A DNA stretch of 31,174 nucleotides from a virus. Positions 1 to 31,174 of this stretch are shown piece after piece. How positions within the stretch are numbered: position 1 is the stretch's first letter; each line of letters begins with the position of its first letter. Where the stretch lies: positions 1-31,174 of the IMG/VR virus record IMGVR_UViG_3300049596_000349; one strand, written 5' to 3'. The notes beneath the pieces were generated by a model that did no database searches, was not told the origin of the DNA, and worked only from the letters and a program-made list of their open reading frames with translations. Made by a program: the position numbers and the translations under genes.

Positions 1-231
1 GACATATCCTTGTGATTGTGAATAGTTGATAAAATAACCATCCCTGTCCGCTTGATTTCTGAACACCTGTACATCGTCAAGAAGAAATTGTACCTCTCTC
101 ATTGTAAAGTCTACAAGGATTGTCTCGTGTTCTAGCACACACTCTAAAGTTACCCTGTTGCCTACTATCTCGTGTACCTTGTGGTCACGACCTTTCATAT
201 CTCTGTGGTTTACATTTACGATTGCTCTCAT
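1..231 (-). CDS. Hypothetical protein, 3' end cut by window edge
   Basis: The reading frame starts with ATG at 231 and stays open for 77 codons to the left edge, so the C-terminus is missing. The visible part is a mixed, fairly charged polypeptide beginning MRAIVNVNHRDMKGRDHKVH, with no signal peptide or membrane segment. I do not recognise it. The start is supported by the repeated A-rich leader (…ACTAGAACCT-ATG) shared by the other minus-strand genes here. It is the most distal visible gene of the leftward small-gene cluster, 25 nt downstream of the gene at 257-430. Confidence 0.7.
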   Translation of the reverse strand, partial: MRAIVNVNHRDMKGRDHKVHEIVGNRVTLECVLEHETILVDFTMREVQFLLDDVQVFRNQADRDGYFINYSQSQGYV

Positions 232-256
232 AGGTTCTAGTTTTTAGTTTGGTTAG

Positions 257-430
257 TTAATCTTGACAAGCATATATTACTTGCATCAAGCTATTGTATA
301 AGAATTTTCCATTGTATGTCTCGCATCCAAATCGATTGATAGTGATGTCGTTATCACTTAGCTGTAGAGTGGTATAAGTTCCTGTGCGTTGACCATAGCT
401 GTCAATGTCGCATACATAATAAGTTTTCAT
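257..430 (-). CDS. Hypothetical 57-aa protein
   Basis: ATG at 430 opens a 57-codon frame ending in TAA. The protein starts MKTYYVCDIDSYGQRTGTY and ends MQVIYACQD. It is hydrophilic with three cysteines and alternating polar and aromatic residues suggesting a small beta-rich domain; no known family is recognised. The start is supported by the shared leader (AAAATAGAACCT directly before ATG) and by tight packing: the upstream gene stops at 436, leaving 5 nt. Expression is probably co-transcriptional with the rest of the leftward cluster. Function unknown. Confidence 0.72.
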   Translation of the reverse strand: MKTYYVCDIDSYGQRTGTYTTLQLSDNDITINRFGCETYNGKFLYNSLMQVIYACQD

Positions 431-435
431 AGGTT

Positions 436-669
436 CTATTTTTTATTTGGTTGAAACATACTCTTTTTAAATCTAATCAATTGACCCTCCGTGTACTTGA
501 GTAGGTCTTCTAGCTTATCTCTATCAACGTCAATTATCCCGTGTATTGGATGCTTGATATCATTTATGCCACGAAAATTTATGTTTCGTTTCAATTGCTC
601 TATGATAGTTATCTCTCTGATGAATCCATCTGTCTTGTGGAATCCAATGTTGTTCATTCGCTCGTTCAT
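436..669 (-). CDS. Hypothetical 77-aa protein
   Basis: A 77-codon frame, basic overall, starting MNERMNNIGFHKTDGFIRE and ending in a lysine-rich tail (KKSMFQPNKK). The middle (residues about 20-65) looks mostly helical. No signal peptide, membrane segment or recognised motif. The start at 669 is chosen because the repeated leader AAACCTAGAAATT directly precedes it; an internal ATG four codons later is an alternative. It lies between two leader-bearing small genes, which supports its being real, but its function is unknown. Confidence 0.7.
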   Translation of the reverse strand: MNERMNNIGFHKTDGFIREITIIEQLKRNINFRGINDIKHPIHGIIDVDRDKLEDLLKYTEGQLIRFKKSMFQPNKK

Positions 670-687
670 AATTTCTAGGTTTTAGGT

Positions 688-1203
688 TTATAGTACTCTC
701 TCTCTTACTAGCTCAAGGAAGTTTGTCTTAGCTACCAACTCTTCGATTGTATCAAATCGGTCATTAGAGCCGTTGTATTCGTATTGTAGTTTTACACCTC
801 GTGAGTATATGTTACCGAACGAATCTATTACGTCATTTAAACGAGCGACTTTTACCCTTACGATTACACAATCTGCATGGTGCGTTGAATGGTTTTTGTC
901 TCGTCTAATCACTAGATCGGGTTGGTCGTAGTGACCATTCTCACTACCATACTTTTGAACTGATGCTGTAGGTAGGTCTGCTTTGAATAGATTCACTAAA
1001 CGTATCGCCTCTTCGGTCGCTAGTTTATCCCATGCCTCCATATCAGCCTTTCTTCTAGCTAAATACTTTTCGATTTCATTTGTCTTATCGTTCAATGCAT
1101 TTACGTTGATTAGATTGAACGTTGTAGTTGGTTTGTGCATAGCCTCAATTCTATTGATTTCGTTTACTAATGCATCAACGATTTGCTGTTGGTTGGTTGT
1201 CAT
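688..1203 (-). CDS. Hypothetical 171-aa protein
   Basis: Largest gene of the leftward cluster, 171 codons. Residues 1-85 are predicted mainly helical and charged (MTTNQQQIVDALVNEINRIE…), with a possible coiled coil at 40-75. Residues 95-150 look beta-rich (VIRRDKNHSTHHADCVIVRV) with a His cluster HSTHHADC. The C-terminus returns to helix (IEELVAKTNFLELVRERVL). I do not recognise the family. The start is supported by the shared leader (AATAAAACCTAGAAATT before ATG). The next gene upstream stops at 1216, 12 nt away, consistent with co-transcription. No nuclease or methylase motif is visible. Confidence 0.75.
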   Translation of the reverse strand: MTTNQQQIVDALVNEINRIEAMHKPTTTFNLINVNALNDKTNEIEKYLARRKADMEAWDKLATEEAIRLVNLFKADLPTASVQKYGSENGHYDQPDLVIRRDKNHSTHHADCVIVRVKVARLNDVIDSFGNIYSRGVKLQYEYNGSNDRFDTIEELVAKTNFLELVRERVL

Positions 1204-1215
1204 AATTTCTAGGTT

Positions 1216-1422
1216 TTATTGGTTAATATATCTCTCGTTAAATTGCTCTTGTGTTACCTCACTATTCTCTATGCCCAAGTTGAACGCTACCTCCGTAACA
1301 AATTCTCCGTTCTCAGGGTTCAAGATGCTATCAGGCCAATAGCCTGTGCATGTTTCGGTTTTGTTAATTATAGCACAACCGCTTAGGACTATCGTTGCTA
1401 TTAAAATTGATATCGTTTTCAT
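1216..1422 (-). CDS. Small predicted lipoprotein (68 aa)
   Basis: The start at 1422 gives a classic lipoprotein signal: MKTISILIATIVLSGCAIIN, with a positively charged N-terminus, a hydrophobic stretch at 4-14 and a lipobox LSGC whose Cys is residue 16. The mature part is about 53 polar residues with one more cysteine. An upstream in-frame ATG at 1443 would add seven residues before the signal; 1422 is preferred because it fits the signal peptide and follows the shared leader pattern (…AAACCCT-ATG). A phage lipoprotein in a small early-type cluster could act at the envelope, for example in superinfection exclusion, but that is inference only. Confidence 0.75.
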   Translation of the reverse strand: MKTISILIATIVLSGCAIINKTETCTGYWPDSILNPENGEFVTEVAFNLGIENSEVTQEQFNERYINQ

Positions 1423-1432
1423 AGGGTTTAGT

Positions 1433-1645
1433 TTAAAATTCATTAATATGATTCTCTATTATATACTTGCAGTCAGATAGAGTAATGTAATGGTTGCAGT
1501 AATCATAATGACCTTGCATACCATCCAATTGTGATTCAACAAATAGCAACATCATCCATTGCCCATCTTCACTTTTTTCACATTGGAATACTTTACCTTT
1601 GTTCTCTATCTTATAGATGCCCGTATTAATTCTAGTCACTTTCAT
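1433..1645 (-). CDS. Hypothetical 70-aa protein
   Basis: Starting at the ATG at 1645 the product is 70 aa, beginning MKVTRINTGIYKIENKGKVF. It contains a short beta-rich N-terminal half and a Trp-Met-Met-Leu-Leu core, then LDGMQGHYDYCNHYITL and a helical end. An ATG seven codons upstream (1666) is possible, but 1645 is directly preceded by AAAACTAGAGCCT, a variant of the leader seen before the neighbouring genes. No family recognised. The gap to the upstream gene is only 5 nt. Confidence 0.65.
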   Translation of the reverse strand: MKVTRINTGIYKIENKGKVFQCEKSEDGQWMMLLFVESQLDGMQGHYDYCNHYITLSDCKYIIENHINEF

Positions 1646-1650
1646 AGGCT

Positions 1651-1800
1651 CTAGTTTTGATGCCACACCTCGTCAAACACATAGTTATAACGCCTTGTGG
1701 CATAGTTAATGAAATTGGTTAAATGACTCTCGTCTGTGAATGTTTTTCTCATAACTATCTGCTTCCCGCTGATGTTTATGAATGTCAGTACTACCTCCAT
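1651..1800 (-). CDS. Hypothetical 49-aa protein, overlaps upstream small gene
   Basis: ATG at 1800 gives 49 codons: MEVVLTFINISGKQIVMRKT… ending VFDEVWHQN. It reads as a small alpha/beta domain (two strands, a helix, a strand). Its start lies inside the last codons of the gene at 1791-1898, in another frame with a 10-nt overlap, which is typical of translational coupling. It lacks its own copy of the cluster leader, consistent with coupling. The frame is open a further 57 nt upstream to an ATG at 1857, so the two genes could be one coding sequence broken by a frameshift. Function unknown. Confidence 0.55.
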   Translation of the reverse strand: MEVVLTFINISGKQIVMRKTFTDESHLTNFINYATRRYNYVFDEVWHQN

Positions 1801-1898
1801 CCTCTTACTCTTAATTTGTTTGTTCTGATTAATACTCCCTCGTTGAAAAAGCCCCATATCTCAAAGGCTCCCTCGATTTTAATGATTTTACTAGTCAT
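1791..1898 (-). CDS. Hypothetical 35-aa peptide
   Basis: A 35-codon frame beginning MTSKIIKIEGAFEIWGFFNE and ending in a basic RVRGWR tail. The ATG at 1898 is directly preceded by one of the best copies of the cluster leader (AACCAATTAAAACCTAGAA, then 3 nt), which is the main reason to accept so short a gene. Its stop overlaps the ATG of the next gene. It may be a free peptide or the N-terminal part of a longer protein continued in the next frame after residue 33. Function unknown. Confidence 0.55.
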   Translation of the reverse strand: MTSKIIKIEGAFEIWGFFNEGVLIRTNKLRVRGWR

Positions 1899-1968
1899 TT
1901 TTTCTAGGTTTTAATTGGTTAAGACGCTTCACAGCGTTTCGGATATTGAATCCATCTTCAGTTAACCT

Positions 1969-2073
1969 TTAGATGGAACAATGAACACCGAATGTGATGA
2001 CATTGTGGATGATAACTACTGCTAATAAAATAATACCGCTTAGCAAAACGATTGGGGCTGTTAGATTTTTCAT
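1969..2073 (-). CDS. Small single-pass membrane peptide (34 aa)
   Basis: ATG at 2073 opens a 34-codon frame: MKNLTAPIVLLSGIILLAVV followed by IIHNVITFGVHCSI. Residues about 7-27 form one hydrophobic transmembrane segment; a single Cys lies near the C-terminus. The start follows a clear copy of the cluster leader (AACCAATTAAAACCTAACACA before ATG). It is the first gene of the leftward cluster after the long leader. Small membrane peptides in early phage clusters often interact with host envelope proteins, but nothing here fixes the target. Confidence 0.65.
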   Translation of the reverse strand: MKNLTAPIVLLSGIILLAVVIIHNVITFGVHCSI

Positions 2074-2095
2074 TGTGTTAGGTTTTAATTGGTTA

Positions 2096-2164
2096 GTGGT
2101 GCAGTAGGTATCGCTCCTATTAATAGTCATTCTAACTGCACCTGTATGTTGTTACTTGCACCAC
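2096..2164 (-). promoter_or_regulatory. Competing hairpins in 5' leader of small-gene cluster
   Basis: In the leftward transcript, GTGGTGCA (2164-2157) can pair with TGCACCAC (2103-2096). GGTGCAGT (2142-2135) can pair with ACTGCACC (2105-2098). Both are perfect 8-bp stems and share the same 3' arm, so they exclude each other. A small inner stem TAGG/CCTA with a 7-nt loop (2105-2119) fits neither fully. The shared arm ends about 22 nt before the ATG at 2073. The layout suggests a structural switch controlling the first gene; no riboswitch family is recognised. Confidence 0.4.
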
Positions 2165-2600
2165 GCTTATATAGATGGAATTGAACCACCACAAGTAAAT
2201 TGTTTTGTTTTGGCGGGAGCGTTAACACTCGTTCTCCCCTATCGTTTTTGTCTTGCAATCACTCTCTATGCCTCACTCTTTAAACATCTATCTATGTATC
2301 ACCATAGCCTACCGACATTCATACCCTCGACATATACCATTTTGCATCGTGTACCTTTCCAATATCTAACATTTTTGATTTAAGCATTCATGTTCATTCT
2401 CAGTAGACTAATATTCCGTGCTCTTAATACTTTCATCTAGTCTATGTCATAATGACTGCTAGAACTAAGAGTCTTGTTGTTCATCCCCATGTGTGTCGCT
2501 GTAAATCGCTGTTGGCTCGTTTGCCTTACATTACTATAATGCTATTTGTTTAAAAATGTTACACTTTGTTTGAAAGTTTTTTTTCAATTGACACGTTATT
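2165..2600 (-). other. Long stretch without convincing genes (leader of leftward transcript)
   Basis: About 435 nt between the first small gene's hairpin leader and the candidate promoter. Frames on either strand are short or lack a sensible start. Visible elements: a T-arm-like GGTGGTTCAATTCCATC on the minus strand (2174-2190) without the rest of a tRNA, and an imperfect inverted repeat GGGAG…CTCCC at 2215-2238. If the promoter at 2605-2635 is used, this is untranslated leader RNA or holds an unrecognised small RNA. Confidence 0.4.
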
Positions 2601-2604
2601 TTAA

Positions 2605-2635
2605 CAAATATATGATGTATATCGTTGTGTATCAA
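2605..2635 (-). promoter_or_regulatory. Candidate Bacteroidota-type promoter for leftward genes
   Basis: On the minus strand, TTG (2635-2633), a 20-nt spacer and TATATTTG (2612-2605) match the Bacteroidota -33/-7 consensus (TTG, then TAnnTTTG). It points to the leftward small-gene cluster. No better-matching promoter was noticed between it and the first gene at 2073. Confidence 0.5.
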
Positions 2636-2742
2636 TGAGTTACATAGGTAAAAAATAATTGAAAATAGTTTGTTATTTTTTTGTAACGGATGGTGTAACC
2701 CCTCCACTACACCCGTGCGATTGGATTCGATGCATTCCTTTT

Positions 2743-2880
2743 GGTCGGTCGGTCGGTCGATAGGTCGACAGGTCGACAGGCATACAGGTCGATTGGTCGG
2801 TCGGCAGACAGACATACAGGTAGGTCGGGCGACAGGTAGGTAGTTCGGTCGGCATATCGGGTGAGATAGGTAGCACAGGT
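2743..2880. repeat. G+C-rich degenerate tetranucleotide repeat
   Basis: About 140 bp built from 4-nt units such as GGTC, GGTA, ACAG, CGGT and GACA. It includes GGTC x4 at its left end and GGTCGACA in direct repeat. It is strikingly G+C-rich and strand-skewed (G on plus, C on minus) inside an A+T-rich genome, and sits exactly where leftward and rightward transcription diverge. Frames through it give only low-complexity Arg/Pro/Thr/Asp peptides and are not taken as genes. It might be a replication origin, a recombination or packaging site, or a slippage-expanded repeat. Confidence 0.75.
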
Positions 2881-2891
2881 GAGCGGGCGGA

Positions 2892-2984
2892 GGGGGGGGG
2901 TGATGTCACGTCAAACGTACACAGGTCTGCCCATGGAAAAGCTAGAAATTCCGACACGTAACTTCAAAAATGGAGACCCCCCCC
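2892..2984. repeat. G9 tract and C8 tract, 76 nt apart
   Basis: A run of nine G (2892-2900) is followed 76 nt later by a run of eight C (2977-2984). The runs are complementary and could form an 8-bp G:C stem in single-stranded DNA or RNA. Together with the adjacent tetranucleotide repeat they mark an unusual intergenic region. No gene is called between 2636 and 3097: a frame through here from a GTG at 2879 looks non-coding in its N-terminal part. Confidence 0.6.
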
Positions 2985-3073
2985 TAAATTTCAAACCGTT
3001 TCCCTTCTGCGCTGGCTCACGTCAGATGGGTGTATTACCCAAAACCTATACATATCCAATCATATTTTTTTCA

Positions 3074-3081
3074 TATCTTTG
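3074..3081 (+). promoter_or_regulatory. -7 box TATCTTTG (promoter for rightward genes)
   Basis: TATCTTTG matches the Bacteroidota -7 consensus TAnnTTTG exactly and is followed by GTAAAAAAC, then an ATG 17 nt after the box. No clear TTG -33 is seen at the usual distance. The same TATCTTTGTA string recurs at 3986, 11437 and 23568. Confidence 0.5.
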
Positions 3082-3097
3082 TAAAAAACAAAACATT

Positions 3098-3277
3098 ATG
3101 AAAAATAAAGATTCCAATCGATTAACTGTAGAAACAACTAAGCCTATGTTGAAAAAAAACGTTAAGAAGACAACTACAGTTGGTAGTTTCTCAGGTAAGA
3201 AAGAGGTAAGTTTTGCTAAAAACAGTGCAGGTCCCAGACCAGCTCCGATGATTAAGGTAGTAAAGAAACCTAATTAG
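3098..3277 (+). CDS. Small basic protein (59 aa)
   Basis: ATG at 3098 gives a 59-aa very basic protein (MKNKDSNRLTVETTKPMLKK … IKVVKKPN) rich in Lys, Thr and Ser with a Pro-rich end (GPRPAP). It is probably disordered or nucleic-acid binding; no family recognised. The frame is open upstream to a GTG at 2879, but that extension crosses the G9 and C8 tracts and encodes the promoter region. The start 17 nt after a TATCTTTG box is therefore preferred. Small Lys-rich proteins of this kind are frequent beside structural genes of Bacteroidota phages. Confidence 0.65.
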   Translation: MKNKDSNRLTVETTKPMLKKNVKKTTTVGSFSGKKEVSFAKNSAGPRPAPMIKVVKKPN

Positions 3278-3296
3278 TATATTTTCAAAAAAGTAC

Positions 3297-3998
3297 ATGA
3301 AGATACTGATATTACAGGTGGCAACACCTAATATAAAGGATTATTCTGTTTACTCTATCCCAATAAATATAAATTATTCTATCAAGTGGGACTATGATTT
3401 TTTACTTTATACATCTAAAGAAGAAGAGCTAAATTATCATCCTGCTTGGCTAAAGATAACGGCTTTTTACAACATAAATGTTGACAAGTATGACTGGATT
3501 TGGGTTTTAGATGCTGACGCTGTTATTAACAATGAAAAAATCAAACTAGAGGACATAATTAGTGATTGCAATAGGCCAATTATTATTTCAGAAAATGGAG
3601 AAAATGGAGGCAGGCATTTAAACAGTGGATCGGTTTTAATCAAGAGTGAGTTTGTCAAAGAGTTACTACTTAAGTATGAGGAATGTGTTAGTAAGGACTA
3701 TGTATTTTTAAACAAGCGATTTTGGGACCAAGAGTTAATAAACGATTGGTATGAAGAGAGCCCAGAACATTTCTCAGTCAGAAAGATGAAAGAGTTAAAC
3801 TCACACTGGAGGATATATGGAGCGAGCAAGGAGCATTGTTTAGAGCATGGGATTGATTATATACCTACTTACAATCAAGAGAAAAATTTGATACATCACT
3901 TTATGTCACTTCCGAGAGACATAAGAATTAATTGGATGAAGAATAATTGGATGTATAAACAAATAGATTTATTAAAAAAAATTAATATCTTTGTATAA
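3297..3998 (+). CDS. Putative glycosyltransferase (GT-A type, GT34-like)
   Basis: 233 aa. The N-terminus (MKILILQVATPNIKDYSVYS) starts a Rossmann-like strand. Residues 66-76 read DWIWVLDADAV, the hydrophobic strand plus DxD motif that binds the nucleotide-sugar metal in GT-A enzymes. NSGSVLIKS at 109-117 and FWDQE at 142-146 match the pattern of the galactosyl/mannosyltransferase family (GMA12/MNN10, GT34), and a late His pair (HH, 200-201) fits the C-terminal metal-binding His region. Length is close to the catalytic core only, without membrane anchor. Likely a cytoplasmic enzyme adding sugar to a phage or host surface component; donor and acceptor are unknown. It lies 19 nt after the small basic gene and shares TAATG with the next gene. 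Confidence 0.7.
   Translation: MKILILQVATPNIKDYSVYSIPININYSIKWDYDFLLYTSKEEELNYHPAWLKITAFYNINVDKYDWIWVLDADAVINNEKIKLEDIISDCNRPIIISENGENGGRHLNSGSVLIKSEFVKELLLKYEECVSKDYVFLNKRFWDQELINDWYEESPEHFSVRKMKELNSHWRIYGASKEHCLEHGIDYIPTYNQEKNLIHHFMSLPRDIRINWMKNNWMYKQIDLLKKINIFV
3986..3993 (+). promoter_or_regulatory. -7 box TATCTTTG inside end of glycosyltransferase gene
   Basis: Exact TAnnTTTG box whose expected start site falls near 4000, on the ATG of the 45-aa gene. A transcript starting there would more naturally serve the 536-aa gene at 4126. No good TTG upstream. Confidence 0.4.
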
Positions 3999-4135
3999 TG
4001 GAAGTTTACATAGAAAACAGAATGTCTCACGGTTTAAACTTAGGTTTTGAATTATTCCAACCAGACGACATATATGACGACTATGAGCTAGAGATCAATT
4101 TATTAATAATAAAAATAATAATAGTATGGCACTAA
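3998..4135 (+). CDS. Small acidic/hydrophobic protein (45 aa)
   Basis: ATG at 3998 overlaps the stop of the glycosyltransferase (TAATG). The 45-codon product begins MEVYIENRMSHGLNLGFELF, has an acidic middle (PDDIYDDYELE) and ends in an Ile/Leu-rich stretch NLLIIKIIIVWH. It overlaps the next gene by 10 nt. The hydrophobic tail comes from the A/T-rich leader of the next gene, so the C-terminus may be functionally irrelevant. Overlap at both ends supports reality, but the promoter-like box just upstream leaves doubt. No family recognised. Confidence 0.4.
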   Translation: MEVYIENRMSHGLNLGFELFQPDDIYDDYELEINLLIIKIIIVWH

Positions 4136-5736
4136 AATTTGGTAGAACATCAGGGATCACATCACGGATAGATCCTAAGACAAACACAATAAAGTACACA
4201 GAGGAAGAGCTTGACGCATACAACACGGCTGTAGGAGCTGAAGTTAAAAGAAAGTCAGATTATGACGCTAGCATGGCGAAGTTTAAAACAGATAGTGATG
4301 TTTACTATGGCAGAAACGTAGTAGACACAAAAGGAGCAGAGGCAACAGCAAGTTTTCTTAATAAAAATAATTTGAAAACAAGCAAGGGGGAAAATCTTGT
4401 AGCTACTGCTGCGAGAGAGGAGACTCAAGCACAAATTGACAAAAGGTATGATGATGCTATTAAAAGTGGTAAGATGGTACCGTATAATGACCCATCTATA
4501 GATGATGAAACTAGAAGGTTTTTAAAGGGGGCCACCTATGGTGCTGACTTGTCTAGAAGTGCTTTCGATAAGGGCCTTAAGATCAGGAACTATAACGAGG
4601 TATATGAAGGTGATTATAATCCTGAGATATGGCTGGCAGACGCTAAGAAAGGTAAAGATAGTAGATATGGTACAGGCTCACACTTTCCAGATAAAGTTGG
4701 TATGTATACCAGAGGTGTCACACCTGTTAAGCCTGCTGCCTATGTACCTGCGAACCTTGGTAAAGAAATTAAAGCAAAGGATGTTGACTGGAAACAAAGC
4801 AAGATGGAGCCACTTAAGCCAACGAAAGTTGATAAAAAGAAATACGGAAAACTAAGACCAGCCAAAGAGGAGGAAGCTCCTACATGGCAGGCTCCTGGTT
4901 TAGACAAAAGAAAGAAAGCCACTCATATTAAAGCTACTAAAATTTATGCGTCAGAAACAACAAAGAGCGGAAGACATAAGGATTCCAGACTTGGGATTCA
5001 TAATGCGGCTAGAATAAAACAATCAGATGCATCATCGCCTCAGAGAATAAAGTATAACACTGAAAAACGACAATCTGCTGCATACTATGGAAACGAAACT
5101 GTAACAGGAGAAAAGATAACAGGAAAGACCGCATCCCAATTAGAGAGCTTAAAGCAAGAGGTAAAGGGGGACGTAAAGCGTATGAAAGGAGAGGGTCGAA
5201 CTCAAGATGCACGAGACGTTCGTGGTGACCTACCTCAAATCAGAAAAGCAATCAGGTATGCCAAAAGGGGTGACTTGGGTGTAGGCTCAGTAACAGGGCT
5301 TACTATGGAAGGTGATAAGTCAACTCTACGTTACTTTACACCAGAGAGAACCAAATTGGCTATGAATGGAGGCGATAAGAAGACAAGGGAAGATGGAGCA
5401 ATGGCTGGATATAAAGATGTTCAACGGTATAACAACAACAAGGCAATGGAGCAATCCTTCAAAGGCCAAGCAGACAACCCAGCCAACAGAAATACCGTTG
5501 TAAACCAACAGGAAAAACTTGCCTTTAAAAACCAACAGGCAAAACTTGCCACCGCAGCAAATACTGTAACCCCATCTTATGGATCTCAGGTGAGGGAAAA
5601 GATTAAAACAGACAATCCAACTGCTACTAAAAGAGAGGTGAGGGCATTAGTTCAAACTAAAAAAGACGCTGACCAAGCTCTAATGAATAAAGTTAATTTA
5701 GATATGCAAGCAAAAGACCTGATTCCAAAAAAATAA
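4126..5736 (+). CDS. Large basic hypothetical protein (536 aa)
   Basis: 536 aa, strongly basic (Lys/Arg-rich), low in hydrophobic residues, predicted helical and partly disordered. No signal peptide or membrane segment. Residues about 210-265 are especially Lys/Pro-rich, and near residues 460-475 there is an imperfect repeat around KLAFKNQQ/AKLATA. I see no nuclease, protease or polymerase motif and no recognised family. Its length, charge and place before the chaperonin genes would fit a virion-internal or DNA-associated protein, but this is inference. The start MALKFGRTSG follows an A/T-rich leader, and the gene ends at a strong terminator. Confidence 0.75.
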   Translation: MALKFGRTSGITSRIDPKTNTIKYTEEELDAYNTAVGAEVKRKSDYDASMAKFKTDSDVYYGRNVVDTKGAEATASFLNKNNLKTSKGENLVATAAREETQAQIDKRYDDAIKSGKMVPYNDPSIDDETRRFLKGATYGADLSRSAFDKGLKIRNYNEVYEGDYNPEIWLADAKKGKDSRYGTGSHFPDKVGMYTRGVTPVKPAAYVPANLGKEIKAKDVDWKQSKMEPLKPTKVDKKKYGKLRPAKEEEAPTWQAPGLDKRKKATHIKATKIYASETTKSGRHKDSRLGIHNAARIKQSDASSPQRIKYNTEKRQSAAYYGNETVTGEKITGKTASQLESLKQEVKGDVKRMKGEGRTQDARDVRGDLPQIRKAIRYAKRGDLGVGSVTGLTMEGDKSTLRYFTPERTKLAMNGGDKKTREDGAMAGYKDVQRYNNNKAMEQSFKGQADNPANRNTVVNQQEKLAFKNQQAKLATAANTVTPSYGSQVREKIKTDNPTATKREVRALVQTKKDADQALMNKVNLDMQAKDLIPKK

Positions 5737-5742
5737 AAAATA

Positions 5743-5765
5743 ACCCACCAATCGGTGGGTTTTTT
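5743..5765 (+). terminator. Rho-independent terminator
   Basis: Perfect 7-bp stem ACCCACC/GGTGGGT (5743-5749, 5754-5760) with AATC loop, followed by a run of T. The A-run before the stem would also allow some termination in the opposite direction. It closes the 3098-5736 transcription unit just before the chaperonin promoter. Confidence 0.9.
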
Positions 5766-5795
5766 GTTTTATATGATAAAATTTTACTAAATTTG
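5764..5795 (+). promoter_or_regulatory. Promoter of the chaperonin operon
   Basis: TTG (5764-5766), 21-nt spacer, TAAATTTG (5788-5795): a complete Bacteroidota-type promoter. The start codon of groEL lies 17 nt after the -7 box. The TTG is in the T tract of the preceding terminator, so groEL-groES is insulated and independently transcribed. Confidence 0.7.
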
Positions 5796-5811
5796 ACCAA
5801 AATATAATCAA

Positions 5812-7371
5812 ATGATAGTAAAACAAGTCTATTTTGGTGATGAAGGCCAAAAAAAATTAAAAAACGGCATTAAAATTATCGCTGGGGCGGTAAAGAGCAC
5901 CTTGGGTGCCAGAGGTCGGACGGTGTTAATAGAGTCAGAGAACCACGTAGGTGGTATCACCGTAACAAAGGACGGTGTGACGGTTGCAAAGTCAATCAAC
6001 CTGTACGACCCGACTGAGAACTTGGCTGTAATGATGATGCGTCAGGCGGCTGACAAGACATCTACAGTAGCTGGTGACGGCACGACTACATCGATCGTGT
6101 TGGCAGAGGCCATAATCAATGCAGCAGACAATCACGTTGACTCAAACACTAATGTGATAGAGGTGATACGTGAGATCAACGACATCACGGCATCTGTTGT
6201 GGCTAGGCTCAGTAAGATCAGCAAGAAGGTCACTGGCAAGAAGCTGTGTGACGTGGCATCGATCAGTTCAAACAACGACAAGCAGATCGGCAAGATGATC
6301 TCTGACGCATTCAGCGAGGTTGGCATGGTTACCGTTGAGAATAGCATGAACTCTGAGACACATGTAGAGATTATTAGTGGGATGAAGATAGACCGTGGAT
6401 ACACGTCTAAGTACTTCATCAACGACCACAAGAAGCAGGAGTGTGTGTTAGACAATCCATACGTACTGATCACCGACCACGAGATAAACAACCTATCAAA
6501 CTTAGAGTCTATACTTGCACCAATTGTTAGTCAGGGAAGGTCGTTATTGATCATAGGCACGCTTGGACAGAACGCAGTGAACACATTAAATGTGAACGTG
6601 GCACAGGGCAAGATCAAGGCGTGCAACATCATACCACCATCGTTTGGATACAGGAAGAAGGACCTACTAGAGGACCTAGCCGTAGCACTTGGCGGTACGT
6701 ACCTCTCTGAGGACACTGGAGACGACCTAACACTTATTTCTATGTCTGACCTAGGAAGGGCATCAAAGGTTATCGTAAAGAAGAACATGACGGTATTTAT
6801 GAATACATCAGAGATGAAGGATGCCATCGACATGAGGGTATCTGACCTGAAGCACCAGATATGGGAGACCACAGACGCAAACGACAGAGAGTTCTTAAAG
6901 GAAAGGATTGCAAACATATCTGGAGGTGTTGGCGTTATATATGTTGGTGCACTTAGTGACATCGAGCAGAAGGAGAAGAGGGACAGGATCGATGACGCTG
7001 TGTGTGCGGTTATGGCTGCGATGGAGGACGGGATACTTCCTGGCGGAGGTGTTGCACTACTGAACTGCTTAGACTTAGTGATGGGTGAGAGCATAGCTCA
7101 GAACATAATGTTCGATACGTTGAGCGCACCATTTGATCAGATACTTATAAATGCAGGCAAGGACCCACACGTTATCAAGCTAGAGTTGGCAGGCATGGGC
7201 GAGGGCTATGACGTGAAGAACGAGGTGTACGGTAACATGATGAAGATGGGCATTATAGACCCAACGAAGGTTACGAAGAACGCACTGCTTAACGCTGTAT
7301 CTGTGGCAACAACAATTATGAGTACAAACGCAATTATAACAAACATAAGAGACTATGAAGGTTCTAAATAA
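5812..7371 (+). CDS. groEL: Phage-encoded chaperonin GroEL (Cpn60)
   Basis: 519 aa, aligning by eye over the full length of bacterial GroEL. ATPase signatures are intact: KDGVTVAK with Asp54, GDGTTT at 88-93 (Asp89 = E. coli Asp87), and IDDAVCAV with Asp395 (= E. coli Asp398), followed by GGG at 411-413. The apical domain (about 185-370) keeps the SGMKIDRGY start, hydrophobic client-binding positions around 228-238 and RSLLIIG. The C-terminus ends shortly after DPTKVTKNA and lacks the GGM-repeat tail. The protein should form the ATP-driven folding ring together with the GroES encoded next, probably for capsid or tail proteins. The gene order groEL-groES is reversed relative to bacteria. Base composition is visibly richer in G/C-ending codons than the flanking genes, suggesting separate acquisition. 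Confidence 0.96.
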   Translation: MIVKQVYFGDEGQKKLKNGIKIIAGAVKSTLGARGRTVLIESENHVGGITVTKDGVTVAKSINLYDPTENLAVMMMRQAADKTSTVAGDGTTTSIVLAEAIINAADNHVDSNTNVIEVIREINDITASVVARLSKISKKVTGKKLCDVASISSNNDKQIGKMISDAFSEVGMVTVENSMNSETHVEIISGMKIDRGYTSKYFINDHKKQECVLDNPYVLITDHEINNLSNLESILAPIVSQGRSLLIIGTLGQNAVNTLNVNVAQGKIKACNIIPPSFGYRKKDLLEDLAVALGGTYLSEDTGDDLTLISMSDLGRASKVIVKKNMTVFMNTSEMKDAIDMRVSDLKHQIWETTDANDREFLKERIANISGGVGVIYVGALSDIEQKEKRDRIDDAVCAVMAAMEDGILPGGGVALLNCLDLVMGESIAQNIMFDTLSAPFDQILINAGKDPHVIKLELAGMGEGYDVKNEVYGNMMKMGIIDPTKVTKNALLNAVSVATTIMSTNAIITNIRDYEGSK

Positions 7372-7612
7372 ATATATTATCGTTGATAAGTTAGTAGAAA
7401 AAAAGACCACCTCGAGTGGTCTTATAATGAGCGGAGACGAGTACAAGGACATGCGCTACCAGTACGGTAATGTCATAAACTTTGGACCTCTAGTTTCTGG
7501 TATGGAGATAGGTGACAAGATAATGTTCGACAGGGTGTCTGGTCACGAGGTCATCATAGAGAACGATAGGATGTTCATTCTTCAAGAGAAGGATGTTGTT
7601 TGCGTTCTTTAG
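7355..7612 (+). CDS. groES: Phage-encoded co-chaperonin GroES
   Basis: 85 aa, a little shorter than the usual 95-100. KVLNKYIIVDKL matches the first GroES strand. KTTSSGLIMSG (17-27) is the mobile loop, with Leu-Ile-Met in place of the Ile-Val-Leu that contacts GroEL. GNVINFGP, then EIGDKIMFD and ENDRMFILQEKDVVCVL match the barrel core and last strands. The missing length falls between GNV and the VGD-type strand, i.e. the roof hairpin is shortened. It overlaps the end of groEL by 17 nt in another frame, implying translational coupling. Its 3' end overlaps a convergent gene by 38 nt. It should cap the phage GroEL ring. Confidence 0.92.
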   Translation: MKVLNKYIIVDKLVEKKTTSSGLIMSGDEYKDMRYQYGNVINFGPLVSGMEIGDKIMFDRVSGHEVIIENDRMFILQEKDVVCVL

Positions 7613-8084
7613 ACTCCTTATTAACTCTTTTTATTGCTATGGCTAGAGTCTTCTGTGAGAATGTAGCGTTAGGTCTAAACACGATGTTTCTTCTTGGCGA
7701 TTCAGGTATAGGCTCTAGCCCCATTAGTTTTCGGTAGATACTGGCTACCATCTTCTTTGCCTTAAACGACAGCTCGTACATGTCGTACTCTCCCTTTCTG
7801 CGTTCTCTCCACTTGGATATAAATCCGTCACGCAGCAGTTTATCAAATCTCGCACGATCCCAGCTCATAAATTTAGAGTACTCATGGAACTTAGCCCTGG
7901 TGAACAGGTTCTCTGTATATAAAAACATCAGCATGTCCATGTCTGCCTGCGACTTTATGCCGTAGTTGTGTATGGCCCACTTGCGTATTATACCCCAATT
8001 CTTAAGAAAGTCATATCTAACTTCCTTTCTGTGGTATACTTTTTCTTTTCTTTTACTTATTACTTGTTTAATATTTGGAATCAT
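7575..8084 (-). CDS. Putative winged-helix (MarR-like) DNA-binding protein
   Basis: Starting at the ATG at 8084 the product is 169 aa, very basic. Residues about 30-115 have the pattern of a winged helix: a helix (NWGIIRKWAIHNYGI), a helix starting SQADMDMLMFLYTENLFTR, a recognition-type helix (SWDRARFDKLLRDGFISKWR), then a wing with YDMYELSFKAKKMV. The C-terminal 50 residues are Lys/Arg-rich. An ATG at 8117 lies upstream of the predicted transcription start, so 8084 is chosen. Similar proteins occur in Bacteroidota phages as far as I recall, usually without assigned function. Transcribed against the late genes and divergent from 8122, it is placed like a regulator of this promoter region. 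Its 3' end overlaps groES by 38 nt. Confidence 0.65.
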   Translation of the reverse strand: MIPNIKQVISKRKEKVYHRKEVRYDFLKNWGIIRKWAIHNYGIKSQADMDMLMFLYTENLFTRAKFHEYSKFMSWDRARFDKLLRDGFISKWRERRKGEYDMYELSFKAKKMVASIYRKLMGLEPIPESPRRNIVFRPNATFSQKTLAIAIKRVNKESKERKQHPSLEE

Positions 8085-8097
8085 TTGATTATATTTG
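8064..8097 (+). promoter_or_regulatory. Rightward promoter of divergent pair
   Basis: TTG (8064-8066), 23-nt spacer, TATATTTG (8090-8097) followed by TAT. It points to the gene at 8122. It overlaps the 5' end of the minus-strand regulator gene and lies face to face with the leftward promoter at 8115-8146. Confidence 0.55.
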
Positions 8098-8114
8098 TAT
8101 TTAAATTTATAAAG

Positions 8115-8146
8115 CAAAGTTATGAAAAATAGAAAGACAATGGCAA
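8115..8146 (-). promoter_or_regulatory. Leftward promoter of divergent pair
   Basis: On the minus strand TTG (8146-8144), 21-nt spacer, TAACTTTG (8122-8115). The predicted start near 8108 supports ATG 8084 as the start of the winged-helix gene. It overlaps the first codons of the plus-strand gene at 8122, so the two promoters produce overlapping transcripts and can interfere. Confidence 0.5.
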
Positions 8147-8529
8147 CTACTGAGTTTCCAATGAGAAAAAAAGAAATGGTATCTCCAATGGAATCTTATA
8201 TGTCGGACATAAATCGTTTTGCAAAACAAGGAATGCAAGAAGGAATGGAAGAAGGAATGCAAGAAGCTGTAAATGAAAGATTAAACTCTATACCATTTAA
8301 GAACTCCTCTATTAACGTATTTGATAAAAAACGTTACGATATCTCTAGAGAGTTTGACGGACAGGAGGTACCTGGATCATTGACTGTTCGACCTACCCTT
8401 TCTGGTGGCACTGTCGAGACAGAGAGATTTGACATCCCTGGAGCTGGAACAAGTATGTCAAGAACTAGAAAAAACGCTGAGGGTCAGCCTGTAAGAAGAA
8501 TTGTAAAAGATAAAAAAATAAACCAATAA
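8122..8529 (+). CDS. Hypothetical 135-aa protein
   Basis: 135 aa. The N-terminal half is helical, with an Met/Gln/Glu-rich repeat at about 37-50 (GMQEGMEEGMQEA) likely to form a coiled coil. The C-terminal half is polar and probably extended, with SGGTVETERFDIPGAG and a basic end (RRIVKDKKINQ). An alternative start is the ATG six codons later (MATTEFPMRK). First gene of the small virion-protein block after the divergent promoter. Family not recognised; a small structural or assembly protein is the best guess from context. Confidence 0.7.
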   Translation: MKNRKTMATTEFPMRKKEMVSPMESYMSDINRFAKQGMQEGMEEGMQEAVNERLNSIPFKNSSINVFDKKRYDISREFDGQEVPGSLTVRPTLSGGTVETERFDIPGAGTSMSRTRKNAEGQPVRRIVKDKKINQ

Positions 8530-8557
8530 AATTAAATATAACGGCAAAGTTTAGGAA

Positions 8558-8776
8558 GTGATAATTATAAAAAGACACAAGGGATTTGGCGACACTGTCG
8601 CTGCAATAACCAAGGCAACTGGTTTAGATAAGCTAGCTACTGAAGATTGCGGATGTGGAAAGAGACAAGAGGCATGGAATAGTCCAGACCTATTAATAAA
8701 TAAAATATTCTATGGGACAGAGCAAGACATCAAAGTTTTACGCAGAGAATCCGAAGGCAGCGGAGAAGAGGCGTGA
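8558..8776 (+). CDS. Small protein with CxC motif (72 aa), GTG start
   Basis: 72 aa read from GTG at 8558; an in-frame TAG six nt upstream and no ATG make GTG the only conventional start. The sequence GFGDTVAAITKATGLDKLA followed by DCGCGKRQEAWN (about 29-40) resembles a small conserved protein of Bacteroidota phages in which a short helix is followed by a CxC cluster, perhaps metal binding. No function is known to me. Its last 65 nt overlap the next gene in another frame, an unusually long overlap. AGGA lies just before the GTG, but too close for a normal Shine-Dalgarno. Confidence 0.65.
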   Translation: MIIIKRHKGFGDTVAAITKATGLDKLATEDCGCGKRQEAWNSPDLLINKIFYGTEQDIKVLRRESEGSGEEA

Positions 8777-8975
8777 GTACCAGAGGGATTTAAACAAGAC
8801 GGAGGTACAGAAAAAATACAGGGCCGACCACAATAAAGCAAACAGAAAGGCAGGCACATATGGCAACGGTGACGGTGTTGATATGAGTTCAACAAAAAGT
8901 GGTAAATTTGTAAAAGAAAAAGCAAGTATAAATCGTGCTCGGAACGGATCTAACGGAAAGAGCACAAAAAAATAA
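8712..8975 (+). CDS. Small highly basic protein (87 aa)
   Basis: 87 aa, extremely Lys/Arg/Asn-rich: MGQSKTSKFYAENPKAAEKR … KKYRADHNKANRKAGTYGNG … then a Ser/Lys tail. The pattern (helix with YQRDLNKTEVQKKYR, then RKAGTYGNGDGVDMSSTKSG) recalls a conserved small protein found near structural genes of many Bacteroidota phages, function unknown; nucleic-acid binding is plausible from charge. The start at 8712 lies inside the previous gene (65-nt overlap). The next gene begins 4 nt after the stop. Confidence 0.7.
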   Translation: MGQSKTSKFYAENPKAAEKRREYQRDLNKTEVQKKYRADHNKANRKAGTYGNGDGVDMSSTKSGKFVKEKASINRARNGSNGKSTKK

Positions 8976-8979
8976 AAAG

Positions 8980-9240
8980 ATGGCATATCAAAAATTACAA
9001 GTATCAAGAGTTAGTGCAGTAGTAAATAGCGACACAGTTGACATTCCATATGTTGGAGATCCGTCATCTGTTTGGCCGTGTATATTATACTCTGGAACTG
9101 GTGGAGACATAAGAGTTATGACCGCAGGTGGTGATGACGTATTGTTTGTGGGTGTACCTGCTGGGTCATTTATGCCCGTACAGGTTATAAGAGTATTTGC
9201 TACAGATACAGTTCCTACTGACATTCTGGCTTGTTGGTAA
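8980..9240 (+). CDS. Small virion-type beta protein (86 aa)
   Basis: Starting at ATG 8980 (after AATAAAAAG, typical of this genome) the product is 86 aa: MAYQKLQVSRVSAVVNSDTV…, with a DIP motif, then GGDIRVMTAGGDDVLF, GVPAGSFMPVQVIRVFATDT and an ending ILACW. This beta-strand pattern with 'AGSFxPVQVxRVFAT' is one I associate with a common small virion-associated protein of tailed phages, often near fibre genes. No enzyme motif. An ATG 15 codons upstream is possible but overlaps the previous gene. Likely a small structural or decoration component. Confidence 0.7.
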   Translation: MAYQKLQVSRVSAVVNSDTVDIPYVGDPSSVWPCILYSGTGGDIRVMTAGGDDVLFVGVPAGSFMPVQVIRVFATDTVPTDILACW

Positions 9241-9241
9241 G

Positions 9242-9571
9242 ATGTCTATATCTGCCTCCATATCAGCTGGCGTTGGATCAATTCCAATTGTTGAGAACTC
9301 AAGAGTACCTGTTAATACTGATCGTCCTGTATTGTCAGGTGATTTTTTAGTAGGTACTACAGCTACGTGCAGCGATGGTACTTGGACAAACGATCCAACT
9401 GAGTTTAGTTACCAATGGTACAGAGACTCACGAGAGATACCTCTTGCTTTTATGTCTACGTACTTATTAATAAATTTAGACAGAGGAAAGACCATTAGTT
9501 GTCTTGTAACAGCTACTAATGATTTTGGTAGTGGAGATCAGTTTAGCGATGAAGTTTTTATAACTGAATAA
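9242..9571 (+). CDS. Ig-like domain virion protein (109 aa)
   Basis: ATG at 9242, one nt after the previous stop, gives 109 aa. Residues about 27-105 follow the bacterial/phage Ig-like pattern: VLSGDFLVGTTATCSDGTW, then FSYQWYRDSREIPLAFMSTY, then DRGKTISCLVTATNDFGS, with the core Trp of the YQWYRD strand and two Cys placed like the Ig pair. Such domains decorate phage heads and tails and are thought to bind carbohydrate or mucus weakly. Tight packing with neighbours suggests one virion-surface operon running to the tail fibre gene. Confidence 0.75.
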   Translation: MSISASISAGVGSIPIVENSRVPVNTDRPVLSGDFLVGTTATCSDGTWTNDPTEFSYQWYRDSREIPLAFMSTYLLINLDRGKTISCLVTATNDFGSGDQFSDEVFITE

Positions 9572-9584
9572 ATATATTTTTATA

Positions 9585-9911
9585 ATGATTGGAAAATTCA
9601 GTAATCAAGGAGACATAAGTCCAGCTGGCACTATAATACATACGTGTCCGTTAAACAACATTACTGAAATTACATACATGAGGTTTAATAACTCTGATGC
9701 AAATTATATTTTAACTGTGTCTAAGTATGACAGCTCTATAGCTGCAAATGTGCTACTTTACGTTAAGAGTCTAACTCTCGGAGACACGATTACTGACAGC
9801 ATGCTGTACATATTAAATCCTGGTGACTATATATACGTAGAGTGCAGCGTAGCTAATACTACATACATCATAACTGGCGAGGACATGCCAAATGTAAACA
9901 TGATACGATAA
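9585..9911 (+). CDS. Hypothetical small virion protein (108 aa)
   Basis: 108 aa, no signal peptide. Alternating hydrophobic/polar pattern throughout (ITEITYMRFNNSD, YILTVSKYDSS, LYVKSLTLGDTITDSMLYIL, DYIYVECSVANTTYII) suggests one compact beta-sandwich. No recognised family. It lies between the Ig-like gene and the tail fibre gene and ends in a TAATG overlap with the latter, so a small tail or fibre-accessory role is likely from context only. Confidence 0.65.
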   Translation: MIGKFSNQGDISPAGTIIHTCPLNNITEITYMRFNNSDANYILTVSKYDSSIAANVLLYVKSLTLGDTITDSMLYILNPGDYIYVECSVANTTYIITGEDMPNVNMIR

Positions 9912-11407
9912 TGCAGGTAGTCGATGCGAATGGCAACATGTATGGTGACGACAATTTAGAGATAAATGACGTAAACGGTAAGCCTAAGACTACGGGTGGA
10001 GGAGGAGGTGGGGGTGTTACGTCAGTAGGCACAACTGGATTAATATCAGGCGGGCCAATTACAACTACAGGAACCATTAGTACATCTATGAATACCAATA
10101 AACTTGTTGGTAGAAGCACAGCAGGGCCAGGTATAATGGAGGAGATAACTGTTGGTAGTGGACTAACGTTATCATCTGGTACATTAAATAATACCGCAAC
10201 ACCTACACCACTTGGGTATTATGGAGCATGGCAAGATGATATAACTCAAACTGCTGCTGCTAGTAATACAGGATATGCAATGATTTATAGAGTTACTGAT
10301 ATTACTCCTAGTGGTATATCAATTGTTAATAATGGCAGTGGAAATCCTACAAGAATAACATTCGCAAATACAGGTATATATAACATTCAATTCTCTTCAC
10401 AATTTCAAAACCTAGCTAATTCTCCACAAGATGTAACTATATGGTTAAGAAAAAATGGTACTGATGTAGTAGGTAGTTCAGGAGTTGTAGGAATGGAGGC
10501 TAGAAAAAATCCAGGAGATCCATATCACACAATAGTAGGTTGGAATTATGTATTAAGTGTAGTTGCAGGAGAGTACTATGAATTAGTATGGAGTACAACA
10601 GACCATATACACGTAGAAATGCACTCTTATGCAGCAGGTTCTCCTCCTCCATCAGCAGCATCAGTTATTTTAACTGTTACACAACAGAGTGGTATAATGG
10701 CAGGTACGGGCATTACTGCACTTAATAGTTTAACTGGAGCTGCTCAAACATTTGGTAACGACACGAATGTTACTATGGTATCATCTGGAACTACTCATGC
10801 AATTACATGGGCTGGTACACTAGCAGATAGCAGGATAGCTAGTGCATCAACTTGGAATGCTAAACAAAATGCTTTAGTTAGTGGCACAAACATTAAAACA
10901 ATTAACTCTACCTCATTATTAGGTAGTGGTGATATTGCTATATCATCTAGTCCTTATACTACAGTAGGCAATGCTACAGGAACATTAGTAAACAACTCGA
11001 CCACCAATACTATTAGTGCGTCTATCCTTATTCCTGCTAATACCTTAGTACCTACAAAAGTACTACAGCTAAGGTCTCAAGTTCGTAAGATAGGAGGCGC
11101 AGGTACAACTAACGTAAGATTCTACATTAACACAATTAATAGTTTAGTGGGTGCTACTCAGATAGCTCAAGGTTTAAATATGACAGGCTCAGGGCTTATG
11201 CAAAGAGTAGGAAGAGATATCTATATCACTAATAACAGCATTCAATGCTACTCACCTTTTAACGGTCTTGCAACCGACTTAAATAGTGGCCCTATGACTA
11301 ACGTAGCTTATGTACTTGCTACACCTTACTACCTTATAGCAGCAATACAATGCTCTACTCTATTAGACGATGGTACAATAACAAGGCTCAATCTAATGAC
11401 CTACTAA
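9911..11407 (+). CDS. Putative tail fibre / receptor-binding protein
   Basis: 498 aa. Short N-terminal head, then a seven-Gly run (about 29-35) and VTSVGTTGLISGGPITTTG, a motif common in phage fibre stalks. Residues about 100-262 form a beta-rich C1q/jelly-roll-like domain (YYGAWQDDITQTAAASNTGY … TRITFANTGIYNIQFSSQFQ … HVEMHSYA). A second stalk element includes WNAKQNALVSGTNIKTINS and LLGSGDIAI (about 315-347). The C-terminal part (350-498) is another beta-sandwich and is the likely receptor-binding tip. The GIYNIQ domain is known from many phage fibres and would trimerise. It overlaps the upstream gene by one base (TAATG). Confidence 0.75.
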   Translation: MQVVDANGNMYGDDNLEINDVNGKPKTTGGGGGGGVTSVGTTGLISGGPITTTGTISTSMNTNKLVGRSTAGPGIMEEITVGSGLTLSSGTLNNTATPTPLGYYGAWQDDITQTAAASNTGYAMIYRVTDITPSGISIVNNGSGNPTRITFANTGIYNIQFSSQFQNLANSPQDVTIWLRKNGTDVVGSSGVVGMEARKNPGDPYHTIVGWNYVLSVVAGEYYELVWSTTDHIHVEMHSYAAGSPPPSAASVILTVTQQSGIMAGTGITALNSLTGAAQTFGNDTNVTMVSSGTTHAITWAGTLADSRIASASTWNAKQNALVSGTNIKTINSTSLLGSGDIAISSSPYTTVGNATGTLVNNSTTNTISASILIPANTLVPTKVLQLRSQVRKIGGAGTTNVRFYINTINSLVGATQIAQGLNMTGSGLMQRVGRDIYITNNSIQCYSPFNGLATDLNSGPMTNVAYVLATPYYLIAAIQCSTLLDDGTITRLNLMTY

Positions 11408-11436
11408 GACGGCATTAAATGTGATTATTTTTTTCA

Positions 11437-11444
11437 TATCTTTG
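11437..11444 (+). promoter_or_regulatory. -7 box TATCTTTG of lysis operon
   Basis: Exact TAnnTTTG box followed by TATCT and the ATG of the spanin gene 6 nt after the box, so the leader would be almost absent. No good TTG -33 at the usual distance. It would separate lysis from fibre gene expression. Confidence 0.45.
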
Positions 11445-11449
11445 TATCT

Positions 11450-11938
11450 ATGAAATACTTACCAATATTACTTATATTATTTTCATCTTGCTCTCTTGAA
11501 AAGAGGCTTGCTAAGTACTGTCCTTTGTGTGTTCAGAAAGACAGCACTGTGACGGTAATACAAGTTAAGGACACTACAATAACTATACCTGGAGAAACTA
11601 TTTTTTTACAAGATACTTTATACTGTGATTCTCTTGGTAATGTTATATCTAAACTAGCAGGAGATTTAAGAGACAAGGACGGTAAGTTGGTAAGTTTGCA
11701 AACTAAACTTCAAAACAATGTGTACTACACAAAGGCTAAAGTTGAAACTATATATAAAACAATCAAGGGTAATGATATATACCATACCAATACCATAACT
11801 AAAACACTTAAACCACAAAAGATTAAGTATATTCCTGGTTGGATAAATTTCTTAGCTTGGTTTGGTGGTATATGGTTTATTTTAATAATCCTGTATATTA
11901 TTTATAGAATAATAAAGGCACAATTACTAATTTTATGA
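11450..11938 (+). CDS. Putative unimolecular spanin (u-spanin)
   Basis: 162 aa. The N-terminus MKYLPILLILFSSCSLEKRL is a lipoprotein signal with Cys14 as the lipidated residue (FSSC; Phe at -3 is slightly non-canonical). Residues about 30-125 are a polar, beta- and helix-forming periplasmic part. Residues about 131-156 (INFLAWFGGIWFILIILYII) are a transmembrane segment near the C-terminus, followed by a short basic tail. An outer-membrane lipid anchor plus an inner-membrane C-terminal anchor is the architecture of T1 gp11-type u-spanins, which fuse inner and outer membranes in the last lysis step. The holin gene follows with an ATGA overlap, which supports this. Confidence 0.7.
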   Translation: MKYLPILLILFSSCSLEKRLAKYCPLCVQKDSTVTVIQVKDTTITIPGETIFLQDTLYCDSLGNVISKLAGDLRDKDGKLVSLQTKLQNNVYYTKAKVETIYKTIKGNDIYHTNTITKTLKPQKIKYIPGWINFLAWFGGIWFILIILYIIYRIIKAQLLIL

Positions 11939-12396
11939 AAGCACAGTTAGCCATCTTATTATTATCTATACAAAAATCATCATTTAAATTGTTAGCAGTA
12001 ATATCAACTTTTTTCATGCCAATATCAGGAATATTATTTCTAATTGCTTTTGCCATCTTAGTAGATACTATAACGGGTATATGGAAGTCTAGAAAGCTAA
12101 AAATACCTATTACCTCTAGAGGGCTTAGTGCTATTATATCAAAGTTATTTTTATATGAGGTAGCAGTTATTTTGACATACATGATCGATAAATTTATACT
12201 CAATGACATCATCTTGACATTTTTTAGTGTTCCGTTAATGCTCACAAAGCTCCTTGCATTAGTGCTATTAAGTATCGAAGTGATCTCTACCTCGGAGAAT
12301 TATGAGGCAGTCCGTGGAATAAATATATGGTCTAGCCTAAAGAATTTGCTACAACGTTCAAGAGAAATTAAACAAGACATAGATACAATAAAATAA
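11935..12396 (+). CDS. Phage holin (holin family 4-like)
   Basis: 153 aa with three predicted membrane segments (about 20-47, 64-86, 91-118). Between the first two lies DTITGIWKSRKLKIPITSRG, matching the D-x-x-TGI…K…SRG-type loop of the Phage_holin_4 (toxin secretion/phage lysis) family. The C-terminal 35 residues are soluble and charged (LKNLLQRSREIKQDIDTIK). Holins accumulate in the inner membrane and trigger permeabilisation at lysis time. The start overlaps the spanin stop (ATGA), and a small membrane protein and the endolysin candidate follow. Confidence 0.8.
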   Translation: MKAQLAILLLSIQKSSFKLLAVISTFFMPISGILFLIAFAILVDTITGIWKSRKLKIPITSRGLSAIISKLFLYEVAVILTYMIDKFILNDIILTFFSVPLMLTKLLALVLLSIEVISTSENYEAVRGINIWSSLKNLLQRSREIKQDIDTIK

Positions 12397-12397
12397 T

Positions 12398-12532
12398 ATG
12401 AAATACGCTGCATACATACTAGCTGTCTTTAGTATCCTGATGATATTCGAGCACTTTTTATTAAAAAAAGAAATTAAATTTTTGAAAGATGAATTATACA
12501 AGGGAACAGATCGAGATAGCGGTCAAGAGTAA
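12398..12532 (+). CDS. Small single-pass membrane protein of lysis cassette (44 aa)
   Basis: ATG at 12398, one nt after the holin stop, gives 44 codons: MKYAAYILAVFSILMIFEHF then LLKKEIKFLKDELYKGTDRDSGQE. Residues 3-20 form one membrane segment, the rest is charged and helical. The last 44 nt overlap the endolysin gene in another frame. Topology (N-terminal membrane helix, charged coiled C-terminus) would fit a holin modulator/antiholin or a short Rz-like protein; with a u-spanin candidate upstream, a holin partner is more likely. No family recognised. Confidence 0.6.
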   Translation: MKYAAYILAVFSILMIFEHFLLKKEIKFLKDELYKGTDRDSGQE

Positions 12533-13088
12533 GGGTGGCGTTTGGTTTGCTAGTGCTAAAGACTACGATGTAAATGTTGTAGGGGTGCGCAACCTGAAGT
12601 CAGGTAAAAAGGTCACCAACGAGTTTGATGACACGTTAACCTTATCGTATAAAATCAACGGTGTTTGGCAGTACCATGAGTGGAAAATCACGACTGACCC
12701 AGGCAAAAAACCAACCGAAGTATTGAGGCATCCAAAGGGAGTGGCTAGACTAAAGCCAGGTCAGTACAGAGGTGTTTATGCTGTAAGTATGCACAACGGT
12801 AAGTATGAGGCTCTATGTCAACGATTAGGCAATGTCACGGTATATAGGGACAATAACAAGGACACTGTATATGATGAGAAGGTGACAGAGACAGGTGCTT
12901 TTGGTATCAACATCCATCGATCATCTATATACAAAGACCCTACTTACGTGGACTACTTTTCAGAGGGCTGTCAAGTATTTCGATACAACTCAAATTTTAT
13001 CGAGTTCATGAAGATTATAAACAAGGCTAAGTCAGCATTTGGTAATAAGTTTACCTATACATTAATTGAATCAACAGATATTAAATAA
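12489..13088 (+). CDS. Putative endolysin with L,D-transpeptidase-like motif
   Basis: 199 aa, no signal peptide. The decisive region is residues 136-163: GAFGINIHRSS … YFSEGCQVFR, giving His143 and Cys161 in an arrangement like the HG…SxGC catalytic motif of L,D-transpeptidase/YkuD-fold enzymes. Upstream residues (LRHPKGVARLKPGQYRGVYA) form beta strands with the RxxPG… pattern of related proteins in Bacteroidota phages. Position directly after holin and spanin genes makes a peptidoglycan-cleaving role likely; the exact bond is not deducible, and a muramidase or amidase signature is absent. Because it lacks a signal it would need the holin for export. Confidence 0.65.
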   Translation: MNYTREQIEIAVKSKGGVWFASAKDYDVNVVGVRNLKSGKKVTNEFDDTLTLSYKINGVWQYHEWKITTDPGKKPTEVLRHPKGVARLKPGQYRGVYAVSMHNGKYEALCQRLGNVTVYRDNNKDTVYDEKVTETGAFGINIHRSSIYKDPTYVDYFSEGCQVFRYNSNFIEFMKIINKAKSAFGNKFTYTLIESTDIK

Positions 13089-13105
13089 TTTTAAATATAT
13101 GTTTT

Positions 13106-13258
13106 ATGAGATTTATAAATAATTGGCCAATGAATGTGTTTGGAATTTTTTATTTTAGATTGGTATTAGGACCCATTAAGTTTATATCTTTAGATATAGA
13201 TATTTATAGAAAATTTTATTCATTTACTTTTCTTAACTTTACAGTTAGAAACAGATGA
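13106..13258 (+). CDS. Hypothetical 50-aa aromatic-rich protein
   Basis: ATG at 13106 gives 50 codons: MRFINNWPMNVFGIFYFRLV then a Phe/Ile/Tyr-rich remainder ending FTVRNR. Hydrophobic with 11 Phe/Tyr after position 10; it may be membrane-associated, but no clean helix is obvious. Its stop overlaps the next start (ATGA), as do the following two genes, which argues for a real translated frame in a coupled series. The very A/T-rich sequence could also produce such a frame by chance, so confidence is moderate. Confidence 0.4.
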   Translation: MRFINNWPMNVFGIFYFRLVLGPIKFISLDIDIYRKFYSFTFLNFTVRNR

Positions 13259-13389
13259 AGAAACAATCAGAGGTTAGGACAATGGTGAAAAGGTTTATTA
13301 GTAGACCTGGAATTCACGCTAAAACAAAGACATCTAAGATGAAGTCATCTAAGAACTATAAGAAACAATATAAAGGTCAAGGAAAATGA
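13255..13389 (+). CDS. Small very basic protein (44 aa)
   Basis: 44 aa: MKKQSEVRTMVKRFISRPGI, then HAKTKTSKMKSSKNYKKQYKGQGK. The RPGxHAKTKTSK…SKNYKKxYKGQG pattern is one I recall from small conserved proteins of Bacteroidota phages near structural genes; no function is established to my knowledge. About 35 % Lys/Arg, no hydrophobic core, so probably disordered until bound to nucleic acid or a virion protein. Start and stop overlap both neighbours by 4 nt (ATGA), indicating coupled translation. Confidence 0.75.
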   Translation: MKKQSEVRTMVKRFISRPGIHAKTKTSKMKSSKNYKKQYKGQGK

Positions 13390-13793
13390 AAGTACAAAAC
13401 TATAGCATAGTTGCTCCAAGTATAAACGACACTGTCTTTGGTACAGCAAATGGCGACACGGTCAATTTTAATGTCCAAAGCCTTTTAGCGTTAAATTCAG
13501 TTCCATTGATAAACTCTACTGCAACCTTAACTGCGGCTACTATATCAAGCACAAACACATACTTTACATCAGCGACTCCTGGGGCTAATTTTGCAATAAC
13601 AATGCCAACGGCTAGCTCATCAATCAACGGTGCTAAGTACGTTATTATGTCTACAGCTACACGTCTAGTTACAACATGGATCACTCCTGGAGCAGTAGGT
13701 ATATTAGGTATAGCACCTCCTACATTGTCAGCAAATACACCTATTTGTCTTCAGTACGACAATGCTACTACTGCATGGTATATATCTATGTAA
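13386..13793 (+). CDS. Virion-type beta-rich protein (135 aa)
   Basis: 135 aa, rich in Thr, Ser, Ala and Asn, almost no charged residues: MKVQNYSIVAPSINDTVFGT … TLTAATISSTNTYFTSATPG … FAITMPTASSSINGAKYVIM … TAWYISM. The composition and the FAITMPTASS-NGAKYVIMSTA stretch are like short phage fibre/head-fibre tips that trimerise into beta prisms. No signal peptide. Likely a small fibre, decoration or tail-tip component. Its ATG overlaps the stop of the basic 44-aa gene. Confidence 0.65.
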   Translation: MKVQNYSIVAPSINDTVFGTANGDTVNFNVQSLLALNSVPLINSTATLTAATISSTNTYFTSATPGANFAITMPTASSSINGAKYVIMSTATRLVTTWITPGAVGILGIAPPTLSANTPICLQYDNATTAWYISM

Positions 13794-13804
13794 CGAATTT
13801 TTAC

Positions 13805-13837
13805 TATATTTGTAACAAATTAAATTAAATAAAATGG
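13805..13837 (+). promoter_or_regulatory. Promoter and leader (copy 1 of identical 29-nt element)
   Basis: TATATTTG (13805-13812) is an exact -7 box. From TTTG at 13809 through the start codon to 13837 the sequence is identical for 29 nt to 19782-19810 before the 363-aa gene. The shared leader is A/T-only after TTTGTAAC. No clear TTG -33. Confidence 0.65.
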
Positions 13838-14079
13838 AAGATAAAAAAATCTCAGACGAAGAGTTAGATAAACTTAGGTCTTTAAACCAGTCTTACAAGG
13901 ACTTAAAATTTCAAATAGCTGACATCGAGGTAACATTCTCTCGTTTAAAGAGTCAGAAAATCTCTACTATCGCTAATCTAGAAACATCTGCGTATGATCT
14001 TTCATCTTTTCAGGATGAACTGATTGCAAAGTACGGTGCAGATATCAAGATTAATCTTCAAACAGGTGAATATAATTAG
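13834..14079 (+). CDS. Small coiled-coil protein (81 aa)
   Basis: 81 aa, acidic, almost entirely helical with heptad-like spacing through residues 5-65 (SDEELDKLRSLNQSYKDLKF … FSRLKSQKISTIANLETSAY). It ends AKYGADIKINLQTGEYN. Similar short coiled-coil proteins (…DEELxKLxxLN…LKxQIxDIE…) are common just upstream of the packaging genes in Bacteroidota phages, from recollection rather than search. A chaperone, adaptor or scaffold-like role is conceivable but unproven. First gene of the packaging operon, transcribed from the promoter at 13805; the stop overlaps the GTG of the next gene. Confidence 0.7.
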   Translation: MEDKKISDEELDKLRSLNQSYKDLKFQIADIEVTFSRLKSQKISTIANLETSAYDLSSFQDELIAKYGADIKINLQTGEYN

Positions 14080-14287
14080 AAAAATATCTATAGGTCCAGA
14101 CTACATGAAGTGCATGCACTACGTGGTTGGGCAGGAGGTCTTAGATAGGACGTATAGAATTGAGTCTATACTTTCAGAAAAGGACGGGTCTATATGTATA
14201 TGGATAATTAAGGATGGAGAGATAATAAAATGGAAGCAGTTCTCTAGTACAATGCCAATTTCAATAGAATTTAAAATTGATTTTTAA
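14066..14287 (+). CDS. Conserved-type small phage protein (73 aa), GTG start
   Basis: Read from GTG at 14066 (14-nt overlap with the previous gene), 73 aa: VNIIRKISIGPDYMKCMHYV then VGQEVLDRTYRIESILSEKD … WIIKDGEIIKWKQFSSTMPI … EFKIDF. The KISIGPDYxxxMHYxVGQEV start is one I associate with a conserved family of unknown function beside terminase genes of Bacteroidota phages. Beta-rich, small single domain. An in-frame ATG exists 14 codons upstream (14024), but it would give a 56-nt overlap and an atypical N-terminus. The stop TAA overlaps the next ATG (TAATG). Confidence 0.65.
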   Translation: MNIIRKISIGPDYMKCMHYVVGQEVLDRTYRIESILSEKDGSICIWIIKDGEIIKWKQFSSTMPISIEFKIDF

Positions 14288-14847
14288 TGAAGTCACCCTA
14301 CTGTTTTATCATCAAGCCATTTGATGGGAGACGGTATGACAACTTAAGGACGTATGGTGACATAAGCTTCATCATAAGTTCTTCTCAAGACGATCATACT
14401 GTGTCTAATAGATTCGCTATAGTTGAGTCTGTGCCTATATACTATGACGGACCTGTACTACCAGGAGACCTAGTAGTTGTTCACCATAACGTGTTTAAGT
14501 TTTACCATGACATGAAGGGCAGACAGAAGTCTAGCTGGCACCATCTTATTGATGACTATTTTATTATTGAGCCAGAACAGATGTACTTATATAAGCGAGG
14601 CACTGAAGACTGGAAGGCTACACCACCATTTCTATTTATAAAGCCAATCGACTCTGAGGATAAGATGTTTACAAATCTAGGCAGGTTTGAAGAACTTTGG
14701 GGTGAGATAGTATACAAGAACGATGACTTCACTTCGGCAGAGGTGGGGGATGTGGTGTCATTCACACCAGAGAGCGAGTACGAATTCAAGATAGATGGAG
14801 AGGTTCTTTACAGGATGTTTAATAAGAACATATGTCTAAAAAAATAG
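14287..14847 (+). CDS. Possible tandem GroES-like barrel protein (186 aa)
   Basis: 186 aa that read as two repeats. Repeat 1 (about 5-105): FIIKPFDG, then IVESVPIYYDGPVLPGDLVV, then FFIEP-like IIEPEQMYLYK. Repeat 2 (about 113-186): FLFIKPID, GEIVYKNDDFTSAEVGDVVS, FTPESEYEFKIDGEVLYRMF and a NKNICL end. Repeat 2 follows the order of GroES strands (…GEV…VGDxVxF…IDGEVLxxMxxxDI…) and resembles the phage GroES encoded at 7355. Neither repeat shows a clear mobile loop (the SSG-LIM type), so co-chaperonin activity is uncertain. Placed just before the terminase genes, it could be a virion or assembly protein using the same fold. Tentative. Confidence 0.55.
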   Translation: MKSPYCFIIKPFDGRRYDNLRTYGDISFIISSSQDDHTVSNRFAIVESVPIYYDGPVLPGDLVVVHHNVFKFYHDMKGRQKSSWHHLIDDYFIIEPEQMYLYKRGTEDWKATPPFLFIKPIDSEDKMFTNLGRFEELWGEIVYKNDDFTSAEVGDVVSFTPESEYEFKIDGEVLYRMFNKNICLKK

Positions 14848-15107
14848 AGATACTAGAGGCTGGTAAGGCGGCAATTGATGAGCTTATAAAGGTGCTTAAG
14901 TCTCCTATAATAACTCACGCTGAGGACGATCTATCGGCAGATAAGTTGAAGAATGCTGCTGCGTCAAAGAGGTTAGCATTTGAGGATGCACTGTCTATGT
15001 TGTATAAGATAGAGGAGGAGGAGAACAGAGAGAATGACGTTCCAGTAAAGGACATAAGCATGCAGGGGTTTGCCGAGGGAAGGGCTAAGATAAAGAATGG
15101 AAAATAG
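14832..15107 (+). CDS. Putative small terminase-type protein (91 aa)
   Basis: 91 aa, mainly helical: MSKKIEILEAGKAAIDELIK, HAEDDLSADKLKNAAASKRL, FEDALSMLYKIEEEENREND, then GFAEGRAKIKNGK. Short, acidic/basic helical proteins directly before the large terminase gene often act as the small, DNA-recognising terminase subunit. No helix-turn-helix is clear and similarity alone does not prove it. It overlaps both neighbours (16 and 11 nt), suggesting coupling with the large terminase. The alternative is an unrelated conserved helical protein of this gene block. Confidence 0.5.
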   Translation: MSKKIEILEAGKAAIDELIKVLKSPIITHAEDDLSADKLKNAAASKRLAFEDALSMLYKIEEEENRENDVPVKDISMQGFAEGRAKIKNGK

Positions 15108-17319
15108 ACTATATAGTATAATCACAGACTGCATCCCAAAGGGTGTAGTATCTACAAAGAACAAGTTCAAGACTTGGGCTTACGGATACAATAGTGACTA
15201 CGATGTAATAGTTATATCTAAGGATGGTACCATAGGTGAAATATATGAAGTAAACAGCATAAGGATTGCACTACCACCAGCACCAGCAGAAGTTGATGAC
15301 AAAAATAATAGATGGTCCCCACACGAGTACGACAAAGACTTATTAAGAATAAAGACAATATTTGACTGGAATAGGAGAGATAATAAATTTAAGTCTCAGT
15401 ACATAGACTATATAGAGAGAGAGTTTGACAGACGTGATTCTGGGTATTGGTTTATGAACAACAACAAGAAGACATACATAACGGGTACACACTACATGTA
15501 CCTACAGTGGACAAAGATAGATGTAGGTCTGCCAGACTTTCGTGAATCAAACAGGATATTTTACATATTTTGGGAGGCTTGCAAGGCTGACGATAGGGCG
15601 TTTGGTATATGCTACTTAAAGAATAGACGTTCTGGATTTTCATTCATGTCTTCTGGAGAGGTGTGCAATACTGGCACGATTGTTCGTGACTCTAGGATAG
15701 GCATACTATCTAAAACTGGTAATGATGCCAAGAAGATGTTTACCGATAAGGTGGTCCCAATAGTTAGAAACTATCCGTTCTTCTTTAAGCCTGTGCAGGA
15801 TGGTATGGACAACCCAAAGACAGAGCTATCATTTAGAGTTCCAGCCAGCAAAATTACAAGAAAAAATATTGACGAGGAGAAGAACAACGACATTGACGGA
15901 CTAGACACTACTATTGACTGGAAGAATACAGCTGACAATAGCTATGACGGTGAAAAGTTACTGCTGCTTGTTCATGACGAATCTGGCAAGTGGCTTAAGC
16001 CTGAAAATATTTTAAATAACTGGCGAGTTACCAAGACGTGTCTACGATTGGGTAGCAGAATTATAGGCAAGTGTATGATGGGTTCAACGTCTAACGCACT
16101 TTCTAAGGGTGGTGATAACTTCAAGAAACTTTATAACGATAGCGACCCTAAAAATAGATCTGCAAATGGTCAAACAAAGAGCGGTCTGTACTCATTATTC
16201 ATTCCAATGGAGTGGAACTATGAGGGCTATATTGATGAATTTGGATGGCCTGTACTGGAAGATCCATCTAAGGCAGTAGTAGGAATAGACGGAAACAAGA
16301 TACAAAATAGCGTTATAACATATTGGAACAACGAGGTGTCATCATTGAAGTCTGACGCTGACGCACTAAATGAATTTTATAGACAATTTCCTAGAACGGA
16401 GTCTCATGCTTTTAGAGATGAGTCCAAGCAGTCTATCTTCAATTTGACTAAGATATATCAACAGATAGACTACAATGACTCTTTGATAAAGGAGAGATTC
16501 CTTACTAGGGGGTACTTCCACTGGTTAAATGGTGAGAAAGATTCAAAGGTGGTGTGGACTCCAGATCCAAAGGGACGATTCAATGTATCTTGGGTACCAG
16601 AGGTATCTCTAAGAAATAATGTGATAACTAGGAACGGTAAGAAATACCCAGGCAATGAGGGTATGGGGGCATTTGGGTGTGACCCATACGACATATCTGG
16701 AGTAGTTGGTGGTGGTGGATCTAATGGTGCACTTCACGGTATGACAAAGTTTCATATGAATAATGGTCCGACTAACGAATTCTTTTTAGAGTATGTTGCC
16801 AGACCACAAACAGCAGAGATATTCTTTGAGGATGTCTTAATGGCTTGTATTTTTTATGGCATGCCCATACTGGCAGAAAATAATAAGGCTAGACTATTGT
16901 ATCATTTTAAGAATAGGGGATACAGGGGATACTCAATGAACAGGCCAGATAAACACCTTAACAAGCTATCTAAGACAGAGTTAGAGATAGGTGGGATACC
17001 CAACTCATCTGAGGACGTAAAGCAGGCTCACGCATCATCTATTGAGTCTTATATTGAGGAGTATGTTGGACTAGATACAGAGGGTACGTATAGAGATTCG
17101 AGCAATATGGGGTCTATGTATTTTACAAGAACACTTGAGGATTGGGCAAGATTTGATGTTAATAATAGAACTAATTTTGATGCATCAATTAGCTCTGGTT
17201 TAGCCATAATGGCGACACGAAGGTATATGTTTGTGCCAGAGTCTAAAGAATCAAAAATAAGTATTAAATTTGTAACATACGATAATCGTGGAACAAGAAG
17301 CGAAATTATAAAAAAATAA
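15097..17319 (+). CDS. terL: Terminase large subunit
   Basis: 740 aa, as expected for large terminases of Bacteroidota/crAss-like phages. ATPase: YLKNRRSGFSF at 173-183 takes the Walker A place, with Arg-Arg rather than the usual Gly-Lys-Ser/Thr. LLLLVHDE at 288-295 is Walker B with the catalytic Glu, and GSTSN at 329-333 is the coupling motif. The nuclease (RNase H-fold) half begins about 520: FGCDPYD with Asp529, ILAENN with Glu594 as the second metal ligand, and a later acidic helix (about 655-680). It cuts and translocates DNA into the prohead through the portal. Encoded between the small-terminase candidate and the portal, with which it shares TAATG. Confidence 0.93.
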   Translation: MENRLYSIITDCIPKGVVSTKNKFKTWAYGYNSDYDVIVISKDGTIGEIYEVNSIRIALPPAPAEVDDKNNRWSPHEYDKDLLRIKTIFDWNRRDNKFKSQYIDYIEREFDRRDSGYWFMNNNKKTYITGTHYMYLQWTKIDVGLPDFRESNRIFYIFWEACKADDRAFGICYLKNRRSGFSFMSSGEVCNTGTIVRDSRIGILSKTGNDAKKMFTDKVVPIVRNYPFFFKPVQDGMDNPKTELSFRVPASKITRKNIDEEKNNDIDGLDTTIDWKNTADNSYDGEKLLLLVHDESGKWLKPENILNNWRVTKTCLRLGSRIIGKCMMGSTSNALSKGGDNFKKLYNDSDPKNRSANGQTKSGLYSLFIPMEWNYEGYIDEFGWPVLEDPSKAVVGIDGNKIQNSVITYWNNEVSSLKSDADALNEFYRQFPRTESHAFRDESKQSIFNLTKIYQQIDYNDSLIKERFLTRGYFHWLNGEKDSKVVWTPDPKGRFNVSWVPEVSLRNNVITRNGKKYPGNEGMGAFGCDPYDISGVVGGGGSNGALHGMTKFHMNNGPTNEFFLEYVARPQTAEIFFEDVLMACIFYGMPILAENNKARLLYHFKNRGYRGYSMNRPDKHLNKLSKTELEIGGIPNSSEDVKQAHASSIESYIEEYVGLDTEGTYRDSSNMGSMYFTRTLEDWARFDVNNRTNFDASISSGLAIMATRRYMFVPESKESKISIKFVTYDNRGTRSEIIKK

Positions 17320-19748
17320 TGGATAAATCACCAGTTATAATCAATCAATACCCGTTTCCAAATCAAATGGCATCTGAGGAAGAGAAGTCTACTGAAAAAT
17401 ACGGGTTAAATGTTGGCAAGGCCATAGAGGGCGAATGGTTTAAAAGAAGGAATAATTCCTGTAGGTTTTACGACCAACGGGGAGAGTTTAATAGACTTAG
17501 ACTATACGCTAGGGGTGAGCAGCCTATACAGAAGTACAAGGACGAGTTATCTATAAATGGAGACATGTCTATGTTAAATCTAGACTGGACCCCCATACCC
17601 ATCATACCCAAGTTTGTAGATATCGTAGTTAACGGTATGTCAGACAGACTGTTTGAAATAAGGGCTGAGTCTCAAGATGTTATGTCTGCTGAGAAGAAGA
17701 ACATATTTCAAGATATGATTGAGTCTGACATGGTAGCAAAAGATTTTTTGACTCTTACCAAGGAACAGTTTGGTATAGATGCATTTAATGTTGATCCAGA
17801 GGAATTGCCAGAGAATGATGAGGAATTGTCATTGTATATGCAGTTAAAGTATAAGCCAAGCATAGAAATAGCACAAGAGGTTGCAATCGATACACTTCTT
17901 AAGATGAATGATTATTCGGAAACAAGAAAGCTAGTAGATTATGACTTGACTACTATTGGTATAGCGTGTGTTAAACATTCGTTCTTACCAAATGATGGAG
18001 TTAATATTGAGTACGTAGACCCAGCCAATTTGATACATAGCTATACAGATAAGGCTGACTTTTCTGATTGTTATTATTTTGGTGAGGCAAAGCAGGTACA
18101 CTACACTGAATTATTAAAGATAAATCCAAACTTAACGGATGAAGAATTAACGGAAATTAAAAATGCTGGTTCAGCTTGGACTAGTTATTTTCCTATAATT
18201 AGAAGTTATCAAGATGATGCCTTTCAAAATGAAGTTGTTACGTTGTTATACTTTAACTATAAAACGTCTAAGCACTTTGTATGGAAAAAGAAGATACTAG
18301 AAAATGGTGGTGAAAAGGTAATAAGAAAGGACGAGTCATTTAATCCTCCAATTGAGGAGGGTATGATGTTCGAGAAGGTTGAGGCAGTAAGAGACGTGTG
18401 GTATGATGGCATACTTGTAGCTGGTTCAAACCTTTTATTAAAGTGGGAGTTGATGCGTAACATGGTTCGTCCTAAGTCTGCAACGCAGATGGCACTACCA
18501 AATTACGTATTGCATGCACCTAGAATGTATAAGGGTATGAAGGAGTCTCTAGTTAGACGAATGATCCCATTTGCTGATCAGATACAATTGACTCACCTTA
18601 AGCTTCAGCAGGTAATGGCTAGAGTTGTTCCTGATGGGGTATTTATTGATGCAGATGGTATCAACGAGGTTGACTTGGGTACTGGTGCAGCATACAATCC
18701 AGAGGACGCACTCAAGTTGTACTTCCAGACGGGTAGTGTTATTGGTAGAAGTTATACACAAGATGGTGACTTTAATAACGCAAGAATTCCTATTCAAGAG
18801 TTAAACTCAAATAGCGGTCAAGCAAAAATGGGTGCACTTATTAATAACTACAACCACTATCTAAACATGATTAGAGATGTGACGGGCATTAATGAGGCTA
18901 GAGATGGAACGTCACCTCATCCAGATGCATTAGTTGGTGTACAGAAGTTAGCTGCTATGAATTCTAATGTAGCTACTAGACACATACTAGAGGCTGGTCT
19001 TAACATCACCAAGCGTTTGGCTACATGTATATCAATCAGGGTTGCGGACATACTAGAGTATTCTGATTTTGCTGAAGAGTTTGCTATGCAAATTGGCAAG
19101 TATAATGTTTCTATAATAAACGATGTAAAAGATTTATATTTACATGACTTCGGAATATTTATAGAGTTATCTCCAGATGAAGAGCAAAGAGCAAACCTAG
19201 AGACCAACATACAGATAGCGTTACAACAACAGACAATTGACCTAGAGGATGCAATTGACATACGAAATATCAAGAACATTAAGCTTGGCAATGAGTTGCT
19301 AAAGGTTAAGAGACGTAAACGAATGGAGAAGCAGCAGCAGGACAAGCAGATGGAATACCAGATGCAAATGCAGACAAACATGCAGACTCAACAGGCAGCA
19401 GCAGAACAAAAGGCTCAATTGTTTCAAATGGAATCTCAATCTAAGATCCAGATTAAGCAGGCAGAGGCTGAGTATGCTATACAGCAGTTGAGAGCAGAGG
19501 CTGATCTAAAGAAGGAGTTAATGGCAATAGAGTTTGACTATAACATGCAACTAAGGGGCATGGAGTCAGATCAATTAATGAGTAGAGAGAAAGAGAAAGA
19601 AAAGGCAAAGGATAACAGGATTGACTTACAGGCAACTAGACAGTCAGACCTTATTAACCAAAGAAAAAATAATCTTCCGCCTTTAAACTTTGAGAGTAAT
19701 GAGGATTCACTTGACGGATTTGACTTAGAATCATTTAGTCCTAGATAA
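17319..19748 (+). CDS. Portal protein
   Basis: 809 aa. The early region (about 35-110) has EGEWFKRRNN … NRLRLYARGEQPIQKYKDEL … NLDWTPIPIIPKFVDIVVNG, typical of large portal proteins in Bacteroidota phages. It continues through a mixed alpha/beta core with MIRDVTGINEARDG at about 516-530, as seen in portals before the tunnel helix. The C-terminal part (about 640-770) is a long Gln/Met/Lys-rich coiled coil, then a polar tail ending DLESFSPR. As a dodecamer it forms the DNA entry channel and docks TerL. Position between terL and the capsid genes supports it. Confidence 0.88.
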   Translation: MDKSPVIINQYPFPNQMASEEEKSTEKYGLNVGKAIEGEWFKRRNNSCRFYDQRGEFNRLRLYARGEQPIQKYKDELSINGDMSMLNLDWTPIPIIPKFVDIVVNGMSDRLFEIRAESQDVMSAEKKNIFQDMIESDMVAKDFLTLTKEQFGIDAFNVDPEELPENDEELSLYMQLKYKPSIEIAQEVAIDTLLKMNDYSETRKLVDYDLTTIGIACVKHSFLPNDGVNIEYVDPANLIHSYTDKADFSDCYYFGEAKQVHYTELLKINPNLTDEELTEIKNAGSAWTSYFPIIRSYQDDAFQNEVVTLLYFNYKTSKHFVWKKKILENGGEKVIRKDESFNPPIEEGMMFEKVEAVRDVWYDGILVAGSNLLLKWELMRNMVRPKSATQMALPNYVLHAPRMYKGMKESLVRRMIPFADQIQLTHLKLQQVMARVVPDGVFIDADGINEVDLGTGAAYNPEDALKLYFQTGSVIGRSYTQDGDFNNARIPIQELNSNSGQAKMGALINNYNHYLNMIRDVTGINEARDGTSPHPDALVGVQKLAAMNSNVATRHILEAGLNITKRLATCISIRVADILEYSDFAEEFAMQIGKYNVSIINDVKDLYLHDFGIFIELSPDEEQRANLETNIQIALQQQTIDLEDAIDIRNIKNIKLGNELLKVKRRKRMEKQQQDKQMEYQMQMQTNMQTQQAAAEQKAQLFQMESQSKIQIKQAEAEYAIQQLRAEADLKKELMAIEFDYNMQLRGMESDQLMSREKEKEKAKDNRIDLQATRQSDLINQRKNNLPPLNFESNEDSLDGFDLESFSPR

Positions 19749-19777
19749 TTATAAAAAATAAAAATAAAAAAAAGTTA

Positions 19778-19810
19778 TAACTTTGTAACAAATTAAATTA
19801 AATAAAATGG
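19778..19810 (+). promoter_or_regulatory. Promoter and leader (copy 2 of identical 29-nt element)
   Basis: TAACTTTG (19778-19785) is an exact -7 box. From 19782 to 19810 the sequence equals copy 1 at 13809-13837, including the ATGG start context. It drives the scaffold candidate and probably the major capsid gene. Confidence 0.65.
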
Positions 19811-20898
19811 GAGAAGAATTTAAAGTAAGAGCAGTAGAGTTTGAGGAAAAGGGTGTAGCAGAAATTGAGGATCAATTGCTAAAGGAGCATGATGAGAAAG
19901 TAAATGGAACACCTGCCCCTAGCAATACAGAGAATATAGAGTTTTCTACATCGGTAGGAGAGAACATTTCTGAAGATCTAGATGATAATAGAGTTCTTTC
20001 ATATCTTGGGAAAAGATGGAATCGAGAGATTACATCGTTAGATGAATTGGCAGACCAACGTAGGGATAACGAAGAGTTACCTGAAGATGTGTCTACCTTT
20101 TTAAAGTATAAAAAAGAAACAGGACGAAGTATCCAAGACTTTATTCAATTGAGTAAAGACTATGATACTGAAGAACCAAATTCTTTGTTGTTTGAATATT
20201 ATAAGAGTCAAAATGCAGATTTAGACGCTGAAGATATTAAGTTTGATATAGAAAGTAATTTTTCATATGATTCAGATTATGATGATGAAAAAGATATCAA
20301 GAAAAAACAAATAGCAAAGAAAAAAGAGCTTGCTAAAGCTAAGAAGTATTTCAACGAAATGAAAGAACAGTACAAGGTTCCACTTGAGTCAAGGGAGTCT
20401 TTTGTTCCACAAGAAGAGAAAGATGCTTATAATGCTTACAAGAAAAATAGAGAGTCTTCCTCACTTAACGATGAAGAGCAACAGAAGAGGTCTAGGTATT
20501 TCTCTGACAAAACAAATGAATTATTTTCAGATAAATTCGAAGGTTTCGGGTTTAATATTTCTGAGAACAAGAAGTTAGTTTATAAGCCAGCAGAACCAAA
20601 AACCTTATTGCAAGAACAAGCTAATTTAAGTGGCTTCATTTCGAAGTTCTTAAATGATGATGGATATCTTGCAGATGCTGAAGCCTTTCACCGTGCTATT
20701 TCTGTAGCCTCAAATCCAGAAAAGTTTGCTAAGTTCTTTTATGAGCAAGGCAAATCAGAAGCAATTGATGGTGTATCTAGGGAATCAAAGAATATTGACA
20801 TGACTAGACAAACACCTCAAAACGCTCCTAGTACTGGAATGCAGGTTAGAGTTTTAGATCAAGAACGTGGAAGCCGATTAGTAATAAAAAAACGTTAA
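19807..20898 (+). CDS. Putative scaffold/capsid assembly protein (363 aa)
   Basis: 363 aa, highly charged with acidic N-terminal two thirds (DEKVNGTPAPSNTENIEFST, EDLDDNRVLSYLGKRWNREI) and a helical Lys/Glu block at about 160-200 (KDIKKKQIAKKKELAKAKKY). Another helical part lies at 270-320, and a basic end GSRLVIKKR. No catalytic motif, no hydrophobic core typical of a shell protein. A gene of this kind between portal and major capsid is usually the scaffold, and the extended charged helical composition fits. It may instead be a capsid-internal protein. No protease gene or protease motif was noticed nearby. Confidence 0.6.
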   Translation: MGEEFKVRAVEFEEKGVAEIEDQLLKEHDEKVNGTPAPSNTENIEFSTSVGENISEDLDDNRVLSYLGKRWNREITSLDELADQRRDNEELPEDVSTFLKYKKETGRSIQDFIQLSKDYDTEEPNSLLFEYYKSQNADLDAEDIKFDIESNFSYDSDYDDEKDIKKKQIAKKKELAKAKKYFNEMKEQYKVPLESRESFVPQEEKDAYNAYKKNRESSSLNDEEQQKRSRYFSDKTNELFSDKFEGFGFNISENKKLVYKPAEPKTLLQEQANLSGFISKFLNDDGYLADAEAFHRAISVASNPEKFAKFFYEQGKSEAIDGVSRESKNIDMTRQTPQNAPSTGMQVRVLDQERGSRLVIKKR

Positions 20899-20920
20899 AC
20901 AATTTAAAAACTAAAAAAAA

Positions 20921-22354
20921 ATGGCTGGTACATTATCAACGAGCCCAGGTGTACAAATTACACCTAGCTCAGTAAAGGCAACATTGCCTACAAACTACAT
21001 TACAAACTTTGATTTCTTAAGTCAGTATCTTCCTGATACATACGAGCAAGAATTCGAACGTTACGGTAATAGATCAATTGCATCTTTCTTACGTATGGTA
21101 GGTGCAGAACTTCCTTCTAACTCTGACATGATCAAGTGGGCAGAACAAGGTCGTTTACATACAAAATATACAGGTGTAACTTTTGGAGTTGAAGCAGCTG
21201 GTGTTCAAACATTTACATTGGCTGTTACTGTTCCAGCTACTGTTTGTAACTTCCGTGTAGGACAAACTGTTTTCCTTTCTTCAGAAAGCATCTCTTCAGA
21301 ATCACAAAAAGCTTTAATAACTGCTGTTGGAACAAGTTCATTTACGGTTGCTTATTATGAGAACTTATTAGCAGCTCCTTTTACCGCTGCTACTACAGTA
21401 ACTGTATTTGTTTATGGTTCTGAGTTTTCTAAGGGGACTGGTGGTATGTTAGGATCTAATGAAGCTCAAGATGAATTCTTTAGTAACAAGCCAATTATCA
21501 TTAAGGACAAGTACATTGTATCTGGTTCAGATATGGCACAAGTTGGATGGGTTGAAGTAACTACTGAAAATGGTGCTGCTGGATACTTATGGTACATTAA
21601 GTCAGAGCATGAGACTCGTCTTCGTTTTGAAGATTACTTAGAGATGGCTATGGTTGAGGGTGTTCCTGCTGCTGCATCATCTGCTGCTTTATCACAATTA
21701 TCTCCTGCTGGCTCATCTGCTCCTGGTTCAGGTGCTGGATCAACAGCTGCTGGTACAGAGGGTATGTTCAATGCTATTGAAACTCGTGGTAACGTTTGGT
21801 CTGGTGGTACCCCATCTTCATTGGGTGACTTTGATACAATTGTACAACGTCTTGACAAGCAAGGAGCTATCGCTGAAAATGCATTGTTCTTAAATCGTCA
21901 GTTCTCTTTTGATATTGATGACATGTTAGCTGCTCAAAACTCTTACGGAGCTGGTGGAACTTCTTACGGATTGTTCGACAACTCAGAAGAGATGGCACTT
22001 AACTTAGGTTTCTCTGGATTCCGAAGAGGTTATGAGTTTTACAAGACTGACTGGAAATACTTAAACGATGCTACCCTTCGAGGTGGTTTAGTTGGAGGTG
22101 TCGTAAATGGCGTATTGGTTCCAGCTGGAACAATGAGCGTATACGATCAAGTGTTAGGTAAAAATGCTCGTAGACCATTCTTACACGTTCGTTACCGTGC
22201 TTCAGAGACTGAAGACAGACGTTACAAGACTTGGATCACAGGTTCAGCAGGTGGTGCACAAACAAGTGACTTAGATGCAATGGAGGTTAACTTCTTGTCT
22301 GAAAGAGCTTTATGTACATTAGGTGCAAACAACTTCTTCATCTTTAAGGGATAA
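20921..22354 (+). CDS. Major capsid protein
   Basis: 477 aa, likely HK97-fold. N-terminus MAGTLSTSPGVQITPSSVKA then TLPTNYITNFDFLSQYLPDT. A long stretch 70-165 is beta-rich. A Gly/Ser/Ala-rich segment at about 247-285 looks like an exposed loop. The end GANNFFIFKG is buried-type. Codon use is shifted toward GCT, GGT, CGT and TTC, as expected for the most abundant virion protein. A single start is clear (A-rich leader, then ATGGCTGG). It follows the scaffold candidate by 22 nt and is closed by a terminator, the usual place for the capsid gene after terL and portal. Confidence 0.88.
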   Translation: MAGTLSTSPGVQITPSSVKATLPTNYITNFDFLSQYLPDTYEQEFERYGNRSIASFLRMVGAELPSNSDMIKWAEQGRLHTKYTGVTFGVEAAGVQTFTLAVTVPATVCNFRVGQTVFLSSESISSESQKALITAVGTSSFTVAYYENLLAAPFTAATTVTVFVYGSEFSKGTGGMLGSNEAQDEFFSNKPIIIKDKYIVSGSDMAQVGWVEVTTENGAAGYLWYIKSEHETRLRFEDYLEMAMVEGVPAAASSAALSQLSPAGSSAPGSGAGSTAAGTEGMFNAIETRGNVWSGGTPSSLGDFDTIVQRLDKQGAIAENALFLNRQFSFDIDDMLAAQNSYGAGGTSYGLFDNSEEMALNLGFSGFRRGYEFYKTDWKYLNDATLRGGLVGGVVNGVLVPAGTMSVYDQVLGKNARRPFLHVRYRASETEDRRYKTWITGSAGGAQTSDLDAMEVNFLSERALCTLGANNFFIFKG

Positions 22355-22367
22355 GAATAATTGATAT

Positions 22368-22400
22368 AGAGGGGGGCACAGTGTCTCCCTCTTTATTTTA
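22368..22400 (+). terminator. Terminator after major capsid gene
   Basis: Arms 22368-22379 (AGAGGGGGGCAC) and 22381-22392 (GTGTCTCCCTCT) pair over about ten base pairs with two G-U pairs, followed by TTATTTTAAATTTT. It is G-rich compared with surroundings. The next gene starts 23 nt after the tail with no TAnnTTTG box visible, so partial read-through is likely. Confidence 0.75.
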
Positions 22401-22423
22401 AATTTTAATTTAAATTATATAAA

Positions 22424-23188
22424 ATGGAAAAGATCAAAAGAGTAAAATTAGAACCTAAGGATAGGATCTATCTATTAAAAGGAGGAGCATCTCCACTAAG
22501 CTATTATATAGCATCAAAAGACACACCAAGAAAGAGGTTGCTTTACTATAACGAAGAGACAAACTCTAATCACGCACTTAGGTATGCTAGAAATTCTAAT
22601 TCACCATTTCAAGAAGAACAAGACGCAAATGTTATTTTGGAGCCTATTGTTTTTGAGGATGGGGTATTAAGTGTTCCAAAAAACAATCCTGTTCTGCAAG
22701 AGTTTTTACATTATCATCCAGGAAATGGTGGTGATTTTTATGAGTTCGACAATGAAAAGGATGCTCAGGAAGACATGATGATGTTGTATGACCAACTTGA
22801 TGCACAGTTAGCAGCAAGAGACTTAGATGTTTCTACACTTGAGTCAGTAGCAAGATTGTTGATGGGATCAAATGTAGAATCAATGAAGACCTCTGAATTA
22901 AAGAGAGACGTTATGATGTTTGCAAAACGATACCCTCAAGACTTTATGGAGGCTATTAATGACCCAGCACTAAGAGTAACAAATATAGCTGCTAGAGCTA
23001 TGTCTGATGGATACTTATCTTATCGAAACAATAAGAAAGAGATCTTTTATAACCTTAAGGACAATAAGAAAAAATTAATGACAATTCCATTTGGAGAGGA
23101 TCCATTGTATGTACTGTCTTCTTATCTACAGTCTGACGAGGGATTAGATCTATACAAATACCTTGACGATAAGTTCTCAGAAAATTAG
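22424..23188 (+). CDS. Conserved-type virion-associated protein (254 aa)
   Basis: 254 aa. Residues 1-90 look beta-rich (RVKLEPKDRIYLLKGGASPL, SYYIASKDTPRKRLLYYNEE, NVILEPIVFEDGVLSVPKNN), followed by helices at 115-190 with an acidic coiled part (EKDAQEDMMMLYDQLDAQLA). The first module, a short strand repeat ending FLHYHPGNGG, is one I have seen described only as hypothetical next to capsid genes of Bacteroidota phages. It may be a head-completion, minor capsid or decoration protein. No enzyme motif. The start is fixed by an A/T-rich leader after the terminator. Confidence 0.7.
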   Translation: MEKIKRVKLEPKDRIYLLKGGASPLSYYIASKDTPRKRLLYYNEETNSNHALRYARNSNSPFQEEQDANVILEPIVFEDGVLSVPKNNPVLQEFLHYHPGNGGDFYEFDNEKDAQEDMMMLYDQLDAQLAARDLDVSTLESVARLLMGSNVESMKTSELKRDVMMFAKRYPQDFMEAINDPALRVTNIAARAMSDGYLSYRNNKKEIFYNLKDNKKKLMTIPFGEDPLYVLSSYLQSDEGLDLYKYLDDKFSEN

Positions 23189-23196
23189 TATATTTG
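23163..23196 (+). promoter_or_regulatory. Promoter before 94-aa virion gene
   Basis: TTG (23163-23165), 23-nt spacer, TATATTTG (23189-23196), directly after the previous stop. Leader of 32 nt to the ATG at 23229. The gene it serves is flanked by this promoter and a terminator, so it can be expressed at high level alone. Confidence 0.55.
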
Positions 23197-23228
23197 TACT
23201 TTATAAACCCATTTAAACTTTTTAAACA

Positions 23229-23513
23229 ATGGAAAAATTTTTAAGATTCCCTATTTCTGGTAGCACATACATCTTAGTATCTGCAACAAACATTGCATTA
23301 ATCAGCCAACTTACTGGTACTACTACTGCAATTTATTACAAGTCTGGTGGTTCTGCTACTGATGTTGTAACAATTACTCACGCATCTTTAAGTAATGATG
23401 GATTTCGTGACTTCGTTCAGAATCAAGTAATCAATGCGTTACAAACGCCTTGGACTGCTGTTTCTTTTGATGTTACTCCTCCTGTAGCTGTATCAGGTAT
23501 TGCTATAGCTTAA
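23229..23513 (+). CDS. Small virion-type protein (94 aa), monocistronic
   Basis: 94 aa: MEKFLRFPISGSTYILVSAT, NIALISQLTGTTTAIYYKSG, then THASLSNDGFRDFVQNQVIN and a hydrophobic-polar end VAVSGIAIA. The pattern (short strands, then one helix FRDFVQNQVINAL) is one I have met as a small virion protein in Bacteroidota phages. Its codons are biased to GTA/ACT/GCT/TCT like the capsid gene. The isolated unit of promoter, gene and terminator implies high copy number, e.g. a decoration or minor head protein. Function not determined. Confidence 0.7.
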   Translation: MEKFLRFPISGSTYILVSATNIALISQLTGTTTAIYYKSGGSATDVVTITHASLSNDGFRDFVQNQVINALQTPWTAVSFDVTPPVAVSGIAIA

Positions 23514-23538
23514 TTTTAAGGTAATTTAAAAATGAAAG

Positions 23539-23564
23539 GGCACTTAGTTTAAGTGCCTTTTTTT
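23539..23564 (+). terminator. Strong rho-independent terminator
   Basis: Perfect 8-bp stem GGCACTTA/TAAGTGCC (23539-23546, 23550-23557) with GTT loop and a T7 tail. The next promoter box begins 4 nt after the tail. Confidence 0.92.
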
Positions 23565-23567
23565 ATT

Positions 23568-23575
23568 TATCTTTG
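23568..23575 (+). promoter_or_regulatory. -7 box TATCTTTG of tail operon
   Basis: Exact box followed by GTAAAAAGC, ATG 14 nt downstream at 23590. The -33 region would lie in the preceding terminator. Likely start of the operon through the 1358-aa gene and the following adhesin. Confidence 0.5.
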
Positions 23576-23589
23576 TAAAAAGCATCCCA

Positions 23590-24318
23590 ATGATAGATGA
23601 CGTTAGACGTACCGTACTAAACATAGTAAACAAAGATAATAGAGGTTACATAACTCCTGATGAATTTAATACATTTGCTAGGATGGCTCAAAATGAAATA
23701 TTTGAGCAGTACATGTACTCGTATACAAATGAGATAGTTAAGCAAAATAATCGACTGAATGGCGAGGGGTATTCAAATATCCCACAAAAGATATCAGAGA
23801 TGATTGACAGGTTTTCGGTGTATACCCCACTTACATATGATGCAGCTCCTGCAAAGTTTAATACGCCTACTGACTATTACTACATAGAGAAGATAGTGTA
23901 CAACAATGTTACCGAAGTAGAAAGGGTTGAGCATAGCAAGATTTTCAATCTACTGGCATCAAACTTGACTGCTCCAACGGTGAACTATCCAGTTTATATA
24001 TTGTCAACTGGAACATCGAGTGTCTTGAATCCACAGCTGTTGTCTGAGGACATAAAAATTTATCCTTTATCTATTACCAATAACGTACTCATAAGGTACA
24101 TAAGATACCCACACATCCCACTTTGGTCATTTATATCTACTCCAAATGGTGAGGCTTTATTTGATTCAGCAAGCTCTGTTGATTTTGAGTTACCAGACAG
24201 CGACTTTGTTAATTTAGTTGTAAAGATACTACAGTATGCAGGTATTTCGATAAGAGAACAAGAGGTGGCAGCGGCAGCAAAATCAGAAGAGATACAGGAC
24301 GCTCAACAAAAACAATAA
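23590..24318 (+). CDS. Putative head-tail connector protein (242 aa)
   Basis: 242 aa. N-terminal helical part (MIDDVRRTVLNIVNKDNRGY, ITPDEFNTFARMAQNEIFEQ) followed by a beta-rich middle (DYYYIEKIVYNNVTEVERVE; SEDIKIYPLSITNNVLIRYI) and a C-terminal helical tail (DFVNLVVKILQYAGISIREQ, EVAAAAKSEEIQDAQQ). The layout 'helical N-terminus with EFNxFARxAQNEIFE, beta domain, helical C-terminus' is that of phage connector or tail-tube adaptor proteins encoded before the large tail protein. I do not identify a precise family. Start ATG 14 nt after the promoter box; the next gene follows after 3 nt. Confidence 0.6.
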   Translation: MIDDVRRTVLNIVNKDNRGYITPDEFNTFARMAQNEIFEQYMYSYTNEIVKQNNRLNGEGYSNIPQKISEMIDRFSVYTPLTYDAAPAKFNTPTDYYYIEKIVYNNVTEVERVEHSKIFNLLASNLTAPTVNYPVYILSTGTSSVLNPQLLSEDIKIYPLSITNNVLIRYIRYPHIPLWSFISTPNGEALFDSASSVDFELPDSDFVNLVVKILQYAGISIREQEVAAAAKSEEIQDAQQKQ

Positions 24319-24321
24319 GAT

Positions 24322-25230
24322 ATGTCATATATAACTAATTATCAGTACTACACAAATAATGGGACTATCCCACAAGATACCAACTGGGGGTCTTATCAGT
24401 ACGTAAGTCTATTTGACATTGTTAACAACTTTATGCTTATGTATGTAGGCAACGACAAGCTGGTAAACAATGTTGATAGGTACACGCTATTGTTTCATGC
24501 AAAGAGAGCTGTGCAGGAGTTAAACTATGACGCACTTAGAAATATTAAGGTTCTAGAGATAGAGATGGGAGACGATCTAAAGTTGATCCTTCCTCCAGAC
24601 TACGTGAACTATGTTAGAATATCAATGCTTCGTAATGGGCTACTTATCCCATTGGTTGAGAATAGGACGGTAATGTCAGCAACGGCTTACCTACAAGACA
24701 ATGACCTAGAGGTTGTGTTTGATTCAAACGGTCAGGTTGTGATCGCTGACTCAAAGCTAGACATACTAAGACAAAATAAGGAGCTATACACTGGCCCAGG
24801 TGCGTATAACGGATCTATGGGATGGTGCTGTAATGGTGACTGGTTCTTTGGGTATAGACTAGGGCAGCGGTACGGAATGAATCCTGAAGACTCTAACATT
24901 AATCCTAAGTTTTCAATCAACAAATCATCAGGGATAATTGATTTTTCTAGTGGTGTTGAGAATTCATTCATCATACTTGAGTACGTGTCAGACGGAATGG
25001 AGAATGGTGACGAGACAAAAATCACAATAAATAAATTAGCAGAAGAGTATCTATATTCTTACCTAAAGTGGGCTGTGCTTAATAATAAAATTGGTGTTCA
25101 AGAGTACGCCATTGCTAGAGTTAAGAAAGAGAAGACAGCGACCCTTAGAAATACTAAAATACGACTAAGTAACATGCACCCATCAAGGCTATTAATGAGC
25201 TTGAGAGGTAAAGATAAATGGATTAAATAA
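24322..25230 (+). CDS. Putative tail-tube/connector protein (302 aa)
   Basis: 302 aa. N-terminal helix-rich segment (DIVNNFMLMYVGNDKLVNNV, RYTLLFHAKRAVQELNYDAL), then a beta domain (LEIEMGDDLKLILPPDYVNY, IPLVENRTVMSATAYL), a Gly/Tyr/Trp segment (WCCNGDWFFGYRLGQRYGMN, residues about 168-187), and a C-terminal helix bundle with a basic RLLMSLRGKDKWIK end. The pattern YVxYVRISxLRNGLLIPLxEN resembles a ring/tail-tube protein found before the stabilization-type protein in crAss-like and related phages. Structural role from context, no enzyme motif. It lies between two tail genes with gaps of 2-3 nt. Confidence 0.65.
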   Translation: MSYITNYQYYTNNGTIPQDTNWGSYQYVSLFDIVNNFMLMYVGNDKLVNNVDRYTLLFHAKRAVQELNYDALRNIKVLEIEMGDDLKLILPPDYVNYVRISMLRNGLLIPLVENRTVMSATAYLQDNDLEVVFDSNGQVVIADSKLDILRQNKELYTGPGAYNGSMGWCCNGDWFFGYRLGQRYGMNPEDSNINPKFSINKSSGIIDFSSGVENSFIILEYVSDGMENGDETKITINKLAEEYLYSYLKWAVLNNKIGVQEYAIARVKKEKTATLRNTKIRLSNMHPSRLLMSLRGKDKWIK

Positions 25231-25232
25231 TT

Positions 25233-28200
25233 ATGCCTGACTTACAAAGAACATTCCTTGCTGGAAAGATGAACAAAGATATTGACGAAAGGCTACTGCC
25301 TGACGGACAATATCGACATGGGCTAAATATTACCATAGACACATCTTCTGGATCTAATATAGGCGCACTTCAGAACGGATTGGGTGCGACAAAAGTATAC
25401 CCTATTACACAGGTAGTAAATAGCTTTGTCGGACAAGAAAGTACAACTAAAACTATAGGTGCGGTTGCGTATGAGGCTAAAAACCTTATATATTGGTTTG
25501 TTACATGTTCCACATCAAGTGCTATAATAGAGTACAACCAAGATAGCGGTGTATCGTCAAGAGTACTTGAGTGTACTGTATCTGGTGGTAACTATCTAAA
25601 TTTTGACTCAAAAAGGATAATAACAGGTGTGAATTACTTAGAGGGAGAGGACGGTGACTCGTACTTATTCTGGACTGACAACTATAACCCACCTAGAAGA
25701 ATTAACATATCAAGGTGCAAGTCTTATGGTCAAAATGACCCAAGAATTCCATTAGACATAAATGTTATTCTTAACCCTCCAATGAACGCTCCGTACATAT
25801 TCTTAAGTAATGACAGTGCAATCCAAACAAATAATCTAGAGGAGAAGTTTTTATATTTTGCGTATAGATATAAGTACATAGATAACGAGTACAGCTCAAT
25901 ATCTCCGTTCTCTTCAGTTGCATTTGTTCCAGGACAGCTTAACATAGACTTTGAAACTGGTGACAATAAGGGAATGGTCAATACTATAAACAAAGCTGAT
26001 ATTACATTCGAGACAGGAAATCAATTTGTAACAGAGATACAGCTACTTGTTAGAGACACACGTAGCTTAAATGTAATGATCATTGAGAACCTGAACAAGG
26101 CAAACATGTCAATACAAAGTAATACTACGTTTAGCTTTACATTTAGAAATAACAAGATATATGCCCCAATATCTGCAGATCAGATAACAAGACTATTTGA
26201 CAATGTACCGTTAAGAGCTCAGGCACAAGACATGATAGGGAACAGGTTGCTATATGGTAACTACCTACAATTTAGAAACATTGCAGACTGCAATGACGTT
26301 GGCATAAACATGAATTTTACTGTTAACTATGCATCATCTGCTGTTGTAAACACTTTATATCCAAAGCCAACATTTAGAAGTGACAGGGACTACGAGATAG
26401 GTATTATGTATGGTGATGAATATGGACGTATGACAACGGCACTCACGTCTACCGAGAGTAATACTTCAAACAGTAGTAGCAACGCTGTATATATTCCACC
26501 AACAAATTCAGATACAGCAAATAGTCTAATTGTTGAAATAAAAAATTCTCCTCCTTGCTGGGCTACAAACTATAGACTTGTAATAAAACAGGCTAAACAG
26601 ACATACTACAATATATTTCCAAGGTTATTTTATGCAAGTGGGTCATTTAGATACTTTTTGATTAACGAGTCAGATAGAGACAAATTTAAGGTTGGTGGAT
26701 ATTTAATATTTAAAACAGCTACTGGAGGTGCTACTCACGTAAATAAACAGTTTAAGATACTAGAGCTAGAACAAAAGGCGGCAGCGTTTATACCTAATGC
26801 TATCGAGGGTTTATATTTTAAGATTAAAATTGACTCAGGAGACGTATTTTTAATTGCTCCTACGGCACAAACTTGTGGTGGTACAGCTCTAGGAACTAAT
26901 AATCCAAATTCTAGTCCACTAGCTTTGGGGTACACTGTTCCTGTACTTGTAAATAGTTCTAATGCTGCTGGAACTGGTGGATATATGAATATGCAAGTTA
27001 GATATACAACATCTCCTATATTTTATGGTAGTAGTACATCAAATGCAGGGGCAATGATTACTAGCTTTCAAGATCCAGGTATTCAAGCCATTGCTGGATC
27101 TAATGGCATAGGAGTTTCAAATCTTTTTTATGGGGGTATAGATTTAAGATATACAATACAGATAAGACCTGGAAATAAGTACAGATATACTTCTGATGTT
27201 GCTGGTCTTATAGGGTGGTCAGCAGATATTCCAATAACTATAAATACATTACACTACATAAATTTACCTCCAGGGCAAACTGGTTCGGCTATTAACTTAC
27301 CAAACTTAGCATTTGTTGTTAAATGGACTTCTACATCTGTATCTCTAGGAGATAAATTTATTGTTAATTGTAGATCTGTAAACGGGAATAATTATTTTAA
27401 TAGTTCAAATGGTAATAATGGAGGATTATTAGAAACACACTACAAAAAAACAGGTGGTTTTGCAATAGTTAACTGTAACTGTAATGGACCAGTGTATGCA
27501 GGTGCCTTAATATCAATTACAATAAAAAGAGATAAATATAATCCAAATGCATATACAACGCTACAAACATTTCCTGCCTCTCAACAGAACTATAATAATA
27601 TAGAGGAGTGGTTTATAGAGTCAGGGGCGTATCTGTTGTTTAAAGAAAATGATAATGGTGGATCTGATATTGGTAGTCGTGGTGTATGGTTTAGAAATAC
27701 AACTGGTGCTGCACAGACACAAGTATATCCCCCATACCCATCAATAGCAAATATTCAGCTATATAATTCAACTGCTGGAAATCAAGAAGCAACTAATTTT
27801 ACATACAATAGATGGGATGGAACTAATGTGAAAATGTTTCTAAAGGGATATGGGAAAAGAGATGGAAATAATAAGCAAAACGTAATTGAAACCTATTTTA
27901 CAATAACACAAACACCTCCATCTAATTTTATTGTGTGCGAAACTGTTCCATCCGAGAATGATGTAGATATATTTCACGAACTAACCAAGACGTATCCAAT
28001 TATAAATAATAAGCATATATCAAGGTGGCAGTATAATACAAAACAAAATGCTGTAGGATTTACTAGGTTAACACAAACAGCTAAAACTCAACCACATTAT
28101 TTTACTGTTGGAGAAAAGGTATATGTAAATTCAGTTGGAATAACACCAACAACATCATACACAATCACTGCTGTACCTAGCAGATACGCTATAGTTATAG

Positions 28201-29309
28201 ACCTTCCGTTCCCTGGTGGACCAACAGTTCCTGGAGGCGTGGCATACACTATTGGTGAGAAAGATCAAACGTCTGTAACAACTGGCGCAACAATACAACT
28301 AAATCATCCAGACTCTGTAAACAGTGACTACAATGCCTTTTGTTTTGGGAATGGCCTAGAGTCATACAGGATTAAGGACGATTTTGCAAATGCAACCATG
28401 GGTTATAGCCCAAGAGTTACAACAATAATAGAAGACTACTCTGAGCAAAATCAATTTGCATCGTTAACCTATAGCGGAATATTTAGGGGTGACTCATCTG
28501 TAAATAGACTAAATGAGTTCAACCTATCACTTGCAAATTTTATGAATTTAGATAAGCAGTACGGGCCCGTAAGAAAGCTGCATGCTAGAGACTCAGATCT
28601 ATTGGTTTTACATCAAGACAAGGTCACATCTGTACTGTATGGTAAGAACTTACTAGTTGATGCTTTAGGCGGAGGACAGGTAGCATCTATACCAGAAGTA
28701 CTTGGTAATCAGATAGCATATCCAGGGGAGTACGGTATAAGTAATAACCCTGAGAGCTTTGCTTATAATGGAGGCGAAATTTACTTTACAGACGAAAAAA
28801 GAGGTGTTGTACTAAAGTTAACTGGGAATCAAATAGCTAACATATCATCAGATGGTATGACAGACTACTTTAGAGACTTAATGATCGACACAACGAATAA
28901 GCAAAAAATAGGGGGATATGACCCATACAACAGGGCGTATGTAATTTCTTCTAACCAAACATCAACAATACCCTGTCAGTTGGTATTGTTTCCAACTCAG
29001 AAATCAGTATCAGCCGCTACGGGTGGTATATCCATGTTTTTATTTGCTATAAATACGCCTCAGTCTACGTGGAATTTACAGGTGATAGATGATGGATTTG
29101 GGGTAAATTGGGTATCATATTATGTTCCACCAGGAGGATATGACCAGTTAGTATATGGAAATATTGCAAGTAACAACACGGGGATAGTAAGAACAGTTAC
29201 ATTCAGAGTATATTATTGTGGACTCTTATTTAAGCAGTTTATATTAACACAGGGGATAGGTACTCTTACTGGAATAACAAACATTGTACTAACAAATCCA
29301 ACATCTTAA
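25233..29309 (+). CDS. Large 'stabilization'-type tail protein with BACON-like end
   Basis: 1358 aa. Residues 8-55 (FLAGKMNKDIDERLLPDGQY … SGSNIGALQNGLG) match the start of the large 'stabilization'/tail-hub type protein of crAss-like and other phages (NKDxDERLxPxGxYRxxLN … SxxGxQNxLG), by recollection. The middle is long and beta-rich. Residues 1258-1341 (SVSAATGG … STWNLQVIDD … NTGIVRTVTFRVYY … FILTQG) follow the BACON-domain pattern, with Gly-Gly, a central Trp, an N-G-x-x-R-T-type turn and a final Q-G. BACON domains are thought to bind carbohydrate or mucin. It probably assembles at the tail shaft or hub with an exposed adhesive end. Third gene of the 23568 operon. Confidence 0.75.
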   Translation: MPDLQRTFLAGKMNKDIDERLLPDGQYRHGLNITIDTSSGSNIGALQNGLGATKVYPITQVVNSFVGQESTTKTIGAVAYEAKNLIYWFVTCSTSSAIIEYNQDSGVSSRVLECTVSGGNYLNFDSKRIITGVNYLEGEDGDSYLFWTDNYNPPRRINISRCKSYGQNDPRIPLDINVILNPPMNAPYIFLSNDSAIQTNNLEEKFLYFAYRYKYIDNEYSSISPFSSVAFVPGQLNIDFETGDNKGMVNTINKADITFETGNQFVTEIQLLVRDTRSLNVMIIENLNKANMSIQSNTTFSFTFRNNKIYAPISADQITRLFDNVPLRAQAQDMIGNRLLYGNYLQFRNIADCNDVGINMNFTVNYASSAVVNTLYPKPTFRSDRDYEIGIMYGDEYGRMTTALTSTESNTSNSSSNAVYIPPTNSDTANSLIVEIKNSPPCWATNYRLVIKQAKQTYYNIFPRLFYASGSFRYFLINESDRDKFKVGGYLIFKTATGGATHVNKQFKILELEQKAAAFIPNAIEGLYFKIKIDSGDVFLIAPTAQTCGGTALGTNNPNSSPLALGYTVPVLVNSSNAAGTGGYMNMQVRYTTSPIFYGSSTSNAGAMITSFQDPGIQAIAGSNGIGVSNLFYGGIDLRYTIQIRPGNKYRYTSDVAGLIGWSADIPITINTLHYINLPPGQTGSAINLPNLAFVVKWTSTSVSLGDKFIVNCRSVNGNNYFNSSNGNNGGLLETHYKKTGGFAIVNCNCNGPVYAGALISITIKRDKYNPNAYTTLQTFPASQQNYNNIEEWFIESGAYLLFKENDNGGSDIGSRGVWFRNTTGAAQTQVYPPYPSIANIQLYNSTAGNQEATNFTYNRWDGTNVKMFLKGYGKRDGNNKQNVIETYFTITQTPPSNFIVCETVPSENDVDIFHELTKTYPIINNKHISRWQYNTKQNAVGFTRLTQTAKTQPHYFTVGEKVYVNSVGITPTTSYTITAVPSRYAIVIDLPFPGGPTVPGGVAYTIGEKDQTSVTTGATIQLNHPDSVNSDYNAFCFGNGLESYRIKDDFANATMGYSPRVTTIIEDYSEQNQFASLTYSGIFRGDSSVNRLNEFNLSLANFMNLDKQYGPVRKLHARDSDLLVLHQDKVTSVLYGKNLLVDALGGGQVASIPEVLGNQIAYPGEYGISNNPESFAYNGGEIYFTDEKRGVVLKLTGNQIANISSDGMTDYFRDLMIDTTNKQKIGGYDPYNRAYVISSNQTSTIPCQLVLFPTQKSVSAATGGISMFLFAINTPQSTWNLQVIDDGFGVNWVSYYVPPGGYDQLVYGNIASNNTGIVRTVTFRVYYCGLLFKQFILTQGIGTLTGITNIVLTNPTS

Positions 29310-29313
29310 TAAA

Positions 29314-31174
29314 ATGAATACAAATCAATCGTTTGAATATACAGGCAGCTCTCAGTACGACATAAACAATGTTATACTTAGTAATGCTAGCATTGCATTA
29401 TTTGATACGTTGACTGGAGTTGGTGGGGTTGACTTTATGCCATCTAACGGGTCAGTTGTTACAGTAAAGTCTGGAGATCCATCTGGAGCATTTACTGACT
29501 TAGTACCTACACTAAATAATAAGCTATACTACTTGGTATCAGATCAACTTTATAGTCAGTCAGACAGAGATATAATAATAGCCGACCGAATAGAAATACC
29601 TGTAATTTATAACTATGGAATATATGAGGGTACGTTCACCTTTGTCAATCCAAATGACTATGAATATCTTTATTTATTGTGGGACTATTCTGACAATATT
29701 GGAACAGGTACCGTGTCGTTTTTAGGTGAAACATCAGATAGGTCTATATCTTTTCCACTTGGAGGTGATATTGGTATAACAGGTATAAACTATAATGCAA
29801 TAGATTATCCTACTAGATTTCAGATAATGTGGGGTGACGTTATTGTTGCTGACTCGCAGTATGTTGGGTTAAATTCATTGGCAAACTACAATGCATTAAT
29901 AGCTTATGGTGTAGACCCATCAAATATAGCACTGCAATCACCGTATGATGGACTAGTAAATAATGGTGTTGGGAGTCTATTATTTAAAAAGTTTGCTGCT
30001 GGAACTGGATTTGACGATGCTACAATTATAGTATCATCTCCTGTTTCTGTAAGTTCAATTTGGATTGTAAGCAAGATCGATACATATTTAAATACCTTTT
30101 GGATAGATATAACTGATGGTACTGATGCCGATGTGTGCACTCAGTGTCCTTTAGACATGTACTATCATAATGGCTCAGGATTACTTCCAGTGTCAGGTGA
30201 CACCATATACACAACCTCAGATGGTCTGTCAGTGTTCGATGGTAATGATGCATATCATATGATTGATACCTCTATATGTGCTATTCCAACGCCTGTAAAT
30301 AAGACATACTGTCTGGTAAGTGATTCAGGTATAGTAGTATCTGTATCTGCATGTAACTGCCCTGATTTTGCGGTACCATTTATATATCAAGAGGATATAT
30401 ACTTTAATATAAATGAAAATGTAAATATACCAATAAGTGTGACTAATTCTCCAACATCGTGGACCGTTGACACTCTATGTCGTCAGTATATATTGACAGG
30501 TGGTACTGATTCTACATTGTTTGAGTATACTGACTGTGATGGAAATTCAAAGAATATAACAGTATCACAAGGGTTTGACATGCAAATATGTACACTATCA
30601 TATCCAACTGTTGTGCGAGGTAGTGGATCGATTTCAGACAATGGCAAATGTAACTCTGTAGTTTTTCCATCTGGGATTACATTTGAAAATGGGATACTAT
30701 CTGGAACCGTAAACGAGGCCACAAATTTTAATGTAGACTTAATTGCTGCAAATTGTTTTGGAGACAGCGACCCTAGAACAATAGGTGTGTACATAGGACA
30801 GTCAAGTGATTATAATCCATTTTTAATAGATATAGAACAATTTAAAAAAACATCTGCTGACTGTTGCACTATAACACCATCGTTTACGCTTTCATACTTT
30901 ATTGGTTCTGGACTAGTTCCAACAAAGGGAGATCAAATATTTTTAGATAGAAATCAAGAAGACTTTATTATTGGTGGGAATAAGTGGTACTATATAGACA
31001 AGTCAGACTACGTAATAAAGGTTGACTCGAATGGATACGTAAATGATATAGCTGTGTGTCCTGGTAGTACTACAACAACAACGACTACTACCACCACCAC
31101 ATTACCTGCTGGTGATTATTTTGAGGCAACGTCTTGTTCAGATCCAACTATATCTGTAACATTATTAGATTCAA
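29314..31174 (+). CDS. Large adhesin/tail-fibre-type protein, 3' end cut by window edge
   Basis: ATG at 29314, 4 nt after the previous stop, opens a frame with no stop for 620 codons to the right edge. N-terminal part: beta-rich with FEYTGSSQYDINNVILSNAS. The middle has many cysteines (e.g. CTQCPLD, CNCP, DCCTITP). A module GITFENGILSGTVNEATNFN at about 452-472 resembles the putative Ig (He_PIG) fold. Residues 586-596 are eleven consecutive Thr (GST11LPAG), a flexible, possibly glycosylated linker of the kind seen in Bacteroidota-phage and gut-bacterial adhesins. Likely a tail spike or adhesion protein exposed on the virion. C-terminal sequence is needed to decide. Confidence 0.75.
   Translation, partial: MNTNQSFEYTGSSQYDINNVILSNASIALFDTLTGVGGVDFMPSNGSVVTVKSGDPSGAFTDLVPTLNNKLYYLVSDQLYSQSDRDIIIADRIEIPVIYNYGIYEGTFTFVNPNDYEYLYLLWDYSDNIGTGTVSFLGETSDRSISFPLGGDIGITGINYNAIDYPTRFQIMWGDVIVADSQYVGLNSLANYNALIAYGVDPSNIALQSPYDGLVNNGVGSLLFKKFAAGTGFDDATIIVSSPVSVSSIWIVSKIDTYLNTFWIDITDGTDADVCTQCPLDMYYHNGSGLLPVSGDTIYTTSDGLSVFDGNDAYHMIDTSICAIPTPVNKTYCLVSDSGIVVSVSACNCPDFAVPFIYQEDIYFNINENVNIPISVTNSPTSWTVDTLCRQYILTGGTDSTLFEYTDCDGNSKNITVSQGFDMQICTLSYPTVVRGSGSISDNGKCNSVVFPSGITFENGILSGTVNEATNFNVDLIAANCFGDSDPRTIGVYIGQSSDYNPFLIDIEQFKKTSADCCTITPSFTLSYFIGSGLVPTKGDQIFLDRNQEDFIIGGNKWYYIDKSDYVIKVDSNGYVNDIAVCPGSTTTTTTTTTTTLPAGDYFEATSCSDPTISVTLLDS

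Follow-up and report, generated by a model that had tools for sequence, protein, structure and literature searches.

Chaperonin genes are already known from phages of Bacteroidota. Nishimura et al. 2017 (PMC5332604) describe GroEL in marine Bacteroidetes phages, a second paper reports homologues of both GroEL and GroES in Maribacter phage Panino (PMC11590407), and both proteins are annotated in isolated Flavobacterium elemoviruses (vB_FspP_elemo, e.g., MT497098.1). The 2020 paper on Baltic Flavobacterium phages makes no mention of the elemo chaperonin. Both cpn60 and cpn10 are also present in Callevirus (phi40:1 / Calle_3) and in Immutovirus, and phi14:2 has a groEL for which we found no groES within 3 kb. 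In phage T4, gp31 works with the host's GroEL; its dome has no roof loops, and their absence is believed to favor the folding of gp23, a capsid protein of 56 kDa (PMC6318259). The chaperonin of phage EL is reported to work without GroES and has been proposed to act without encapsulation (PMC7185714), and we found no groES in the 1.5 kb flanks of the chaperonin loci of EL (gp146) and AR9. In a limited literature search, we did not find a description of the combination that we report here, which is a reversed and overlapping gene order, a roofless GroES, Glu at position 234 of GroEL, inter-ring contacts that are no longer conserved, and a conserved promoter.

We analysed a linear IMG/VR virus record of 31,174 bases (the window, by which we mean this whole stretch of DNA). 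Its structural module is crAss-like, with TerL, portal, major capsid, and connector genes in that order (PHROG matches) and a muzzle protein (PF25731, above the Pfam cut-off); the gene order TerL-portal-MCP-connector-muzzle, by which membership in the crAss-like phages is judged, is present. The window thus covers part of the genome of a crAss-like phage, one that belongs to Bacteroidota hosts. A record of 62,265 bases (G028, locus L018) is the same phage, nearly complete: its GroEL and TerL are both 100% identical to those of the window, and outside the window it encodes a primase/helicase, a helicase, and exonucleases. The window's TerL is 68% identical to that of the circular genome MW202828.1 (Caudoviricetes sp. 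ctfjg026, 60,850 bp) and 44% identical to that of the Flavobacterium elemoviruses. In two relatives (L246, record G034, 53227-56430; and record G033, locus L045), TerL contains an in-frame intein directly after the Walker B motif LLLVHDE, with Hint and a LAGLIDADG homing endonuclease (PF05203, 2e-10; PF05204, 1.9e-8). Within the window, positions 2747-2854 hold a degenerate tandem repeat (periods of 16, 24, and 32; unit like GGTCGATAGGTCGACA) and no clear genes.

On the forward strand of the window, groEL (Cpn60; 5812-7371, 519 amino acids) is followed by groES (Cpn10; 7355-7612, 85 amino acids), and the coding regions overlap by 17 nt (7355-7371, ATGAAGGTTCTAAATAA). Both reading frames are intact, and both proteins score above the curated family cut-offs: GroEL matches PF00118 over its full length (residues 23-511; 176 bits, cut-off 34.3), and GroES matches PF00166 (45.5 bits, cut-off 21.1). 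An earlier note on this DNA had described the two genes as encoded together, overlapping by 17 nt, and in the opposite of the bacterial order, and all of this holds; groES comes first in 77 of 77 scorable Bacteroidota-type bacterial loci (i.e., those with a detectable groES). The groES-first order is also found in the immuto, DAC19, and Callevirus phages. So phi40:1 / Calle_3 and Immutovirus resemble the window in having both genes but differ from it in having them in the bacterial order, and the GroES of immuto, unlike that of the window, retains the length of the roof loop.

The note had also called such a pair uncommon in phages, which is not true of this lineage. Among the close IMG/VR loci that we collected by searching with the window's GroEL, in every one of the 58 whose contig includes both genes, groEL precedes groES and the overlap is exactly 17 nt. 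Three more distant loci (L057-L059) keep groEL first, with a short overlap or a gap instead. We also examined 27 record fragments that were picked by TerL alone, independently of their chaperonin genes: groEL is present in 13 of these fragmentary records, each of which has groES as well, with groEL first. The same order is seen in MW202828.1 and the isolated Flavobacterium elemoviruses, as well as in marine relatives that were found by TerL alone. No Cpn60 was found in a 55 kb TerL relative (record G011), which either can do without the pair or has it in sequence that is missing from the record. Both genes are under strong purifying selection (dN/dS of 0.05-0.09 for groEL and 0.08-0.21 for groES). 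The chaperonin genes are inherited as one block, with their order and overlap conserved.

Like the window, MW202828.1 has an annotated groEL, an overlapping Cpn10 gene, and then a convergent winged-helix gene, and its GroEL is 48% identical to the window's; it differs in the spacing of its promoter, and its use of G/C-ending codons is not raised. The elemoviruses also have groEL and then groES, but with a 1-nt overlap. They share with the window a roofless GroES, the lack of a GGM tail, a related TerL, membership in the same GroEL clade, and a convergent winged-helix gene downstream. On the other hand, their GroEL is just 37% identical to that of the window, the genes lie in a different neighbourhood, and the codon bias is slight.

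Upstream of groEL, the window has an intrinsic terminator on the forward strand (AACCCACCAATCGGTGGGTT plus a T run, 5742-5761). By inspection, this terminator-like hairpin is kept in most relatives, with a changing stem sequence. Next comes a promoter, at 5764-5795 on the same strand, with TTG at 5764-5766, a spacer of 21 nt, and a -7 box, TAAATTTG, at 5788-5795. This is the TTG-N21-TAAATTTG promoter that the earlier note had pointed out, and its significance comes from the relatives, not from the window, in which the pattern by itself is not significant (2 matches vs. 0.72 expected). In 35 of 37 relatives, a TANNTTTG box has its start at -27 to -23 relative to the groEL ATG, and 0.2 would be expected from shuffles. 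More distant relatives (L254 and L256-L260) yielded no such box within 100 nt upstream of groEL, so the insulated promoter belongs to the nearer clade and is not universal. The sigma-A boxes of Flavobacterium occupy positions -12 to -5 relative to the transcription start (PMC9723704; PMC6847099), which would put the start at about 5800 and give a 5' UTR of about 12 nt. Also, groESL of Flavobacterium psychrophilum is listed under an alternative-sigma promoter, SM4 (PMC9723704), which makes it probable that the host's heat-shock control does not extend to the phage copy.

These results support the view that groEL-groES is a self-contained unit and has a sigma-A-type promoter of its own. The only insulator that we found is the upstream terminator; downstream, the 3' end of groES is overlapped for 38 nt by a convergent gene for a winged-helix (MarR-like) protein (7575-8117 on the reverse strand; its start, TTG as listed, is uncertain). 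Separately, there is a recombination hot spot about 400-600 nt before groEL in two pairs of loci (L039 vs. L040 and L044 vs. L046). On either side of it, the members of each pair are 97-99% identical; the differences fall within the 3' portion of the upstream gene, the region of the terminator, and the promoter of groEL.

The phage GroEL belongs to group I and not group II, as its best PDB matches are GroEL. The ATPase residues (T30, D52, D87, T89-T91, D398, and D495) are intact in all 25 GroEL sequences from the family; these include the catalytic aspartates D52, D87, and D398 (and also D495), in keeping with the note's remark that the ATPase aspartates are intact. It was also right about the GGM tail, which is absent from the window's GroEL and from every family GroEL that we checked. 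In E. coli GroEL, L234, V263, F204, and L237 are part of the hydrophobic apical groove that binds substrate and GroES, and E434, R452, and E461 are inter-ring contacts. In the groove, position L234 is Glu and position V263 is Asn, Ala, or Ser in 25 of 25 family sequences, while F204 and L237 are retained across this set. The three inter-ring positions are deleted or variable, in a part of the alignment that is gapped. Peptides of GroEL that are specific to the window were not found in bacterial genomes.

A roof beta-hairpin is usual in GroES but does not define it. The roof loop of the window's GroES is 9 residues shorter than in Salmonella, and the same deletion is found across the family and in MW202828 and elemovirus, so the missing hairpin that was noted in the window is a property of the whole clade. 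The mobile-loop motif (SGLxL by consensus; SGLIM in the window) is retained in the family, with its hydrophobic tripeptide, and R34, Y35, and D59 are invariant in 22 family sequences. An AlphaFold model of only moderate confidence (pLDDT of 78, and below 60 in the mobile loop) has a GroES fold: the top matches from Foldseek are GroES/Cpn10 structures (TM of 0.63-0.79), and T4 gp31 (1g31) also turns up in the search. T4 gp31 is like this GroES in having no roof loops, but it has a longer mobile loop and a host GroEL as its partner, whereas the phage in the window encodes its own. EL gp146 and AR9 share with the window a phage-encoded Cpn60, but they are very distant from it in the GroEL tree.

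Given the open reading frames, the dN/dS ratios, and the AU tests (described below), the phage groEL-groES is intact, under purifying selection, and not recently derived from a host. We think that it probably encodes a functional, dedicated group I chaperonin pair of this crAss-like phage lineage, and we infer that GroEL and GroES function as a pair. Under this proposal, groEL-groES would be transcribed as one short operon from the TAAATTTG promoter, by the host's RNA polymerase with the primary sigma factor and outside of the host's heat-shock control. The 17-nt overlap would couple translation of groES to that of groEL. With its altered apical groove, the phage GroEL would partner the phage's own roofless GroES, and the cage that the two make might be roomier than usual or vented, and would serve to fold bulky proteins of the phage. 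Candidate substrates include the major capsid protein (477 amino acids), TerL (740 amino acids), and the portal (809 amino acids); that bulky virion proteins would be the substrates is our guess by analogy. The 55 kb relative in which we found no Cpn60 and the moderate confidence of the GroES model count against the proposal. The system is old, vertically inherited, and complete, and its groove, lid, and ring interface are consistently changed. With it, one can ask directly whether the folding cages of phages come to be orthogonal to those of the host, and which virion proteins need them. The isolated Flavobacterium elemoviruses make a phage chaperonin pair testable in the laboratory.

A more ambitious version of this proposal is possible, though we lean against it. 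GroEL and GroES might form a phage-specific branch of group I in which the two co-diverged into an orthogonal pair (with Glu234, a roofless lid, no GGM tail, and weakened ring-ring contacts), giving a cage, with a single ring or an open roof, that accommodates oversized virion proteins and is under the control of a phage-specific promoter.

Alternatively, the two proteins might not act together at all. GroEL alone might prevent aggregation, as has been proposed for EL gp146, and/or GroES might work with the host's GroEL, as T4 gp31 does; the reports of a GroES-independent chaperonin (PMC7185714) and of gp31's use of the host GroEL (PMC6318259) are precedents, and in phi14:2, as mentioned above, no groES was found near groEL. 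The altered groove (L234E, V263N) and the loss or variability of E434, R452, and E461 also favor this idea. However, groEL and groES overlap and are inherited together in the family, the mobile loop of GroES retains its motif, and selection against change is strong in both genes. We consider it unlikely that the proteins act separately.

Another idea, to which we give a little less credence still, concerns the regulation of our proposed pair: the unit might regulate itself much as HrcA-CIRCE systems do, with the linked winged-helix protein acting through a palindrome at the -7 box to repress the groEL promoter. A strong palindrome covers the -7 box in 7 of 15 non-redundant groEL promoters, as compared to 5 of the 324 TANNTTTG sites elsewhere in this DNA, and the sequences of its arms vary from phage to phage. 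This variable palindrome looks like an operator. Also, among the 27 TerL-selected records, the winged-helix gene adjoins groES in all 14 that have either gene (these include G014, G015, G018, G019, G021, G023, and G025), even though it is convergent in some records and co-directional behind groES in others. In a fold search, a model of the winged-helix protein resembles MarR repressors, but this is tentative (best E of 0.008).

Against this idea, the palindrome in the window's own groEL promoter is not significant (p = 0.76). A search of the promoter for the CIRCE element (TTAGCACTC-N9-GAGTGCTAA) gave 0 matches with up to 3 mismatches, and we reject HrcA-CIRCE regulation of the groE type on that basis. 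Furthermore, the DNA of the winged-helix gene is the same in L038, L039, and L040, and yet the palindrome of L039 is different. In Callevirus phi38:1, the winged-helix homologue lies among structural and lysis genes, and phi40:1 has no homologue within about 3 kb of groEL. The identical genes beside different palindromes, along with the position of the gene in phi38:1, weaken the case for the winged-helix protein as the reader of the palindrome. The winged-helix gene and its divergent neighbour are both preceded by a symmetric sequence, TTATATTTGTACAAATATA (at about 8258 in L043 and about 3098 in L038, and at the same spot in L044, L045, and L049), which is possibly a bidirectional promoter.

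It is far less probable that this is a degenerate or moonlighting chaperonin without folding activity. The missing GGM tail and roof hairpin and the unconserved inter-ring residues could be read in this way, but the ATP-site residues are invariant, purifying selection is strong, and, in gp31, losing the roof loops does not preclude full function (PMC6318259).

As for the origin of the phage pair, a tree of 73 GroEL sequences places the family and MW202828 in one starred clade that lies outside of the sampled bacteria, and when the longest branches are removed, elemovirus joins this clade (95.8); both trees were built by a quick method, and long branches are still a caution. In AU tests, holding the family with Flavobacteriia was rejected (p-AU = 0.003), as was holding it with all of the sampled Bacteroidota (p-AU = 7e-59). 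The earlier note had named a phylogeny as the test that could refute its view, and the nesting within a host clade that it had in mind was not found. Because the host groupings are rejected, recent host capture is excluded. With its reversed order and its position outside of the sampled bacteria, the locus is not a bacterial groESL operon either. The simplest reading of the trees is one old acquisition followed by vertical inheritance. That a host groESL operon was captured recently and its genes rearranged afterwards is the least probable of the explanations that we considered: the codon use of groEL-groES does differ from that of the flanking genes, and the closest solved relative of GroEL is an ancestral Fibrobacteres-Chlorobi-Bacteroidetes chaperonin, but the tree and the AU tests speak against it, the order, overlap, and codon bias are common to the whole family, and the bacterial loci all have groES first.

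The codon bias that the note had described is real. GC3s is 0.53 for groEL and 0.47 for groES, versus 0.17-0.47 for the other genes in the window. It is also found throughout the family, as GC3s is higher for groEL than for the other long open reading frames around it in all 62 of the loci compared (0.44 vs. 0.26), so it is an old feature and not a sign of recent arrival. We also reject the bias as a mark of high expression: GC3s is low in the window's major capsid gene (0.23), and it is partly raised in neighbouring genes, with family values of 0.43 for groES, 0.41 and 0.37 for the small neighbours f87 and f72, and 0.36 for the winged-helix gene.
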